Notes under the pieces: model-generated
What the model saw: the letters and a program-made list of their open reading frames with translations, nothing else
What the model was told of the DNA's origin: nothing
Databases searched by the model: none
Made by a program: the position numbers and the translations under genes
Shown here: piece by piece, positions 1-64,000 of the stretch
Layout of the letters: each line of letters begins with the position of its first letter
Numbering within the stretch: position 1 is the first letter of the stretch
Source: Paracoccaceae bacterium
Lineage (GTDB): Bacteria; Pseudomonadota; Alphaproteobacteria; Rhodobacterales; Rhodobacteraceae
Assembly: GCA_022843025.1 (NCBI GenBank)
Contig: JALHOL010000008.1
Span: 1-64,000, forward strand
Length of the DNA: 64,000 nucleotides
Direction of reading: 5' to 3'

Positions 1-702
1 TTCGGCAAGCTGTCGATGGGCGACGTTGATGGCGCTGCGCAAATGGCAACCGGCCACGTGGCTGGCGTTGGCCTGACCGGGATTGGCGACCTGAACGAGT
101 CGACCTTCCTCGCCGCTGGCGATGGCGCGACCGACCCGACCGCTCTGTATGAGTACTCGGCTGGCGATCTGACTGTGTACTTGTCGGTAACCAACCCGCA
201 GACGACCTTCACCGCCGCTGTCGCTGCTCCGCCGGCGCCGGCAGTCTTCACCGACACGCAGGCTCTCGCTCTTGGTGCCAAGTACACCTTCGGTGACTAC
301 ACTGTCGGTCTCGGCTACGAAAAACTGACCGTTGACAGCGGCGTGTCGGCTCCGGCCGCCGTGACCGTCACCGATCTTGACCATGTCGTGCTGAAGTTGT
401 CCGGCAGCGTCGCTGGCTTTGACGTGCAGGGCCTCATCGGCCAGGCAGACGGCACCCGCGCTGGCGCTGTCCTGAACAACGCCAAGCAGTACGCGATGTC
501 GGTTGGTTACACCACCGGCGCGATCACCGGTACGGCCTTCTACTCCGATGACTCGGCTCTGGGTGGCACTGTCGGCTATGGCATCGGCGCGTCCTACGAC
601 CTCGGCGGTGGTGCATCGGTCGTCGGCGGCGTGGCGCAGTCGAAGGTTGCCGGTCCGAATGACCGCACCGCTTTCGACCTGGGTCTGTCGTTCTCGTTCT
701 GA
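1..702 (+). CDS. Porin, C-terminal part (5' end outside window)
   Basis: The reading frame is open from base 1, so the gene starts upstream of the window. The 233 visible residues are rich in Gly, Ala, Thr and Tyr with alternating hydrophobic residues, as in transmembrane beta strands, and they end in LSFSF. A terminal Phe is the usual outer-membrane beta-barrel signature recognised by BamA. The style matches the 16-strand general porins of Rhodobacter, which let small solutes cross the outer membrane as trimers. A strong hairpin terminator follows the stop. The family call is good; substrate preference cannot be read from this part. Confidence 0.8.
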   Translation, partial: FGKLSMGDVDGAAQMATGHVAGVGLTGIGDLNESTFLAAGDGATDPTALYEYSAGDLTVYLSVTNPQTTFTAAVAAPPAPAVFTDTQALALGAKYTFGDYTVGLGYEKLTVDSGVSAPAAVTVTDLDHVVLKLSGSVAGFDVQGLIGQADGTRAGAVLNNAKQYAMSVGYTTGAITGTAFYSDDSALGGTVGYGIGASYDLGGGASVVGGVAQSKVAGPNDRTAFDLGLSFSF

Positions 703-723
703 TCCCTTACCGGATCACAGGGA

Positions 724-752
724 AAGGGCGGGCCGATGGCCCGCCCTTTTTC
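724..752 (+). terminator. Rho-independent terminator after the porin gene
   Basis: Perfect 11-bp stem (AAGGGCGGGCC at 724-734 paired with 738-748), a 3-base loop GAT, and a run of T at 747-751. It lies 22 bp after the porin stop. Confidence 0.85.
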
Positions 753-812
753 GTTCCTCGCTTCCCTTCGACGCGGCGCTATGATTCTGATGCGGCAAAG
801 ACGGAGGGGCTT

Positions 813-1469
813 ATGTCACTGGCACAGATCACCGCGCGGGTGCGGGCGGCGGAACAGGCGGCGGGGCGGGCTGAAGGATCGGTCACGCTGATCGCCGTAT
901 CCAAGGTGCAGCCGCTGGACCGCGTCGTCGCGGTGCTGGAGGCGGGGCATCGCATATTCGGCGAAAACTATGTGCAGGAAGCGGCGGGCAAATGGCCCGA
1001 CCTGCGCGCGCGCTTTGGCGCGGTCGGGGTGCATATGATCGGCCCCTTGCAAACCAACAAGGCCAAGGTGGCGGTGGACCTGTTCGATGCGATCCATACG
1101 GTGGACCGCCCGTCGCTGGCGGAAAAGCTGGCCCGTCTGGCTCAGGAGCGGGGGCGCTGCCCGGCGTTGTTCGTGCAGGTGAACACCGGGCAAGAACCGC
1201 AAAAGGCCGGGGTCATGCCGGGGGAAGTGGACGCGTTCCTTGCCACCTGCGCCGCGATGGACCTGCCCATTCAGGGCCTGATGTGCATCCCGCCCGACGG
1301 CGAAGACAGCACGCCGCATTTCACCGCGCTTGCCGCCATGGCCGGGCGCAACGGGCTGAGCGGCCTGTCCATGGGGATGAGCGGCGATTTCGAGGCGGCG
1401 ATTGCTGCGGGCGCCACCCATATCCGCGTGGGATCGGCCATTTTTGGCGCGCGGACCTACGCCGTTTAG
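813..1469 (+). CDS. yggS: YggS/PLPBP-family pyridoxal phosphate homeostasis protein
   Basis: 218 residues, the usual length for this single-domain alanine-racemase-fold family. The PLP-binding lysine is Lys31 in AVSKVQP, followed by the family motifs FGENYVQE and HMIGPLQTNK, and the phosphate-binding region near SMGMSGDFEAAI. Members bind PLP without known catalysis and buffer vitamin B6 and amino-acid pools in the cytoplasm. The gene stands alone and converges on the LysR gene, leaving a 13-bp gap with a GGGCG/CGCCC inverted repeat. Call is firm. Confidence 0.93.
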   Translation: MSLAQITARVRAAEQAAGRAEGSVTLIAVSKVQPLDRVVAVLEAGHRIFGENYVQEAAGKWPDLRARFGAVGVHMIGPLQTNKAKVAVDLFDAIHTVDRPSLAEKLARLAQERGRCPALFVQVNTGQEPQKAGVMPGEVDAFLATCAAMDLPIQGLMCIPPDGEDSTPHFTALAAMAGRNGLSGLSMGMSGDFEAAIAAGATHIRVGSAIFGARTYAV

Positions 1470-1482
1470 GGCGGGCGTGCCG

Positions 1483-2373
1483 TCAGGCCGCGCCCTTTGC
1501 AAAGCGTTCCGATTCGGCAATCAGCGCGGCCAGCACCGGGGTCAGCGGATCACGCCGCGCGGCAATCAGGCCGACAAGGTGTTCCACCTCGGGTGCCACG
1601 ATGGGAATGGCGCGCAACTGGCCATCCGCCACGAACATCTGCGCCAATTGGCGCGGCACGATGGAAGACCACCGTCCCGTCATAACATGGCTGATCAGCG
1701 CAATGGAGGAATTGGATTCGATCTGCGGCACCACATTGGCCCCCGCCTCGGCCAGATGCTGGTTCACGATGCGGCGGTTCTGCATATCGCCCGTCAGCAG
1801 GCAAAGCGGTTGTTCCGCCACCTCGGCCCAGGTCACCTGATCGCGGTCGGCCAGTGCGGTGCCGGGGGCGCAAAGCAGGCGGTAGAATTCGGCGTAAAGC
1901 GGCACCTGCGCCACGCGGCCCAGCGGTTCATTGTCCAGATAGGTGATGCCCGCATCCAGATCGAGGGATTCGATCCCGTTCAGGATCTCGGCGCTCGTGC
2001 GCGACAGGATAGAGACGCGGACATTGGGATGGCGCGCGGTGAAAGGGCCAGTCAGGCCCGCCACCATGGGAAGGGCGGTGGGGATCACCCCCAGCCGCAG
2101 ATTGCCCGACAGGCCCGCGCGCACGGTGCGCATCTCATCCTTTAACGCGCGCATGTCGCCCACGATGCGGCGGCCCCAGTCCAGCACGCGCTGGCCTTCG
2201 GGCGTTAGCCCCTGATAGCGCGAGCCACGAAAGACGAGTTGCACACCCAGCTGATCCTCTAACTGCCGGATGGCCGAGGACAGGGTGGGTTGCGTGACGC
2301 CGCAAGCCTCGGCCGCGCGGCCGAAGTGGCGTTCCTGGGCAAGGGCGATGAACATTTCCAGCTTGTCGATCAT
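1483..2373 (-). CDS. LysR-family transcriptional regulator, possible formate dehydrogenase regulator
   Basis: 296 residues from ATG at 2373 (MIDKLEMF), chosen because LysR proteins start just before this helix; a longer frame to 2400 adds nine atypical residues. The N-terminal winged helix-turn-helix covers about residues 3-62 (HFGRAAEACGVTQPTLSSAIRQLE), followed by a LysR substrate-binding domain. The N-terminus resembles, from memory, LysR regulators found beside fds formate dehydrogenase operons in other alphaproteobacteria. Here the fds operon is about 33 kb away and has its own LysR-like inverted repeat. The gene faces the S49 peptidase gene divergently. LysR identity is firm, the target is an inference. 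Confidence 0.85.
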   Translation of the reverse strand: MIDKLEMFIALAQERHFGRAAEACGVTQPTLSSAIRQLEDQLGVQLVFRGSRYQGLTPEGQRVLDWGRRIVGDMRALKDEMRTVRAGLSGNLRLGVIPTALPMVAGLTGPFTARHPNVRVSILSRTSAEILNGIESLDLDAGITYLDNEPLGRVAQVPLYAEFYRLLCAPGTALADRDQVTWAEVAEQPLCLLTGDMQNRRIVNQHLAEAGANVVPQIESNSSIALISHVMTGRWSSIVPRQLAQMFVADGQLRAIPIVAPEVEHLVGLIAARRDPLTPVLAALIAESERFAKGAA

Positions 2374-2435
2374 GTGACGCAGCCTGACGGCATTCCGCAC
2401 TTGTCCGCAAGACCTGCGCCACCTAGCTGTGAGGT

Positions 2436-3230
2436 ATGAAACGCTTCATCCCCTTTATGCCGAAACCCGCCCTAGTTCCCGTGATCCGCCTTCAGGGCGC
2501 GATTGGCATGGGGACGCGCGGGTTGAACGATGCTTCTGTCGCGCCGCTGATTGAACGCGCCTTTGCCAAGGGCAAGCCCGCGGCGGTGGCGCTGGTGATC
2601 AATTCACCGGGCGGGTCTGCGGTGCAATCGTCGCTCATCGCGGCGCGCATCCGGCGGCTGGCCGATGAAAAGAAGGTTCCAGTCCATGCCTTTGTCGAGG
2701 ATGTGGCCGCATCGGGTGGCTATTGGCTGGCCTGCGCAGCGGATGACATCTGGGTGGATGGGTCATCCATCGTGGGGTCCATCGGGGTGATCTTTGCCTC
2801 TTTCGGGTTCCCTGAACTGATGGCGCGGCAAGGGATCGAACGGCGCGTGGTCACGGCGGGGCGGTCGAAAAGCTTTGCCGATCCCTTCCTGCCGCAAAAG
2901 CCCGAGGATGTGGAACGGCTGAAACGGTTGCAGGACCCGATCCATGCGGCCTTTATCGACCATGTAAAGGCCCGGCGCGGCGCACGCCTGGACCTGTCGG
3001 CCGATCTGTTCAACGCCGATGTCTGGGTGGGACAGCAGGCGATTGGGGTGGGCCTTGTCGACGGTTTGGCGCATCTGCGCCCCAAGATGATGGAGATGTA
3101 TGGCGAAAAGGTGCGTCTGGTACCCTTTGGCCAACGTCGCAGTCTGTTGCAGAGGCTGGGCATGGCCGCGACGGATGGGTTGATGCAGGGCATCGAGGAA
3201 CGCGCGCTTTGGGCGCGGTTCGGGCTTTAG
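2436..3230 (+). CDS. S49 family serine peptidase (short SppA/SohB type)
   Basis: 264 residues, the short form of signal peptide peptidase A. The expected Ser/Lys dyad is visible: Ser93 in VAASGGYWLA and Lys145 in GRSKSFADPF, with the conserved INSPGGSA at about 56-63 and GSIGVI at about 114-119. There is no clear N-terminal membrane helix, so the protein may be cytoplasmic or peripherally attached rather than a classical inner-membrane SppA. The next gene, a small membrane protein, starts on the base after the stop, which suggests co-translation. Confidence 0.88.
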   Translation: MKRFIPFMPKPALVPVIRLQGAIGMGTRGLNDASVAPLIERAFAKGKPAAVALVINSPGGSAVQSSLIAARIRRLADEKKVPVHAFVEDVAASGGYWLACAADDIWVDGSSIVGSIGVIFASFGFPELMARQGIERRVVTAGRSKSFADPFLPQKPEDVERLKRLQDPIHAAFIDHVKARRGARLDLSADLFNADVWVGQQAIGVGLVDGLAHLRPKMMEMYGEKVRLVPFGQRRSLLQRLGMAATDGLMQGIEERALWARFGL

Positions 3231-3422
3231 ATGCTGGTCAAGATCTTCATCCTGTTTCTGGGTGGCATGGCCCTGATCGGGTTGATTGGCAAATGGTTGT
3301 TTCCCGGTGCAATCCGCCGCGCGGTATCAAAACGTACGAGCTTGGCGAAACCCTCTCGCTGCGGGCGTTGTGGGCGCTATCTCATCGGCACGGATGGGTG
3401 CGATTGCGGCAAGAAGGGCTGA
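3231..3422 (+). CDS. Small membrane protein with C-terminal zinc-ribbon-like cysteines
   Basis: 63 residues. The first 25 form one hydrophobic helix (VKIFILFLGGMALIGLIGKW), followed by a basic stretch and a C-terminal knuckle with C44-GR-C47 and C57-D-C59. This looks like a half zinc ribbon anchored to the inner membrane. It starts directly after the S49 peptidase stop and ends 1 bp before the SDR start, so all three genes probably share one transcript. I do not recognise a named family. The tight packing and intact cysteines argue that it is real. Confidence 0.6.
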   Translation: MLVKIFILFLGGMALIGLIGKWLFPGAIRRAVSKRTSLAKPSRCGRCGRYLIGTDGCDCGKKG

Positions 3423-3423
3423 T

Positions 3424-4200
3424 ATGCGGGCATTGGTAACAGGGGCGGGGCGCCGGCTGGGGCGCGAGATGGCGTTGTATCTGGCGCGGCGCGGGCATGA
3501 CGTGGCCGTCCACTATGCCGGCAGCCGGGATGACGCTGATGCCGTGGTGGCCGAGATCCGGGCGATGGGCCGCAAGGCCGCCGCCGTGCAGGCCGATCTG
3601 TTGATCGAGGCGCAGACCGAGGCTTTGGTGGGGCGTTGCGTGGACGCGTTGGGCGGGCCGCTGACAGTGCTGGTGAACAACGCGTCGATCTTTGAACATG
3701 ACAGCTTCGAGTCCGCCACGCGCAGCAGCTGGGACCGCCATATCGAATCCAACCTGCGCGCGCCTTTCGTCCTGATCCAGCAGTTTGCGGCGCAGGCGAT
3801 GGACCCGGTGGCAGATGCGGCGGGTGAGCCGCTGGCGCAGGCGCTGGTGGTGAACATGGTGGATCAGCGTGTGTGGAAGCTGACGCCGGAATATGCCAGC
3901 TACACGGTGGCCAAGGCTGCGCTTTGGGCGCTGACGCAGACCGCCGCGCAAGGGCTTGCCCCGCGTGTAAGGGTGAACGCGATCGGCCCCGGCCCGACGT
4001 TGCAAGGCGGCCGGCAAAGCGCCGAGGCCTTCGCCACGCAGCGCGCCGCAACCGTTCTGGGCCGTGGCGCGAACCCGGCGGATATCACGGCAGCGCTTGG
4101 ATTTTTCCTCGAATCCCCGGCTGTGACGGGGCAGATGATTGCGGTCGACGGGGGCCAACATCTGGCCTGGCAGACGCCGGATGTGATGAATGTCGAGTAA
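3424..4200 (+). CDS. SDR oxidoreductase, pteridine-reductase/FolM-like
   Basis: 258 residues from ATG 3424, one base after the previous stop; the frame stays open upstream but that part is shadow sequence. It is a Rossmann-fold short-chain dehydrogenase: TGAGRRLG at residues 7-14 (the TGxxxRxG form typical of pteridine reductases rather than TGxxxGxG), NNASIF, active-site YTVAK and a C-terminal GQMIAVDGGQHL. FolM-like enzymes reduce dihydromonapterin or dihydrofolate with NADPH. Substrate is inferred from the motif only. Followed by the AT-rich gap before uvrC. Confidence 0.75.
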   Translation: MRALVTGAGRRLGREMALYLARRGHDVAVHYAGSRDDADAVVAEIRAMGRKAAAVQADLLIEAQTEALVGRCVDALGGPLTVLVNNASIFEHDSFESATRSSWDRHIESNLRAPFVLIQQFAAQAMDPVADAAGEPLAQALVVNMVDQRVWKLTPEYASYTVAKAALWALTQTAAQGLAPRVRVNAIGPGPTLQGGRQSAEAFATQRAATVLGRGANPADITAALGFFLESPAVTGQMIAVDGGQHLAWQTPDVMNVE

Positions 4201-4523
4201 GCTGGACAGTCGGTTGTCAGGGGTGCTTGGCAAAGTTGTCCACTTCTGACGGTTTGGTTACCAAGCCGTTACAAAATCCCTAAGATTATCAGTGATTTGC
4301 CATGTGGATGAAAATCTTCCCTTTGTTTTCAATACGTTAAAAAACTGCCTATTTTTTAATCAACACAGGGAACCGGGCCAAAAACAAGGGAAAAACTGGG
4401 TTGGAAAAAACTTTCCCGCAGACTTATCCACAAAAAGAGTGGACAGCTTTCCCCTTGCTCTTGGCCTTTTGCCGTTGCAGCGAGGGACCAGAATCGATGC
4501 ATCTCGGATAAAGTGTAAACCTC
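4201..4523. other. AT-rich intergenic region with DnaA-box-like sites
   Basis: A 323-bp gap between two plus-strand genes. By hand count 4261-4440 is about 38% GC, far below its surroundings. It holds a perfect DnaA box TTATCCACA at 4424-4432, a one-mismatch box on the minus strand at 4303-4311 (TCATCCACA) and a two-mismatch box at 4236-4244 (TTGTCCACT). A near-palindrome lies at 4250-4268. T and A runs lie at 4338-4360 and 4392-4412. This could be a DnaA-regulated promoter for uvrC, a DnaA titration site or an origin-like region. No gene was found in it. Confidence 0.4.
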
Positions 4524-6434
4524 ATGGCGGACGGCGTGCAGGACGACGTGGAAAACGGGCGGGAAACAGCGGCAGAAACGCCTGCCAAGGTGCCTTTGGG
4601 CCATGACGTGGTTCATGGCTACTTGCGCACGCTGGATTCCTCGCCCGGTGTGTACCGGATGCTCAACGCCAAGGCCGAAGTGCTTTATGTTGGCAAGGCG
4701 CGGAACCTGAAGGCGCGGGTGACGAATTACTCTCGCCCGTCGGCCCAGCATTCGGGCCGCATCGCGCGGATGATTTCGGAAACCGCGTCGATGATGTTCC
4801 TGACCACGCGGACAGAGACCGAGGCGCTGCTTCTGGAGCAGAACCTGATCAAGCAGCTGAAGCCGCGCTACAACGTGCTGCTGCGTGATGACAAAAGCTT
4901 TCCCAATATCCTGATCAGCAAGGAACATGGCTTTCCCGCGCTGAAAAAGCATCGGGGAAAAAAGACCGAAAAAGGCAGCTATTTTGGCCCCTTCGCCAGC
5001 GCGGGCGCGGTGAACCGCACCCTGAACCAGTTGCAGAAGGTGTTCCTGCTGCGGAACTGTTCAGATGCCATGTTCGAAAGCCGCACGCGGCCCTGCCTGA
5101 TGCACCAGATCAGGCGCTGTTCAGCGCCCTGCGTGGCAAAGGTGACGCCCGAACAATATGCGGCGCAGGTATCCGACGCCGAGCGATTCCTTGAGGGCAA
5201 GACGACCGAGGTGCAGGCCCAGCTTGCCACCCAGATGACCGTGGCGTCCGAGGCGATGGAGTTTGAACGCGCCGCCGCCCTGCGCGACCGTATCCGCGCG
5301 CTGACACAGGTGCAGCAGGCGCAGGGGATCAACCCGCGTGGCGTGGCCGAGGCGGACGTGATCGCCCTGCATCTGGAGGGGGGGCAGGCCTGCGTGCAGG
5401 TCTTCTTCATCCGCGCGAACCAAAGCTGGGGCAACCGCGATTTCTATCCCCGCACCGGTTCAGGGGCTGAGGAGGCAGAGATCCTTGAGGCTTTTGTCAC
5501 CCAGTTCTACGACGACAAGGATCCCCCCCGCCTGATCCTGCTGTCGCACCCGGTTGAGAATGAGGATCTGGTCGCCGCGGCCCTTGCCGAACGGGCGGGG
5601 CGCAAGGTGGAGCTGGCGGTTCCCCAACGTGGCGAAAAGGCCGAGCTGGTGGAAAACGCTGCGCGCAACGCGCGGGAATCGTTGGCACGCCGCATGGCCG
5701 AAGGGGCGGCGCAGACCCGGCTTTTGGCGGGGCTGGCCGAGGCGTTTGATCTGGACGCACCGCCGCGCCGGATCGAGATCTATGACAACGCGCATATTCA
5801 GGGGTCTGATGCCGTGGGTGGCATGGTCGTGGCCGGGGCGGACGGGTTCATCAAGGCGCAGTATCGCAAGTTCAATATCAAGGGCGCGGCTGGGGCGGCG
5901 GGCGATGACTTTGGCATGATGAAAGAGGTTCTGACCCGGCGGTTCGAGCGGCTGCTGAAAGACGATCCCGACCGCAAATCTGAAGCCTGGCCAGACCTGT
6001 TGCTGATCGACGGCGGCGCGGGTCAGGTATCTGCGGTGGGCGAGATCATGGCCGAACTGGGGGTAGACGACATCCCCTTCATCGGCGTGGCCAAAGGGAT
6101 AGACCGTGACGCCGGGAAAGAGGAATTCCACCGCCCCGGCGAGCGACCCTTTGCCCTGCAACGCAATGACCCGGTGCTGTATTTCGTGCAGCGCCTGCGG
6201 GATGAGGCGCACCGTTGGGCAAACGGCGCGCACCGGGCCAAGCGCAGCAAGGCGATCAGCGCTACACCGCTGGACGATGTTCCCGGCGTGGGGGCCGCGC
6301 GCAAGCGCGCTTTGCTTGCGCATTTCGGCAGCGCAAAGGCCGTGTCGCGGGCGGGGCTATCGGATCTGATGGCTGTCGAGGGGATCAGCGCGGCGATGGC
6401 GCAGGCGATCCACGACTATTTCCACGACCGGTAG
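4524..6434 (+). CDS. uvrC: Excinuclease ABC subunit C
   Basis: 636 residues. UvrC makes both incisions in nucleotide excision repair. The order of parts is standard: GIY-YIG nuclease (GVYRM at 42-46, LYVGKARNLK at 54-63), a cysteine cluster CSDAMFESRTRPC...RRCSAPC of the type that binds Fe-S in UvrC, a UVR motif for UvrB contact (EAMEFERAAALRDRI), the RNase H-like endonuclease half (IEIYDNAHIQGSDAVGGMVV, LLIDGGAGQ), and a C-terminal helix-hairpin-helix pair (DDVPGVGAARKRALL). The start ATG at 4524 gives a roughly 30-residue N-terminal extension; a later start is possible. Confidence 0.97.
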   Translation: MADGVQDDVENGRETAAETPAKVPLGHDVVHGYLRTLDSSPGVYRMLNAKAEVLYVGKARNLKARVTNYSRPSAQHSGRIARMISETASMMFLTTRTETEALLLEQNLIKQLKPRYNVLLRDDKSFPNILISKEHGFPALKKHRGKKTEKGSYFGPFASAGAVNRTLNQLQKVFLLRNCSDAMFESRTRPCLMHQIRRCSAPCVAKVTPEQYAAQVSDAERFLEGKTTEVQAQLATQMTVASEAMEFERAAALRDRIRALTQVQQAQGINPRGVAEADVIALHLEGGQACVQVFFIRANQSWGNRDFYPRTGSGAEEAEILEAFVTQFYDDKDPPRLILLSHPVENEDLVAAALAERAGRKVELAVPQRGEKAELVENAARNARESLARRMAEGAAQTRLLAGLAEAFDLDAPPRRIEIYDNAHIQGSDAVGGMVVAGADGFIKAQYRKFNIKGAAGAAGDDFGMMKEVLTRRFERLLKDDPDRKSEAWPDLLLIDGGAGQVSAVGEIMAELGVDDIPFIGVAKGIDRDAGKEEFHRPGERPFALQRNDPVLYFVQRLRDEAHRWANGAHRAKRSKAISATPLDDVPGVGAARKRALLAHFGSAKAVSRAGLSDLMAVEGISAAMAQAIHDYFHDR

Positions 6435-6457
6435 GGTGGGCTTGGGTTAATCCACCC
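6434..6457. terminator. Hairpin between convergent uvrC and rbfA
   Basis: GGGTGG (6434-6439) pairs with CCACCC (6452-6457) across a 12-base loop, filling most of the 31-bp gap between two convergent genes. There is no long T run, so it may be a weak bidirectional terminator or a dispersed palindrome. Confidence 0.4.
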
Positions 6458-6465
6458 CTTGGGTT

Positions 6466-6885
6466 CTACTCGGCTTCGTCGTCATCCGGGGCGGCGATGT
6501 CGCGCTGAACCTTTTCGTCGGAAAACAGGCGGCGGGTTTCATCCAGCCGGTCGAATGTCTCATCCGGGCGGAACCGCAGGTCGGGCGCGTATTTCAGCGT
6601 CATCTCTGCCCCCAGACGACGGCGCAGGGCGTACTTGTTCCGCGCCAGCGCAGTGATCGCCTCATCCACCGAAACCGTGCCCATCAGGGGCATCACATAG
6701 ACGGTAGCGACCTTCAGGTCGGTGGACAGCGACACCTCACCAATAGTGATGGACATGCGGTTCAGGTCGGGGTCGTGGATTTCGGCCCGGTTCAACATAT
6801 CCGACAGCGTGCGGCGGATCAGTTCCCCGACGCGAAGTTGCCGTTGTTTGGGGCCCGTGCCCGAAGATGTGCGCTTGTTCGACAT
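6466..6885 (-). CDS. rbfA: Ribosome-binding factor A
   Basis: 139 residues, slightly longer than E. coli RbfA because of a basic N-terminal lead and an acidic tail (APDDDEAE). The core shows the family's KH-like fold signature: [14 protein letters not shown] near the start, DLKVATVYV in the middle and the terminal [11 protein letters not shown]. RbfA binds the 30S subunit near 16S helix 1 during late maturation. It faces dapB divergently across 96 bp, an order I recall from other Rhodobacteraceae. Confidence 0.93.
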
Positions 6886-6981
6886 GGCGCTTCACATAGG
6901 GCCTTTGCGTCTTGCCCGCAACGGCAGGCTTTCGCGGGCGTGTCGAAGCGGCTAAAGCGGCACAAAGCCGTGGAGGGACAG

Positions 6982-7791
6982 ATGACCGATTTGCCGGGGA
7001 TCGTGGTGACGGGCGCGTCGGGGCGCATGGGGCAGATGCTGATCCGCATGATCACGGCATCTGACAAGGCGCGTCTGGTGGGCTGCGTGGAACGGACCGG
7101 GCACGCTTGGGTGGGGCGCGACGTGGGCGAAGCCATGGGCAGCGCGGCCCTGGGTGTGGCGGTGACGGATGACCCGCTGGAGGCTTTTGCCAAGGCACAG
7201 GCGGTGATCGACTTCACCTCGCCCGCCGCGACAGTGGAATTCGCCGCGCTGGCCGCACAGGCCCGCGCTGTGCATGTGATCGGCACCACCGGGCTGGAGG
7301 CCGCGCATCTGGCCAAGATCGACGCGGCCGCGCATCACGCGGTGATCGTGCGGGCAGGGAACATGAGCCTGGGGGTGAATCTGTTGGTGCGGCTGACGCA
7401 GAAGATTGCCGCCGCGCTGGATGAGGACTGGGATGTCGAAATCGTCGAGGCGCATCACCGCATGAAGGTGGATGCGCCTTCGGGCACTGCGTTGATGCTG
7501 GGGCAGGCGGCGGCCGAAGGGCGCGGTGTGGCGTTGGAAGAGGCGATGGATTCTGGCCGCCACGGGATCACCGGCGCCCGCAAGCGGGGCAGCATCGGCT
7601 TTGCCGCCGTGCGGGGTGGCGATATCGTGGGCGAGCATGACGTGATCTTTGCCGCCGATGGCGAGCGGGTCATCCTGCGCCATGTGGCAACCGACCGCGC
7701 GATCTTTGCCCGGGGTGCGCTGCGCGCCGCGCTTTGGGGGCAGGGGCAGAAGCCCGGTCAATATGACATGATGGATGTGCTGGGCCTTTAA
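6982..7791 (+). CDS. dapB: 4-hydroxy-tetrahydrodipicolinate reductase
   Basis: 269 residues from ATG 6982, preceded by GGAGGG at 6972-6977; the open frame upstream of it is unlikely to be coding. DapB reduces the DapA product with NAD(P)H on the way to diaminopimelate and lysine. Visible motifs are the nucleotide-binding GASGRMG at residues 11-17, [16 protein letters not shown], the catalytic [15 protein letters not shown] and, near the C-terminus, the [11 protein letters not shown] block. Stands as a single gene. Confidence 0.96.
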
Positions 7792-7821
7792 CGCCCCGCC
7801 AACCATCACTTCGTCGTGAAG

Positions 7822-7849
7822 TTGACAGGCCACATGGATACGCTAAGCA
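7822..7849 (+). promoter_or_regulatory. Possible sigma-70 promoter for the secreted-protein gene
   Basis: TTGACA at 7822-7827, then 16 bases, then TAAGCA at 7844-7849, a weak -10. It lies about 55 bp upstream of the ATG at 7905. The -35 is perfect, the -10 is poor. Confidence 0.3.
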
Positions 7850-7904
7850 TCTGCTGGCCCAACTCAGCCGTATGACCAAGCACCCAAGGATCGGAGCTAT
7901 CGTC

Positions 7905-8270
7905 ATGTTGCCTCGTCTGTTCGCAGCCGCCCTTCTGTCTGTTGCCGCTCTGCCCGCCTTTGCCGAGAGTTTTTCGCGCATCAGCGACCGGTCCGCCTTT
8001 ATGGAAACCGTGCAGGACAAGGAACTGCGCATGGGCATGTTTGGCATCTTCCTGAAGGTGGAAGAAGATGGCGAAATCCGGGGCCGCGCTCTGGGCTGGG
8101 ATGTGACTGGCACCTGGGAATGGCAGGATGGCTATTTCTGCCGCGAGATGGATTGGTCGGGCTACCCCATCCCCAAGAACTGCCAATTGGTCGAAGCGAA
8201 GGGGGGCGAAGAAATCCGCTTCACCGTCGACAAGGGCGCAGGCGACTCGGCGTCGTTCAAACTGCGCTGA
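7905..8270 (+). CDS. Secreted protein of unknown function
   Basis: 121 residues from ATG 7905. This start is preferred over 7872 because AAGGATCGGAG lies just before it and it puts the signal peptide at the N-terminus (MLPRLFAAALLSVAALPAFA, cut after AFA). The mature part is about 100 residues, rich in Gly, Glu and Trp (GTWEWQDGYFC), with two cysteines that could form a disulfide in the periplasm. The GTW..QDG..C pattern suggests a small beta-barrel. I do not recognise a named family. Confidence 0.7.
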   Translation: MLPRLFAAALLSVAALPAFAESFSRISDRSAFMETVQDKELRMGMFGIFLKVEEDGEIRGRALGWDVTGTWEWQDGYFCREMDWSGYPIPKNCQLVEAKGGEEIRFTVDKGAGDSASFKLR

Positions 8271-8283
8271 CGCCACGCGGCGA

Positions 8284-8466
8284 TCAGAAGTCGATCGCCA
8301 GCCCCTTCTTTTCCCAATCGCCGTAACGCACCGGCTCCGGACCGTCGCGCCCGCCCAATTCCGGGGGAAGCGACTGCGTGCTTGCCTGCTTGCGGCGTTC
8401 TTCAGCCTCGGCGAGCGCGCGCAGGGCGGCGGGGGGCAAATCGCGGGGGGCGGTGTCATCCGTCAT
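8284..8466 (-). CDS. DUF1674 / succinate dehydrogenase assembly factor 4-like protein
   Basis: 60 residues from ATG 8466, with an AAGGAA ribosome site just upstream; the longer open frame antisense to rsmB is ignored. The C-terminus GGRDGPEPVRYGDWEKKG is the hallmark of DUF1674, the bacterial relative of mitochondrial SDHAF4/Sdh8. That family binds flavinylated SdhA and shields it before complex II assembly. No sdh genes are nearby, which is normal for this family. It is divergent from rsmB and converges on the secreted-protein gene. Confidence 0.82.
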   Translation of the reverse strand: MTDDTAPRDLPPAALRALAEAEERRKQASTQSLPPELGGRDGPEPVRYGDWEKKGLAIDF

Positions 8467-8531
8467 TGGAAGGGTTCCTTGTGCCGTTGTGTTGATATAC
8501 GCCCGTTCGGCACAGGAACAAGGGTGGCGGC

Positions 8532-9785
8532 ATGGCGGCAGAGGGTTTGGCGGCACGGACAGCGGCGGTGGGCCTGTTGGGCGCTGTGCTGGGCGAAGGT
8601 CGGCTGATGGCGCAGGTGGTGGCCGATGCACAGGGGCCGATGGCATCTCTGCCCCCGCAGGAACGTGCGCGGGCACAGCGGTTGGCGCTGGCGGTGCTGC
8701 GGCATATCGAACCGGCCGACCGCGTGCTTGATCCGCATCTGCGCAAGGCGCCGCCCCGGCTGGTGCGTGATGCGCTGCGGCTGGCTGTGGTGGAAATCGC
8801 CATGGGTGGTGCGGCGCATGGCGCCGTGAACGCGGCGGTGGAAATGGTGCGGCGCGGCAAGCGCACCGCGCCCTTTGCCGGACTGGTCAATGCCGTGCTG
8901 CGCAAGATGCCCGAGTCCCCCTTTGTCGGGCTTCCCCCGCAGAAACTGCCCCGCTGGCTGCGCCAGCCGCTGGTGCATGCCTATGGTCGCGACACGGTCA
9001 CGGCGATGGAGGCAGTGCAAGCCCTGCCGCCGCCGCTGGACCTGACCCTGCGTGAGGGGGCAGAGGCGCCGGAGGGCACGCTGCTGCCCACGGGCAGCCT
9101 GCGGCTGGAGGAAAAGGGGCAGGTATCAGCCCTTGCCGGATATGAGGCCGGTGGCTGGTGGGTACAGGATGCCGCCGCCGCGCTGGCCGTGCGCCTGCTG
9201 GCGCCTGGGGCCGGGGAACGGGTGCTGGATCTGTGCGCCGCGCCGGGGGGGAAAACCCTGCAGCTGGCTGCTGCCGGGGCGGATGTGACGGCATTGGATA
9301 TGTCTGGCCCACGTCTGGCGCGGCTGCATGAAAACCTGACGCGCTGCAGTTTGCGGGCAAAGGTCGTGGTGGCAGATGCTCTGGTGTGGGAGCCGGAGGA
9401 AAGGTTCGATGCTGTTCTGCTGGATGCGCCTTGTTCGGCCACCGGAACGATCCGCCGCCATCCCGATTTGCCCTTCGCCAAGGATGGGTCTGACCTGCCC
9501 GATCTGATTGCGTTGCAGGCGCAGATGCTGGATCGGGCCTTGGGCATGGTGAAACCGGGCGGTCGGCTGGTCTTTTGCACCTGCTCTTTGCTGCCGGAAG
9601 AGGGCGAGGCTCAGCTTGCCGCCGTTTTGGCCCGCCATCCCGGACTGCGGGCGGAACGGATGGCCCTGCCTGGGGTTGAGGATGGCTGGTGGACGGCAGA
9701 GGGCGCCCTGCGCCTGCGGCCCGACTACTGGGCCGAGGCGGGGGGCATGGACGGATTCTTCATGGTGCGATTGCGCCTGTCCTGA
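8532..9785 (+). CDS. rsmB: 16S rRNA (cytosine-C5) methyltransferase, RsmB type
   Basis: 417 residues. An N-terminal NusB-like RNA-binding domain (about 1-140) is followed by a Rossmann SAM-dependent methyltransferase. Motif I is LDLCAAPGGKTLQL. The RNA m5C signature has two catalytic cysteines: LLDAPCSATGTIRRHPD (motif IV) and VFCTCSLLPEEGE (motif VI). RsmB methylates C967 of E. coli 16S rRNA. It converges on the SDR gene across a 50-bp gap filled by a paired palindrome. Confidence 0.93.
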   Translation: MAAEGLAARTAAVGLLGAVLGEGRLMAQVVADAQGPMASLPPQERARAQRLALAVLRHIEPADRVLDPHLRKAPPRLVRDALRLAVVEIAMGGAAHGAVNAAVEMVRRGKRTAPFAGLVNAVLRKMPESPFVGLPPQKLPRWLRQPLVHAYGRDTVTAMEAVQALPPPLDLTLREGAEAPEGTLLPTGSLRLEEKGQVSALAGYEAGGWWVQDAAAALAVRLLAPGAGERVLDLCAAPGGKTLQLAAAGADVTALDMSGPRLARLHENLTRCSLRAKVVVADALVWEPEERFDAVLLDAPCSATGTIRRHPDLPFAKDGSDLPDLIALQAQMLDRALGMVKPGGRLVFCTCSLLPEEGEAQLAAVLARHPGLRAERMALPGVEDGWWTAEGALRLRPDYWAEAGGMDGFFMVRLRLS

Positions 9786-9788
9786 ACC

Positions 9789-9831
9789 AAAATCCTTCGA
9801 AGGATTTTGCAAATTTCTTCCAAGAAATTTG
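9789..9831. repeat. Paired-palindrome element, copy 1
   Basis: Two back-to-back palindromes between convergent genes. The first, 9789-9808, is a perfect 20-bp palindrome with half-site AAAATCCTTC. The second, 9810-9831, has 10-bp arms CAAATTTCTT around a CC centre. The same layout, including the GC spacer, recurs at 28151-28194, and a longer version at 19498-19589. Here it could act as a bidirectional terminator. Confidence 0.8.
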
Positions 9832-9835
9832 GCGC

Positions 9836-10573
9836 TTACTTCGGCGCGAACAGCCGATAATAGGCCCAATCCGGCAGGAATTGCGACAGGCGGAACAGCC
9901 AGGCAAAGGGCACCGGGAAACTGTTGGAAAAGTGGTCGGTGGTCATGTGTTCGAACATGACCTGCGCTGCCTGACCCGGTTCCATGATCTGGGGCATATT
10001 GAAATCGTTCTTGTCGGTCAGGCGTGTCTTGATGAAGCCGGGATTGCACAGCTGAACGTCAATCCCCGTGCCGCGCAGATCGCAATACATCGATTCCGCC
10101 AGCGACATCGTCCCGGCCTTTGACGCGCAATAGCCGATTGCCCCCGGCAGGCCGCGAAAGCCCGACAGTGATCCGGTGATCACGATATGGCCAGTGCCGC
10201 GCGCCACCATCTGCGGCATCACCGCGCCCATGACACGGGCGCAACCGGTCAGGTTGACGTTGCACATGGTCTCCACCGCGTCGGCATCCCACTCCTGCGC
10301 CTTGGTGGGCCAGTAAACGCCGGCGAGGAACACCACACCGTCCACCTCGCCAATCTGGGCGGCTGCCTTTCGGACGGATTCGGTGGATGCCACATCCACC
10401 GGCACAGGGATTGCCCGCCCCGGCAGTAGCGCAATCGCTTCGGCCAGCCGGTCGCCGGACCGGGCGGACAGCACCAGTTCGGCCCCTGCATTGGACAGGC
10501 GTTGGGCGAGTGCAAGACCCAGCCCCTCGGATGCGCCAACCAGCCAATAGCGTTTGCCGCGAAATTCTCTCAT
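9836..10573 (-). CDS. SDR family oxidoreductase, last gene of the RpoE-linked operon
   Basis: 245 residues. It carries the classical short-chain dehydrogenase signature: GASEGLGLALA at about 13-23, FLAGVYW in the NNAG position, catalytic Ser in ITGSLSG and YCASK. Acidic residues after beta-2 are absent, so NADPH is more likely than NADH. It is the distal gene of a five-gene run starting at 14446; gene order matches the RpoE-dependent RSP_1091-1087 cluster of R. sphaeroides as I recall it. Substrate unknown, possibly an oxidised lipid or aldehyde. Confidence 0.82.
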   Translation of the reverse strand: MREFRGKRYWLVGASEGLGLALAQRLSNAGAELVLSARSGDRLAEAIALLPGRAIPVPVDVASTESVRKAAAQIGEVDGVVFLAGVYWPTKAQEWDADAVETMCNVNLTGCARVMGAVMPQMVARGTGHIVITGSLSGFRGLPGAIGYCASKAGTMSLAESMYCDLRGTGIDVQLCNPGFIKTRLTDKNDFNMPQIMEPGQAAQVMFEHMTTDHFSNSFPVPFAWLFRLSQFLPDWAYYRLFAPK

Positions 10574-10583
10574 GTCAGATCCC

Positions 10584-11144
10584 TCATGCCGGAACCCGGC
10601 GCATGGTGGCGACCAGTTCCGCCACGGTGATGCCGAATTTGGTGAACTGGCTGCGGTTCATGATGGTTCCGTTTTCCATCAGATACATCCAGTCGGTCAC
10701 GTTCAGCACGTGACCACCCGCCTCTTCATCCAGCTTGATGCGATAGCGCAATTGCACGCCCGCCCCTTCGGCCCGGCCTGTGCCGGGGCCGACAACATCA
10801 TCCGCCTCGGCCCTGATTGACCCGTCATTTGACAGGAACAGTCGCCATTCCCGATCCTGCACGCGGCCGGAGTCATACTGGAACCGCTCCTTCAGAACGC
10901 CGGCATTGCCATCCCACACCCCCTCCATCTGTGCCACAAAGCGCGATGCGACGCGGCCGGTCGGGCCATAGATCACCCCTTCGCAGAGGATGGGGCCGGA
11001 CAGATGGGTGCGCAGGTCAAAGCGCGGGCCACTTTGCGCCAGATCAGCGGGTTGCTGGGTGCGAAAGCCGATGAAACGGGATTTCGCCACGATCAGCAGG
11101 ATCGTCAGCCCAACGCCAAGAAGCAGCGACAGCAGGGGTGTCAT
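10584..11144 (-). CDS. DUF3833 family protein
   Basis: 186 residues. One N-terminal membrane helix (LLSLLLGVGLTILLIVAKS), then a soluble beta-rich domain with FDLRTHLSGPILCEGVIYGPTG, the DUF3833 pattern. Members are often lipoproteins; this one lacks a lipobox and looks helix-anchored. Fourth gene of the RpoE-linked operon, 10 bp before the SDR gene. The repeated Trp/Tyr/Arg pattern is compatible with a lipid-binding fold, but function is unknown. Confidence 0.72.
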   Translation of the reverse strand: MTPLLSLLLGVGLTILLIVAKSRFIGFRTQQPADLAQSGPRFDLRTHLSGPILCEGVIYGPTGRVASRFVAQMEGVWDGNAGVLKERFQYDSGRVQDREWRLFLSNDGSIRAEADDVVGPGTGRAEGAGVQLRYRIKLDEEAGGHVLNVTDWMYLMENGTIMNRSQFTKFGITVAELVATMRRVPA

Positions 11145-11145
11145 G

Positions 11146-12405
11146 TCAGACCTCCGGAACCTTGGTGGCGGCCAAAAGCGCGATGGCCAGAACCTTCAGC
11201 GCGCAAGGAACCAGCGCGTAAAAGGCAGATAGGGCGAAGAGCGCCGAAGTCGTGTTTTCCACCCCCGGTGTGAACCCGGCCGCCTGCAGGGCAGGCAACA
11301 GCGTGGCCGCAGCAAGGGCGAGCGAGAGTTTGGAGACAAAGGACCAAAGGCCAAAAGCCGCCCCCTCGCCGCCCTGTCCCAACTGGCCCAGACGGCGGGC
11401 AAAGAGCGCAGGCAGCAGCACCATATCCGCCCCAAGTGCAGCACCAGAGGCCGCGCAGATCACGGCAAAGGCCAGCGTATCCCCGGCGCCCAGCGTGGCC
11501 GCCCAAAGGAAACTGGCAATCGCCAGCACCATACCGCAAAGCAGCGCGGGCTTTGCGCCAAAGCGCTGTGCCGCGCGCGACCAGATCGGGGTGGAAACAG
11601 CGGCCGACAGAAAGAACAGCAGCAGCAGCGGCCCTTCCATCCCGGCGGCGAGCAGGCGGCTTTCGACGAAGAAAAGGAACAGTGTCGATGTCACTGCCAC
11701 GGGTGCCGCGTTCAGCAGCGCGATCAGCAGCAGGCGGCGCGTCAGGCCATCGGCCAGCGCCGGGCGAAAGGCGGCCAGCGGGTTGGCGATGGGGGCAGCA
11801 GTGCCCGACCACTGCCCGCGCATCGCCAGCGTTGCGGCGACCGCCAGGACTGCAAACAGCAGGGCAAAGGCGGCAAAGGGCTGATCCGTCAGCGAGGCGA
11901 GCGCCACCGGGGCCACGGCGGCAAGGCAGACCCCCGCCAGCGATCCGCCTTCGCGCCAGCCTGCCAGCCGGATATGCCCGTTTTCGCCCAGCGTCGCGGC
12001 TTTGGCCACGCCTTCGGCATAGAAGGCGATGGTCAGAAACGAGAATGCCGAAAACAGCAGCGTCAGCGTCAGCGCGAACCACAGCAATGGCGCAACGGGC
12101 GGCGCCACGGCAAACAACCCCAGCATGGCAATGGCCATAAGGCAGGCGGCAATCGCCACCAGAAGCCCGCGCTGTGCGCGCCCCACCTCGGCCAACCAGC
12201 CAAGCAGCGGGTCTTGCACCACGTCAATCAGGCGCAGCAAGGCCAGCACACCGCCCAGCGCGGCAAGGCTGGTGCCATAGGTATCGACATAGAATTTCGG
12301 CGCGTGGATATAGATGGGCAGGCTCGCCATCGCGATCAGCGCGGCAAACAGGCTCCACCCGGCCAACCCTGCCCGCGGCGCGACATCAGGCAGGGTGACG
12401 GTCAT
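11146..12405 (-). CDS. MFS transporter, MFS_2 / GPH-type cation symporter
   Basis: 419 residues with about twelve hydrophobic segments. The start LAGWSLFAALIAMASLPIYIHAPKFY and the loop RLIDVVQDPLLGWLAE (the GPH-family D-x2-QDP-x2-G block) place it in the melibiose/glycoside-pentoside-hexuronide symporter group, as in R. sphaeroides RSP_1089. It overlaps the DUF1365 gene by 4 bp and is separated by 1 bp from the DUF3833 gene. Its place in a singlet-oxygen operon suggests lipid or lysolipid traffic (MFS_2 also includes lysophospholipid carriers), but this is inference. Confidence 0.82.
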   Translation of the reverse strand: MTVTLPDVAPRAGLAGWSLFAALIAMASLPIYIHAPKFYVDTYGTSLAALGGVLALLRLIDVVQDPLLGWLAEVGRAQRGLLVAIAACLMAIAMLGLFAVAPPVAPLLWFALTLTLLFSAFSFLTIAFYAEGVAKAATLGENGHIRLAGWREGGSLAGVCLAAVAPVALASLTDQPFAAFALLFAVLAVAATLAMRGQWSGTAAPIANPLAAFRPALADGLTRRLLLIALLNAAPVAVTSTLFLFFVESRLLAAGMEGPLLLLFFLSAAVSTPIWSRAAQRFGAKPALLCGMVLAIASFLWAATLGAGDTLAFAVICAASGAALGADMVLLPALFARRLGQLGQGGEGAAFGLWSFVSKLSLALAAATLLPALQAAGFTPGVENTTSALFALSAFYALVPCALKVLAIALLAATKVPEV

Positions 12406-13154
12406 CGCGTCACTTCCTCAGGCGGTGGTGTCGGGCGGCTGCGGAACTTCACGCCCTTGAGTGCCAGTTTCAACGCCTGCCAGTGGATCAGCGCCAGCAC
12501 GCGGCGGCTGCCAAAGGGGCGGCGGATCGCGGCGCGCAGGATTTCCCAATTGGTCAACGGCACACGCGGGCCGATCAGGTTGGTGAACAAGCCACCATCC
12601 TTGGACGAGTAGTCGATCCAGACCCCGATCCGGTCCGACCGGATATCAAAGCGGAAGGCGTAGCCGCCTTCGATGGGCTGAAAGGGTGACACGTGAAAGA
12701 TCTTCTTCGCGGTGATCGTGTCGGTCTTGCTGATCGGGCCAAGATCATCGCGGTGGCACAGATAGGAATGCCGGTCGCCATAGGTATTCGACACTTCGGA
12801 AATGACGGTCCGCAGGTGGCCCATGTGATCATGGCACAGCCAGAAGCTGACGGGGTTGAAAACGTGCCCCATCACGCGGGGTTGGCCCAACAGAAGGATA
12901 CGGTCCGCCCCCGGCAGGCCATATGCGGCCAGCACGTCGCGCACCCATGCGGTGCCACGGCCCTGCTTCGGCGCGCCGCCGAAATCGGCATCATGGATCG
13001 CAGTCAGGTTCGCCTTGTTGCGCGAAAACAGCGACGGACCCTTTGCGCGGTCAGGGTCGAGCAGAAGATAATCCACGGTATAGCGAAAGCTGTTCGCCAC
13101 CACGCCCTTGCGGCCGTGAAAGGTTTCGCCGCGGATCAGATCGACTTGCGTCAT
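12402..13154 (-). CDS. DUF1365 family protein, RpoE-linked lipid modification gene
   Basis: 250 residues with typical DUF1365 blocks: FHGRKGVVANSFRYTVDYLLLD near the N-terminus, GHVFNPVSFWLC, VSNTYGDRHSYL and KKIFHVSPF. The family is usually encoded beside an FAD amine-oxidase-like gene and a cyclopropane-fatty-acid-synthase-like gene. In R. sphaeroides the homologous pair RSP_1091/1090 has been linked to furan fatty acid formation, which I recall but cannot verify here. Overlaps both neighbours by 4 bp. No CFA-synthase gene is present in this operon. Confidence 0.85.
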   Translation of the reverse strand: MTQVDLIRGETFHGRKGVVANSFRYTVDYLLLDPDRAKGPSLFSRNKANLTAIHDADFGGAPKQGRGTAWVRDVLAAYGLPGADRILLLGQPRVMGHVFNPVSFWLCHDHMGHLRTVISEVSNTYGDRHSYLCHRDDLGPISKTDTITAKKIFHVSPFQPIEGGYAFRFDIRSDRIGVWIDYSSKDGGLFTNLIGPRVPLTNWEILRAAIRRPFGSRRVLALIHWQALKLALKGVKFRSRPTPPPEEVTR

Positions 13155-14446
13155 GCCGCCAATGCCCTTTGCCGTGCATCTGCGCGCATCGCCTCGACCA
13201 CATCCACCGCCGAGGCGAAGCCGTCCTCATGGAACCCGTTGCGCATCCAGGCCCCGGCGAACCAGGTGTTCTGGGTGCCGTTGGTGGCACGGATTTTTCC
13301 CTGCGCATCCAGCGCCGCCAGATCATAGACCGGGTGATCAAAGGTCACCATATCGTCGATCAGCGCCTCGTTGATCCCGCCATTGGAATTGAGCGTCACG
13401 AAGATCGGGTCATCCTGCGGGATGGGTTGCAGCGAGTTCATCCAATAGGTCAGGTCAATCTTGGCCTTGGGCCCGGTCTCCGGCTCTACATACACCCAGG
13501 ACGACCAGCATTTCCGATTGCGCGGCATGACCGACGTGTCGCGGTGCAGGATCGCATGGTTGGGCTGATAGCGTACCGCGCCCAGCGTTGCCTGCTCGGC
13601 CGGGGTGGCATCGGCCAGCAATGACAGGCTGACATCGGAATGGGTGGCCATCACCACGTCATCAAACATTTCCCATTCGCCGCCATGGGCGCGGATCAAA
13701 ACGCCGCCCGCCTCACGCTTGACGCCGGCCACCGCCGCACCCAAACGCAGATCCACCCCACGGCTGACCAGCGAGGATTGCAGGCGACGGACATATTCCA
13801 CCGATCCGCCTTTGACCGTGTACCATTGATGCTGGCCTTCGAAATCCAGCAAGGCGTGGTTGTCAAAGAACCGCACCAGCGCATCGGCCGGGAAATCCAG
13901 AATCCCCATCGTGGGGGTGGACCAGATCGCCCCGGAAAACGGGGTGATGTAGTAGTCGCGGAACCAATCGCCCGTGCCCAGCGTCGCCAGCAGATCGCGG
14001 ATCGTCATGCCCGGACGCACCACGTTGGCGGCGTTCTTGTTGAACCGCATGATATCGGTCAGCATCCCCAGAAAGCGGGGCGAGAACAGGTTCTTGCGCT
14101 GGGCAAAGATCACATCCAGCGAAGCCAGACCGTATTCCAGCCGCCCCCCGGCGATGGATGCGCCGAAACTCATGCTGCTTTCGACGTAGGGCACATCCAG
14201 CTTGTCGAACATGCCCAGCAGGTTGGGATAGTTCACCTTGTTGAAAACGATGAACCCGGTATCGACCGGCTGGTCGCCATTCTTGCCCGCCACCACCGTG
14301 CGTGCGTGTCCGCCAAGACGGCCCTCGGCTTCAAACAGCACGACGGAATGATCGTCAGCCAGAAGATGCGCGGCGGCCATGCCAGAGATGCCCCCCCCGA
14401 TAACAGCGATACGACGGGGAACGGAACCAAGGGTTTCAAAAGGCAT
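13151..14446 (-). CDS. FAD-dependent oxidoreductase (amine-oxidase fold), first gene of the RpoE-linked operon
   Basis: 431 residues from ATG 14446 (MPFETLGS); a GTG at 14458 overlaps the AGGAG ribosome site and is less likely. FAD-binding IAVIGGGISGMAAAHLL near residues 14-30 and EAEGRLGGHARTV identify the flavin amine-oxidase superfamily. It leads the operon FAD-DUF1365-MFS-DUF3833-SDR and has an RpoE-type promoter about 30 bp upstream. Homologous to R. sphaeroides RSP_1091 by position and type, a gene tied to membrane lipid change under singlet oxygen. Precise reaction is inferred. Confidence 0.88.
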   Translation of the reverse strand: MPFETLGSVPRRIAVIGGGISGMAAAHLLADDHSVVLFEAEGRLGGHARTVVAGKNGDQPVDTGFIVFNKVNYPNLLGMFDKLDVPYVESSMSFGASIAGGRLEYGLASLDVIFAQRKNLFSPRFLGMLTDIMRFNKNAANVVRPGMTIRDLLATLGTGDWFRDYYITPFSGAIWSTPTMGILDFPADALVRFFDNHALLDFEGQHQWYTVKGGSVEYVRRLQSSLVSRGVDLRLGAAVAGVKREAGGVLIRAHGGEWEMFDDVVMATHSDVSLSLLADATPAEQATLGAVRYQPNHAILHRDTSVMPRNRKCWSSWVYVEPETGPKAKIDLTYWMNSLQPIPQDDPIFVTLNSNGGINEALIDDMVTFDHPVYDLAALDAQGKIRATNGTQNTWFAGAWMRNGFHEDGFASAVDVVEAMRADARQRALAA

Positions 14447-14476
14447 GAAAGGCGACACTCCTGCTGGTCTTTTGTG

Positions 14477-14506
14477 GTCATACGAAGCTGCGAAAGGTTT
14501 GGATCA
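14477..14506 (-). promoter_or_regulatory. RpoE-type promoter of the FAD oxidoreductase operon
   Basis: On the minus strand, TGATCC (14506-14501), an 18-base spacer, then TATGAC (14482-14477), about 30 bp before the ATG at 14446. The -35 and spacer are the same as in the promoter facing rpoE. Confidence 0.75.
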
Positions 14507-14571
14507 AACTGTAAACTTTTCTGGACATTGGAAACTTGACATTCGCTTTACGCAGAACATTTCGCCCTGTG

Positions 14572-14601
14572 TGATCCATCCGACAGCATGTCACGTAAAA
14601 G
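14572..14601 (+). promoter_or_regulatory. RpoE-type promoter of rpoE-chrR (autoregulation)
   Basis: TGATCC at 14572-14577, an 18-base spacer, and TAAAAG at 14596-14601. It fits the R. sphaeroides RpoE consensus as I remember it (TGATCC, 18 bp, TAA-rich -10) and implies that rpoE activates its own transcription. Confidence 0.75.
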
Positions 14602-14711
14602 TTCCATGATGTTCGATGTACGTTGGGCCGAAAAAATCGGATGCACCTTTTCTCGTGTCGCCATAAGCTACGCGGGAACATGGGGTTAGACGCCGGAAGG
14701 AAGGCTCTGCC

Positions 14712-15257
14712 GTGCAGGCGGATGAGGTTGAGACGGATTGGGCGGCACTGGTTATCCGGGTGCGCGATCATCAGGACAAGGCGGCTTTTGCCGCCCTGTT
14801 CCGGCACTTCGCCCCACGGGTGAAGGCCTTCCTGATGAAATCGGGCGCGGATGCCACGCTGGCCGAAGAATGCGCGCAGGATGTCATGGCAACGCTGTGG
14901 CAAAAGGCAGGGCTATTCGATCCGTCGCGGGCTTCGGTGGCGACCTGGGTCTTCACCATTGCCCGTAACAGACGGATCGACGCCCTGCGCAAATCGCGGC
15001 GGCCCGAACCGGAAGACCTGCCCTGGGGGCCGGAGCCTGAACCCGATCAGGCCGAGGTGCTGGAGGCGCAGCAAGATACCGACCGGCTGGGTGCCGCGCT
15101 TGCCCAGTTGCCCGAAAAGCAGCGCGCGTTGATCGAACGGGCCTTTTATGGCGATCTTTCGCATAGCGAGATTGCCGCAGAAACAGGCCTACCGCTTGGA
15201 ACGATCAAATCGCGCATTAGATTGGCGCTGGAGCGGTTGCGCCAGCAGATGAGTTGA
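14712..15257 (+). CDS. rpoE: ECF sigma factor RpoE (singlet-oxygen response)
   Basis: 181 residues from a GTG start at 14712, supported by AGGAAGG about 8 bases upstream. Sigma-2 region: FAALFRHFAPRVKAFL and ATWVFTIARNRRIDALRK; sigma-4 region: LPEKQRALIERAFYGDLSHSEIAAETGLPLGTIKSRIRLAL. The group IV sigma factor followed 13 bp later by chrR is the singlet-oxygen switch of Rhodobacter: ChrR holds it inactive until singlet oxygen triggers release. It faces its likely target operon, and both promoters match. Confidence 0.95.
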   Translation: MQADEVETDWAALVIRVRDHQDKAAFAALFRHFAPRVKAFLMKSGADATLAEECAQDVMATLWQKAGLFDPSRASVATWVFTIARNRRIDALRKSRRPEPEDLPWGPEPEPDQAEVLEAQQDTDRLGAALAQLPEKQRALIERAFYGDLSHSEIAAETGLPLGTIKSRIRLALERLRQQMS

Positions 15258-15270
15258 GGCGAGACGGAAG

Positions 15271-15915
15271 ATGACGATCAGGCACCACCTTTCGGACCAG
15301 CTGTTGATGTCCTATGCGGCAGGCGAACTGCCCGAGGCGTTCAATCTGGTCGTGGCAACGCATGTGTCGCTTTGCGATGAATGTCGTGCGCAGCTGGCCT
15401 CGTTCGAAGCGGTCGGTGGCGCGATGATCGAATCGGCCGAAACGGCGGCCATGTCCGATGCCAGCCTTGCCGCCTGCCTTGACCGGATCGATGGTCTGTC
15501 ACAGGCCAATGCGCGCCGTCCGATGCGCGGTGCGGGTGTTTTTCCGGCACCGCTGGCGGATTATGTAGGCGGCGGGCCAGAGCGTGTGAAATGGCGAAAT
15601 GTCGGCATGGGCGTAAAGCAGGCGATTATTCGCACGGGCAGGGATGCCTCGGCCCGGTTGCTCTATATCCCCGGCGGGCAGGCGGTGCCGGACCACGGCC
15701 ACCGTGGGTTGGAATTGACGTTGGTGCTTCAGGGTGCCTTCCGCGACGACAGCGACCGTTTCGGTCCCGGCGATATCGAGATCGCGGATGAGGCGATGCA
15801 GCACACCCCCGTTGCGGAAGAAGGTCAGGTCTGCATATGCCTTGCCGCCACAGATGCACCCTTGCGGTTCAACAAGCTGATCCCGCGTCTGGCGCAGCCC
15901 TTCCTTGGAATGTGA
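15271..15915 (+). CDS. chrR: Zinc-binding anti-sigma factor ChrR
   Basis: 214 residues, one more than I recall for R. sphaeroides ChrR. The N-terminal anti-sigma domain carries the zinc ligands His6, His31, Cys35 and Cys38 at the published positions. The C-terminal cupin-like domain has His142, His144, Glu148 and His178, one residue off the R. sphaeroides numbers. The N-terminal domain binds RpoE; the cupin domain is needed for the singlet-oxygen response. Co-transcribed with rpoE. Confidence 0.96.
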   Translation: MTIRHHLSDQLLMSYAAGELPEAFNLVVATHVSLCDECRAQLASFEAVGGAMIESAETAAMSDASLAACLDRIDGLSQANARRPMRGAGVFPAPLADYVGGGPERVKWRNVGMGVKQAIIRTGRDASARLLYIPGGQAVPDHGHRGLELTLVLQGAFRDDSDRFGPGDIEIADEAMQHTPVAEEGQVCICLAATDAPLRFNKLIPRLAQPFLGM

Positions 15916-15918
15916 TTT

Positions 15919-16446
15919 CTAGGCTGTGACGCCTGTCAGTCGCACAGACAGAAAATGCCCCTCGGCCCGGATGGGCTGATCCGACAGGATCAGGTCATGC
16001 CGCGCGAGGGCTTTTTCATTTATGTGCCCCGCGCTCAGCGCAAACAGTGCCAGCAGATTACCAGCCGCAAACTGCACCGGGCCGTCTGTCACCCGCACCT
16101 CGGGCCGGGGCAGATGGCGTGCGGTCATCACGTTGAAATCGTCTGATTTCCCTCGTGCTGTGCCTTGCGCCGAAAGCGCGATGTCGCCCGCAAAAGCCAC
16201 CGGAACTAGCGGCCTGCAATCCAACGCCACCCCATCGCCAACCAAGCGAAAGCCGGGGCCAGAGATGACGGTCAGGTTCCGTTCGATCCCTGGAAACAGG
16301 GAAAACGGCCCATCTTCGGCCACCGTCGCCATCGATAGCCGCCACAGGATCGCCCCCTCTGCCTCAGCCCGGGCAAGCTCGACAGTCACGCCCTTGCCGT
16401 TCTTCCACGGCTGGCGGGTGAAATCGGCCGGTGTCAGGTGCTTCAT
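15919..16446 (-). CDS. hutD: HutD/Ves family cupin protein
   Basis: 175 residues. Start motif PWKNGKGVTVELA and FSLFPGIERNLTVISGPG are characteristic of the HutD/Ves family of double cupins. HutD is thought to sense or limit histidine-pathway intermediates; Ves is cold-linked in E. coli. No hut genes are visible here, so the role is open. It overlaps rmuC by 4 bp and converges on chrR across 3 bp. Confidence 0.8.
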   Translation of the reverse strand: MKHLTPADFTRQPWKNGKGVTVELARAEAEGAILWRLSMATVAEDGPFSLFPGIERNLTVISGPGFRLVGDGVALDCRPLVPVAFAGDIALSAQGTARGKSDDFNVMTARHLPRPEVRVTDGPVQFAAGNLLALFALSAGHINEKALARHDLILSDQPIRAEGHFLSVRLTGVTA

Positions 16447-17597
16447 GGCGTCGCGTGCGGCGCGATCAAGGGCGTGGGATCAGCGGCGATTTCCTCGAAA
16501 TCGAAATTGTCCAGCCGCCGCGCCCTGCGCGTGGCCTTTTCGCTGCTGACCTTGATTTCCTCGATATCCTTTGCGGCCTGCCCGAAATGCCGGTCCAGAT
16601 TTTCCACCCGCGCACCCAGCCGTTCCACATCGCCATAAAGCAGCGCCAATTCCTTGCGGATCGCCCCTGCCTGTTCCCGCATCCGGGCATCCTTCAACAC
16701 CGCGCGCATGGTGTTCAGCGTGGCCATGCAGGTGGTGGGCGACACAATCCAGACCTTCGCGGCAAAGCCTTCGCGCACCACATCGGGGAAATTCGCGTGC
16801 AATTCGGCATAAACCGCCTCGGAGGGCAGGAACATCAGCGCGCCATCCGCCGTTTCGCCCTCAAGAATATACTTCTCGGCAATGGCGCGGATATGCGCCC
16901 GGACAGAGGCACGCATCATTCGCTGCGCCTCAAGCTGCTGCGCGGGTGTCTCGGCCCGGCGCAGGGCCTCATAGGCCTCAAGCGGGAACTTCGCGTCGAT
17001 GACGATCGGTCCGGGCGGTTTTGGCAGGTGGACGAGGCAATCCGCCCGCCGCCCGTTGGACAGCGTGGCCTGCATCGAATAGGCGTCCGGGGGCAGCGCC
17101 TTTTGCACGATGTCATTCAGCTGAATCTCGCCAAACGCACCGCGTGTTTGCTTGTTCGACAGGATATCCTGCAAAGACAGCACATTGCCCGACAGCTTTT
17201 CGATATTGGCCTGCGCCTTGTCGATGGTTTCCAACCGCTGCTGCAAATCGCCAAGGCTGCGCGCGGTGCGGGTGGATGTGCCATGCAGCGCTTCGGTCAT
17301 CTGGCGCTGCACATCGGCCAAACGCTGTTCCATCAGCTTCAGCATGGACGACTGGCCCACCGCCGCAGCCTCTGACACGTGATGCAACCCGCCCGCCAGC
17401 CGTTCCTGCCCGTCTGACAGCGATTGCACCCGGTTGGACATCCATTCCATCTGTCGCAGCATCGGTGCCGCCATCCGCGCCGCCCGTGCCGCCGCCCGCA
17501 GCGTCAGCAACAGGACGATCACCACCACCAGCGCCCCCGCTGCAATCAGGACCGGGGGATCGTTCCATGCATATTGGATGCCGCCAATGGTAATCAT
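16443..17597 (-). CDS. rmuC: DNA recombination protein RmuC
   Basis: 384 residues from ATG 17597, which overlaps the mutL stop by 4 bp; an upstream start would extend far into mutL. An N-terminal membrane helix ([18 protein letters not shown]) is followed by a coiled coil and then the RmuC nuclease-like core: [48 protein letters not shown] and [13 protein letters not shown]. RmuC limits inversion of short inverted repeats and is related to restriction nucleases. Probably co-expressed with mutL. Confidence 0.93.
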
Positions 17598-19432
17598 CGC
17601 CGACCAAACAGCCGTTCGATATCGGCCAGCTTCAGCTCCACATAGGTGGGCCGCCCGTGGTTGCACTGGCCGGAATGGGGCGTCGCTTCCATCTCGCGCA
17701 GAAGCGCATTCATCTCTTCGGCCCGCATCTGCCGGCCTGATCGCACTGATCCATGGCAGGCCATGCGCGACAGCACCGCCTCGATACGCGCCTGCACAAG
17801 CTGGCTGTCGCCCAGATCGGCCAGTTCGTCCAGCACATCCCGGATCAGCGCTGCACCGTTCACAGCACCCAGAATGGCCGGGGTTTCCCGAATGGCGATG
17901 GCCGATCCGCCAAAGGATTCGATGGAAAGCCCAATCCGCGACAGCGCCTCGGCATGTTCCAGCAACCGCGCCGCATCGCCCGGCGACAGATCGACGATTT
18001 CCGGAATCAGCAGCGCCTGCGCCGTGATTCCGGTTTCCGCCATCTGACGCTTCAGCCGTTCATAAACCAGCCGCTCATGCGCGGCATGCTGATCGACGAT
18101 CACGATCCCGGTTTCGGTCTGGGCGATGATGTAATTCTCATGCACTTGCGCGCGGGCCGCGCCCAGCGGGCGCTGGGTGGTCTCAGGTTCTGGGGCAGGG
18201 GCCTCGGCGCGCGCCGATGGTGCCTCGGCAAATCCGGGCTGGGGTAGGGGGGCCTGAAAGGCAAAGCTCTTTGCAAGGCTGCCCTGCGATGGGCGGTCCA
18301 TCTGATAGATACGCAGCGCGGCCTGTTCCGGGCGCAGAGCGGCCAGCGTGGCATCGCCCACGGTGCTGCTGGCACGGTGGCCCGCGCCTGACAGCGCCGT
18401 GCGCAGCCCGGTGATCATCAGCGCACGCACCGCCTCGGGTTCACGGAACCTGACCTCGGCCTTGGCGGGGTGGACGTTCACATCCACCCGTTCCGGATCG
18501 CAGGACACCGTAAGGACGGCGGCAGGGTGGCGGTCGCGACTGAGGAAATCGAAATAGGCCGCCCGCAGCGCGCCAAACAGCATCCGGTCCAGCACCGGGC
18601 GGCCATTGACGAACACGAATTGCTGCACCGATGACCCGCGCGAATAGGTGGGAAGCGCCGCATAACCTGTCAGCCGCATCCCATCACGCTCTGCGTCGAT
18701 CTTCAGCGCATTGTCGATGAACTCTGTCCCCAGAACCGAAGCCAGCCGCGCATGCAGCGCGTCAAAGAAATCGCCCGCCGTCGGATCGGCGCGGAACATC
18801 ACCCGGCCCTCGCCCCCACCCGATACATCGCGCAGGGTAAAGCCAACGGTTGGCTCTGCCATGGCCAGACGGCGGATCACATCGGCAATGGCCTGAGCCT
18901 CGGCGCGGTCTGACCGCAGGAATTTCAACCGTGCGGGGGTGGCAAAGAACAGATCGCGCAGTTCCACCACCGTGCCCCGCGTCAGCGCGGCAGGTTTCAC
19001 CCCCGCCATGCGCCCGCCCGCCACTGACAGGCTCGCCGCCTCATGCCCCTGAACGCGTGACGTGATGGTCAACCGCCCCACCGCGCCCAGGGATGGCAGC
19101 GCTTCGCCGCGAAAGCCAAAGCTGTGGATGTTCAGCAGATCGGACCCGTCGATCTTTGACGTGGCATGGCGCGACAGCGCCAGCGGCAAATCATCCGCCG
19201 TCATGCCGCAGCCATCATCGGTGACGCGGATCAGTGTCTTGCCTCCATCGGCATAGTCCACCGAAATCCGGCTGGCCCCCGCATCCAATGCGTTTTCCAC
19301 CAACTCTTTCACGGCCGAGGCGGGGCGTTCCACCACCTCGCCTGCGGCGATGCGGTTGATCGCCGACTCGTCCAGTTGGCGGATCATCGGGCGCCCGGCA
19401 GGGCCGGTTATCTTGGGGGCGGGTGCGTTCAT
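17594..19432 (-). CDS. mutL: DNA mismatch repair protein MutL
   Basis: 612 residues. The GHKL ATPase is clear: [34 protein letters not shown] and TSKI...[12 protein letters not shown], then GTVVEVRDLF-like [20 protein letters not shown]. The C-terminal dimerisation domain holds [27 protein letters not shown] and ends with [12 protein letters not shown] and the zinc-type GRPT motif. A DQHAxxER run is present as in MutL endonucleases. Translation start 19432 has no strong ribosome site; ATG 19387 is an alternative. Overlaps rmuC by 4 bp. Confidence 0.95.
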
Positions 19433-19497
19433 GCACCCATATGTAGCAGGCGCAAAGGGTCAGGGCCACAGATTCGGCGCGCACCGGCGGTGCCGCG

Positions 19498-19589
19498 CAA
19501 ATCTTTCATGGAAAGATTTGCCCCTGCGCCGCCTCGGCGGCGTGAAAAATCTCCATGGAGATTTTTCCCCACTTCGGGAAAACTTTTCC
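19498..19589. repeat. Multi-hairpin palindrome element, copy 2 (long form)
   Basis: Four hairpins in 92 bp between the mutL start and the end of the upstream-lying M16 gene: CAAATCTTTC arms around ATG (19498-19520); CGCCGCC/GGCGGCG around TC (19527-19542); a perfect 24-bp palindrome with half-site GAAAAATCTCCA (19544-19567); and GGAAAA/TTTTCC around C (19577-19589). The AAATC-type arms link it to copies 1 and 3, here with an extra GC-rich hairpin as spacer. It could terminate M16 transcription. Confidence 0.7.
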
Positions 19590-19600
19590 ACCGGGCAGGG

Positions 19601-20923
19601 CTACTCGCTTCCCGAAACACCCGTGGGCTGCCCCACGATGACAAAGCGCAGATCGTTTGCGCGGAACAGGGTTGCCGCCACGCGCTTCACATCCGCCAAA
19701 GTCACCGCATTGACCTTGTCATTGCGGGTCTTGGGGTAATCGGCGGGCAGGCCGATCAACTGCATGTTCACCATGATCGATGCCAGCGGCCCGTTGCCAT
19801 CAAACCGCAACGGATAGGCCCCGGTCAGATAGGTTTTCGTGGCTTCAAGCTCTGCTTCGGTGATCCCATCGGTGGCGATGCGCGCCCATTCCGCACGGAT
19901 TACCTCCACTGCCTCGGCGACCTTTTCGTTCGCAACGGCAGTCTGACCCATCACCAGTTCGGAATTGTCATACCCAACCAGCGATGTGCCGATGCCATAG
20001 GTCAGCCCGCGCTTTTCCCGAACCTCGGTCATCAGCCGGGCCGAGAAACGGCCTCCACCCAGAATTTCGTTCAGGATCGTCGCGGCAAAGAAATCGGGAT
20101 CATCACGCTTGATGCCGGAATGGCCGAACATCACAACCGATTGCGGGCCGGGGAAATCCTGCACGGTGACGCCCCCGGTCAGCGCGGGCGTCACGCGCCC
20201 CGGCAGGGCAGGCCCGGATTCGGGCAGATCGCCCAGCAGTTCATCCAGCAACAAGCCAAGCTCCTGCGCCGAGATATCACCCGCCGCAGCCACGAACACC
20301 CGGTCGCGCGTCAGTGTGGCCTTGTGCGCCGCAATCAGATCATCGCGCGTTAGTCCGGGCACCGTGTCGAGCCGCCCGTCACCATCTTCGGCATAGGGAT
20401 GGCCCGCAAAGGCCTGTGCGCGGAACAGTTGGCTTGCGATGCTGTCGGGGTCTTTCTCATCCGACCGCAGCCCTGCCAGCACCTGCCCGCGCACCCGTTC
20501 CACGGCATCCGCGTCAAAGCGCGGGGTGGTGATCGCCTGCCGCAAAAGATCAATCGCCTGATCACGGTTCTCGGTCAGGAACTGCGCCGACACTGCCACC
20601 GTGTCGATATCCGATGAAAAGCCGAAAGACGCCGCCAGCCCATCCCGCGCGGCGGCAAAGGCCTGCGCGTCCATGTCGCCGGACCCTTCCTCGATCAGCG
20701 CCGTCATCAGGTTGACCGCGCCTTCCTTGCCCGCCGGATCAAGGCTAGATCCACCGCGAAAGCGAATCTCCAGCGCGGTGAAGGGGATGTTGTCCTCTTC
20801 CACCAGCCAAGCGGTGATGCCACCGGGTGAGGTGACGGTCTGTATCTCAATCGCCGCCCGCGCAGGCAGGGCAAACAGCATCAGCGCCAGCGCGGCAGGG
20901 ATCAGGCGGATCAGCGGGATCAT
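19601..20923 (-). CDS. M16 family peptidase-like protein, non-catalytic subunit
   Basis: 440 residues with a signal peptide (LIPAALALMLFALPARA). The M16 fold is recognisable from FTALEIRFRGGSSLDPAGKEGAVNLMTALIEEG, but the zinc motif HxxEH is absent and reads AVNLMTAL at that place. It keeps the R/Y motif (REKRGLTYGIG) that completes the active site of a partner. That is the usual split in heterodimeric bacterial M16 peptidases. The start overlaps the stop of the catalytic gene by 4 bp, which fits equal synthesis. Likely periplasmic. Confidence 0.9.
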   Translation of the reverse strand: MIPLIRLIPAALALMLFALPARAAIEIQTVTSPGGITAWLVEEDNIPFTALEIRFRGGSSLDPAGKEGAVNLMTALIEEGSGDMDAQAFAAARDGLAASFGFSSDIDTVAVSAQFLTENRDQAIDLLRQAITTPRFDADAVERVRGQVLAGLRSDEKDPDSIASQLFRAQAFAGHPYAEDGDGRLDTVPGLTRDDLIAAHKATLTRDRVFVAAAGDISAQELGLLLDELLGDLPESGPALPGRVTPALTGGVTVQDFPGPQSVVMFGHSGIKRDDPDFFAATILNEILGGGRFSARLMTEVREKRGLTYGIGTSLVGYDNSELVMGQTAVANEKVAEAVEVIRAEWARIATDGITEAELEATKTYLTGAYPLRFDGNGPLASIMVNMQLIGLPADYPKTRNDKVNAVTLADVKRVAATLFRANDLRFVIVGQPTGVSGSE

Positions 20924-22257
20924 TGGGCGGCCTCTTCGCGCAGCAGGTAGCCGGTCACGGCCTTGCGTTTGTCCAGAACAAGTTTGGCGGCAGCAACCAC
21001 GTCTTCGGGCGTGACCGCATCCAGAACATCGGGCCAGGATTTCACATCCTCGACCGACAGGCCGTTGGCCAGCCCTTCGCCATAGCGGCGGGCAAGGCCG
21101 TTCGCATCATCGCGGGCATAGATGTCGGCGGCGCGGATCTGGGTCTTGATCCGGGCAAAGGCATCGGCATCGGGGCCCTTGGCGATGAAATCGGCAATCG
21201 CCGCATCCATCGCGGCCTCGGCCTCTTCCAGCGGGGTGTCGGGCGTGGGCACAACGACAAGGCTGAAAGTCGTGTCGTCAACAGTCGACCCGTCATAGAA
21301 CGCGGCGGCATAAACCGCCTTCTGCTGTTCGAATTGCAGCGCCCGCGCCAGTACCGAAGTGGTGCCATTGCCGCCCAGCAATTCCGCCAGAATCGTCAAC
21401 GCCGCAGCGGTGGACTGGTCGCCCGGGTCGCGCTCCGGGGCAAGGTAACTGCGCGAGATATAGGGTTCCGACACGCGCGGATCGGACATTTCGATGCGGC
21501 GTTCGGCCAGTTGCGGCGGTTCTGCCACGCGCAGGCGCGGCTTGATATCGGGCGAGGCGGGGATGGGGCCGTAATGCGTTTCGGCCATGGCGCGCACCTG
21601 ATCGGGCGTCACGTCGCCTGCCACCACCAGCACGGCATTGTTGGGCGCATAATGCGTCTTGTAATGGTCGATGGCGTCCTGCTGCGTCAGGCCCTCCATC
21701 TCGTGCCGCCAGCCGATGATCGGCAGGCCGTAAGGATGGTTCAGGAACTGTGCCGCGCGCATCTGTTCGCCAAGCAGCGCGCCGGGGCTGGAATCGGTGC
21801 GCTGGCTGCGCTCTTCCAGAATGACCTGAAGCTCGGTTTCCACCTCATTGGCGGCCAGTTGCAGATCGGTCATCCGGTCGGCTTCCAGCTTCATCATCAG
21901 ATCAAGCCGGTCTGCCGCCACGCGTTGGAAGTACGCGGTGTAGTCCCAACTGGTAAAGGCGTTGTCGCTGCCACCCTGTGCTTCGACGATGTCAGAGAAC
22001 TCGCCGGGTGCCAGCTCGTCGGTGCCCTTGAACATCAGATGTTCCAGAAAATGCGCGATGCCCGATTTGCCGCGCGGTTCATCTGCGGAACCGACCTTGT
22101 ACCAGACCATCTGCACCACAACCGGGGCACGGTTGTCTTCGATGACAACCACCTGAAGCCCGTTATCGAGGGTGAAGGCCGTCACATCTTCGGCGGCCCA
22201 CAGGGGGGCTGCCGTCAAAAGCAAACCCGTCAGGGCAAGGCCCGGCATTCTTGGCAT
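20920..22257 (-). CDS. M16 family zinc metallopeptidase, catalytic subunit
   Basis: 445 residues. Tandem ATG codons at 22260 and 22257 follow GGAGGAA; the second has better spacing and is used. Signal peptide MPGLALTGLLLTAAPLWAAE, then zinc motif His69-Phe-Leu-Glu72-His73 in GKSGIAHFLEHLMFKGT, with the downstream ligand Glu in the NEVETELQVILEER region. It pairs with the HxxEH-less subunit next to it as a periplasmic peptidase. Substrates unknown. It belongs to the block purH-lspA-DUF3035-M16-M16. Confidence 0.93.
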   Translation of the reverse strand: MPRMPGLALTGLLLTAAPLWAAEDVTAFTLDNGLQVVVIEDNRAPVVVQMVWYKVGSADEPRGKSGIAHFLEHLMFKGTDELAPGEFSDIVEAQGGSDNAFTSWDYTAYFQRVAADRLDLMMKLEADRMTDLQLAANEVETELQVILEERSQRTDSSPGALLGEQMRAAQFLNHPYGLPIIGWRHEMEGLTQQDAIDHYKTHYAPNNAVLVVAGDVTPDQVRAMAETHYGPIPASPDIKPRLRVAEPPQLAERRIEMSDPRVSEPYISRSYLAPERDPGDQSTAAALTILAELLGGNGTTSVLARALQFEQQKAVYAAAFYDGSTVDDTTFSLVVVPTPDTPLEEAEAAMDAAIADFIAKGPDADAFARIKTQIRAADIYARDDANGLARRYGEGLANGLSVEDVKSWPDVLDAVTPEDVVAAAKLVLDKRKAVTGYLLREEAAQ

Positions 22258-22288
22258 CATTTCCTCCGGATGGCCCGCATTGGGCAAG

Positions 22289-22362
22289 CCCGTCACTCAG
22301 ACCCGTCACTCGGGCCCGTCACGGGGCAAGGTGCGCCGGGCAGGCGGCGGGTTCAACCCGCC
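22289..22362. repeat. Three 13-bp direct repeats and a GC-rich hairpin
   Basis: Units CCCGTCACTCAGA (22289-22301), CCCGTCACTCGGG (22302-22314) and CCCGTCACGGGGC (22315-22327) lie head to tail, followed by a hairpin GGCGGG-TTCAA-CCCGCC (22346-22362). They occupy the gap between the DUF3035 gene and the M16 gene. The hairpin is downstream of DUF3035 on the minus strand but has no T run. Confidence 0.65.
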
Positions 22363-22374
22363 CCTACGCGCTTG

Positions 22375-22914
22375 TTACTCGTCTTCACCGGGTTGTGGTG
22401 GCGGGGCCGAAGGCGTGGCCACACCGGCACGGCGCCAGCGCCACAATTCGGCCTGCTGATCCAGCGTCATGTCGGCATAGGCTTTGTAGTACACGTTCAC
22501 GTTGAACACGCGTTCCAGAAGCCTGCCATTGTTATCGCGCCGGAATTCAAGGTCTTCGGCGGCCAGCGTCTGCCGGATTCCCGCTGTCACCCCATAGCGC
22601 GCAGCATAGGAATAAAGCCCGGAATGGGCGCTGTTCACGCCTTCGCGCGATCCGATATTGCCGCCCAATGCCGCCACAGCCTCGGCCTGCGGGTCGCGGT
22701 CGGTGCGGTTTGCACCCCCCGGCGTGGGTTCGGGCAGCGCGGCCAGATCCTGCGGCAATTCAAGCGGCTTTGGCGGGATGATCCCGAACTCATCCGGCCC
22801 TGATGACGTGGAGCGCACATTCATCAGCGACGGCACCCCGTCGCCATTGCCGCATGCTGCAAGCGTCAGCACCATCGCTGCTGCGATGGCGGGGAAACGC
22901 CGTTTTGCTTGCAT
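22375..22914 (-). CDS. DUF3035 lipoprotein
   Basis: 179 residues from ATG 22914, with GGAGG five bases upstream. Signal peptide with lipobox: FPAIAAAMVLTLAAC, so a lipid-anchored protein. The mature part begins with a disordered stretch and the conserved PDEFGIIPPKPLELP block, typical of DUF3035, and ends in a Pro/Glu tail. In this family of bacteria it lies downstream of lspA, the very enzyme needed to process it. No function is known. Confidence 0.82.
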   Translation of the reverse strand: MQAKRRFPAIAAAMVLTLAACGNGDGVPSLMNVRSTSSGPDEFGIIPPKPLELPQDLAALPEPTPGGANRTDRDPQAEAVAALGGNIGSREGVNSAHSGLYSYAARYGVTAGIRQTLAAEDLEFRRDNNGRLLERVFNVNVYYKAYADMTLDQQAELWRWRRAGVATPSAPPPQPGEDE

Positions 22915-22967
22915 GCCTGCCTCCGTCATCCGTCTTGCCCCCGTCTTAGCGCATGTCTTGCCGCGCG

Positions 22968-23486
22968 TCACGAGGTCTTTCCCTTGCCCTTGCCACCAAC
23001 CGCTTTGCCGCCCGGTTTCGGTGTGTCCTTGCCGCCTGTGAACAGGATCAACCCGAAAGCCCCGGCAAAGATCGAGATATCTGCCACATTGAACGCATAG
23101 GGATTCTCGATCCCGCAACAAGACATGTTCAGGAAATCTGCCACCGCGCCATACACGATCCGGTCAATCACATTGCCCAGTGCGCCCCCGATCAGCAGAC
23201 CGGCGGAAATCTGCGCCCAGCGGCCCGCGCCTTCGCGCTTGATCCAGATCCAGACCCATGCCGAAATCGCCAGCGCCACCACGATCAGAAGCCACCGCGC
23301 GAATTCGGCCTGATTGCTGAACAGGCCGAAATTGATGCCCGTATTCCACGCCATGCGAAAGGTCAGGAAGGGGGGCAGCACCTCGATCACGCCGCGTTCG
23401 ATCAGGTTCATGCCCTGCACCACGATCAATTTCGTGGCCTGATCCAGCACAAAGATGATGGCGGCGGTGATGATCGCGATGCGCAT
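22968..23486 (-). CDS. lspA: Lipoprotein signal peptidase II
   Basis: 172 residues with four membrane segments. Both catalytic aspartates are present: Asp in [11 protein letters not shown] and Asp in FNVADISIF. Early motif [11 protein letters not shown] and the [11 protein letters not shown] loop are standard. A Gly/Lys-rich tail of about 20 residues ([14 protein letters not shown]) extends into the cytoplasm and is longer than in E. coli. It cleaves prolipoproteins at the inner membrane. Upstream of the DUF3035 lipoprotein gene in the same direction. Confidence 0.95.
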
Positions 23487-23511
23487 GGACGTGCCCCGTG
23501 ACTGTCAGACT

Positions 23512-25101
23512 TCAGTGTCGGAAATGGCGCATGCCGGTGAAGACCATCGCCAGCCCGGCCGCATCGGCGGCGGCGATCACGTCATCATCCCGCATGGACC
23601 CGCCCGGTTGGATAATGGCCGTGGCCCCCGCCTCGGCTGCGGCCAGCAGGCCATCGGCAAAGGGAAAGAACGCGTCCGACGCCACAACCGACCCATGGGT
23701 CAGCGGTTGGGAAAGACCCAGCGCCTCGGCCATGTCCTGCGATTTGCGGGCGGCGATGCGGGTGCTGTCGATCCGGCTCATCTGGCCGGCGCCCACGCCC
23801 ACGGTGGCACCATCTTTCACATAGATGATGGCGTTGGATTTCACATGCTTGGCCACTTTCCACGCAAACAGCAGATCGGCCAGTTCGGCATCGGTCGGCG
23901 CGCGCTTGGTGACAACCTTCAGATCGGCAGGCCGGATGATCCCGGCATCGCGGTCCTGCACCAGAAAGCCACCCGCAACCTGCTTGTACGCGGTCGCCTT
24001 GGCGCGCGGGTCAGGCAGGGCGGCGGTGGTCAGCAGGCGCAGGTTCTTTTTGGCGGCAAAGATTGCGCGGGCCTCGTCACTTGCCCCCGGCGCGATGACG
24101 ACTTCGGTGAAGATCTCGGTGATCTTTTCCGCCGTCGCCGCATCCAGCGGCTGGTTCAGCGCGACGATCCCGCCAAAGGCAGAGGTGCGGTCGCAATCAT
24201 AGGCGCGCGCATAAGCCTCGGCCAAAGTCGCGCCTTGCGCGACGCCGCAGGGGTTGGCGTGCTTGATGATCGCCACCGCTGCGCCGTCGGCGGGCGCGAA
24301 TTCCGCCACCAGTTCAAAGGCCGCGTCAGTATCGTTGATGTTGTTGTAGGATAGTTCCTTGCCCTGCCACTGCTTTGCCGTCGCCACGCCTTCGCGTTTG
24401 GACCCATCCACGTAGAAGGCCGCGCTTTGATGTGGGTTTTCCCCGTAGCGCAGCCCCTGCGCCAGCTTTCCGGCAAAGCTGCGATAGCGCGGCGCGGTCT
24501 CTCCAATCTCACCCGCCAGCCAATTGGATACGGCAGCATCATAGGCGGCAGTGCGCGAATAGGCGGTCAGCGCCATCTTCTGCCGGAAGGCCATAGTCGT
24601 GGCCCCATCATGCGCGGCCAGCTGATCCAGCAGCGGCTGGTAATCGGCGGGGTCGGTCAGCACGGTGACGAAACGGTGGTTCTTGGATGCCGCGCGGATC
24701 ATGGCCGGGCCGCCGATATCGATATTCTCGATGCAGGTTGCGTGATCAGCCCCCTTCGCGACCGTTTCCTCGAACGGATAAAGGTTCACGATCAGCAGGT
24801 CGATCGGTTCGATCCCATGCGCCGCCATGGCCAGCAGATGTTCGTCATCATCCCGCAGCGCCAGCAGCGCGCCGTGGACGTTCGGGTGCAGCGTCTTGAC
24901 CCGGCCATCCATCATTTCCGGAAAGCCCGTCACATCCGACACATCCCGCACCACCAGCCCCGCTGTGCGCAGCATCCCCGACGTGCCCCCGGTGGAAATC
25001 AATTCCACCCCCCGCGCCGCCAGCGCACGCGCCAGATCAAGCAGGCCGGATTTGTCAGACACGGAAATCAGCGCGCGGCCGATGGGAACAAGGTTGGTCA
25101 T
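23512..25101 (-). CDS. purH: Bifunctional AICAR formyltransferase / IMP cyclohydrolase
   Basis: 529 residues, normal length. The N-terminal cyclohydrolase part has [28 protein letters not shown] and [15 protein letters not shown]. The C-terminal AICAR transformylase shows [16 protein letters not shown], the catalytic KHANPCGVA and the end block [33 protein letters not shown]. It performs the last two steps of de novo IMP synthesis. Lies between the heparinase-like gene and lspA, all on the minus strand. Confidence 0.97.
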
Positions 25102-25131
25102 GGGCAGAACCCCCCGGGGTAACGGATACGG

Positions 25132-26856
25132 TCAGTCCGGAACCGACAATTCCTCGCGGTCCAGATCGCGGATGGCCAGCGGAGTATCCTGTGCCTTGGC
25201 CAAGGTCCAGCCGATCCGGGTTTCAAAGCTGCCCGCAGGCGCCGAAAGGACGATCTGTTTTGTCGCACGTGGCTGCAAACGCCCTTTTTCCAGATAAACC
25301 GATGGATCAAGCGTCAGTTTTGCAATCCCGTCATGGCGGAATACCCAGATTTCCCCCGATTTCAGCGCCATGGAAACGGCGTTCCCGCCCATGTCCAGCG
25401 CCACGTCGACATCCGGGTGCAGATGAAAGCGGATCGCAAAGCCGACGCCTTCGGGGCTTTGCGCCAGGATCGCCGCCACACGCTTGCGGTCGCCCGGGCT
25501 GCGCGCCTCCAGCAGATCGGTCCCGGTCAGGCGGCGGCCCTGCGTATCCAGCGTCAGGATGCGGGCATGGGTCAGACCGTGGCTGCCCTGCCAGCCGCCA
25601 TGCGCCAGCGACAGGTGATGACCACTGCCATCCTGCGCCAGTTGCAGCGCTGTCACGGGCGCGCGGGTGGCGAACTCTGCCCCGCCCTTGCCCAGCCGCG
25701 ATGACGATGATCCGTCCAGCGACAGCGTGGAATGTGATGCCGTGGCCCGCCCGGCCAATTGCCAATCCTCGCCAAAGGGCAGGCCTGACCCGCTGCTCAC
25801 GATCAGCGGGCGGCGGCCCGATGTCATCTCGAACGCCAAGGTCGAAGCGTGCGCCTCACCCCCAGCCTTTCCGTCAGGTGGCGCTGCGGCATCGACGATC
25901 ACCGTCGTTCGCCCGGATGCCAGCCGCACATAGCCCATCGACGGAAGCCCGGCCCCGCTGCCGCCGCGCACGCCCGACGCGGCCAGCGCCGCATCCAGCC
26001 GCCCCTCGATCCCGCGCCCGCCCCCGTGAAACCGCGCCAGCCCCCCGTCGGCATGGCGCAGCGCCCGCAGCGTGGGCGCGATCCGGCCGATGGCATTCGT
26101 CACTTCGACAGGCACCGCCCGGTCCGATTCGGCCAGGGCCTGCGCCGCCCAGTTCAGCAGGGTGAACACTTCCAGCAGATCCTCGGGGTTGCGGGTGGGG
26201 ATGCCGCCCCCGGCATCGACCTCCCGTTGGCAATCGCGCGCCAGCGCGGCGATGGCGGCCCCCACCAGCCCGGCCTTCCCCTCCAGCGCCAAGGCGGCCA
26301 CGATCAGCCCGGTCAATGCCTCGAACCTTGGCAATCCCGGCGCGGCGCGGGTCCATCGCCGGGCAAGGTAATGAGTCTGCACCGTCAGCGCGCGGAAATA
26401 GGCATCGGTCTGCGACTTGTCGCTGCCTTGCAGGATCAGCATCGCATGATTGACCCAACGGATCAGCCGCCGCCCGGTCAGATCGGGCGTCCAGCCCGGC
26501 CCTTGCCCCCTGCCAAAACGCGCGATCCAGTCATAGGTCCAGTCCCGCGCCCGTTTGCGCGCCGCGCTGTCGCCAAAGGCAGCAAGATCATCAAGCCAGA
26601 CAAATCCATGCGCCTCGGCCGCAAAGGCCGGATCGGGGGCGGTGACATCCCACAGCGCCACGCCGGGGGCCTGTACCAGCTTGCCTGCAAACAGGAAATT
26701 GCCCGCCACGATCTGCCGGCCCCGCGCGAACAACCCGATGGATCGCGGCTCTGGCTGCGACCGAAAGGCCAGCGCGGGCCGCGCGAACCCGGCTCGCCAC
26801 ACGGCAAGGCGGTTGCCAAATGACCCTGTCGGTCTGTCACTCGTGATGACGGCCAT
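25132..26856 (-). CDS. Heparinase II/III-like protein
   Basis: 574 residues without signal peptide. The N-terminal half is an alpha-barrel-like region (LIRWVNHAMLILQG, ARRWTRAAPGLPRFEALTGLI); the C-terminal half matches the heparinase II/III beta-sandwich, with LPSMGYVRLASGRTTVIVDAAAPP and HASTLAFEMTSG. The family cleaves uronic-acid polysaccharides, but copies beside purH in Rhodobacteraceae appear cytoplasmic, and no sugar-acid genes are near. Function therefore remains open. Confidence 0.82.
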   Translation of the reverse strand: MAVITSDRPTGSFGNRLAVWRAGFARPALAFRSQPEPRSIGLFARGRQIVAGNFLFAGKLVQAPGVALWDVTAPDPAFAAEAHGFVWLDDLAAFGDSAARKRARDWTYDWIARFGRGQGPGWTPDLTGRRLIRWVNHAMLILQGSDKSQTDAYFRALTVQTHYLARRWTRAAPGLPRFEALTGLIVAALALEGKAGLVGAAIAALARDCQREVDAGGGIPTRNPEDLLEVFTLLNWAAQALAESDRAVPVEVTNAIGRIAPTLRALRHADGGLARFHGGGRGIEGRLDAALAASGVRGGSGAGLPSMGYVRLASGRTTVIVDAAAPPDGKAGGEAHASTLAFEMTSGRRPLIVSSGSGLPFGEDWQLAGRATASHSTLSLDGSSSSRLGKGGAEFATRAPVTALQLAQDGSGHHLSLAHGGWQGSHGLTHARILTLDTQGRRLTGTDLLEARSPGDRKRVAAILAQSPEGVGFAIRFHLHPDVDVALDMGGNAVSMALKSGEIWVFRHDGIAKLTLDPSVYLEKGRLQPRATKQIVLSAPAGSFETRIGWTLAKAQDTPLAIRDLDREELSVPD

Positions 26857-26971
26857 GCCTCGCCCGTATCCTGCTGCCCGGTCTGGGGATGTCCGGCTGT
26901 TGTCCGGATCTTGGGCTTCAGTCTACCCGCGTGGGGGGGCGGCTGTCACGCCACAACCGCCCCGGACCTGA

Positions 26972-28117
26972 TCACTTTGCCAGATGGTCCACCCGTTCCA
27001 GATATTGCGCCAGACCGCGGATCTGCCCCATCCATTTGTCGATCAGCCGCGGATCATGCGGCGCGGCATGGACGCCCGCCGGAATTTCCCGCGCCAGCAC
27101 CGATTCGACAGCCAGCGAAACCGGCACGGATACCAGCCGCCCCATGGCCGTGCCGCGCGCATCGCCCCAGGCATCCATCGCCCATTCCTCGTGCCAGACC
27201 ACCACGCCATCGCGTTCGGCTTTCAGCGACACAAAGAGCACCACCCGGTCCGGCTCGCCGTCGTCATATGAATTTTCGGCCCAGAACTGCGCGGCCATTT
27301 CTGCCAGCCGCGCATCGCCAGCCGGGCCTTGCAGCGTTTCGATCTCGCGGAACACCGGACCCCAGGCCTCGGCCCAGCCGTTCAGGCGAATGGTGCCGCG
27401 CACAAAATCACGGACCTGCCAGTCCTTGTCGAACCGGTAATCCTCCATGAAGGGATAGCTGTCGCGGTTGGGATAAACCTCGAAACTCTCAGGCGCAGGC
27501 AATGGCGCGTCATAGGCGGTGATGGCGTCCCAGGGCCGGTTCGCCCGCAGCTCGCTGAAATTCCGCAAAGACCGCGACGGTGACCGCAGCGCCTTGAGCA
27601 CGCCCAGCGGCGACCATGAAAACTTGTAGCGAAAGGCATTGGCGATCTTGGGAACGCCACCGCAATAAGAGGTGAAGGAAAGCGTATTCCCCACGTCATA
27701 GGCCGGCGAGGCGCGATAACGCGCCACAAGGTCATGGGCCATCAGATGGTCGATCCCGGGGTCCAGCCCCACCTCATTGACCGAACACAGCCCCTTGTCG
27801 CGGAACGCCGCATCCAGCGCCCGCATTTCCGGCGCGATATAGCTGGAGGAAACGAAATGCGCGCCCTTTTCCAGGCAGACCGTCGCGATCCCGACGTGCT
27901 GATCCGCGGGCAGCATGGAAATCGCCACATCCCCTGGCTCCAAGGCCGCCGTCAGCGCGGGCAGGCTGTAGGCGCGGATGTCCTGCGTAAGGTCACCTAC
28001 GGCTTCGCGCGCCTTCTTAACGGTGCGGTTCCACACCACCACCTTATGCCCGCCTTCGATCAGCCGCCGCAAACCGGGAACCGACGAAAGGCCGGTGCCG
28101 CACCAATGGATCGTCAT
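26972..28117 (-). CDS. Saccharopine dehydrogenase-like protein (glutamate-forming type)
   Basis: 381 residues. An N-terminal Rossmann fold (IHWCGTGLSSVPGLRRLIEGGHKVVVWNRT) and the saccharopine-reductase block SYIAPEMRALDAAFRDKGLCSVNEVGLDPGIDHLMA, with SFTSYCGGVP further on. The DPGIDH motif is typical of the dehydrogenase that splits saccharopine to glutamate and aminoadipate semialdehyde. It lies downstream of a LYS1-like gene, separated only by a paired palindrome. Together they could form a lysine catabolic pathway. Confidence 0.85.
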   Translation of the reverse strand: MTIHWCGTGLSSVPGLRRLIEGGHKVVVWNRTVKKAREAVGDLTQDIRAYSLPALTAALEPGDVAISMLPADQHVGIATVCLEKGAHFVSSSYIAPEMRALDAAFRDKGLCSVNEVGLDPGIDHLMAHDLVARYRASPAYDVGNTLSFTSYCGGVPKIANAFRYKFSWSPLGVLKALRSPSRSLRNFSELRANRPWDAITAYDAPLPAPESFEVYPNRDSYPFMEDYRFDKDWQVRDFVRGTIRLNGWAEAWGPVFREIETLQGPAGDARLAEMAAQFWAENSYDDGEPDRVVLFVSLKAERDGVVVWHEEWAMDAWGDARGTAMGRLVSVPVSLAVESVLAREIPAGVHAAPHDPRLIDKWMGQIRGLAQYLERVDHLAK

Positions 28118-28150
28118 GTCTCTGTCTCCCTACAGCAGGGCATAGCCCCA

Positions 28151-28194
28151 CAAAAATCTTCGAAGATTTTTGCAAATTCCTTCCAAGGAATTTG
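28151..28194. repeat. Paired-palindrome element, copy 3
   Basis: First palindrome 28151-28172 is perfect (22 bp, half-site CAAAAATCTTC). Second palindrome 28173-28194 has 10-bp arms CAAATTCCTT around CC. Compared with copy 1, both stems carry base changes that are matched on the other arm. It sits between two co-directional saccharopine dehydrogenase genes. Confidence 0.8.
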
Positions 28195-28204
28195 TCCCCC
28201 AGCG

Positions 28205-29254
28205 TCACATCCCCGCACTGTGCCGGTCGTATTCCACCTTTGCCCGCCCCCAGACCCCGGATTGCAGGTCGGACAGCGTCAGCAGGCTGGGCAACAGTTG
28301 CGCGGCATAATCCTCGCTGCTTTCCACCGGCAGCAGGGACGGCAGGTTGTCAATCGCAGTCACGTCTAGCGGCGGCGCGTCATGCACCCGCAGCGCCGGC
28401 GCATCCCAATCCGTGGCGTGGTCATAGACTTTGATGGGCGAGAAATCCGATGTCGGATCACAGGCGATATCACCGATCACCGTCAACTTGCGCGCATCCG
28501 TCTTGGCGCTGGCCGGCACAAAAACCGGGCAGCCGGGCCGGGCAAGGATGCAATTCAGGAAAATCTCGTGCTGCAAAACTTCGGGGAATGGCCCGCCGCT
28601 GGCGGTCTCGGCCATATCCCACTTCGTCACCGCTACGCCCATCGCGGCGCACAGATCGGCCGCCCCGGTGCCAACCCGTCCCAAAGCACCGATGACGATG
28701 GCGCGCGGGCGGTCCATCCCAGCCAGTTCCCGCTCCAGATCGGCGATCAACGCGGCGCGGCCCGGATATTTCGCCACCGGCCCCGCAATCCCGCCCCGCT
28801 GCTGCGCCGCCCAGCATTTCAGCGACACCGCCGCCCCGGCAAAGCCCGCCCAATAGCCAAAGGCCGCCACGCGACGCCCGCCCTCATCCACCAGATATTC
28901 CAGATCATACAGCACCCCGCCCCCGGCCCGGAACCGCCGCAGCAATTCCCGCCCCGCAGGCTGGCCCTTGTAGGCATGGCCGAACATGATGTGGCGATGG
29001 GTCAGGGGCGTGCCATCTTCGGGCAGTTCCTTCAGCCCGAAGATGATCGCGTCACTTGGCGCCTGTGGCCACAGGTTTTCATCCGCAATCTCGCAGCCTG
29101 CCGCCGCGTAGCCCTCAATCGGGATCGCCCGCACGGATGACTGTTCCACCGTCACGCGAATACCGGCCCGGACCAGCGCCGCCGCGCCTTCGGGCGTCAG
29201 CCCCACCCGTTCCTCGTTCAGGCGCTGTTCCGCCCGGACCCAGAGATGCGTCAT
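28205..29254 (-). CDS. Saccharopine dehydrogenase (NAD+, L-lysine-forming) LYS1-like
   Basis: 349 residues. N-terminus HLWVRAEQRLNEERVGLTPEGAAALV is the alanine dehydrogenase/PNT-like domain of lysine-forming saccharopine dehydrogenases. Further blocks are IIFGLKELPEDGTPLTHRHIMFGHAYKGQ and the nucleotide-binding AIVIGALGRVGTGAADL. It interconverts lysine plus 2-oxoglutarate and saccharopine. Upstream of the glutamate-forming partner gene, so the pair covers both saccharopine steps. In bacteria that use the DAP pathway (dapB is present) the likely direction is lysine breakdown. Confidence 0.88.
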   Translation of the reverse strand: MTHLWVRAEQRLNEERVGLTPEGAAALVRAGIRVTVEQSSVRAIPIEGYAAAGCEIADENLWPQAPSDAIIFGLKELPEDGTPLTHRHIMFGHAYKGQPAGRELLRRFRAGGGVLYDLEYLVDEGGRRVAAFGYWAGFAGAAVSLKCWAAQQRGGIAGPVAKYPGRAALIADLERELAGMDRPRAIVIGALGRVGTGAADLCAAMGVAVTKWDMAETASGGPFPEVLQHEIFLNCILARPGCPVFVPASAKTDARKLTVIGDIACDPTSDFSPIKVYDHATDWDAPALRVHDAPPLDVTAIDNLPSLLPVESSEDYAAQLLPSLLTLSDLQSGVWGRAKVEYDRHSAGM

Positions 29255-29314
29255 CGCATGCCTCCCAAAATCTGCCCTGCAGCCCTATCAGATCAGTCCG
29301 CAGGGAAAAGGGGA

Positions 29315-30103
29315 TCACAGATCGAAACTGGCAAAGACCGGCACATGATCCGACGGCTGTTCCCACCCCCGGCAGGGCCGCAGGATGCGGCTGCCATGGC
29401 CCGCGTTGGAAATGTCGGGCGTGGCCCAGATGTGATCCAGCCTGCGCCCCTTGTCCGCCGCATCCCAATCCGCCGCGCGGTAGGACCACCATGAATAGAG
29501 CAGGCCCTGCGGGATGTCCTGCCGGGTGATATCGACCCAGCCCCCCGCATCTTGCGTCTGGGCCAGATGCTCCACCTCGATCGGTGTATGGCTCACGATC
29601 TTCAGCAATTGCTTGTGCGACCAGACGTCATCCTCGCGCGGGGCAATGTTCAGATCGCCCACAAGGATGGATCGCTGCGGCTTGTCGGCATGAAACCGGT
29701 CGCGCATCTGCATCAGGAAATCCAGCTTCTGGCCGAACTTGTCGTTCAGCGCCCGATCCGGAATGTCACCCCCTGCGGGGACGTAACAGTTGTGGATCAC
29801 CACCCCGTTTTCCAGCCGCGCCGCCACGTGGCGGGCATGGCCCAGCGCCGCGAAATCCTCACCCCCTGCATCGTACAAGGGCAGCTTGGACAGGATGGCC
29901 ACGCCGTTGTAGCCCTTTTGCCCGCGCGCAACCATGTGGGTATAGCCCAGCGCTTGAAACTGCGCGACGGGGATCTTGTCCACCGGGCTTTTGCATTCCT
30001 GAAGACACAGGATATCGGGCGCTTCTTCGGCCAACAGCCGGGCCACCAGCCCCTCGCGCAGACGGACAGAATTGATGTTCCACGTGGCAAGGGTAAAGGT
30101 CAT
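29315..30103 (-). CDS. xth: Exodeoxyribonuclease III
   Basis: 262 residues. Endonuclease/exonuclease/phosphatase fold with all active-site blocks: LATWNINSVR near the N-terminus, LCLQECKSP (catalytic Glu), LVGDLNIAPREDDVW (Asp and Asn) and the terminal SDHVPVFASFDL (Asp-His). It acts as an AP endonuclease and 3' exonuclease in base excision repair. Single gene 60 bp downstream of the LYS1-like gene's start in the same orientation. Confidence 0.94.
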   Translation of the reverse strand: MTFTLATWNINSVRLREGLVARLLAEEAPDILCLQECKSPVDKIPVAQFQALGYTHMVARGQKGYNGVAILSKLPLYDAGGEDFAALGHARHVAARLENGVVIHNCYVPAGGDIPDRALNDKFGQKLDFLMQMRDRFHADKPQRSILVGDLNIAPREDDVWSHKQLLKIVSHTPIEVEHLAQTQDAGGWVDITRQDIPQGLLYSWWSYRAADWDAADKGRRLDHIWATPDISNAGHGSRILRPCRGWEQPSDHVPVFASFDL

Positions 30104-30204
30104 GGCGCGGGCTCCGGCAGCAAGGGACGGCGGACCCTAGGGCCGACCGTCCGCAGGCTCAAGAGGCCGGGCGATCAGTTATAGACTGATCCGCCCTCGC
30201 CGGA

Positions 30205-30519
30205 TCAGTCGTTGACCGTGAACGTGTTGATCTCGCACAGGTTCTGTTCTTTCGTCGCTTCCAGCCCGTCTTCGGTGACGAAGCGCAGGTCATAGTCACA
30301 GACATCCAGACCATCGGCGATGGTCACGTCGCCCGACACACCGGGTGAAACCGAGTCGACGGTCAGGATATTCTCACCCCAAAGCTCTTCGCCCACCGGC
30401 GACACGTTCATCTCCACGATGGTGTAGGAACTGTCATTGACCAGCGTGAAGACCAGGTCTTCGGCAAGAACAGGGGACGCCACCAGACCGGCAAGCAGGG
30501 CCGCGAAGCCAATACGCAT
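30205..30519 (-). CDS. Small periplasmic protein of unknown function
   Basis: 104 residues. Signal peptide MRIGFAALLAGLVASPVLAED (cut after VLA), then an acidic beta-rich domain of about 85 residues: LVFTLVNDSSYTIVEMNVSP. Two cysteines (CDYDLRF and NLCEINTF) are spaced for one disulfide. The pattern FTLVNDSSYTIVEMNVSPVG resembles small secreted proteins annotated as hypothetical in Rhodobacteraceae. GGAGAG lies before the start. Function unknown. Confidence 0.72.
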   Translation of the reverse strand: MRIGFAALLAGLVASPVLAEDLVFTLVNDSSYTIVEMNVSPVGEELWGENILTVDSVSPGVSGDVTIADGLDVCDYDLRFVTEDGLEATKEQNLCEINTFTVND

Positions 30520-30672
30520 GAAACTCTCCTTAAGTTGGCCCGATTCATTTGGGCGATGGCCGTTATATCCAACGTGCCAGCAAACCCCTAAACGGATTTC
30601 TTATACTGATGTATAGGTGCCGCTGGTGACCCCGTGCCGACCCATCCTGCAACGTCATGCAAATGCCAGGTC

Positions 30673-30700
30673 AAAAAAAGGCCGGGCATGATGCCCGGCC
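30673..30700 (-). terminator. Rho-independent terminator downstream of the CenR-like gene
   Basis: On the minus strand GGCCGGGC (30700-30693), loop ATCAT, GCCCGGCC (30687-30680), then seven T (30679-30673). A textbook terminator, 114 bp after the regulator stop. Confidence 0.9.
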
Positions 30701-30774
30701 AAGTCCAACAGGGAGGATGCCGTGCCATAACCCCGACACGACAAGGGGATCCTGGGTGCGATCAGTCTCGCATC
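30673..30774 (-). ncRNA. Candidate small RNA, or processed 3' UTR of the CenR-like gene
   Basis: On the minus strand a TATATA box (30786-30781) is followed about 7 bases later by a roughly 100-nt segment containing a TGCGA/TCGCA hairpin (30772-30757), a CCCC/GGGG hairpin (30748-30731), an anti-Shine-Dalgarno-like CCTCCC (30717-30712) and a strong terminator with seven T. The -35 region TTAAAA (17-bp spacer) is weak. This resembles trans-acting alphaproteobacterial sRNAs. It could instead be the 3' UTR of the upstream regulator gene. Confidence 0.4.
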
Positions 30775-30814
30775 CAAATGTATATAAGAAATGAATCAGG
30801 CGATTTTAAGATCG

Positions 30815-31501
30815 TCACGCCACCAGTCTGTATCCGCCGCTCTCTGTTACCAGCAGCCGCGCATTTGACGGATCGGGTTCAATCTTCTGGCGAAGGCGAT
30901 AAATGTGGGTTTCCAAAGTATGCGTGGTCACCCCCGCATTGTATCCCCACACCTCATGCAGCAGCACATCACGTGCCACAACGCTTTGCTGCGCGCGGTA
31001 CAAATACTTAAGAATATTGGTTTCTTTCTCCGTCAGGCGGATCTTCTTTTCCTTTTCATCCACCAGCATCTTTTGCGCGGGCTTAAAGGTATAGGGGCCA
31101 AGCTGGAAAATGGCGTCTTCGGATTGCTCATGCTGGCGCAATTGCGCCCTGATGCGCGCAAGCAACACCGGAAACTTAAAAGGCTTGGTTACATAGTCAT
31201 TGGCCCCGGCATCCAGCCCCAGAATGGTGTCTGCATCCGAATCATGACCGGTCAACATCAGGACCGGGCATTTCACGCCGCTCTTGCGCATCCGGCGGCA
31301 AAGCTCGCGCCCGTCAGTATCCGGCAGGCCCACATCCAGGATCACCAGATCGTAAAGGCCGGCTTTCGCCTTCTCCATCCCCTCGGCCCCGGTGCGGGCC
31401 TCGAACACGTCGAAATCTTCGGTCATGACAAGCTGCTCGCTCAGCGCCTCGCGCAGATCGTCGTCATCATCGACCAGCAGGATCTTTCTCAGGGTGCCCA
31501 T
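30815..31501 (-). CDS. cenR: OmpR-family response regulator, CenR-like
   Basis: 228 residues from ATG 31501 (MGTLRKILLVDDDDDL), with GGAGG upstream; a longer frame to 31573 is unlikely. The receiver has the phosphoacceptor Asp in LVILDVGLPD, Thr in LMLTGHD and Lys in VTKPF. The DNA-binding winged helix is YTFKPAQKMLVDEKEKKIRLTEKETNILKYLY...VTTHTLETHIYRLRQKIE. That linker and helix style matches CenR, an essential envelope regulator of Caulobacter and Rhodobacter. No histidine kinase gene is adjacent. Symbol is tentative. Confidence 0.8.
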   Translation of the reverse strand: MGTLRKILLVDDDDDLREALSEQLVMTEDFDVFEARTGAEGMEKAKAGLYDLVILDVGLPDTDGRELCRRMRKSGVKCPVLMLTGHDSDADTILGLDAGANDYVTKPFKFPVLLARIRAQLRQHEQSEDAIFQLGPYTFKPAQKMLVDEKEKKIRLTEKETNILKYLYRAQQSVVARDVLLHEVWGYNAGVTTHTLETHIYRLRQKIEPDPSNARLLVTESGGYRLVA

Positions 31502-31649
31502 GGGAACCTCCGTTTGCGTCTTCTGTCCCTCACATGCGCCCCGCTCGCGGTTGCGGCAAGAATTGCAACGCATGAGTCACGCGGTCGTGTGGCTGTGTGG
31601 GGGAATGTTTCAATTTCCTGCGCATCGGCCTAGATAGGGGTCAGAGGAC

Positions 31650-32756
31650 ATGATGCAGAACACCCGGCCCACGCTTGCACCCACCATCGTTGAACGCCTG
31701 TCGCGCGCGCGGGGCGACCTGCGCATGGGTGTACCCGTGGTGATGACAGGCGATGGCCGCGCTATGCTGGTCGTCGCGGTTGAGGCATTGGAACCAGCCC
31801 GCCTTGCCGCCCTGCGCGCCTTGGGTCAGCCGGAACTGGCACTGACCGCGCGGCGTGCCGAAACGCTCAAGACCCCGGCCTATGACGGCGACATCGCCCG
31901 CATTCTGGTGCCCGAAGGGATGGGCGTCGATTGGCTGCGCGCGCTGGCCGACCCGGCCGATGATCTGCGCGTGCCGCTGAAGGGGCCCCTGCGCGCGCTG
32001 CGCGACGGATCATCCGATCTGCACCGCGCCGCGCTGCATCTGGTGAAATCCGCCCACCTTCTGCCCGCCGCCCTGCTGGTGCCTGTGACGCATGGTCTGG
32101 CCTTGGCCGAAGAACACGCCCTGACCCTGCTGCCGCTGGCCGAGATTGCGCCGGAACTGTCGCGCATGTCGCCGCTGCATCCGGTGGTGAATGCCCGCCT
32201 GCCGATGCAGGCCGCGCAGGCCGGGCGTGTGCATATCTTCCGCCCGGAAGACGGTGGTGAGGAACATTACGCCATCGAAATCGGTCGCCCCGACCGCACC
32301 CTTCCCGTTCTGGCGCGGCTACATTCGGCCTGCTTTACCGGCGATGTGCTGGGCAGCCTGAAATGCGACTGCGGCCCGCAACTGCGCGCGGCGCTGGCCC
32401 AGATGGGCGACGAAGGGGCGGGGGTCCTGCTCTACCTCAATCAGGAAGGGCGGGGCATCGGGCTGGCCAACAAGATGCGCGCCTATTCGCTGCAGGATCA
32501 GGGCTTTGATACGGTCGAGGCCAATCACCGCCTTGGTTTCGAAGATGACGAACGCGATTTCCGCATCGGCGCGGGGATCCTGCGCAAGATGGGCTTTTCC
32601 TCGGTCCGCCTGCTGACCAACAATCCCAACAAGCTGGCGATGATGGAATCCTGCGGGGTGGCCGTGGCCGAACGTGTGCCGTTGAAAGTGGGCCAAACGG
32701 CGCAGAACGCCGCTTATCTGGCCACCAAGGCCGCGAAATCGGGGCATCTGCTGTGA
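31650..32756 (+). CDS. ribA: GTP cyclohydrolase II
   Basis: 368 residues. The C-terminal half (about 190-360) is a complete RibA: zinc cysteines in HSACFTGDVLGSLKCDCG, LLYLNQEGRGIGLANKMRAY, GFEDDERDF and LLTNNPNKL. The first 180 residues occupy the place of the RibB synthase domain but lack its recognisable active-site motifs, so this looks like a degenerate N-terminal domain as seen in several alphaproteobacteria. It opens GTP at the start of riboflavin synthesis. Overlaps the next gene by 4 bp. Confidence 0.92.
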   Translation: MMQNTRPTLAPTIVERLSRARGDLRMGVPVVMTGDGRAMLVVAVEALEPARLAALRALGQPELALTARRAETLKTPAYDGDIARILVPEGMGVDWLRALADPADDLRVPLKGPLRALRDGSSDLHRAALHLVKSAHLLPAALLVPVTHGLALAEEHALTLLPLAEIAPELSRMSPLHPVVNARLPMQAAQAGRVHIFRPEDGGEEHYAIEIGRPDRTLPVLARLHSACFTGDVLGSLKCDCGPQLRAALAQMGDEGAGVLLYLNQEGRGIGLANKMRAYSLQDQGFDTVEANHRLGFEDDERDFRIGAGILRKMGFSSVRLLTNNPNKLAMMESCGVAVAERVPLKVGQTAQNAAYLATKAAKSGHLL

Positions 32757-33262
32757 CGCCCACCGATCTGGTGGTCACCCGCTGGGGTGCGCGCTTCATG
32801 GGGCGGGTGTTTCCCTGTTCCATCGGGCGTGGCGGCATTGTTCCGGCCCGCAAGAAACGCGAAGGCGATCGCGCCACCCCGGCAGGAAAGCACGGCTTCG
32901 TCGGGATGCTCTACCGGCGCGACCGCCTGTCGCCATCGCAACTGCCCGATTGGGCGCTGCCTTTTGGCCCGTCCGACCTGTGGTCGGATGACAGCCGCGA
33001 TCCGGACTACAACCTTATGGTCCGCGCCCCACATCCTTGGTCGCATGAACGGCTGACACGGCCCGATCCGATGTATGACCTGATCCTTCTGACCGATTGG
33101 AACTGGCCCCAGGCCGATCCGGGCCGGGGATCGGCGATCTTTGTTCACACATGGCGGCGGCCTCGGCACCCCACGGCGGGCTGCGTCGCCTTTGCGCAGA
33201 ACGATCTGCTCTGGATCGCCAACCGCATCCAGCACCGGACAAGTCTGATCATCCGGGGCTGA
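32753..33262 (+). CDS. L,D-transpeptidase (YkuD) family protein
   Basis: 169 residues, no signal peptide visible. The YkuD active site appears as IFVHTWRRPRHPTAGCVAF, with the catalytic cysteine in TAGC. The N-terminal block FPCSIGRGGIVPARKKREGDRATPAGKHGF fits the short 'L,D-transpeptidase' family with Arg-Lys-Glu-Gly-Asp. Such enzymes make 3-3 cross-links or attach lipoproteins to peptidoglycan, but need export, which is not obvious here. Overlaps ribA by 4 bp, so it is probably translated with it. Confidence 0.82.
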   Translation: MTPTDLVVTRWGARFMGRVFPCSIGRGGIVPARKKREGDRATPAGKHGFVGMLYRRDRLSPSQLPDWALPFGPSDLWSDDSRDPDYNLMVRAPHPWSHERLTRPDPMYDLILLTDWNWPQADPGRGSAIFVHTWRRPRHPTAGCVAFAQNDLLWIANRIQHRTSLIIRG

Positions 33263-33324
33263 ATCACCCTTTCCAAACCGCTTTGGCCTGCCTAATCTGC
33301 GCGCAGTTTGGGGGAGGGACCACC

Positions 33325-35211
33325 ATGCCACGCACGCCGTCCGTTGCGGATGACGAAATCTTTGCCCTGCGCCTTGATCGCAGCGCGCCGGATCTCTGGC
33401 CGATGCTGGAGGCGCTCTATGGCCAACACCCCGACTATGCCACCTTCCGCGCCGCCCTTCTCAAGGCGATGCAAAAGGCGTGGGCTGACCGCGCCCCTGA
33501 TCTGAAACGGCTGGATCTGCGGCGCGATCTGGAACCCGACTGGTTCCAGCGCAGCGATATGGCGGGCTATGTCTTCTACATCGACCGCTTTGCCGGAACA
33601 TTGACCAACGTTCTGGAAAAGCTGGATTATCTGGAAGAGCTTGGCATCACCTATGTTCACTTCATGCCCTGCCTGAAGCCCCGCCCGGGCGACAGCGATG
33701 GCGGCTATTCAGTGATGGATTACCGCGCCATCAACCCCGCCTACGGCACGATGGCGGATTTTGAGACCGTCACCGCAGAACTGCGCAAACGCGGCATTTC
33801 GGTCTGCATTGACCTTGTCCTGAACCACACCGCGAAAGAACACGCTTGGGCGAAAAAAGCCGCCAAGGGCGATGTGAAACATCAAGACTACTACCTGATG
33901 TTCGACACCCCCGATCTTCCAAAGCGGTATGAAGAAACGCTGGTCGAGGTGTTCCCCGACAACGCCCCCGGCAACTTCACCCATTACCCCGATTTCGGCA
34001 AATGGGTCTGGACCACCTTCAACGAACATCAGTGGGATCTGAACTGGGCCAACCCGCAGGTCTTCCTCGAAATCGCGGAAATCATGCTGTTCCTCGCCAA
34101 TCGTGGTGTGGATGTACTGCGGCTGGATGCCGTGGCTTTCATGTGGAAGCGCCTCGGCACACGCTGCCAGTCAGAGCCTGAAGTTCACATGCTGTTGCAG
34201 GCCCTGCGCGCGGTCTGCCGCATCACCTGCCCTGCCGTCCTGCACCTCGAAGAGGCGATCGTCGCGCCCGCCGAAATGCTGCCCTACCTTGGGCGCGGAA
34301 AGCATGACGGCAAGGAAGGCAACCTCGCCTATCACAACTCGCTCATGGTGCAGTTCTGGTCGTCTCTGGCCACCCGCGACACACGGTTGATGACGCATGT
34401 CATGGGCACGCATTTCCCCGACCGGCTGACCAATGCCACCTATGCCACCTATATCCGCTGCCATGACGATATCGGCTGGGCCGTGACGGATGAAGATGCC
34501 GCCGCGCTGGGCTTGTCCGGCCCCGGCCACCGTGCGTTTCTTTCAGATTTCTATGATGGCACCTTTCCCGGCAGCTTTGCCCGTGGCGCGCTGTTTCAGG
34601 AAAACCCCGCCACGGGCGACAAGCGCATCTCGGGCAGTTTCGCCTCGCTTGCCGGGCTGGAAAAGGCATTGGCAGAGGGTGATCCCGCGGCGGCAGAGCT
34701 GGCGGTTCAACGCATCCTTATGGGCCATGCGCTGATCGCGGCCTGGGGCGGCATCCCCCTGATCTATATGGGTGACGAACTCGCCGCGCTGAACGATCAC
34801 GATTATCTGGCCGTCCCCGAACACGCGCATGACAGCCGGTGGATTCACCGCCCCCGGATGGATTGGCAGGCCGCACGGTCGCGGCATGACGGGCTGACCC
34901 ATGCTTCCCGCGTCTGGCTGGGCCTGCGGCATATTCTTGCTCGCCGTCGTGCCACCCCCGCGCTGCACGCGGCGCATCCGATCCGTGTTGTTCCCGGCCC
35001 GGTGCCGCAGGTCTTTGCCTTCCGACGCGATGCGCCAACTGGCACGCTGCTTTGCCTGTTCAACTTCTCCGAAAGTTGGGCGCATGTTCCCGAAGATTGG
35101 CTGCGGATGCAGGGCGCAACGCAGATGCATGATGCCCTGTCCGACCACCCGGTCGAGGTGCATCACGGCAACATCGCGCTGCCCCCCTATGCACGGGTCT
35201 GGCTGGCCTAG
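33325..35211 (+). CDS. GH13 alpha-amylase family enzyme, amylosucrase-like
   Basis: 628 residues from ATG 33325, preceded by GGGGAGGG. The (beta/alpha)8 GH13 catalytic set is visible: nucleophile Asp268 in DVLRLDAVAFMWK, acid/base Glu310 in LHLEEAIVAP, and stabiliser in RCHDDIGW at 378-385. The AVAFMWKRLGT and HDDIGW forms are typical of amylosucrases (GH13_4), which build alpha-1,4-glucan from sucrose; sucrose hydrolase is an alternative. No signal peptide, so cytoplasmic. No other glucan genes are adjacent. Confidence 0.87.
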   Translation: MPRTPSVADDEIFALRLDRSAPDLWPMLEALYGQHPDYATFRAALLKAMQKAWADRAPDLKRLDLRRDLEPDWFQRSDMAGYVFYIDRFAGTLTNVLEKLDYLEELGITYVHFMPCLKPRPGDSDGGYSVMDYRAINPAYGTMADFETVTAELRKRGISVCIDLVLNHTAKEHAWAKKAAKGDVKHQDYYLMFDTPDLPKRYEETLVEVFPDNAPGNFTHYPDFGKWVWTTFNEHQWDLNWANPQVFLEIAEIMLFLANRGVDVLRLDAVAFMWKRLGTRCQSEPEVHMLLQALRAVCRITCPAVLHLEEAIVAPAEMLPYLGRGKHDGKEGNLAYHNSLMVQFWSSLATRDTRLMTHVMGTHFPDRLTNATYATYIRCHDDIGWAVTDEDAAALGLSGPGHRAFLSDFYDGTFPGSFARGALFQENPATGDKRISGSFASLAGLEKALAEGDPAAAELAVQRILMGHALIAAWGGIPLIYMGDELAALNDHDYLAVPEHAHDSRWIHRPRMDWQAARSRHDGLTHASRVWLGLRHILARRRATPALHAAHPIRVVPGPVPQVFAFRRDAPTGTLLCLFNFSESWAHVPEDWLRMQGATQMHDALSDHPVEVHHGNIALPPYARVWLA

Positions 35212-35235
35212 GCCTGCGCATCATCGCCCCCAACG

Positions 35236-35281
35236 ATAGACCCCATCTATCAAACAACGGGAAATCAATATTGATTTCCCT
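35236..35281 (+). promoter_or_regulatory. Operator-like inverted repeats upstream of the fds operon
   Basis: Two symmetric sites before fdsG. GATAGA-N5-TCTATC (35236-35252) has the ATAG...CTAT look of a LysR-type site. A perfect 22-bp palindrome follows at 35260-35281 with half-site GGGAAATCAAT. Both lie 45-90 bp before the fdsG ATG and near the probable promoter. Confidence 0.6.
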
Positions 35282-35325
35282 ATCAAGCGGTATATCCCGG
35301 TATACAGCTACCGAAGGGGCCGCCG

Positions 35326-35796
35326 ATGACGCAGACCAGCACCGAAATCGCCGCGCGAGTTGGGGAAATCCTGGACGCGCATGAGGGGATGGAGGGGCCT
35401 TTGCTGCCGATTCTCCACGCGATCCAGCACGCCTATGGCTATGTGCCGCGTGACGCGCTGCCGATCATCGCGAAACGGCTGAACCTGACGCGCGCCGAAG
35501 TGCATGGCGTCATGTCCTTCTACCATGATTTCCGCGAAGATCCGGCAGGCAAGCATGTGCTGAAACTTTGCCGCGCCGAAGCCTGTCAGGCGATGGGGGC
35601 GGATCGTGTTGCCGCCCATGCCCAGAACCGTCTCGGCATCGAATGGCACCAGACCACCAAGGATGGCCAGATCACCTTGGAACCCGTGTTCTGCCTTGGC
35701 CTTTGCGCCTGCGCGCCCGCCGCGCTTGTGGATGGCAAGGTGGTAGGTCGTGTGGATGAGGCCCGTCTTGACGCCATCATCGAAGGGGTCCGCTGA
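35326..35796 (+). CDS. fdsG: NAD-dependent formate dehydrogenase gamma subunit
   Basis: 156 residues, NuoE-like thioredoxin-fold [2Fe-2S] protein. Cluster ligands are CRAEAC and CLGLC (Cys-x4-Cys and Cys-x3-Cys). N-terminal helix bundle with PLLPILHAIQHAYGYVP and AEVHGVMSFYHDF is as in complex I 24-kDa subunits. First gene of fdsG-fdsB-DUF4287-fdsA-fdhD-fdsD; overlaps fdsB by 1 bp. The complex oxidises formate to CO2 and passes electrons to NAD+ in the cytoplasm. Confidence 0.95.
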   Translation: MTQTSTEIAARVGEILDAHEGMEGPLLPILHAIQHAYGYVPRDALPIIAKRLNLTRAEVHGVMSFYHDFREDPAGKHVLKLCRAEACQAMGADRVAAHAQNRLGIEWHQTTKDGQITLEPVFCLGLCACAPAALVDGKVVGRVDEARLDAIIEGVR

Positions 35797-37325
35797 TGAA
35801 AATCTACGTCCCCCGCGATGCCGCCGCCCGTGGCCTTGGCGCAGATGACGTCGCCGCCGCCGTGCTGGCCGAGGCTGCAAAGCGCGGCATCACCGTCGAT
35901 CTCGTCCGCAACGGATCGCGCGGCATGGTCTGGCTGGAACCGCTGGTAGAGGTGGCCACTGATGCAGGCCGCCTTGCCTTTGGCCCGCTGACGCCCGCCG
36001 ATGTGCCTGCACTCTTTGCCGACCTCGCACAGCACCCCAAGGCGCTGGGCCTGACTGATGCCCTTCCCTGGCTGGCGAAACAGACCCGCCTCACCTTTGC
36101 GCGTGTCGGTGTGGTCGATCCCCTGTCGCTGACCGAATACGAAGCCCATCATGGCCTTGTCGGCCTGCGCCGCGCGCTGGGCATGGACAGCGCCGCCATC
36201 GTGGCCGAGGTGACCGAGTCTGGCCTGCGGGGCCGGGGCGGTGCGGGTTTCCCTACCGGCATCAAATGGAAAACCGTGGCCGAGGCGAAGGCCGATCAGA
36301 AATACATCGTCTGCAACGCGGATGAGGGCGACAGCGGCACCTTCGCCGACCGCATGCTGATGGAAGGCGACCCCTTCACCCTGATCGAAGGCATGATCAT
36401 CGCCGGCATCGCCACCGGGGCGACGCGCGGCTATGTCTACATGCGCTCTGAATATCCTGACGCGATCGAAGTGATGACGGATGCCGTCATCATCGCCCGC
36501 CGGGCAGGAATTTTGGGCGCATCGGTCCTTGGCTCCGGGCGTGCGTTCGACATGGAGATCCGCACCGGTGCCGGTGCCTATGTCTGCGGTGAGGAAACCT
36601 CGCTTCTCAACAGCCTCGAAGGCAAACGCGGCGTGGTCCGCGCCAAGCCGCCGCTGCCCGCTTTGCAAGGCTTCCTTGGCAAACCCACCGTGGTGAACAA
36701 CGTCATCTCGCTGGCCACCATCCCGGTGATTTTGGAACGCGGCGCGGCTTTCTACAAGGATTTCGGTCTTGGCCGGTCGCGCGGCACCATCCCGTTGCAG
36801 ATTGCGGGCAACGTCAAACATGGCGGCTTGTTCGAGGCTGCCTTTGGCCTGACGCTGGGCGAAATCGTGGATGTGATCGGTGGCGGCACCGCGACGGGCC
36901 GCCCCGTGAAGGCGGTGCAGGTTGGTGGCCCGCTGGGCGCCTATTTCCCCCGCGCCCTGTTCGACACCCCCTTCGGCTATGAAGAATTCGGCGCAAAAGA
37001 AGGCCTCATCGGCCATGCCGGTCTGGTGATCTTTGACGACAGCGCCGACATGCTGAAACAGGCCCGCTTCGCGATGGAATTCTGCGCGATTGAATCCTGT
37101 GGCAAATGCACCCCCTGCCGCATCGGCGCGGTGCGCGGCGTGGAAACCGTGGACCGCATCGCCAAGGGCGATGCCGCCGCCATCCCGCTGCTGACCGACC
37201 TCTGCAACACCATGAAATCCGGCTCGCTCTGCGCGCTGGGCGGCTTCACCCCCTATCCGGTGATGTCCGCTTTGAACCACTTCCCCGATGATTTCACGCC
37301 CGCGCTGAAAGAGGCCGCCGAATGA
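35796..37325 (+). CDS. fdsB: NAD-dependent formate dehydrogenase beta subunit (FMN, NADH site)
   Basis: 509 residues, NuoF-like with an extra N-terminal thioredoxin-like domain of about 110 residues. FMN/NAD region: GLRGRGGAGFPTGIKWKTV and VCNADEGDSGTFADRMLME. Further AYVCGEETSLLNSLEGKRG and the [4Fe-4S] motif ESCGKCTPCRIGAVRG near the C-terminus. This subunit reduces NAD+ with electrons from FdsG and FdsA. Overlaps the DUF4287 gene by 4 bp. Confidence 0.96.
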   Translation: MKIYVPRDAAARGLGADDVAAAVLAEAAKRGITVDLVRNGSRGMVWLEPLVEVATDAGRLAFGPLTPADVPALFADLAQHPKALGLTDALPWLAKQTRLTFARVGVVDPLSLTEYEAHHGLVGLRRALGMDSAAIVAEVTESGLRGRGGAGFPTGIKWKTVAEAKADQKYIVCNADEGDSGTFADRMLMEGDPFTLIEGMIIAGIATGATRGYVYMRSEYPDAIEVMTDAVIIARRAGILGASVLGSGRAFDMEIRTGAGAYVCGEETSLLNSLEGKRGVVRAKPPLPALQGFLGKPTVVNNVISLATIPVILERGAAFYKDFGLGRSRGTIPLQIAGNVKHGGLFEAAFGLTLGEIVDVIGGGTATGRPVKAVQVGGPLGAYFPRALFDTPFGYEEFGAKEGLIGHAGLVIFDDSADMLKQARFAMEFCAIESCGKCTPCRIGAVRGVETVDRIAKGDAAAIPLLTDLCNTMKSGSLCALGGFTPYPVMSALNHFPDDFTPALKEAAE

Positions 37326-37534
37326 CCGAACAGGTTAAGGGCCCGGCGTCCTACTTCCCTTCCATCGAAAAGAAATACGGCCAGCCGATGCAACACTGGT
37401 TCGACCAGATCGCGCCCATGCTGGACCAGCCGCATATGCAGATCGTTTCCTTTCTTAAGGAAACCCACGCGATGGGCCACGGCCACGCCAATGCCATCGT
37501 CGCCCACCAACTCGCCAAGAATAAGGGTGCCTGA
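37322..37534 (+). CDS. Small DUF4287-type protein inside the fds operon
   Basis: 70 residues. GPASYFPSIEKKYGQPMQHWFDQI and THAMGHGHANAIVAHQL match DUF4287, a small helical domain. The gene overlaps fdsB by 4 bp and ends 1 bp before fdsA, so it belongs to the operon. It has no cysteines for a cluster. It might be an assembly helper or just a passenger; no function is known to me. Confidence 0.78.
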   Translation: MTEQVKGPASYFPSIEKKYGQPMQHWFDQIAPMLDQPHMQIVSFLKETHAMGHGHANAIVAHQLAKNKGA

Positions 37535-37535
37535 G

Positions 37536-40415
37536 ATGAAAGACTTCATCATTCCCGACCGCGATTTCGGCACCCCTGCCGCCAAATCCAAGACCATGGT
37601 CACCCTGACCATCGACGGGTTCGATATCACTGTTCCCGAAGGCACCTCGATCATGCGCGCCGCGGCGGAAATCGGGATCACCGTCCCGAAACTCTGCGCG
37701 ACCGACTCGCTTGATGCGTTCGGCTCTTGCCGCCTCTGCCTTGTGGAAATCGAAGGCCGCAACGGCACCCCGGCCTCTTGCACCACCCCCGTGGCACCCG
37801 GCATCAAGGTCCACACCCAGAACGCCAAGCTGAAGCAACTTCGCCGTGGCGTGATGGAGCTTTATATCTCGGACCACCCGCTGGATTGCCTGACCTGCTC
37901 CGCCAATGGCGATTGCGAGTTGCAGGATATGGCCGGCGCCGTCGGCCTGCGCGACGTGCGGTATGAGGCTGTGGAAACCCACTTCAAGGCCAAGAACAAC
38001 TCCGGCGAAGCCAACCCGCAATGGATGCCGAAGGACGACTCCAACCCCTATTTCACCTATGACCCGGCGAAATGCATCGTCTGCTCGCGCTGCGTCCGCG
38101 CCTGCGAAGAGGTGCAAGGCACCTTCGCGCTGACGATCGAAGGCCGTGGTTTCGATAGCCGCGTGTCCTTTGGCGCCAAGACCGACACCGCCCTGACGTC
38201 TGACTGCGTGTCCTGCGGCGCCTGCGTGCAGGCCTGCCCGACCGCCACGCTTCAGGAAAAGTCGATCATCGAGATCGGCACCCCCGAACGCTCTGTCATC
38301 ACCACCTGCGCCTATTGCGGCGTGGGCTGTTCGTTCAAGGCCGAAATGCGTGGCGACGAACTGGTCCGCATGACCCCCTACAAGCATGGCAAGGCCAACC
38401 GTGGGCATTCCTGCGTCAAGGGTCGCTTCGCTTATGGCTATGCCAGCCACAAGGACCGCATCCTGTCGCCCATGATCCGCGACAGCATCAACGACCCGTG
38501 GCAAGAAGTGTCATGGGCCGAGGCGATGGAATTCACCGCCAACCGCATGAAGGGCATCATCGCCAAGCATGGCCGCCAGTCGGTTGGCGTGATCACCTCC
38601 AGCCGCTGCACGAATGAGGAAGCCTACCTCGTGCAGAAGCTCACCCGTGCGGTGTTCATGAACAACAACACCGATACCTGCGCCCGTGTCTGCCATTCGC
38701 CCACCGGATACGGCCTTGGCCAGACCTTCGGCACCAGCGCCGGCACGCAGGATTTTGACTCGGTCGAACACACCGATGTCGTCATCCTGATCGGCGCAAA
38801 CCCGACCGACGGTCACCCCGTCTTTGCCTCGCGCCTGAAGAAACGCCTGCGCGCCGGGGCCAAGCTGATCGTGGTCGACCCGCGCCGGATTGATCTGGTG
38901 GACAACTCCGCCCACATCCGGGCCGCCCACCATTTGGCCCTGACGCCGGGCACCAACGTGGCCGTCGTCACCGCCATCGCCCATACCATCGTGACCGAGG
39001 GCCTGTTTGACGAAGACTTCATCCGCACCCGCTGTGATTGGGATGAATTCCAGGACTATGCCGAATTCGTATCCGACCCCCGCCACTCGCCCGAAGCGAC
39101 TCAACTTCTGACAGGGGTCAAGGCAGATGAACTGCGCGCCGCCGCCCGCCTTTATGCCAAGGGCGGCAACGGGGCGATCTATTACGGCCTGGGGGTGACC
39201 GAACATTCGCAGGGCTCGACCACCGTTATCGGCATCGCCAACCTTGCCATGCTGACCGGCAATATCGGCCGCCCCGGCGTGGGCGTGAACCCGCTGCGCG
39301 GCCAGAACAATGTGCAGGGTTCCTGTGACATGGGGTCATTCCCCCACGAACTGCCCGGCTACCGCCATGTGAAGAACGACTCCGTGCGTGAGGTGTTCGA
39401 ATCCATCTGGGGCGTGAAGATCGACAACGAACCCGGCCTGCGCATCCCCAACATGCTGGATGCGGCGGTCGAGGGCACCTTCAAGGGCCTCTACTGCCAA
39501 GGCGAAGACATCCTGCAATCCGACCCCGACACCAAACACGTCGCCGCAGGACTGGCGGCGATGGAATGCGTGATCGTCCATGACCTGTTCCTGAACGAGA
39601 CGGCGAACTACGCCCATGTGTTCTTCCCCGGTTCGTCCTTCCTGGAAAAGGACGGCACCTTCACCAATGCTGAACGCCGCATCAACCGCGTGCGCAAGGT
39701 GATGGCCCCGAAACAAGGCTATGCCGATTGGGAAGTGACGCAGATGTTCGCGCAGGCGATGGGGGCCGATTGGCACTATACCCACCCGTCGCAGATCATG
39801 GATGAAATCGCCATGCTGACGCCGTCCTTTGCCGGGGTCAGCTATGAAAAGCTGGAAACCATGGGGTCTATCCAGTGGCCCTGCAACGAAAAGGCGCCGG
39901 AAGGCACGCCCCTGATGCACATTGATGGGTTCGTGCGCGGCAAGGGTAAGTTCATCCGCACGGAATACGTGGCCACCGATGAAAAGACCGGCCCGCGCTT
40001 CCCCTTGCTGCTCACCACGGGCCGCATCCTTTCGCAATACAACGTGGGGGCGCAAACGCGGCGCACAGAAAACGTCGTCTGGCACGAGGAAGACCTGCTG
40101 GAGATTCACCCCCATGACGCGGAACTGCGCGGCGTGCGCGATGGGCAATATGTGAAACTGGCCTCGCGGTCGGGGGAAACCTCGCTAAAGGCCAAGATCA
40201 CCGATCGCGTGTCGCCGGGTGTGGTCTACACGACATTCCACCACCCCACGACACAGGCCAACGTCATCACCACCGATTTCTCGGACTGGGCCACCAACTG
40301 CCCGGAATACAAGGTGACGGCCGTGCAGGTCAGCCCGTCCAACGGGCCGACCGAATGGCAGGAAGACTATGCCGAACAGGCGGCCCAATCCCGCCGCATT
40401 CTGGCGGCCGAATGA
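37536..40415 (+). CDS. fdsA: NAD-dependent formate dehydrogenase alpha subunit (bis-MGD)
   Basis: 959 residues from ATG 37536. N-terminal NuoG-like part: [2Fe-2S] cysteines (CATDSLDAFGSCRLC), His-Cys cluster (HPLDCLTCSANGDC), two 4Fe-4S ferredoxin motifs (CIVCSRCVRAC and CVSCGACVQAC), then the Mo domain with its own cluster CAYCGVGC. The Mo ligand is Cys386, followed by His387 (CARVCHSPTGYG), the same numbers as R. capsulatus FdsA; not selenocysteine. C-terminal MGD-binding domain near the end. It oxidises formate. Confidence 0.97.
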   Translation: MKDFIIPDRDFGTPAAKSKTMVTLTIDGFDITVPEGTSIMRAAAEIGITVPKLCATDSLDAFGSCRLCLVEIEGRNGTPASCTTPVAPGIKVHTQNAKLKQLRRGVMELYISDHPLDCLTCSANGDCELQDMAGAVGLRDVRYEAVETHFKAKNNSGEANPQWMPKDDSNPYFTYDPAKCIVCSRCVRACEEVQGTFALTIEGRGFDSRVSFGAKTDTALTSDCVSCGACVQACPTATLQEKSIIEIGTPERSVITTCAYCGVGCSFKAEMRGDELVRMTPYKHGKANRGHSCVKGRFAYGYASHKDRILSPMIRDSINDPWQEVSWAEAMEFTANRMKGIIAKHGRQSVGVITSSRCTNEEAYLVQKLTRAVFMNNNTDTCARVCHSPTGYGLGQTFGTSAGTQDFDSVEHTDVVILIGANPTDGHPVFASRLKKRLRAGAKLIVVDPRRIDLVDNSAHIRAAHHLALTPGTNVAVVTAIAHTIVTEGLFDEDFIRTRCDWDEFQDYAEFVSDPRHSPEATQLLTGVKADELRAAARLYAKGGNGAIYYGLGVTEHSQGSTTVIGIANLAMLTGNIGRPGVGVNPLRGQNNVQGSCDMGSFPHELPGYRHVKNDSVREVFESIWGVKIDNEPGLRIPNMLDAAVEGTFKGLYCQGEDILQSDPDTKHVAAGLAAMECVIVHDLFLNETANYAHVFFPGSSFLEKDGTFTNAERRINRVRKVMAPKQGYADWEVTQMFAQAMGADWHYTHPSQIMDEIAMLTPSFAGVSYEKLETMGSIQWPCNEKAPEGTPLMHIDGFVRGKGKFIRTEYVATDEKTGPRFPLLLTTGRILSQYNVGAQTRRTENVVWHEEDLLEIHPHDAELRGVRDGQYVKLASRSGETSLKAKITDRVSPGVVYTTFHHPTTQANVITTDFSDWATNCPEYKVTAVQVSPSNGPTEWQEDYAEQAAQSRRILAAE

Positions 40416-41215
40416 TGGACACCGCCCGCCGCCTTCCCCGCCTGAGCTTCGGCTCCGGCGGCATCGAGCAGGGGTCGCGACCCCTGCCCGAAGAGGTGGC
40501 GGTCGCCCTGTCCTTCAACGGATCGACGCAGGCGGTAATGATGGCGACGCCGGATGATCTGGTGGATTTCGCCTATGGCTTTGCCCTGACCGAAGGCATC
40601 GCCACCCCGGACCAGATCGAAAGCGTCGAGGTGCAGCCCGCAGGGCAAGGGATCGACGTGCAGGTCTGGCTGACCGGCGATGCAGAGGCGCGGCTTGCCG
40701 CGCGCCGCCGCACCATGGCAGGGCCGGTCGGCTGTGGCCTGTGCGGGATCGACAGCATCGAGCAGGCCATGCGCCCTGTGGCGCAGATTGCGCCATCCGC
40801 CTTTCGCATGACGCCCGCACAGGTGATGCAGGCGGTGGCGGCCCTGACAGGCCGCCAACCGCTGCACGATGTCACCCGCGCCGCCCATTGCGCTGCATTC
40901 TGGACCGATGATGCTCTGGTTGCCGCGCGTGAAGATGTGGGCCGTCACAACGCGCTGGACAAACTGACCGGCCACCTGATCCGCGCCGGCCACGCCCAAG
41001 GGGCGGTGGTGCTGACCAGCCGCGTTTCCATCGACATGGTGCAAAAGGTCTGCGCGCTGGGCGCGCCCGTCCTGATCGCCGTATCCGCCCCCACTGCCCA
41101 TGCTGTCGATCTGGCGGAAGAGGCGGGGCTGACCCTGATCGCCCTTGCCCGGCCCGACCGGTTCGAGGTTTTCACCCATTCCGACCGACTGATGGAGATT
41201 GCCCATGTCCGCTGA
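40412..41215 (+). CDS. fdhD: Formate dehydrogenase accessory sulfurtransferase FdhD
   Basis: 267 residues from ATG 40412, overlapping the fdsA stop by 4 bp; ATG 40415 follows directly. Family markers are FAYGFALTEGI, the cysteine loop GPVGCGLCGIDSI (carrying the sulfur-transfer cysteines), REDVGRHNALDKL and TSRVSIDMVQK. FdhD (called FdsC in Rhodobacter) passes sulfur to the molybdenum cofactor and protects it before insertion into FdsA. Overlaps the fdsD start. Confidence 0.95.
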   Translation: MMDTARRLPRLSFGSGGIEQGSRPLPEEVAVALSFNGSTQAVMMATPDDLVDFAYGFALTEGIATPDQIESVEVQPAGQGIDVQVWLTGDAEARLAARRRTMAGPVGCGLCGIDSIEQAMRPVAQIAPSAFRMTPAQVMQAVAALTGRQPLHDVTRAAHCAAFWTDDALVAAREDVGRHNALDKLTGHLIRAGHAQGAVVLTSRVSIDMVQKVCALGAPVLIAVSAPTAHAVDLAEEAGLTLIALARPDRFEVFTHSDRLMEIAHVR

Positions 41216-41441
41216 CCCGCATGAAAAGCTGATCTACATGGCGAACCAGATTTCCAAGTTCTTTGAATCCAAACCCCATGCCGAAGGCGTGGCCGGGATT
41301 GCCACCCATATCAACGATTTCTGGGAACCCCGGATGCGGCGGCATCTGTTTGAGGTCGTCGATGCAGGCGGCACGGGCCTGCGCCCGCTGGTGCTAGAGG
41401 CGACGCAGACCATCCGCCGCCCCACCCCTGAACACGCCTGA
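41205..41441 (+). CDS. fdsD: Formate dehydrogenase delta subunit
   Basis: 78 residues from ATG 41205, with GGAG eight bases upstream; a TTG six bases earlier is less likely. HEKLIYMANQISKFFESKP and IATHINDFWEPRMRRHL are the conserved blocks of FdsD. It is a small subunit needed for cofactor insertion or stability of the FdsABG complex. It overlaps fdhD by 11 bp and is the last gene of the operon, followed by a hairpin 10 bp after the stop. Confidence 0.9.
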   Translation: MSADPHEKLIYMANQISKFFESKPHAEGVAGIATHINDFWEPRMRRHLFEVVDAGGTGLRPLVLEATQTIRRPTPEHA

Positions 41442-41450
41442 TCCTGCGGA

Positions 41451-41546
41451 GCGGCGTGCCGCCGCATTCCTTTGTGTCGTCGGCGCCTTCGCGCCTCCTC
41501 CGTGCAAAGGGGCGTGCCGCCCCCTCTGTCCGCGCGTGCCGCGCGG
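41451..41546. repeat. Run of GC hairpins with identical TGC loops
   Basis: Three hairpins share the loop TGC and the closing CG pair but have different, fully paired stems: GCGGCG/CGCCGC (41451-41465), GGGGCG/CGCCCC (41509-41523) and CCGCGCG/CGCGCGG (41530-41546). A fourth, GGCGC-CTTC-GCGCC, lies at 41482-41495. The first sits 10 bp after fdsD and may help end the fds transcript, though no T run follows. Confidence 0.7.
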
Positions 41547-41597
41547 CCATTCACCCCCGTGCTGGGTATTTGGGCCAAGATGAAGCGGCGTCCAAGG

Positions 41598-41683
41598 CGT
41601 TAACCTTACCGCGCGCTTAACCCGTCGTCCGCTGCGTGCATACGCTTTGCTGCACAGCCGTCTGCACCGCGCGCTGCACGGTT
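41598..41683 (-). repeat. GTGCAG-iteron element, copy A
   Basis: Read on the minus strand: GTGCAG at 41679-41674, 41667-41662 and 41655-41650, exactly 12 bp apart, then GTATGC in register (41643-41638) inside hairpin GCGT-ATGC-ACGC (41645-41634). Then TTAA (41620-41617), 7 bases, GTAA (41609-41606) and TTAA (41603-41600). It begins about 28 bp after the rfbA stop. Copy B at 55758-55848 has the same order and spacing. Confidence 0.85.
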
Positions 41684-41706
41684 GGAAAACAGGTTTCGGC
41701 GATGGT

Positions 41707-42582
41707 TTATTCCGACGCGATGCCCAGCAGATAGCGGCCGTAATCGTTCTTTCGGAACGTCTCCGCCCGCTTGAGCAGAGCGTCCCGTGTGATGAAACCC
41801 GCCCGCCATGCGATCTCATCCGGGCTGCCAACCTGCAATCCTTGCCGGTCGGTCAGGGTCCGTACAAAGTTGCCCGCATCCAGCAATGACCCATGGGTCC
41901 CGGTATCCAGCCAGGCATAGCCACGGCCCATCAACTCGACCTGCAAGCTACCTTCGGCGCGATATTTTTCAAGCAGATCAACGATTTCCAATTCGCCCCG
42001 GGGTGAAGGGCGGATCGTTTCGGCAAGCTCCGGCGCGCGCCCGTCAAGATAGTAGAGCCCGGTGACGGCATAGTTCGATGGCGGACGTTCCGGTTTTTCG
42101 ATGATCGCGCGTACCTGACCGGCGCTGTCGAAATCCACCACGCCATAGCGTTCGGGATCCGCCACGCGATAGCCAAAGACCGTGCCGCCCGTGGCCTGCG
42201 CATCGGCGGTGGCCAGTGCCTGCGGCAGGCCATGGCCGAAAAAGATGTTGTCCCCCAAGACCATGGCCGAAGGCGCACCATCCAGAAACGCCCGCGCCAG
42301 AAGGTAGGCCTGCGCCAACCCATCGGGCGAGGGCTGGACGATGTAGGTGAACGTTAGCCCCCACTGGCTGCCATCGCCCATAAGCCGTTGAAATTGCGCC
42401 TGATCTTCTGGGGTGGTGATGATCGCAATATCGCGGATTCCGCCCAGCATCAGCACCGACAGCGGGTAATAGATCATCGGCTTGTCATAGATCGGCAGCA
42501 GTTGCTTAGACACACCCATGGTGATGGGCCACAGCCGCGTGCCGGACCCGCCGGCAAGGAGAATGCCTTTGCGTTTCGTCAT
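41707..42582 (-). CDS. rfbA: Glucose-1-phosphate thymidylyltransferase
   Basis: 291 residues from ATG 42582, overlapping rfbD by 4 bp. Nucleotidyltransferase signature KGILLAGGSGTRLWPITMGVSKQLLPIYDKPMIYYPLS at the N-terminus, then IVQPSPDGLAQAYLLA, VLGDNIFFGHGL and GYAWLDTGTHGSLLDAGNFV. It makes dTDP-glucose, the first step of dTDP-L-rhamnose. Here it is last in the rfbCBDA run. The GTGCAG element begins just downstream of its stop. Confidence 0.96.
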   Translation of the reverse strand: MTKRKGILLAGGSGTRLWPITMGVSKQLLPIYDKPMIYYPLSVLMLGGIRDIAIITTPEDQAQFQRLMGDGSQWGLTFTYIVQPSPDGLAQAYLLARAFLDGAPSAMVLGDNIFFGHGLPQALATADAQATGGTVFGYRVADPERYGVVDFDSAGQVRAIIEKPERPPSNYAVTGLYYLDGRAPELAETIRPSPRGELEIVDLLEKYRAEGSLQVELMGRGYAWLDTGTHGSLLDAGNFVRTLTDRQGLQVGSPDEIAWRAGFITRDALLKRAETFRKNDYGRYLLGIASE

Positions 42583-43433
42583 GCGCGCAACTCCTTGAGG
42601 ATATCGGATAGGCCCTGCCGCCAATCAGGGCGGGGGATGCCATAGCTTTGGGTCAGGCTGGAACAGTCAAGCCGCGAATTCATCGGCCGCGCCGCTGGGG
42701 TTGGATAGGCCGAAGACGGAATGTCGTGGATCGTGCAGGGCAAACCGGCCCCGGCCATGATGGCGCGGGCGAAATCGGCCCAACTGGTGTCGGGGCTGCC
42801 CGCAAAGTGATGTGTCCCGCCATCTGCCCCGTCGCGAAGCGCGCTTGCCGCCAGAATCAACGCATCGGCAATGGCGGCAGCGGGGGTTGGGCCACCGATT
42901 TGATCGGCAACGACGTTCAGGCTTTCCCGTTCGGCCCCCAAGCGCAGCATCGTTTTCACGAAGTTCTGTCCGTGGGCCGAAACGACCCAACTGGTCCGCA
43001 GGATAACATGCCGCGCGCCGCTGGCGCGGATGGCCACTTCACCGGCCAGTTTGGACCGGCCATAGGCATTGACCGGCGCTGTGGGATGATCCGGGGTAAA
43101 GGGCAGGGTGCCCCTGCCATCAAAGACATAGTCGGTGGAGATGTGCAGAAGCGGAATGCCTTGGTCCGCACAGGCCCGGGCCATGGCAGCGGGGCTGTGG
43201 CCATTCACCACCGTCGCCGCCGCCTCTTCGGTTTCCGCTTTGTCGACTGCCGTCCACGCGGCGGCGTTTATCACCGCGTCGGCAGGATGTGCGGCAATGG
43301 CGGCAGCACAGGCGGCGGGATCAGACAGATCGGCCCGGTCACGGCCCAGAAATGTGGCCTGAACCGCCGCAGGCATGCGGCGGGCCAGTTCACGGGCCAC
43401 CTGTCCTGTCTGGCCGAAAACCAGCAGCTTCAC
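42579..43433 (-). CDS. rfbD: dTDP-4-dehydrorhamnose reductase
   Basis: 284 residues from a GTG start at 43433 that overlaps the rfbB stop by 4 bp; an ATG far upstream would run into rfbB. NAD(P)-binding [17 protein letters not shown], then STDYVFDG, catalytic YGRSKLAGE and [17 protein letters not shown]. It performs the final reduction to dTDP-L-rhamnose. The chain of 4-bp overlaps through rfbC-B-D-A indicates translational coupling. Confidence 0.95.
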
Positions 43434-44470
43434 GCCTTGACCCCCAGCCGTTGCCCCACGCCCTGCCGCTCTTGCAGCGGACGCCACCACGAGTCGTTGT
43501 CCAGATACCAGCGCACCGTGCGGCGCAGCCCTTCCTCGAGTGTGACCGATGGGCGCCATCCCAGCTCATCACGGATGCGTTTGGGATCAATGGCATAGCG
43601 CAGGTCATGGCCGGGGCGATCGGTCACAAAGGTGATCAGCCGGTCATGCGGCGCGCCTTCGGGGCGCATCTCATCCAGCAGGGAACAGATGGTGCGGACG
43701 ATGTCGATATTCATCGCCTCATTCTCGCCGCCGATATTGTAGCTGCGCCCGACAGGGCCTTTTTCGAGCACGGTCAGCAGGGCATCGGCGTGGTCTTCGA
43801 CGTAAAGCCAGTCCCGCACATTTTCACCCTTGCCATAGACGGGAATGGGCTTTCCCGCCAAGGCGTTCAGGATGACCACAGGGATCAGCTTTTCGGGAAA
43901 GTGGAAGGGCCCGTAATTGTTGGAACAATTCGTCAGGACCACCGGCAGCCCATAGGTTTCATGCCAGGCGCGGACCAGGTGATCAGACGCGGCCTTTGAT
44001 GCCGAATAGGGGCTGCGCGGATCATAGGGCGTGTCTTCGGTGAACTTGCCCGTCGGGCCAAGCGATCCGAACACCTCATCGGTCGAGATGTGGTGAAAGC
44101 GGAAATCGGCGGGCTTGCCCTTGGCCTGCCACCAGGCGCGGACGGCTTCCAGAAGGGTGAAGGTGCCGGTCACGTTGGTTTCGATGAAATCGGCAGGCCC
44201 GTCGATGGACCGGTCGACATGGCTTTCGGCGGCCAAGTGCATCACGGCATCCGGGTCATGCGCCGCAAGGATCCGGTCCAGCGCGGCACGGTCGCGGATA
44301 TCTGCCTTTTCAAAGGCATAGCCGGGCGCATTGCCGACAGAGGCCACGTTGTCAAGACAGGCGGCGTAGGTCAGCGCGTCAAGGTTCACGATGGAATGGC
44401 CTCGTGCAATGGCCAAGCGCACCACAGCAGAGCCGATGAAGCCTGCCCCCCCGGTCACCAGAATTTTCAT
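43430..44470 (-). CDS. rfbB: dTDP-glucose 4,6-dehydratase
   Basis: 346 residues, extended [15 protein letters not shown] at residues 7-18, [27 protein letters not shown], the catalytic [15 protein letters not shown] and [17 protein letters not shown] are all standard for RfbB. It converts dTDP-glucose to the 4-keto-6-deoxy sugar. Second gene of the operon, overlapping rfbC by 4 bp. Confidence 0.97.
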
Positions 44471-45027
44471 GCGGCACCTTCAAAGACAAAAGGGGATGTC
44501 CAGTCGCCAAAGGCCGGCGCGACGGCGTCCTTGGCCGACAGCACCGGATCGTCCGTCAGGCCCCAGTCGATACCGACGCTGTCCCACCGCACCCCACCGT
44601 CGCAATCGGGGGCATAAAGATCAGTACATTTATACTGCACCTCGGTATCCGGCATCAGCGTCGCAAAGCCATGCAGAAACCCCTTCGGGACAAACAATTG
44701 CTTGCCATTCTCGGCAGTCAGATCAACGGCAACGTAGTGGCCATAGGTGGGCGATCCTACCCGCGCATCGACCGCCACATCGCGGATGGCACCGCGCGAG
44801 CAGCGCACCAATTTGTCCTGAGCGCGCGGCGGCGATTGGTAGTGAAGGCCGCGCAAAGTGCCGGGCTGTGCCGAAAACGAATGGTTGTCCTGCACGAAGG
44901 CAAGGTCCAGCCCCGCAGCGGCCATGCGCGCGGCATTCCATGTTTCGCTGAACCATCCCCGCGCATCGCCGAAACGGGCGGGGGTCAGGATCAGAACGCC
45001 GGGAAGATCAGTGGGTTCAATGTTCAT
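44467..45027 (-). CDS. rfbC: dTDP-4-dehydrorhamnose 3,5-epimerase
   Basis: 186 residues, cupin-type epimerase. Markers are [32 protein letters not shown] (the catalytic His), [16 protein letters not shown] and GFLHGFATL, with the catalytic Tyr in VQYKCTDLY. First of the four rhamnose genes and 39 bp downstream of the SGNH hydrolase gene in the same direction, so the promoter may lie upstream of that gene. Confidence 0.96.
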
Positions 45028-45066
45028 GGGGATGCGGTCGCATGTCTTCGGGGCAGGATTTGGGCA

Positions 45067-45705
45067 TCACATCAGCGCGGATATGGCATCTGCCACGGCG
45101 CGGCCCAGCTTGGCATGGGCGGCTTCGTCGAAATGCACGCCGTCTATGGGGCTGACGGCGATGACTTGGCCTGCATCCAGAAAACCCACGCCGCGCGACC
45201 GGGCAAGGTTGGCATAGAGCGGGGCAAGCGCCTGTGAACGTGCCGCGCCACCCCAAAATTCCGTCTTGATCGGCCCGGTTTCCACCACCGGTGGCGGGCA
45301 GATCAGCAGGATTCGAAACCCGCCATGCCGCGCCTGATACTCCAGCGACATCGCCACATCCAACAGGCCCGCGATCCCCGCCACGACCTGTTCCGGCTGT
45401 GTCGCGAAGCGTGTCTTCACGTCATTCGTGCCAAGCATCAGTGTCATCACGTCAATCGGCCCGTGCGATTGCAGCGCCATCCGCAGGGCCGGGCGGCCAT
45501 TCATGATATCGCCCATGACCGGGTCGTCATATTGCGCGGTCCGCCCCGGCAGGCCTTCCTCGGCCAGTTCCCATCCCCCGCCCAAGGCAGCATGGGTCAC
45601 GGTTGGCCAACGCACGCCTGCGCCAAAGCGGCGATATTCGGCACGGTCGATGATGGGCGGGGTGCCATGGGTGTTGCTGTCGCCAAAGGTCAGCAGGACG
45701 GGCAT
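45067..45705 (-). CDS. SGNH/GDSL family hydrolase
   Basis: 212 residues, no signal peptide. The four SGNH blocks are present: catalytic Ser in LLTFGDSNTHG, Gly in EEGLPGRTAQYDD, Asn in LMLGTNDVK and the Asp-x2-His pair in IDGVHFDEAAHAKL. Members are esterases or O-deacetylases. The position just upstream of rfbCBDA suggests a role linked to a rhamnose-containing polysaccharide, but a cytoplasmic esterase of other use is equally possible. Confidence 0.87.
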   Translation of the reverse strand: MPVLLTFGDSNTHGTPPIIDRAEYRRFGAGVRWPTVTHAALGGGWELAEEGLPGRTAQYDDPVMGDIMNGRPALRMALQSHGPIDVMTLMLGTNDVKTRFATQPEQVVAGIAGLLDVAMSLEYQARHGGFRILLICPPPVVETGPIKTEFWGGAARSQALAPLYANLARSRGVGFLDAGQVIAVSPIDGVHFDEAAHAKLGRAVADAISALM

Positions 45706-45837
45706 GAAGGATCCTCAATCTGTATTACGGCGCAGGCTATGGTGCCTGCCGCCGCAGGTAAAGCGGCTTTGCCCCCTTGGCCTTTGCCCGCCCCGCGCGC
45801 ATATAGAGGCGGCGACAGAGACGCGACGGGGTATGCG

Positions 45838-46743
45838 ATGTTCAGTATGGATGACAAGACGGTGCCGCAGGGTGACCTGATCAAGGATACCACCGAGGCG
45901 ACCTTCATGCAGGATGTGATCGAGGCCAGCCGCGAGGTGCCGGTCATCGTCGATTTCTGGGCCACCTGGTGTGGCCCCTGCCGGACCCTTGGCCCGGCGC
46001 TGGAAGCGGCGGTCAAGGCGGCCAAGGGCAAGGTTCGGATGGTAAAGGTCGATGTCGACAGGAACCAGATGATCGCCGCGCAACTGCGCATCCAGTCTAT
46101 CCCCACCGTCTATGCCTTCTGGCAGGGCCAGCCGGTCGACGGCTTTCAGGGCGCGATCCCGGCATCCGAGATCAAGGCCTTCATCGACAAGCTGACCGCG
46201 CTGACCGGCGAAGACGGTGGTCTGGCCGAGGCGCTCGAAGCCGCCGAACAGATGCTGGCCGAAGGCGCGGTGGCCGATGCCGCAGAGACCTTTGCCGCCA
46301 TTCTTGGGGAAGAGCCCGAAAATGCCGGTGCCTATGCCGGGCTGATCCGTTGTCATCTGGCACTGGACCAACTGGATCAAGCCGAGGCCATGCTTGACGC
46401 CGCTCCACCAGCCGTAGCCAAAGCAAAAGAGATTGAGGCTGCGCGGGCGCAACTGGAATTGGCGCGGCAAGCCGCAAATGCCGGACCGGAGCAGGAACTG
46501 CGCGCTGCCGTTCAGGCCGATCCGCAAGACCGGCAGGCGCGGTTCGATCTGGCCCTGGCGCTGCACGCCGCAGGCAAGGTGGATGAGGCGGTGGATGTGC
46601 TGCTGGACTTGTTCAAGCTGGACCGTGAATGGAATGATGCCGCTGCCAGAACCCAGCTCATGACAATATTCGAGGCGTTGAAGCCGACCGATCCCATCGC
46701 ATTGAAGGGGCGGCGCAGGCTTTCGTCGATGATATTTGCCTGA
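45838..46743 (+). CDS. cnoX: Thioredoxin-like chaperone CnoX (YbbN family)
   Basis: 301 residues from ATG 45838. N-terminal thioredoxin fold with active site FWATWCGPCRTLGPAL and cis-Pro in IQSIPTVYAFWQG; the C-terminal half is a TPR-like helical region (AEQMLAEGAVADAAETFAAIL, QARFDLALALHAAGKVDEAV). This matches CnoX, a stress holdase-redoxin; the intact CxxC is common outside E. coli. Probably leads the run cnoX, LON-domain gene, trm112-like gene. Confidence 0.9.
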   Translation: MFSMDDKTVPQGDLIKDTTEATFMQDVIEASREVPVIVDFWATWCGPCRTLGPALEAAVKAAKGKVRMVKVDVDRNQMIAAQLRIQSIPTVYAFWQGQPVDGFQGAIPASEIKAFIDKLTALTGEDGGLAEALEAAEQMLAEGAVADAAETFAAILGEEPENAGAYAGLIRCHLALDQLDQAEAMLDAAPPAVAKAKEIEAARAQLELARQAANAGPEQELRAAVQADPQDRQARFDLALALHAAGKVDEAVDVLLDLFKLDREWNDAAARTQLMTIFEALKPTDPIALKGRRRLSSMIFA

Positions 46744-46770
46744 ACGCCGTGACGGCCTAAGTCAGAGCAG

Positions 46771-47415
46771 ATGATGAACATCACCGACCTGCCAGAGACG
46801 ATCGCCGTTTTCCCGCTTCCCGGCGCGCTGTTGCTGCCCCGTGGCCGCCTGCCTCTGCACATCTTTGAGCCGCGCTATCTGGCGATGATCGAGGACTGCC
46901 TGAAGACCAAGCACCGCTTGATCGGGATGATCCAGCCGCGTGAGGTGCCGGGAACCGGTGAGAAACGCCTGAACGCTATCGGCTGTGCCGGGCGGGTGAC
47001 CGGGTTTTCCGAAACCGAGGACGGGCGCTATATGATTACCCTTGCGGGCATGTCGCGGTTTCGGGTGCGCGAAGAAGTGCAGGGTTTCACGCCCTACCGG
47101 CGTTGTTCGGTCGATTGGGCGGGGTTCCAACGTGATCTTGGCCCGATCGAGGAAGACCCCGGGTTTCAGCGCAAGGAATTTCTGGCGGCCTTGGGGCGGT
47201 ATTTCCAGACGATGAACCTGTCCACCGACTGGTCGAGCCTGAAAGAGGCGGAAACCGAATTGCTGATCAATTCGCTGTCGATGCTCTGCCCGTTCAGCCC
47301 CGAAGACAAACAGGCGCTGCTGGAGGCGCCGTCGCTTACTACCCGGCGTGAAACGCTGGTGACGCTGATCGAATTCGCCCTGCGCGGCGGATCGGGCGAG
47401 GAGATCATGCAATGA
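46771..47415 (+). CDS. LON substrate-binding domain protein
   Basis: 214 residues. The N-terminal Lon domain is clear ([32 protein letters not shown]), but there is no AAA or protease part. Helical C-terminus. Stand-alone LON-domain proteins are common in alphaproteobacteria and may help present substrates, though no partner is known. Start has tandem ATG at 46771/46774. Overlaps the Trm112-like gene by 4 bp. Confidence 0.9.
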
Positions 47416-47594
47416 CCGACGCCACCGTGATTGACCGCCGCATGCTGGAGGCGCTGGTCTGCCCCGTCACGCAGGCGGTTCTGACCTATGACGCCGAGCG
47501 GCAGGAACTGATCTCAAAAGCCGCGCATCTGGCCTTTCCGATCCGCGACGGTATTCCCATCATGCTGGTGGGCGAGGCGCGCAAGCTCGACTAG
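47412..47594 (+). CDS. Trm112-like small protein
   Basis: 60 residues. [24 protein letters not shown] and [18 protein letters not shown] match the Trm112/DUF343 family. The family's zinc ribbon is reduced here: only one cysteine (in VCPVT) remains, so metal binding is doubtful. In eukaryotes Trm112 activates methyltransferases; bacterial roles are unclear. Overlaps the LON gene and ends 4 bp inside the convergent Ubi hydroxylase gene. Confidence 0.85.
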
Positions 47595-48820
47595 ATTGCC
47601 TTTCCGGCCAGAAGGCGCGGCAGATCGCCCTGCAATCCTGCGGCCTGCCGGATGAAACGGCGGCGCAGACCCGGCATGGCGTTCACGATACCCAGCCCCA
47701 GATCGCGCCCGGCGCGAAGGATCGGGTTGTCGTTGGAAAACAGCCTGTTGACCGTATCCATCCCTAACGCCAGCGTGGTGGCGTCAAAGCGGCGCCAGCG
47801 CTGATACCCTTCCAGCGTGGTCTGGCTGCCGATGTCTTCGCCACGGCGCGCAGCTTCGATCACCACCTGCGCCAAAGCCCCCACATCGCGCAGGCCAAGA
47901 TTCAATCCCTGTCCTGCGATCGGATGCACGCCATGGGCGGAATCGCCCACCAAAGCCACGCGTGGCGCGATGAAACGTTCTGCCAGCGACAACGACAGCG
48001 GATAGGTAAACCGGTCGCCTGCAAGGCTGATTTCGCCCAGAAAATCCCCGAAGCGGGGGCGCAGGGCGGCAAGATACTGGTCATCCGGCAGGGCCTGAAT
48101 GCGGGCAGCGTTGTCTTCTGTCTCGCTCCAGACGATGCTGGAATGATGGCCGCCCTTCAGCGGCAGAATGGCAAGCGGGCCTTCGGGCATGAAGAACTGA
48201 TGTGCCACACCCTCATGATCCCGCTCATGGTGGATCGCGGTGACCAGTGCGGTCTGCCCATAGCCCCAACCGACACGGCGAATGCCCGCCCGCGCGGCGG
48301 TGCCGCTGCCCCGCCCATCGCAACCCACCAGAAGGCGGCCTGTCAGTATCTTGCCGCTGGCAAGGGTGATGGTGACAGCGTTTGGCGTTACCTCCTGCGC
48401 TGTGACGGTCTCACCGGACAGGAGGGTGATGGTCGGCTCTTCGGCCATGGCGGCAAGGAAGGCCGCGTAAAGATAGCGGTCTTCCAGAAGAAAACCCATC
48501 GGCCCTTCCTCGATCTCTGCCGCGTCAAACGTCAGGAAAAAGGGCGCGGGCCCCTGTCCGGCAAGCCCGTCCGACGCCTTGATCTTGTGGATCGGTTGCG
48601 CCTTTTCGCCAACGCGTGACCAGACCCCCGTCACCGTTAGAAGCCGCTTTGACGCGATGGCCAGCGCATAGGACCGCCCGTCGAACCCAGCCTCGGCGCG
48701 GGAAATGGCAGGACGGTTGTCGATGACGATGACCTTCAGCCCCCCCTGAGCAAGGGCAAGGGCAAGGGCAGGGCCGTTCAGGCCGCCGCCGGCGATCAGG
48801 ATATCTGCATCGAATGTCAT
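47591..48820 (-). CDS. UbiH/UbiF/COQ6-type FAD monooxygenase
   Basis: 409 residues. FAD-binding [21 protein letters not shown] near the N-terminus, the second FAD motif [26 protein letters not shown], and the conserved [14 protein letters not shown]-like block. These flavoproteins hydroxylate the ubiquinone ring at C5, C6 or C1; which position cannot be told from sequence alone. Divergent from the amidase gene across 83 bp, and convergent with the Trm112-like gene. Confidence 0.9.
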
Positions 48821-48903
48821 GCGCCCAATATGGCCGCGCTGGTGGGATTGTCCATGCGCCGCCTTGCCGCTACGGTCCTGCGAAACAGAGGGGAAACGGG
48901 CGG

Positions 48904-50235
48904 ATGGCCAAAAGCTGGCAGAACCTGACGGCGGCGGAACTGGGGCGCGAAATCGGGGCAGGGCGGATCAACCCTGTCGATCTGGCGGAACTGCATCTTG
49001 ATGCCATCAACAGCCACCCGCATGCGGATCGTATCTATGCCCGCCTGACACCCGCCCGCGCGCGGGCCGAGGCAATGGCCGCCCATGACCGCGCCCGGCG
49101 CGGCTTTCGACGCGGCCTTCTGGATGGCGTGCCGATCAGTTGGAAAGACCTGTTCGATACGGCCGGGGTCGCCACCGAGTCTGGATCGGCCCTGTTGAAG
49201 GGGCGTATCCCGGCGCGCGACGCCGAAGTGCTGGAAGTGGCCACGCAAAGTGGGCTGGTCTGTCTGGGCAAGACCCATATGTCGGAACTGGCCTTTTCCG
49301 GGCTTGGTCTGAACCCGGTCACGGCCACACCGCCCTGCATCAATGATGAAAGCGCCGTGCCGGGCGGGTCATCCTCGGGCGCGGCAGCATCGGTGGCCTA
49401 TGGTCTGGCCTCGGCGGCGATCGGGTCGGATACTGGCGGATCGGTGCGGATACCTGCGGCCTGGAATGATCTGGTGGGGTTGAAGACAACGGCGGGGCGG
49501 CTGTCGTTGCGCGGCACGGTGCCGCTATGCGAAAAGTTCGATACGGTCGGCCCGATTGCCCGCACGGTTGAGGATTGCGCCCACCTGCTTGCCGCGATGG
49601 AGGGGGGGCGACCAACCGACCTTGGCGGGGCAAGCCTTGGCGGGGCGCGGTTGCTGGTGCTGGAAACGGTGGCACTGGACGATCTGCGCGACCGTCCGGC
49701 GCAGGGGTTTGAGGACGCCTGCACCCGCCTGTCAGCGGCCGGGGCCGTGCTGGAACGCGCCAAGATGCCCGAAGTCGCCGAGGCGATGGGTCTGGCCGCG
49801 GCACTGTTCACCGCCGAGGCCTATGGAATCTGGCGCGATGTGATCGAGGCCGCACCGCAGAAGATGTTCCCGCGCATTCTGGAACGCTTCCGGTCCGGCG
49901 GGGTGTTTTCGGGCGCGGATTACATCGCGGGCTGGCGGCGGCTGGAGGTGTTGCGGAAGGCTTGGGCTGCACGGACCGCGGGATATGATGCGGTCATCCT
50001 GCCCACCTCGCCCATTCTTCCGCCACAGGCGGATCGGTTGATGACCGATGACAATTACTATGTGACGGAAAACCTGCTGGCGCTGCGCAACACCCGGATC
50101 GGCAACTTGATGGGCCTTTGCGGGCTGACTTTGCCCACGATGCAGCCGTCCTGCGGGATCACCTTCCTTGGCGCTCCGCATGAAGAAGAGCGGCTGCTGC
50201 GGCTTGGATCGGCAGCAGCGCGCGCCCTGCGCTAG
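48904..50235 (+). CDS. Amidase signature family protein
   Basis: 443 residues from ATG 48904, after GAGGGGAAA. The Ser-cisSer-Lys triad is visible: Lys in GVPISWKDLFD, cis-Ser in VPGGSSSGAAASVAYG and Ser in IGSDTGGSVRIPAAW. GatA-like length but no gatB/gatC beside it, so a stand-alone amidase is more likely than tRNA amidotransferase. Substrate unknown. Lies upstream of an aminotransferase and ftsK in the same direction. Confidence 0.88.
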   Translation: MAKSWQNLTAAELGREIGAGRINPVDLAELHLDAINSHPHADRIYARLTPARARAEAMAAHDRARRGFRRGLLDGVPISWKDLFDTAGVATESGSALLKGRIPARDAEVLEVATQSGLVCLGKTHMSELAFSGLGLNPVTATPPCINDESAVPGGSSSGAAASVAYGLASAAIGSDTGGSVRIPAAWNDLVGLKTTAGRLSLRGTVPLCEKFDTVGPIARTVEDCAHLLAAMEGGRPTDLGGASLGGARLLVLETVALDDLRDRPAQGFEDACTRLSAAGAVLERAKMPEVAEAMGLAAALFTAEAYGIWRDVIEAAPQKMFPRILERFRSGGVFSGADYIAGWRRLEVLRKAWAARTAGYDAVILPTSPILPPQADRLMTDDNYYVTENLLALRNTRIGNLMGLCGLTLPTMQPSCGITFLGAPHEEERLLRLGSAAARALR

Positions 50236-50366
50236 GCAGACGGGTCGCAAAAGCCACAGAAGGGCGCGCCAAGTTGTGCTGTGGCTTGCGTTTTTCTGGA
50301 CCGCTGCGCGCGGGTTGGTTATCGTAAGGTGAAACGGGGCGATACGACCCCGACATTGAGGCATGA

Positions 50367-51545
50367 ATGCAGTTTCCTGAGCGGTTCTCGAGCCTGCCAG
50401 ATTACGCATTTCCGCGTTTGCGGAAATTGCTCGACCCCCACACGGCGGGGGCCGAGCCGATTACCATGACGATCGGTGAACCCCGCCATCCGATGCCGGA
50501 TTTCGTGGCCGAGGTGCTGGCGCAAAACATCGGCGGCTTTGCGATTTACCCGCCGAATGACGGCACGCCCGAATTGCTGGCCGCGATTTCGGGTTGGCTG
50601 GCGCGGCGCTATGGCGTGGCGCTGGGCGAAGACCGGCTGATGGTGCTGAACGGCACGCGAGAAGGTCTGTTCAACGCTGCGGTCGCGCTCTGCCCGGAAA
50701 CCAAGGGCGGCAAGCGCCCCGTGGTTTTGATGCCTAACCCGTTCTATCAGGTCTATGCCGTGGCCGCCTTGGCGATGGGGGCCGAGCCTGTTTACGTGCC
50801 AGCGACAGCCGCGACCGGGTTCCTGCCCGATTATGCCGCCTTGCCGCGTGAGGTGCTGGATCGCACGGCGATTGCTTATCTGTGTTCGCCCGCCAATCCG
50901 CAGGGGGCGATAGCCTCGCGCGACTATTTGGCCACGCTGCTGCAATTGGCCGAACGGCACGATTTCCGCGTCTTTTCCGACGAATGCTATTCCGAGATCT
51001 GGCGTGATGCCCCGCCCCCCGGCGGACTGGAAGTGGCGCAGGCCATCGGCGCGAACCCGGAACGGATTTGTGTGTTCCATTCGCTGTCAAAGCGGTCAAA
51101 CCTGCCGGGCCTGCGATCGGGCTTTGTGGCGGGCGGCCCTGACAGCATCGCCCGCATCCGCCAGTTGCGTGCCTTTGCCGGTGCGCCTTTGCCACTGCCC
51201 GTGCAACGGGTAAGCGAGCGGGCCTGGGCGGATGAGGCGCATGTGGTGGCCAATCTGGCGCTGTATCAGGAAAAGTTCCGCATCGCGGATGAGATCTTCG
51301 CTGGCGTGCAGGGGTTTTCCAACCCCGAAGGCGGGTTTTTCCTGTGGCTGCCGGTCGAGGATGGCGAAGATGCGGCATTGAAGTTGTGGGTGCAGGCGGG
51401 CGTGCGCGTGCTGCCAGGTGCCTATCTTTCGCGTGAGGCTGGGGGCCAGAACCCCGGCAAAGGATATATTCGGGTCGCTTTGGTGGCCCCAAAAGACGAG
51501 ATGCAGCGCGGCCTGATCCGGCTTCGCGACTGCATATATGGGTGA
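50367..51545 (+). CDS. dapC: Class I/II aminotransferase, DapC-like
   Basis: 392 residues, fold-type I PLP enzyme. PLP-binding Lys lies in [17 protein letters not shown], a form common in succinyldiaminopimelate transaminases (DapC) of alphaproteobacteria; other blocks are [28 protein letters not shown] and SPANPQG. It would feed the same DAP pathway as dapB in this window. Symbol is tentative because several aminotransferases share these motifs. Ends just before ftsK. Confidence 0.82.
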
Positions 51546-51556
51546 GGGACGACAGT

Positions 51557-54500
51557 ATGGCATCCTATCAGGCGCGGCAGCGTGATCCCCTTCTGGATCA
51601 GAACATGCAAGCGATGCTGGAACGGCGCGGGCGCGAGCTTTTGGGGCTGGTGCTTCTGGGCGTGGCGTTCTGCTTTGTGCTGATGCTGTGGTCCTATTCG
51701 CCCGAAGATCCGGGCTGGATGGTGGCGACAGACGAACCGGCCAAGAACATCCTGGGCCGCTTTGGCGCAGCGTTTTCGTCGACGCTGATCATCATCGGGG
51801 GGCGGGGCATCTGGGCCGTGCCGCTGATCATGGGGGCGTGGGGGCTGCGGTTCCTGTTGCATCGCGGGTCTGAACGGGCGCTGGGACGGATTGTCTTTGC
51901 GGTGATCGCGGTGGCGCTGTGTTCGGTCTATGCGGCAACACTGGTGCCGGGGGCGGATTGGCCGCATTCCTTTGGTTTGGGTGGGCTGTTCGGCGATACG
52001 GTGCTGGGCGCGCTGATCGGGATTGTTCCCGGCGGGGCCGGGGTCAGCCTGAAGATCGCATCGCTGCTGGTCGGCCTTGGAATGCTGGCGATGCTGTTGT
52101 TTGTCATGGGCTTTGACATGCAGGAATTGCGTGTGGGCGGCCGGTTCCTGATGGTGGGGTCGGTGCTGGCCTATTCGCAGGCGATGGCGCTGGCAGGAAA
52201 AGGCGCACAGGGAACCGCGCGCGCCGCGCAGGCGATGCAGGAACGCCGCCGTGCAGCGCTGGCCAACCGGCAAGAGGCGGGTGATGCCCGTCGCTATGGC
52301 GCTGCGATGCCGGAAGCGGCCCCCGCCGCCCTGCGTGGTGGCGTGGTGCGCCGCCCGATGGCGGAGCCCGCCGCCTTGCCAGCGCAGGGGTCGGGCGACT
52401 GGGGCCGCCCCGCGCAATTGCGGGCCGAGCCGCGCTATACCGCGCCATTGGCCGAGGCGCCGCATTACGCCCAGCCAAGGGAAAAGCTGGGTCTGCTGGC
52501 CCGGATGCCCAACCTGATGCGCCGTCTGGCCGATCCGGAACCGGAATTGGTGGAACCGCAGCACCTGCACTTTGCCGATGACATGCAGCCGGATGAGGAC
52601 CGTATCCGTGCCCGCATCTCGGACGTGATCAAGTCGCGCATCCGCAATCCCGGTGGTCCGGTTTCTGCCGTGCAGGCCGCCGTTCAGCGGCGCGAACCGG
52701 CCCTGCGCCGGGGGCCGCAACCGATGATCTTCAAGCCAGAGCCGCGCGCCGCCGTTGCACTGCCGCCGGAACCCCCTGTCTTTGCGCAAGCCATGCCAGC
52801 CGTGGCCCCGGCGATCCCGCCGCTGGGTGCTGCGCTGCGTGGGGTCGATGTGCCCCCTGCGATGCCGCCGCAAGAGATGGAACCGGATTGGCCGCAGGCC
52901 GAAAACATGTTCCGCAGCGATGACGGGGACGAATGGGCTGACGATATCGATGATGTGGATGCCGACTATGACCCGGCACCCGTTCCGCGCGCGCCTGTCG
53001 TGGCGGACCGCCGCGCCGTGGTGCAGCACGGAATCAAGAAGCCGGTTCCCCCTTCGCGGCAAGCCATTGCCGAAGCGCAGCCGCGCCTGCGGTTTGAAGA
53101 AACCCAGCAAATCTATGAACTTCCGCCGCTGTCGCTGTTGACCGCGCCGGTCAAACTGGAACGCACCACGCTGTCAGACGAGGCGCTGGAAGAAAACGCC
53201 CGGATGCTGGAAAGCGTGCTGGATGATTACGGTGTGAAGGGTGAGATCGTGTCGGTTCGGCCCGGCCCCGTTGTCACCATGTACGAACTGGAACCCGCGC
53301 CGGGGCTGAAGGCATCCCGCGTGATCGGGTTGGCTGATGACATCGCGCGGTCGATGTCGGCGCTGTCCGCCCGTGTGTCCACCGTGCCCGGACGGACGGT
53401 GATCGGGATCGAATTGCCGAACGCGCATCGTGAAAAGGTCGTGCTGCGGGAAATCCTTTCGGCGCGCGACTTTGGCGACAGCAACATGCGGCTGCCGCTG
53501 GCGCTGGGCAAAGATATCGGTGGGGAGCCGGTGGTGGCGAACCTTGCCAAGATGCCCCACCTTCTGATTGCCGGGACAACGGGTTCGGGCAAATCGGTGG
53601 CCATCAACACGATGATCCTATCGCTCCTTTACAAGCTGACGCCGGAAGAATGCCGGTTGATCATGATCGACCCCAAGATGCTGGAACTGTCGGTCTATGA
53701 CGGGATTCCGCATCTCCTCAGCCCCGTTGTGACGGACCCGAAAAAGGCCGTCGTCGCCCTGAAATGGGTGGTGGGCGAGATGGAGGAACGTTATCGCAAG
53801 ATGTCCAAGATGGGCGTGCGCAACATCGAAGGCTTCAACGGCCGGGTGCGCGAGGCGCTGGCCAAAGGCGAGATGTTCAAGCGCACGATCCAGACCGGGT
53901 TCGATGAGGACACTGGCGAGCCGGTCTTCGAGACGGAGGAATTCGCGCCGGTCACCTTGCCTTATATCGTTGTGATCGTTGACGAAATGGCCGATCTGAT
54001 GATGGTCGCAGGCAAAGAGATCGAGGCCTGCATCCAGCGTCTGGCGCAGATGGCGCGGGCTTCGGGCATTCACCTGATCATGGCGACGCAGCGGCCTTCG
54101 GTCGACGTCATCACCGGCACGATCAAGGCGAACTTCCCGACCCGAATCTCGTTCCAGGTCACCAGCAAGATCGACAGCCGCACGATCCTTGGTGAACAGG
54201 GGGCAGAGCAGCTGCTGGGTATGGGCGACATGCTGTATATGGCCGGCGGCGCGCGGATCACGCGTATCCACGGGCCGTTTGTCAGCGATGAAGAGGTCGA
54301 GGAAATCGTCAACCATCTCAAGAGCTTTGGACCCCCGGCCTATATGTCGGGCGTGGTTGAGGGGCCAGAGGACGACAAGGCGGATGATATTGATCTGGTC
54401 CTTGGCCTGGGCAGCAGTGAGGGCGACGATTCCCTTTACGATCAGGCGGTTGCCATCGTGGCGAAGGATCGGAAATGCTCGACCAGCTATATCCAGCGCA

Positions 54501-54616
54501 AGCTGGGGATCGGCTATAACAAGGCGGCACGGCTGGTTGAGCAGATGGAAGAACAGCACGTGGTCACCCGCGCGAACCATGTGGGCAAGCGCGAGATTCT
54601 GGTGCCTGAGGCCTGA
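51557..54616 (+). CDS. ftsK: DNA translocase FtsK
   Basis: 1019 residues from ATG 51557, with GAGGGAC upstream; a GTG at 51542 overlaps the previous stop and is less likely. Four membrane helices (residues about 25-195), a long Pro/Ala/Arg linker, then the motor: Walker [16 protein letters not shown], Walker [14 protein letters not shown], and [33 protein letters not shown]. The C-terminal gamma winged helix ([25 protein letters not shown]) reads KOPS. It pumps chromosomes at the septum. Terminator follows. Confidence 0.97.
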
Positions 54617-54641
54617 AATCCCTAACGATCGGTTAAGGCGA

Positions 54642-54672
54642 GGCCGTCCTTCGGGGCGGCCTTGTGCTTTTT
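54642..54672 (+). terminator. Rho-independent terminator after ftsK
   Basis: Stem GGCCGTCC (54642-54649) with GGGCGGCC (54654-54661), one T-G wobble, a stable TTCG loop, then TTGTGC and five T. It begins 26 bp after the ftsK stop. Confidence 0.85.
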
Positions 54673-54716
54673 ACGGCCTGTTGCTAGGTGCGGCGCTTGC
54701 GGAAAAGGGCTGTGCG

Positions 54717-55757
54717 ATGAAGGTCTTGCGGGCGATCAACGGCGTGGGGGAACTGGTGCAGGCGGGGCTTGTTGCGCCGAATGCCGCGCCTGCGCTAGAG
54801 CCTGTCGAAGCTGCCTTTCGCATCCGCGTGACCGGGGCGATGCAGGAGGCGATCAGCGCGCCGGATGACCCTGTGGCGCGGCAGTTTCTGCCATTGGTTA
54901 ACGAATTGATAATCCGCGACGAGGAATTGGCCGACCCCATTGGGGATGAGGCCCATGCGCCCGTGAAAGGATTAACGCATCGTTACCCGGACCGTGTGAT
55001 TTTCCATGTGACCAAGACCTGTGAGGTTTATTGCCGTTTCTGTTTCCGGCGCGAGGCGGTGGGGGATGAGGGTTCGCTGCCGGAAGCGGATGTTATGGCC
55101 GCGCTTGATTACATCGCCGTTAATCCCGCGATCCGTGAGGTGATCCTGACCGGTGGCGATCCGCTGGTGCTTTCTGCGCGCCGGATCAAGGGGTTGATCG
55201 AACGGCTGTCGGCCATTGCCCATGTCGATGTGGTGCGGATTCACACACGGATACCTGTTGTCGCGCCGGAAAAGGTGACGGATGAACTGGTTGCGGCGCT
55301 GCGGGGGCGGGTGGCTGTCTGGGTGGTGGTGCATACCAACCATGCGCAAGAGATCACCGCGCGGGCCGAGGTCGCGTTGGCGCGGCTGGTGGATGCGGGA
55401 ATTCCCCTGCTTTCCCAATCGGTTCTACTGCGCGGAGTGAATGACAGCGTGGCGGCGTTGGAGGGGTTGTTCCGGAAATTGATTGGATGCCGGGTGAAGC
55501 CCTATTACCTGCATCATTGCGATCTGGCGAAGGGGACGTCGCATTTTCGCACCACGATTGCCGAGGGGCAGGCCCTGATGGCGGGGTTGCGCGGGCGGGT
55601 AAGCGGGACGCTTTTGCCGACCTATGTGCTTGATATACCGGGTGGTTTTGGCAAGGCACCGCTGGTGCGCGACCATGCCGAACCGCTGGGCGGCGGGCAA
55701 TGGCGCATCACCGATTGGCGCGGTGGAGTGCATCTTTACCAAGATCCGGAGCGGTAA
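54717..55757 (+). CDS. KamA/EpmB-like radical SAM aminomutase
   Basis: 346 residues from ATG 54717. Radical SAM cluster Cys102-x3-Cys106-x2-Cys109 in VTKTCEVYCRFCFRRE. Then VILTGGDPLVLS, RIHTRIPVV, the CDLAKGTSHFR stretch and the PLP-lysine loop IPGGFGKAP. The length is that of EpmB (YjeK), which makes (R)-beta-lysine for EF-P, and is shorter than fermentative KamA. No efp or epmA is visible here. The GTGCAG element follows the stop directly. Confidence 0.85.
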   Translation: MKVLRAINGVGELVQAGLVAPNAAPALEPVEAAFRIRVTGAMQEAISAPDDPVARQFLPLVNELIIRDEELADPIGDEAHAPVKGLTHRYPDRVIFHVTKTCEVYCRFCFRREAVGDEGSLPEADVMAALDYIAVNPAIREVILTGGDPLVLSARRIKGLIERLSAIAHVDVVRIHTRIPVVAPEKVTDELVAALRGRVAVWVVVHTNHAQEITARAEVALARLVDAGIPLLSQSVLLRGVNDSVAALEGLFRKLIGCRVKPYYLHHCDLAKGTSHFRTTIAEGQALMAGLRGRVSGTLLPTYVLDIPGGFGKAPLVRDHAEPLGGGQWRITDWRGGVHLYQDPER

Positions 55758-55848
55758 AACCCCGTGCAGCAGCCGGTGCAGCACGCTGTGCAGACAGGCG
55801 TATGCACGCAGCGGACCGTGGTTTAAGCGCGCGTTAAGGTTAACGGGG
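55758..55848 (+). repeat. GTGCAG-iteron element, copy B
   Basis: GTGCAG at 55764-55769, 55776-55781 and 55788-55793 (12-bp steps), GTATGC in register at 55800-55805 inside hairpin GCGT-ATGC-ACGC (55798-55809), then TTAA at 55823-55826, seven bases, TTAA at 55834-55837 and TTAAC at 55840-55844. It starts at the first base after the radical SAM gene's stop. Outside the hexamers between iterons and one short patch it is nearly identical to copy A. Confidence 0.85.
55823..55837 (+). promoter_or_regulatory. CtrA-like binding site TTAA-N7-TTAA
   Basis: TTAA-GCGCGCG-TTAA exactly fits the full CtrA consensus of alphaproteobacteria, with a further TTAAC two bases later. It lies 145 bp upstream of the small membrane protein gene at 55982. 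Copy A has TTAA-N7-GTAA at the matching place. Confidence 0.45.
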
Positions 55849-55981
55849 CGAAGGGGCAGTGGCGTGTTTGCCCGGAGAATGGCGGGCCGAACCCTGCCTG
55901 AAGGACAGGGTGGCATCCCTGTGGGGCGCGGGGAGAGACTCCTGCGTTGACTTGGCCCCGGATGAAGCGCCAATTCGGAGC

Positions 55982-56350
55982 ATGATTTCAAAACTGCGCG
56001 CCCATCCCGTTCTGACGACAGCCTTTGTCATTGCGACAGTGCTGGCGCTGTTCCTGCTGACGCGGATTGTGGTGAATTTTGTCTATTGGCAAACCCACCA
56101 GAATGAACCGATCCGGCCTTGGATGACCGTGCGCTATATCGACCGGTCTTGGGATCTGACACCGGGAACTTTGGACGCGGTGGCGGGGCTGCCAGAGCCG
56201 CGGGAGGGCAAGCCGCTGACGCTGCGCGAGATTGCCGAGATGCGCGATGTGCCGGTGGAAGAGGTGATCGCGCAGGTGGAGGCGGCGCTGGTCGAGTTGG
56301 GGCATGATCCGGCCGCGGCAGAGGGGTCGATTGGAAAGCCAGTCGAATGA
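55982..56350 (+). CDS. Small membrane protein of unknown function
   Basis: 122 residues from ATG 55982, with CGGAG just before it. One membrane helix (VLTTAFVIATVLALFLLTRIVVNFVYW, about 11-37), then a soluble tail with IRPWMTVRYIDRSWDLTPGTLDAVAGLPEP and a helical LTLREIAEMRDVPVEEVIAQVEAAL. The tail resembles a helix-turn-helix-like or SPOR-less anchor, but I do not recognise a family. It overlaps the DedA gene by 4 bp, so both probably act or are made together. Confidence 0.75.
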   Translation: MISKLRAHPVLTTAFVIATVLALFLLTRIVVNFVYWQTHQNEPIRPWMTVRYIDRSWDLTPGTLDAVAGLPEPREGKPLTLREIAEMRDVPVEEVIAQVEAALVELGHDPAAAEGSIGKPVE

Positions 56351-56946
56351 CGGATTGGCTGCTGGCGCTGGTGCCGACCTATGGGCTGTGGCTGCTGGCG
56401 GCGGCGACGTTTCTGTCCTGTCTGGCGATCCCCATTCCGGCGTCGATCCTGATGCTGGCTGCCGGGGGGTTTGTCGCGGCGGGGGACTTGCCGCTGATTG
56501 GCACACTTGCGGCTGCGGTCGTGGGGGCGTCGATGGGCGATCAGCTGGGGTATCTGGCGGGGCGGCGCGGGGGCGCGCGGCTGTTGGCATGGCTGGGGTC
56601 GCGGGCCGCGCCGGTGGAAAAGGCGCGCGCGCTTCTGGAGCGGCGGGGGAGTGTCGCGGTGTTCTTTTCGCGCTGGCTGGTGTCGGCGCTGGGGCCTTAT
56701 GTGAACCTTGCCGCAGGGGCAGCAGGGTTGTCTTGGGCGCGGTTCACGCTTTGGGGTGTGCTGGGTGAATCGGTCTGGACCGGGCTTTACGTCGGGTTGG
56801 GCTATGGGTTCACCGGGAACCTGGCCGCGGCGTCCGACTTGGCCTGGACGATCCTTGGATTTGTCGGTGCGGCGGCGGTGGCGATCGGGCTGGGATACTG
56901 GCTGTTCACGGTCCTGCGCAGCGATGGGGCCGGACGGGCGGGGTGA
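56347..56946 (+). CDS. DedA family membrane protein
   Basis: 199 residues with four to five hydrophobic segments. The DedA core is visible in GASMGDQLGYLAGRRGGARLL and FFSRWLVSALGPYVNLAAGAAGLSWARFTLWGVLGE, including the conserved Arg in F-x-R. DedA proteins support undecaprenyl-phosphate recycling and proton-motive-force balance, and are flippase candidates. The partner gene upstream encodes a small membrane protein with 4-bp overlap. Confidence 0.88.
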   Translation: MTDWLLALVPTYGLWLLAAATFLSCLAIPIPASILMLAAGGFVAAGDLPLIGTLAAAVVGASMGDQLGYLAGRRGGARLLAWLGSRAAPVEKARALLERRGSVAVFFSRWLVSALGPYVNLAAGAAGLSWARFTLWGVLGESVWTGLYVGLGYGFTGNLAAASDLAWTILGFVGAAAVAIGLGYWLFTVLRSDGAGRAG

Positions 56947-56962
56947 CCCCCCGCCGCGTAGA

Positions 56963-58264
56963 TTAGGCCGGTTGCGCCACGCCGAACCCCTGCGCCCGTG
57001 CTGCGCGGGGCTTGAGATAGCGGGCATAGCCGAGGTCGGCGCTTTCAATCTCTGTCGCGCGACCCGAAACGATATCGGCCAGCACGCGGCCCGAACCGGC
57101 GGCCATGGTCCAGCCAAGGGTGCCGTGGCCGGTGTTCAGGAACAGGTTCGGGATGGTAGAGCGGCCAACGATGGGGGTGCCATCGGGCGTCATCGGACGC
57201 AGGCCCGTCCAGAAGGTGGCGCGCGACTGGTCGCCCGCGCCACCGAACAGATCTTCGACGGAATGTTCCAGCGTGGCGCGGCGTTTGGGGTTCAGCGACA
57301 GGTCGAACCCTGCGATTTCGGCCATGCCGCCCACGCGGATGCGGTCGCCCAGACGGGTGATCGCGATCTTATGGGTTTCGTCCATCACGGTGGAGACGGG
57401 CGCGCGGTTAGCATCCACAATCGGGACGGTGATCGAATAGCCCTTGACCGGATAGACCGGGAGTTTGATCCCGAAGCGCGAAACGAGGAAGGGCGAATAG
57501 CTGCCCAGTGCGACGACAAAGGCATCGGCGGTGATGCGGCCTTTGGACGTGTGGACGGCGCTGATGCGGCCTGCCTCTTGCTCCAGCCCGTCGATGCCGA
57601 CACCGTAGCGGAAGGTCACGCCAAGGGCGGCGGTCATGTCGGAGAGGGAATTGGTAAACTTGAAGCAGTCGCCGGTTTCATCGCCCGGCAGGCGCAGGCC
57701 ACCGGCGATCTTGTCGCGTGCGGCGGCAAGGCCGGGTTCGGCAGCGATGCAGGCGTCGCGATCCAGCACCTCGAACGGGACACCATCGGCGCGCAGGACG
57801 GCGATGTCCTTTTCGGCGGCGTCCACCTGTTTGGCGCTGCGGAAGAGTTGCAGCGTGCCTTGGGTGCGTTCGTCATAGGTGACGCCGGTTTCCGCGCGCA
57901 GATCCATCAGGCAATCGCGGGAGTATTCCGCAAGGCGGACCATGCGGCTTTTGTTTTCCTGATAGGCGGCGGTGGTGCAGTTGGCGAGCATCCGCGCCAT
58001 CCAGCCCAGTTTGTGCAGATCGGGGCGCGGCTGGATGATCAGGGGGGCGTGTTTCATGAACAGCCATTTGACGGCTTTCATCGGGATGCCGGGCGCGGCC
58101 CAGGGCGAGGAGTAGCCGGGGCTGATTTCGCCGGCATTGGCGAAAGAGGTTTCCAGCGACGGGCCGGGCTGGCGGTCGATGACCGTGACCTCATGCCCGG
58201 CCTTGGCAAGATACCAGGCCGAGGTAACGCCGATGACGCCTGCGCCGAGGACCACGATCTTCAT
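56963..58264 (-). CDS. dadA: D-amino acid dehydrogenase small subunit
   Basis: 433 residues from ATG 58264. FAD-binding [30 protein letters not shown] at the N-terminus, then the DadA-specific [30 protein letters not shown], and C-terminal [17 protein letters not shown] with [16 protein letters not shown]. It oxidises D-alanine and other D-amino acids at the membrane. Stands alone; no alanine racemase gene next to it. Confidence 0.95.
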
Positions 58265-58615
58265 CTTTGAGCCCGCCTGTTCTTGGGATGTGCCGGATTT
58301 CCCGCAGAATGCGGCAGGATCGGCGGGAGGTGTTTGTGAAGATAGGGCTGGGACTGGGGCAGGGTGGGAGAAAGTGCCTTTAAATGATAGAAAGGCAGGA
58401 GAATATTGCCAGTATGTAGACAATAGCCGCAGTATACTTCGCCATCGCCGCCATATAGATTGATTTTCGCCTTTGCAGACTGCCTGTTTTTGTGGCGAGT
58501 CGGCGGGCGGTTTGCCGGAATGGGGGCGTCACGGGGTTTCACAGGATCGGCACAAGCCCGCAACATCCCGCCTGCCGGGGATGCAAGGCGCGCGGCGAGG
58601 GCGTATATGGGGGGT
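58265..58615. other. Intergenic region between dadA and lolA
   Basis: A 351-bp gap between divergent genes. It includes an AT-richer stretch (58381-58470) that probably holds the promoters. An imperfect symmetric pair AGTATG...CAGTATAC lies at 58411-58437 and might be an Lrp-type or other operator for dadA. I see no gene, and no strong promoter match. Confidence 0.4.
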
Positions 58616-59218
58616 ATGAACAGACGCACCGCCCTTTTGGCCCCGCTCGCCCTTGTTGTCCTTGGCCTGCCTGTGCAGGCCGAACCTGTGCCGCTGTCCG
58701 CGCTGAGCGAATACCTGAACCGGCTGACCACGGCCGAGGCTGAGTTCACGCAGGTGAACTCGGACGGGTCGCGCACGCAGGGGCGGCTGTTCATTAAGCG
58801 CCCGGGGCGGGTGCGGTTCGAATACGCGCCGCCGGATCAGAGCCTTGTGATGGCGGGGGGCGGGCAGGTTGCGATTTTTGACGCAAAGTCGAACCAGCCG
58901 CCCGAGCAATACCCGCTGTCGCGGACGCCGCTGAACCTGATCCTGGCGCGCAATGTGGACCTTGGCGCCAACAAGATGGTGATCGGCCATTATGAGGCGC
59001 AGAATACGACGCGTGTTGTGGCGCAGGATCCGAAGAACCCGGAATACGGCACCATCGAGCTGGTTTTTTTGAATGAGCCGATCACGCTGGCGCAGTGGAT
59101 CATCACCGATGATCTGGGCAACCGGACGACGGTCGTGCTGGACCGGATGGTTCTGGGGGGCGACCTGCCGTCATCCCTGTTCAACATCACGATCGAGGCG
59201 CAGAAGCGGGCCGGTTGA
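58616..59218 (+). CDS. lolA: Outer membrane lipoprotein carrier LolA
   Basis: 200 residues from ATG 58616; ATG 58607 is three codons earlier. Signal peptide RRTALLAPLALVVLGLPVQAEP. LolA-type sequence: LSEYLNRLTTAEAEFTQVN, GRLFIKRPGRVRFEYAPPD, VAIFDAKSNQPPEQYPLSRTPL and FNITIEA. It ferries lipoproteins through the periplasm from LolCDE. Terminator hairpin overlaps the stop codon. The lolB and lolCDE genes are not in the window. Confidence 0.92.
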   Translation: MNRRTALLAPLALVVLGLPVQAEPVPLSALSEYLNRLTTAEAEFTQVNSDGSRTQGRLFIKRPGRVRFEYAPPDQSLVMAGGGQVAIFDAKSNQPPEQYPLSRTPLNLILARNVDLGANKMVIGHYEAQNTTRVVAQDPKNPEYGTIELVFLNEPITLAQWIITDDLGNRTTVVLDRMVLGGDLPSSLFNITIEAQKRAG

Positions 59219-59235
59219 TCCGGCCCGCCTTCCTT
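59206..59235 (+). terminator. Terminator hairpin overlapping the lolA stop
   Basis: Perfect 9-bp stem GCGGGCCGG (59206-59214) with CCGGCCCGC (59220-59228) and a TTGAT loop that contains the stop codon, followed by CTTCCTT. It lies between lolA and a convergent gene and could serve both. Confidence 0.6.
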
Positions 59236-59247
59236 GGGCCATAAGCG

Positions 59248-59832
59248 TTAGCCCCGCCCGCAGCTTGCCAGTTGCGCGCGGTACATCTCGGACCGTTCGG
59301 CCACGCGGGCCGACACATCCATCAGCCATGGCTTGCCCAGATAGGACTGATTGGCATAGCCGGTGCGGCCTTCGTGATAGGCGAGGTATTGTGCCTGCGC
59401 GTCCCATTTCGAGATGCCCAGCCGTTCGGTGGACTGGTCCATGTACCAGCCCATGAAATCGGCGGCATCGTCGATCCGGTCACGGCGCGCGCCAAAGCGG
59501 CGCTGGTCTTCCTCATATTCCTCCCACGTGCCATCCAGAGCTTGGCTGTAGCCATAGGCCGAGGATTGGCGGCCCATCGGGATGACGCCCAGCGCATAGC
59601 GGTGCGGGGTGCGGGCATTGCCGATGAATTTGGATTCCTGATGGAAGGTCGCCATCTGAACGTGGACCGGGATGCCCCAGCGCCGTTCTGTATCTTTCAT
59701 GGCACGGAAATACTGCGGACGCTCGGCCACGATGGCGCAAGCGTTGTCCAGGTTGCGTGGCGCCGAATAGTTGCCGCCCCCGCAGGAGGCCAACAACATC
59801 AACAGGATCGACGCGCGGAGAAGTCTGCTCAT
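59248..59832 (-). CDS. Lytic-transglycosylase-like lipoprotein
   Basis: 194 residues from ATG 59832, with GAGGGG upstream. Lipoprotein signal RLLRASILLMLLASC with Cys17. The domain begins with RRWGIPVHVQMATFHQESKFIG, where a glutamate stands in the catalytic position of SLT enzymes, followed by SAYGYSQALDGTWEEY and the late ADFMGWYMDQ. This is the pattern of small transglycosylase SLT-like lipoproteins. Substrate is presumably peptidoglycan. Confidence 0.82.
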   Translation of the reverse strand: MSRLLRASILLMLLASCGGGNYSAPRNLDNACAIVAERPQYFRAMKDTERRWGIPVHVQMATFHQESKFIGNARTPHRYALGVIPMGRQSSAYGYSQALDGTWEEYEEDQRRFGARRDRIDDAADFMGWYMDQSTERLGISKWDAQAQYLAYHEGRTGYANQSYLGKPWLMDVSARVAERSEMYRAQLASCGRG

Positions 59833-59908
59833 TTGCCCCTCGCACTTTATTCTTTTGCGGGAAGGATAGGGCAAAAGGCCGCCGGGGGGAATGCCGGATC
59901 GCGCGCTG

Positions 59909-60790
59909 TCAGATCAGAAACGCGAGAGTGAGCGGAAGTGTGATCACCGACAGCAGTGTGGAGGCGATGACAAGGCCTGCCACCGACTCGGCATCCGCGC
60001 CGTATTTTTCGGCCAGCATGTAGGAGGTGACGGCAACCGGGGTGGTGACTTGCAGGATCAGCACGGCCAGCGCGACGGGGGGCAGGCCGAACAACAGCCC
60101 GGCGCCAAGGGCCACGCCGAGGCAGACCGCTGCACGCAGAAGGGACAACCAAAGCGCGCGGCCAAGGCGGCCTGCGTTCAGCCGTGCCACCGCGACACCC
60201 AGCGTGATGAGCATGAGCGGAATGGCGATCTGGCCGATGAGATCCAGCGAGTTGGTCAGCCAGACCGGCGTCTGCCAGCCCTGCCACAGGAACAGCGCGC
60301 CCAAGAGCGTGCCGACCATGATCGGTTCGCGCAGCAGGCGTGCGGGTGACCCGCCGCCTGCCACCATCCAAACGCCGAAGGTAAAGCTCCACAGGATCAT
60401 CACCGCGAAGATGACGACCGCATAGCCAAGCCCCGTTTCGCCAAAGGCGAACAGCGCCAAAGGCAGGCCCACATTGCCGGTATTGCCAAAGATCAGCGGT
60501 GCAAGAAAGGTGCGCCGGTCAATCCCCAGCACCGTGGTGATGCCCCAGAAGGCCAGCGTGAGGATGCCATAGGCAAGCGCTGCGGCAAACACGACCGATG
60601 TCAGGGCGGCGGGGTCGATCTCTGTCTTCATGAGCGCGGTGAAGACGAGGGCGGGGACCGACAGCGTCATGCACAGGCGTGTGATGAATTCCAGCCGGTA
60701 TTCGAACCCGGCGCGGACCCAGACGAAACCCACCAAGCCGAGCAGACCGACGGGGGCCACGATCTCCAGCACTGTAAGGACAAGGTTCAC
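59909..60790 (-). CDS. AEC family (auxin efflux carrier) transporter
   Basis: 293 residues with about ten membrane helices. LVLTVLEIVAPVGLLGLVGFVWVRAG starts the fold, and GNTGNVGLPLALFAFGETGLGYAV is the conserved AEC half-site, with the second half-site LVFVGLPPVALAVLILQVTTPVAVTSYMLAEKYG-like near the C-terminus. Bacterial AEC proteins export or import small carboxylates such as malate. No linked enzyme suggests a substrate. Separated from hspQ by a divergent gap. Confidence 0.88.
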   Translation of the reverse strand: MNLVLTVLEIVAPVGLLGLVGFVWVRAGFEYRLEFITRLCMTLSVPALVFTALMKTEIDPAALTSVVFAAALAYGILTLAFWGITTVLGIDRRTFLAPLIFGNTGNVGLPLALFAFGETGLGYAVVIFAVMILWSFTFGVWMVAGGGSPARLLREPIMVGTLLGALFLWQGWQTPVWLTNSLDLIGQIAIPLMLITLGVAVARLNAGRLGRALWLSLLRAAVCLGVALGAGLLFGLPPVALAVLILQVTTPVAVTSYMLAEKYGADAESVAGLVIASTLLSVITLPLTLAFLI

Positions 60791-60874
60791 AGACTGTTTC
60801 CTTGCTGGTCCACCTGCCCGATGGACAACAGGCCGCCCCAGCGATTATTAAATGAATTCAAGGGATGCAATGAC

Positions 60875-61201
60875 ATGTTCACGGCGGCAGCGAAATATCA
60901 CATCGGGCAGGTGGTCCGGCATCGGAAGCACCCCTTCCGCGGCGTGATCTTTGACGTCGATCCGCGCTTTTCCAATACCGAGGAATGGTACGACGCGATC
61001 CCCGAAGAGGCGCGCCCGTCCAAGGATCAGCCGTTCTATCATCTGCTGGCCGAAAACGACCAAAGCTATTACGTCGCCTATGTATCGGAGCAGAACCTGC
61101 TGCCGGATGAAACGGGCGAACCTGTGGGCCATCCCGACCTGCCTGATCTGTTCGGTGATTTTGAAAACGGCCGCTATCCGTTGCAGTTCCAGATGAACTG
61201 A
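60875..61201 (+). CDS. hspQ: Heat shock protein HspQ
   Basis: 108 residues from ATG 60875. YHIGQVVRHRKHPFRGVIFDVDP and PFYHLLAENDQSYYVAYVSEQNLLPDETGEPVGHP are the family hallmarks, ending in the short GRYPLQFQMN tail. In E. coli and others HspQ binds hemimethylated DNA and can act as a Lon specificity factor. Stand-alone gene; no heat-shock promoter was identified. Confidence 0.93.
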   Translation: MFTAAAKYHIGQVVRHRKHPFRGVIFDVDPRFSNTEEWYDAIPEEARPSKDQPFYHLLAENDQSYYVAYVSEQNLLPDETGEPVGHPDLPDLFGDFENGRYPLQFQMN

Positions 61202-61279
61202 TCGCGGGTTTTCGGGCGCTTACGGGCTGTTCATTCTTTGATGCTCTTCTGTCGGCAGACCTTGGAAAGGGGATGCAGG

Positions 61280-61615
61280 ATGGAACTTGCGGTCAGACAG
61301 GAAGGGGCGGTTACCGTGGTGCGGCCCGCCGAGGCGCGGCTGGATGCGATGGCCGCCGTGATGTTCAAGGACAGGATGAAGGCCGCGCTGGAAGGCGGCG
61401 CCGCGCGCGTGGTGTTGGACCTGTCCGGTGTCGGGTTTCTGGATTCCAGCGGGTTGGGGGCCGTGGTCGCGGCGCAGCGCTTTCTGCGGGCGGGGCAGGC
61501 GCTGGAACTGGCCGGGCTGACTGGCGCGGTGGAACGGGTGTTCCGGCTGACGCGGATGGACCGGATGTTCACCATTCATGCAGGGGTGGATGATGCATTG
61601 CGCGCGACGGCGTGA
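61280..61615 (+). CDS. STAS-domain anti-sigma factor antagonist
   Basis: 111 residues from ATG 61280, after GGATGCAGG. A single STAS domain: VTVVRPAEARLDAMAAVMFKDRM, then VVLDLSGVGFLDSSGLGAVVAAQRFL, where the phosphorylatable Ser in DSSGLG is conserved. Such proteins bind the partner kinase when unphosphorylated. The next gene, overlapping by 23 bp, encodes that kinase type. Target (sigma factor, cyclase or other) is not in view. Confidence 0.9.
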   Translation: MELAVRQEGAVTVVRPAEARLDAMAAVMFKDRMKAALEGGAARVVLDLSGVGFLDSSGLGAVVAAQRFLRAGQALELAGLTGAVERVFRLTRMDRMFTIHAGVDDALRATA

Positions 61616-62048
61616 CCGGCATGTGATTGCCGCCGACCCGGCCGCCGTGCGCGATCTGTTGATTGCGCTGGAGCAGGGCCCTGCGCTGGCCGGGCTGACC
61701 GGGGAAGAGCGGGAATGCACGCTTCTTGTACTGGCCGAAGCGTTGAACAATGTGGTGGAGCATGGCTATGGCGGTGGTCCCGGCTGGATCGGGCTGATGC
61801 CGGGGCCGCGGCACAGCGGGCGGGATTGGCGCATCCTCGACCGGTCGCAGAGCGTGCCGCCCGAGGAATGTTTGCAGGCCGAGATGCCGCAGGATGCTGC
61901 CGAAGGCGGGTTCGGCTGGCCGCTGATCCGCGCCTTGACCGAAGAGGTGGGATTGCGCCGCTGCGTGGGGTTCAATGTGCTGACCCTTCAGGTCCGGGCA
62001 GAAGGGACGCAAGCGCCATGTGCCGCGGGGATGGAGGGGCGGGGGTAA
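61593..62048 (+). CDS. Anti-sigma-type serine kinase (HATPase)
   Basis: 151 residues; tandem ATG at 61590/61593, the second spaced better from GGGG. HATPase_c_2 fold with the N-box LAEALNNVVEHGYGGG and a G-box GGFGWPLIRALTEEV. This is the SpoIIAB/RsbW type, which phosphorylates the STAS protein and binds its target. It overlaps the STAS gene by 23 bp. No sigma factor is adjacent. Confidence 0.87.
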   Translation: MHCARRRDRHVIAADPAAVRDLLIALEQGPALAGLTGEERECTLLVLAEALNNVVEHGYGGGPGWIGLMPGPRHSGRDWRILDRSQSVPPEECLQAEMPQDAAEGGFGWPLIRALTEEVGLRRCVGFNVLTLQVRAEGTQAPCAAGMEGRG

Positions 62049-62333
62049 AGGAAACCGTTTCGCTGCCGTTATTGGGTTTGTAGCTGGCTTGTAGCTGCCC
62101 CCGGTGCCGCGATTTCACGCCCCCACCCGAACGCGGCGCCGGGGCCCTGCCAGACCTGCGCCTTAGCTGTGCGGCGGCCTTGGTCGGGGTGGCGGTTGTT
62201 GCTGGCGGTTGTTGCGGCGTGGCGTCCAGCATGACGGTCGGCACCCGGCCCCGGCTTTGTGGAACCCTGTAACGGATCGGCTTGGCATCACCCTGCATGG
62301 GCCCTAGGTTTGCCTCACAGCAGGAGGAACCAG

Positions 62334-63911
62334 ATGCGCGATTTTCAGATGCCGGGCCGGTCGCCCGTTTACGCCAAAAACGGGATGTGCGCGACCTCGC
62401 ACCCGCTTGCCGCCAAGGTGGCCGTTGAGGTGCTGGAGCGCGGTGGCAATGCCGTGGATGCGGCGATAGCGGGCGCGGTTCTGCTGGGGATCTGCGAGCC
62501 GCAGATGACCGGGATCGGCGGCGATTGCTTTGTGTTGATCAAACCGGCGGGGCGCGAGGATGTGATCGCGCTGAACGGTTCGGGGCGCGCGCCGGGTGGT
62601 CTGTCGGCGGCGACGATGCGGGCGAAGGGATTGACGGCGGTGCCGATCCACGGGATCGAGGCCGTGACCCTGCCCGGTGCCGTGGATGCCTTCTGCCGCC
62701 TGTCGGCGGATTGGGGCAAGCTGGGGCTGGATGCGGTGCTGGCCCCGGCGATCCGTTACGCCGATGAGGGTGTCCCGGTCGCGCCCCGCGTGGCCTTTGA
62801 CTGGGCCGGGGATGCCCAGCATTTGCATGGCGCGGCGCGGCAGCATTATCTGATGAATGGCGCGGCACCCAAGGCGGGGGCCATTTTCCGCGCGCCGGGG
62901 CAGGCCGAAGTTTTGCGCCGGATCGCGAAGGAGGGGCGGAAAGGATTCTATGAGGGTGAGGTGGCCGAGGACATGGTCGCCTCGCTCCGCGCGCTGGGCG
63001 GGTCGCACAGCATGGAGGATTTCGCCGCTGTCGCCTGCGATTACGCCGATCCGGTGAGCGGGAATTACAAGGGCGTGGATCTGATCGAGCATCCGCCGAA
63101 CGGGCAGGGCGCGACGGCAATCCTGATGCTGAACATCCTGAAGCATTTCGACATTGCGTCGATGGATCCGTTCGGCGCGGAACGCGCGCATATCGAGGCC
63201 GAGGCGGCGAAGCTGGCCTATGACGCGCGTAACCGGTTCATCGCAGACCCGGATCACACCACGCGGCTGGCACACATGCTTTCCCCCGAGACGGCGGCGA
63301 AACTGGCCGCGCTGATCGATCTGGACCGCGCGATGCCGGCGGCGGCCCCGCTGACCGAGGCGGTGCATAAGGACACGATCTATATCACCGTGGTCGACAA
63401 GGGCCGGATGGCGGTAAGCCTGATCTATTCGATTTTCTGGGGGTTCGGTTCGGGGCTGGCGTCGGACCGGTTCGGGATCAATTTCCAGAACCGTGGCGCG
63501 GGCTTTTCATTGCAGGAGGGCCACCCGAATGAGGCGGCACCCGGCAAGCGGCCGATGCATACGATCATTCCGGGGATGCTGAAGCGGGACGGTCGGGTGA
63601 TGATGCCCTTTGGCGTGATGGGCGGGGCCTATCAACCCTGCGGCCATGCGCGGTTCGTGACCAATCTGGTGGACTACGGGATGGAACCGCAGGATGCGAA
63701 CGACGCGCCGCGCTGCTTTAGCGGGGTGGATGGCATGCTGGTGGAACGCGGCTATGCCGATCCGGTGCGGGCGCGGTTGGCGGAGATGGGGCATGATGTG
63801 TCGATCCCGCATGATCCGATTGGGGGCTGTCAGGCCATTCTGATTGGCGATGACGGGGTGCTTGTCGGGGCATCGGACCCCCGCAAGGATGGCTGCGCCC
63901 TTGGATACTGA
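62334..63911 (+). CDS. ggt: Gamma-glutamyltransferase family protein
   Basis: 525 residues from ATG 62334 after AGGAGGAA. Ntn-hydrolase GGT: CATSHPLAAKVAVEVLERGGNAVDAAIAG, TGIGGDCFVLI, and the predicted autocleavage threonine Thr348 in KDTIYITVVD, with MAVSLIYSIFWGFGSGLAS and FGVMGGAYQPCGHARFV after it. There is no signal peptide, unlike E. coli Ggt, so a cytoplasmic role is likely. Members include cephalosporin acylase-like and oxamate amidohydrolase-like forms, so the substrate is uncertain. Confidence 0.88.
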   Translation: MRDFQMPGRSPVYAKNGMCATSHPLAAKVAVEVLERGGNAVDAAIAGAVLLGICEPQMTGIGGDCFVLIKPAGREDVIALNGSGRAPGGLSAATMRAKGLTAVPIHGIEAVTLPGAVDAFCRLSADWGKLGLDAVLAPAIRYADEGVPVAPRVAFDWAGDAQHLHGAARQHYLMNGAAPKAGAIFRAPGQAEVLRRIAKEGRKGFYEGEVAEDMVASLRALGGSHSMEDFAAVACDYADPVSGNYKGVDLIEHPPNGQGATAILMLNILKHFDIASMDPFGAERAHIEAEAAKLAYDARNRFIADPDHTTRLAHMLSPETAAKLAALIDLDRAMPAAAPLTEAVHKDTIYITVVDKGRMAVSLIYSIFWGFGSGLASDRFGINFQNRGAGFSLQEGHPNEAAPGKRPMHTIIPGMLKRDGRVMMPFGVMGGAYQPCGHARFVTNLVDYGMEPQDANDAPRCFSGVDGMLVERGYADPVRARLAEMGHDVSIPHDPIGGCQAILIGDDGVLVGASDPRKDGCALGY

Positions 63912-63927
63912 TCGGCGGGGTATTGAG

Positions 63928-64000
63928 ATGCTGGACGCTCAGGTGGATTACGATGCGATCACGGAAAGCATCCGCGCTCTTTGCGCGGGTGAGACGGATG
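63928..64000 (+). CDS. Start of a gene cut by the window end, possibly GAF-domain
   Basis: An ATG at 63928 opens a frame that runs off the window; 24 residues are visible: MLDAQVDYDAITESIRAL, then CAGETD. The pattern VDYxxITxxIRALxxGETD reminds me of the N-terminus of GAF-domain proteins (free methionine sulfoxide reductase-like) in Rhodobacterales. Too short to be sure. Confidence 0.4.
   Translation, partial: MLDAQVDYDAITESIRALCAGETD

Follow-up and report, generated by a model that had tools for sequence, protein, structure and literature searches.

Dispersed GTGCAG iteron arrays occupy shared sites with species-typical spacers in related Rhodobacteraceae genomes

Results

Two iteron arrays lie just past the stop codons of genes in a 64,000-nt window of Paracoccaceae bacterium DNA. 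The window covers the first part of contig 8 (JALHOL010000008.1, positions 1 to 64,000; assembly GCA_022843025.1) of a genome of 3.9 Mb in 22 contigs, here G000. Positions 37491–45705 hold the end of a formate dehydrogenase region (a 974-aa frame, FdhD and FdsD) and then, on the opposite strand, an apparent dTDP-sugar cluster, and copy 1 sits at the convergent boundary of the two. There, fdsD (41199–41441, plus strand) converges with an rfbA-type nucleotidyl transferase gene (41707–42624, minus strand), both assigned by Pfam, and a terminator-like stem lies on the fdsD strand at 41451–41465 (one found, 0.3 expected). The gene upstream of copy 2, also assigned by Pfam, encodes a radical-SAM, lysine-2,3-aminomutase-like protein (54606–55757, plus strand). 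The original prediction placed the start of each copy just after these stops, and the distances to the first iterons are indeed short, at 27 bp for rfbA and 6 bp for the radical-SAM gene. Elsewhere in the window, the sole Rfam match above the gathering score is the SorX small RNA (RF02784; 30674–30750, minus strand, 78 bits).

Both copies read GTGCAG-N6-GTGCAG-N6-GTGCAG-N6-GTATGCACGC-AGCG, followed by a TTAA-rich block. In copy 1 (minus strand), pattern matching places the three iterons, at a 12-bp period, at 41650–41679 with spacers CGCGCG and ACGGCT; a third spacer, CAAAGC (41644–41649), leads to the terminal unit GTATGCACGC (41634–41643), which is the inverse of GTGCATAC, and the TTAA-rich 3′ module TTAAGCGCGCGGTAAGGTTAACG occupies 41598–41620. 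Copy 2 (plus strand) has its iterons, likewise located by pattern matching and at a 12-bp period, at 55764–55793 (spacers CAGCCG and CACGCT), then spacer ACAGGC (55794–55799), the terminal unit GTATGCACGC (55800–55809) and the TTAA-rich 3′ module TTAAGCGCGCGTTAAGGTTAACG (55823–55845). The two matching copies first described are thus real, running from 41598 to 41679 on the minus strand and from 55764 to 55845 on the plus strand. Allowing up to three mismatches, GTGCAG-N6-GTGCAG-N6-GTGCAG matches the window exactly twice (shuffled sequences gave a mean of 0.12 matches, and 1/100 reached two). The proposed TTAA-N7-(T/G)TAA block is present in both window copies but does not typify the family, in which CGTTAAGGTTAACG and CGTTAACCATG are the commoner forms and some copies have neither.

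The window copies belong to a family with at least 83 places in the genome. The element had been taken for a two-copy one, and a whole-genome pattern search overturns this. Among 46 listed matches, GTATGCAC (the reverse complement of GTGCATAC) or a one-letter variant of it closes 40 copies (36 exact and 4 with one mismatch); six two-mismatch rows were dropped, one of them overlapping a place that was in the count. At least 43 further copies end in GTGCATAC itself, counting exact matches, as the one-mismatch rows listed were nearly all inner iterons. Additional decayed copies may exist. Genome-wide, the three-iteron pattern with up to two mismatches gave 135 overlapping matches, compared with 1 for the reversed pattern, and reversed-pattern controls across these searches gave 0 to 4. 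A second genome of the same species, the single complete chromosome G434, gave 83 matches to a slightly different pattern. The expectation that a genome search would recover many copies with variable N6 is therefore borne out, and at least 83 copies together with near-empty reversed-pattern controls rule out chance or a two-copy duplication remnant.

The usual element consists of three (two to four) GTGCAG-like hexamers that point one way and are spaced at 12 bp. GTGCATAC or its inverse GTATGCAC closes the array, and a GTTAA module often lies 3′ of this closing unit. In an alignment of 84 anchors the hexamers are near-invariant in the last two iterons, and the spacers vary within limits: favorites here are CGCGTG and CGCCCG before iteron 2, ATGGCG and ACGGCT before iteron 3, and ACGGGC, ACGGCT or CAAAGT before the end unit. 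In the scanned 864 kb of the genome, all five occurrences of CGTTAAGGTTAACG fall within elements, of which the sequence is hence a part. A sub-class, seen in class alignments made without the loci of six anchors, shows a further conserved stretch, TTGCGG-CGCTG-TTAAT, some 60 bp upstream, with GTTAACC or GTTAAGGTTAACG on the downstream side. On G000 contig 7, two elements follow each other 116 bp apart (306367 and 306483), and the pair is also found in G434.

The end units suggest a palindromic ancestor. At locus L190 of Rhodobacter ruber the end is GTGCATACGCGCGTATGCAC, a perfect 20-bp palindrome, and locus L016 of the present genome has the same type of palindrome with three changes, both end units standing in a row (L016 is counted twice among the 84 anchors in the alignment, gene-context and folding analyses). 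The GCGT-ATGC-ACGC hairpin of the original prediction is better understood as one half of a DNA palindrome, GTGCATACGC.GCGTATGCAC, which is complete in L190. Judged from the aligned letters, the two end classes would each keep one half of the 20-bp palindrome. Three sites have one end class here and the other in R. ruber.

Elements favor convergent gene boundaries. With gene context taken from a home-made gene caller, 79 of the 84 anchors are intergenic, two more have no gene on one side and three fall inside called reading frames. The 79 comprise 35 between converging genes, 34 within tandem pairs and 10 between diverging genes; among the gaps of at least 60 bp in 864 kb sampled from the same genome, 48/381 are convergent and 112/381 divergent. 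An orientation shared with the upstream gene, as had been proposed from the two window copies, survives as a tendency (55/79 intergenic anchors) but is no rule, since in tandem pairs 20 elements point with the genes and 14 against. Other copies lie antisense within a sucB-MAPEG-lpd gene string or inside coding tails. The neighboring genes have no common theme: 143 neighboring proteins matched 226 Pfam families, the commonest of them in five proteins.

Two of the three anchors inside called frames are in frame, one in the C-terminal tail of a peptidyl-tRNA hydrolase and one in that of a methyltransferase (both named by reading their sequences); the third rests in a dubious gene call. These coding-tail arrays (L105 and L108, G000 contig 9 at 25.8 and 170.1 kb) have relatives in G001, G014 and G017, the hydrolase array being found in four species and the methyltransferase array in three. 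They encode V-Q-x-x repeats, since the 12-bp period, a multiple of 3, preserves the reading frame. All their V codons are GTG, but the search pattern forces most of these, so codon choice carries no information here.

Strict matches fall largely in part of one genus, in which the motif itself changes. The strict pattern GTGCAG-N6-GTGCATAC occurs in 9/19 genus genomes, with counts of 43, 42, 35, 34, 29, 27, 9, 4 and 1 and ten zeros, and in 7 of 394 family genomes, two within the genus and five elsewhere with a single place each. A scan of named genomes found copies in R. ruber, R. kunshanensis, Rhodobacter sp. BC.021, Tabrizicola sp. TH137 and one uncultured member of the Rhodobacteraceae, the named cultured strains being R. 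ruber CCP-1 and R. kunshanensis HX-7-19; its sole match outside Rhodobacteraceae labels, L200 under the label Lautropia, is a simple tandem repeat. A scan of viral contigs gave three stretches, all reading as coding or tandem repeats, and a phage origin was rejected. We found no description of such an element in our searches of the open-access literature.

Genomes without strict matches can carry a changed form. At the MAPEG-lpd site, compared without outgroups G018 and G021, G006 reads GTGCCG, GTGCCG, GTGCAG, GTACATAC; G003, G007, G011 and G013 have ATGCAC units at an 11-bp period; and G009, G015 and G016 have no array. Genus-wide, the 11-bp ATGCAC form occurs in those same 4/19 genomes, at 15 places with up to one mismatch. 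In a tree of MAPEG and lpd from 15 species, built without G005 and G020, species with no array fall outside, array-bearing species form one clade (support 95/98), and the 11-bp species are a clade nested within it (100/99).

Array sites are shared between species, and the letters between iterons have been rewritten. Among the copies of five related species that pattern searches retrieved, a subset of all copies in those genomes, 45/52 lie at sites that have an element here (alignment of at least 300 bp), and 45/45 of these point in the same direction, with both strands searched. Neither window copy is among the sites matched by these 52 copies. Sites bearing an element in this genome also account for 5/15 of the 11-bp arrays of the four other species, again with matching direction. 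At shared sites, mismatch to this genome ranges over 1–11% in iterons, 11–27% in flanks and 22–64% in N6 spacers, from a reference set that includes one of the two window copies. By species, the fractions for iterons, flanks and spacers are.11,.18–.23 and.64 in G002;.01,.17–.27 and.60 in R. ruber (G005);.01,.15–.25 and.42 in G014;.05,.14–.23 and.33 in G017; and.02,.11–.16 and.22 in G001. The iteron values are somewhat too low because the strict search pattern favors intact iterons, although the outermost iteron is mostly not forced by it. The original argument that conserved blocks with changed spacers suggest recognition gains support here, as iterons change less than the flanks and spacers more.

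Spacers are typical of the species, with TGTTTT, CCTTTT and CAAAGT in G002, GAACGG, GAACGC and ACGGGC in R. ruber, and CGCGTG, ATGGCG and ACGGCT here. In R. ruber, spacers at the same site differ from ours by.603 and spacers at random sites by.642, with 48/500 random draws as close, so that memory of the site is nearly gone. In G014, 78/500 draws were as close. Site memory is kept in G017 and G001 (0/500 draws as close in each) and in G002 (9/500). Taken together, shared sites, conserved iterons and species-typical spacers indicate that many sites are old and that their cores were kept as the intervening letters were rewritten.

Dispersed, mostly extragenic copies with species-typical sequences, a preference for convergent gaps and a number that varies across the genus (43 down to zero by the strict pattern, 19 genomes) would also be expected of a REP-like family of miniature mobile elements that has no function, is kept uniform by copying or gene conversion and persists through inertia at neutral 3′ sites. 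We consider this rather unlikely. REPs are described as short, dispersed, extragenic sequences repeated within one genome (PMC3116915), and REP/REPIN sequences are presented as persistent populations (PMC8049555). The arrays resemble them in size, dispersal and repetition within a genome, with at least 83 places and 3/84 anchors in called reading frames. They differ in being iteron arrays instead of palindromic units, in the sharing of occupied sites between species (45/52) with iterons nearly fixed, more so than their flanks, and in the similar numbers from both genomes of the species (83 and 83, by slightly different patterns). No hairpin signal such as an imperfect palindrome would give rises above shuffles in the 84 anchors under RNA fold parameters. 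No Y1_Tnp (PF01797) transposase of the RAYT kind scored above the cut-off in any of the 19 genus genomes, some of them incomplete drafts, with one sub-threshold match in G008, and identity with a REP/RAYT system was rejected on this ground.

The nearest layout that we found stands before genes of DUF6538-type integrases. A loose pattern of four GTGC units at 12 bp matched 47/248 family genomes (genus included), mostly in what appear by eye to be tandem or coding repeats, and five loci examined for context led to the integrase arrays. At seven loci an array of hexamers with a 12-bp period separates tRNA-Asn sequence from the beginning of an integrase-like gene: L325, L339, L342, L343 and L345 from other genera of the family, and L353 and L354 on prophage-type contigs. 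Arrays were located at 1501–1546 in L325, 1501–1545 in L342, near 1500 in L339 and upstream of 1501 in L353 and L354. Their hexamers are GTGCAC, GTGCCC or GGGCAC, and they represent three types, since L342, L343, L345, L353 and L354 are near-copies of one. DUF6538 passed the cut-off in two loci, L325 and L353, and narrowly missed it in L342; the proteins of L339, L343, L345 and L354 are probable DUF6538-type relatives on sequence grounds. The L353 protein has a weak Phage_integrase match, shows HxxR and a C-terminal Y on reading its sequence, and has no sequence relative in the PDB. Relatives of the L342 protein were absent from plasmids and phages and present at two viral loci, and the L325 and L339 proteins had none in viral scans.

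The hexamer-N6 arrays at these genes are presumed integrase arm-type sites, and they share with the dispersed arrays GTGC (or complement) hexamers, a 12-bp period, variable N6 spacers and three to five units. In L339, four GGGCAC units at the 12-bp period are followed by an inverted GTGCCC, comparable to the inverted closing unit of our elements, and the hexamer differs between integrase types, as it does between array-bearing species. The elements could thus be domesticated or relict att DNA of DUF6538-type tyrosine recombinases, spread in an ancestor and perhaps still bound, an origin that we regard as unlikely. An integrase array occurs once per mobile element, beside an integrase and a tRNA, whereas ours number about 80 per chromosome, stand by ordinary genes and often carry a TTAA module. 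The window copies lie between ordinary genes with no att core or integrase there as far as tested, so they do not qualify as arm sites themselves. No homologue of the L325 or L342 protein appeared in the roughly 27% of the window's genome that was searched, no integrase family is among the 25 most frequent of the 226 Pfam families matched by the 143 neighboring proteins, and a GTGC core with a 12-bp period could be convergence.

Array direction follows base composition along the chromosome. For 71/83 copies, and for 47/51 where skew is strong, the orientation matches the GC skew measured in the closest sampled stretch. GC skew does not track gene strand (rho 0.12, P = 0.43, 43 stretches) and was therefore read as replication strand. 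In G434 the elements change sign between 2.644 and 2.668 Mb, within the stretch where KOPS polarity also switches, and 30/32 copies between 2.655 and 4.15 Mb are on the minus strand. These patterns raised the possibility of a polar chromosome signal for segregation, replication or repair, read along the replication fork like KOPS or Chi. The KOPS motif GGGNAGGG, confirmed for alphaproteobacteria according to PMC2443382, is similarly biased along replichores, but it is 8 bp long and denser, and the arrays oppose it where it disagrees with GC skew. Overall, elements agree with KOPS 56 to 26; where KOPS and skew disagree, they side with skew 19 to 4. In G434 from 4.15 to 0.35 Mb, where two stretches were sampled for KOPS, 9/10 elements run against it, which suggests that the current direction is not being enforced; with KOPS taken as the mark of present replication direction, orientation does not follow it. 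Moreover, any G-rich hexamer is biased here (the G-rich strand carries 83% of plain GTGGTG and 69% of plain GTGCAG), and the spacing of copies is only mildly more even than chance would give (gap CV 0.79, an evenness matched by 1.7% of random sets). A fork-read signal is thus improbable, and we take array direction as historical and partly compositional. In the same G434 segment and in G000 contigs C5, C6 and C10, GC skew opposes KOPS polarity in the sampled stretches, as expected of inversions in which KOPS recovered before base composition.

Copies begin shortly past stop codons and the upstream gene is often codirectional (55/79), as a transcribed 3′ UTR, terminator or small RNA might be, but we consider such an RNA element highly improbable given that the 86-nt elements fold no better than dinucleotide shuffles on either strand (84 anchors, 40 shuffles each; mean z −0.19 to −0.44), that neither window copy matches Rfam in the window scan or contains a terminator-like site, and that tandem-pair elements point both ways and one copy is antisense within the sucB-MAPEG-lpd string. 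The original prediction had left the recognizing agent as a protein or an RNA. The RNA half is disfavored by the lack of a fold signal, by the lack of an Rfam match at the window copies and by the antisense and coding copies; the protein half remains plausible from the sequence pattern.

Discussion

The iteron arrays described here form a real and numerous family that keeps its positions and its cores, has species-typical spacers and prefers convergent gene ends. Our tentatively preferred explanation, which we hold as a possibility rather than a firm conclusion, is that these are DNA-binding arrays, conserved in position, that co-evolve with one putative sequence-specific protein. Such a protein would bind at the end unit, itself presumably descended from the 20-bp palindrome, and would polymerise head-to-tail along the iterons with one protomer per turn of the helix. 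Drift in its specificity would then lead the sites to change together. A bound array might serve as a boundary or roadblock between converging transcription units, a step with less support. The arrays next to DUF6538-type integrase genes share this layout, which makes an arm-site-binding domain of that type one candidate binder.

The geometry of the arrays is compatible with head-to-tail protein filaments of the winged-helix type on DNA. TGCA-cored hexamers recur about once per helical turn, every 12 bp, or every 11 bp in the sister clade, which is the arrangement expected of filament sites built from direct repeats roughly one turn apart. BldC is described as forming head-to-tail filaments with one DNA turn between protomers, and RdfS as forming helical filaments (both PMC11963761); units of 11–12 bp would likewise suit one protomer per turn. 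BldC and RdfS differ in acting at few promoters or att sites, and BldC uses 9-bp repeats where the arrays have 12 bp.

Several observations weigh against parts of this co-evolution reading. Concerted spacer change could be the product of gene conversion or copying, and site memory persists in G017, G001 and G002. Enrichment between convergent genes could be mere promoter avoidance, and a roadblock would be odd at the three anchors that fall within called frames, of which one is dubious. A more far-reaching version is that the roughly 80 arrays form a chromosome-wide set of binding sites, fixed in position across the genus, and that their code (hexamer, period of 12 or 11 bp, spacers) is rewritten in concert in different species under a rapidly evolving protein that organises or insulates the chromosome. 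We think this version rather unlikely. Centromere repeats and PRDM9 sites turn over in eukaryotes, and the rewriting of the array code may, by analogy, be likened to their concerted turnover.

As a rule, repeats dispersed in bacterial genomes are mobile and specific to one species, and sets of binding sites usually keep their consensus; in these arrays many sites stay while the code changes. If the change is driven by a protein, the arrays would offer a natural series (GTGCAG at 12 bp, GTGCCG at 12 bp, GAACGG spacers, ATGCAC at 11 bp) for the co-change of a protein and its sites. If it is driven by copying, they would show short dispersed elements being rewritten in place in the absence of a RAYT. 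Both readings are testable in named cultured strains, R. ruber CCP-1 and R. kunshanensis HX-7-19.
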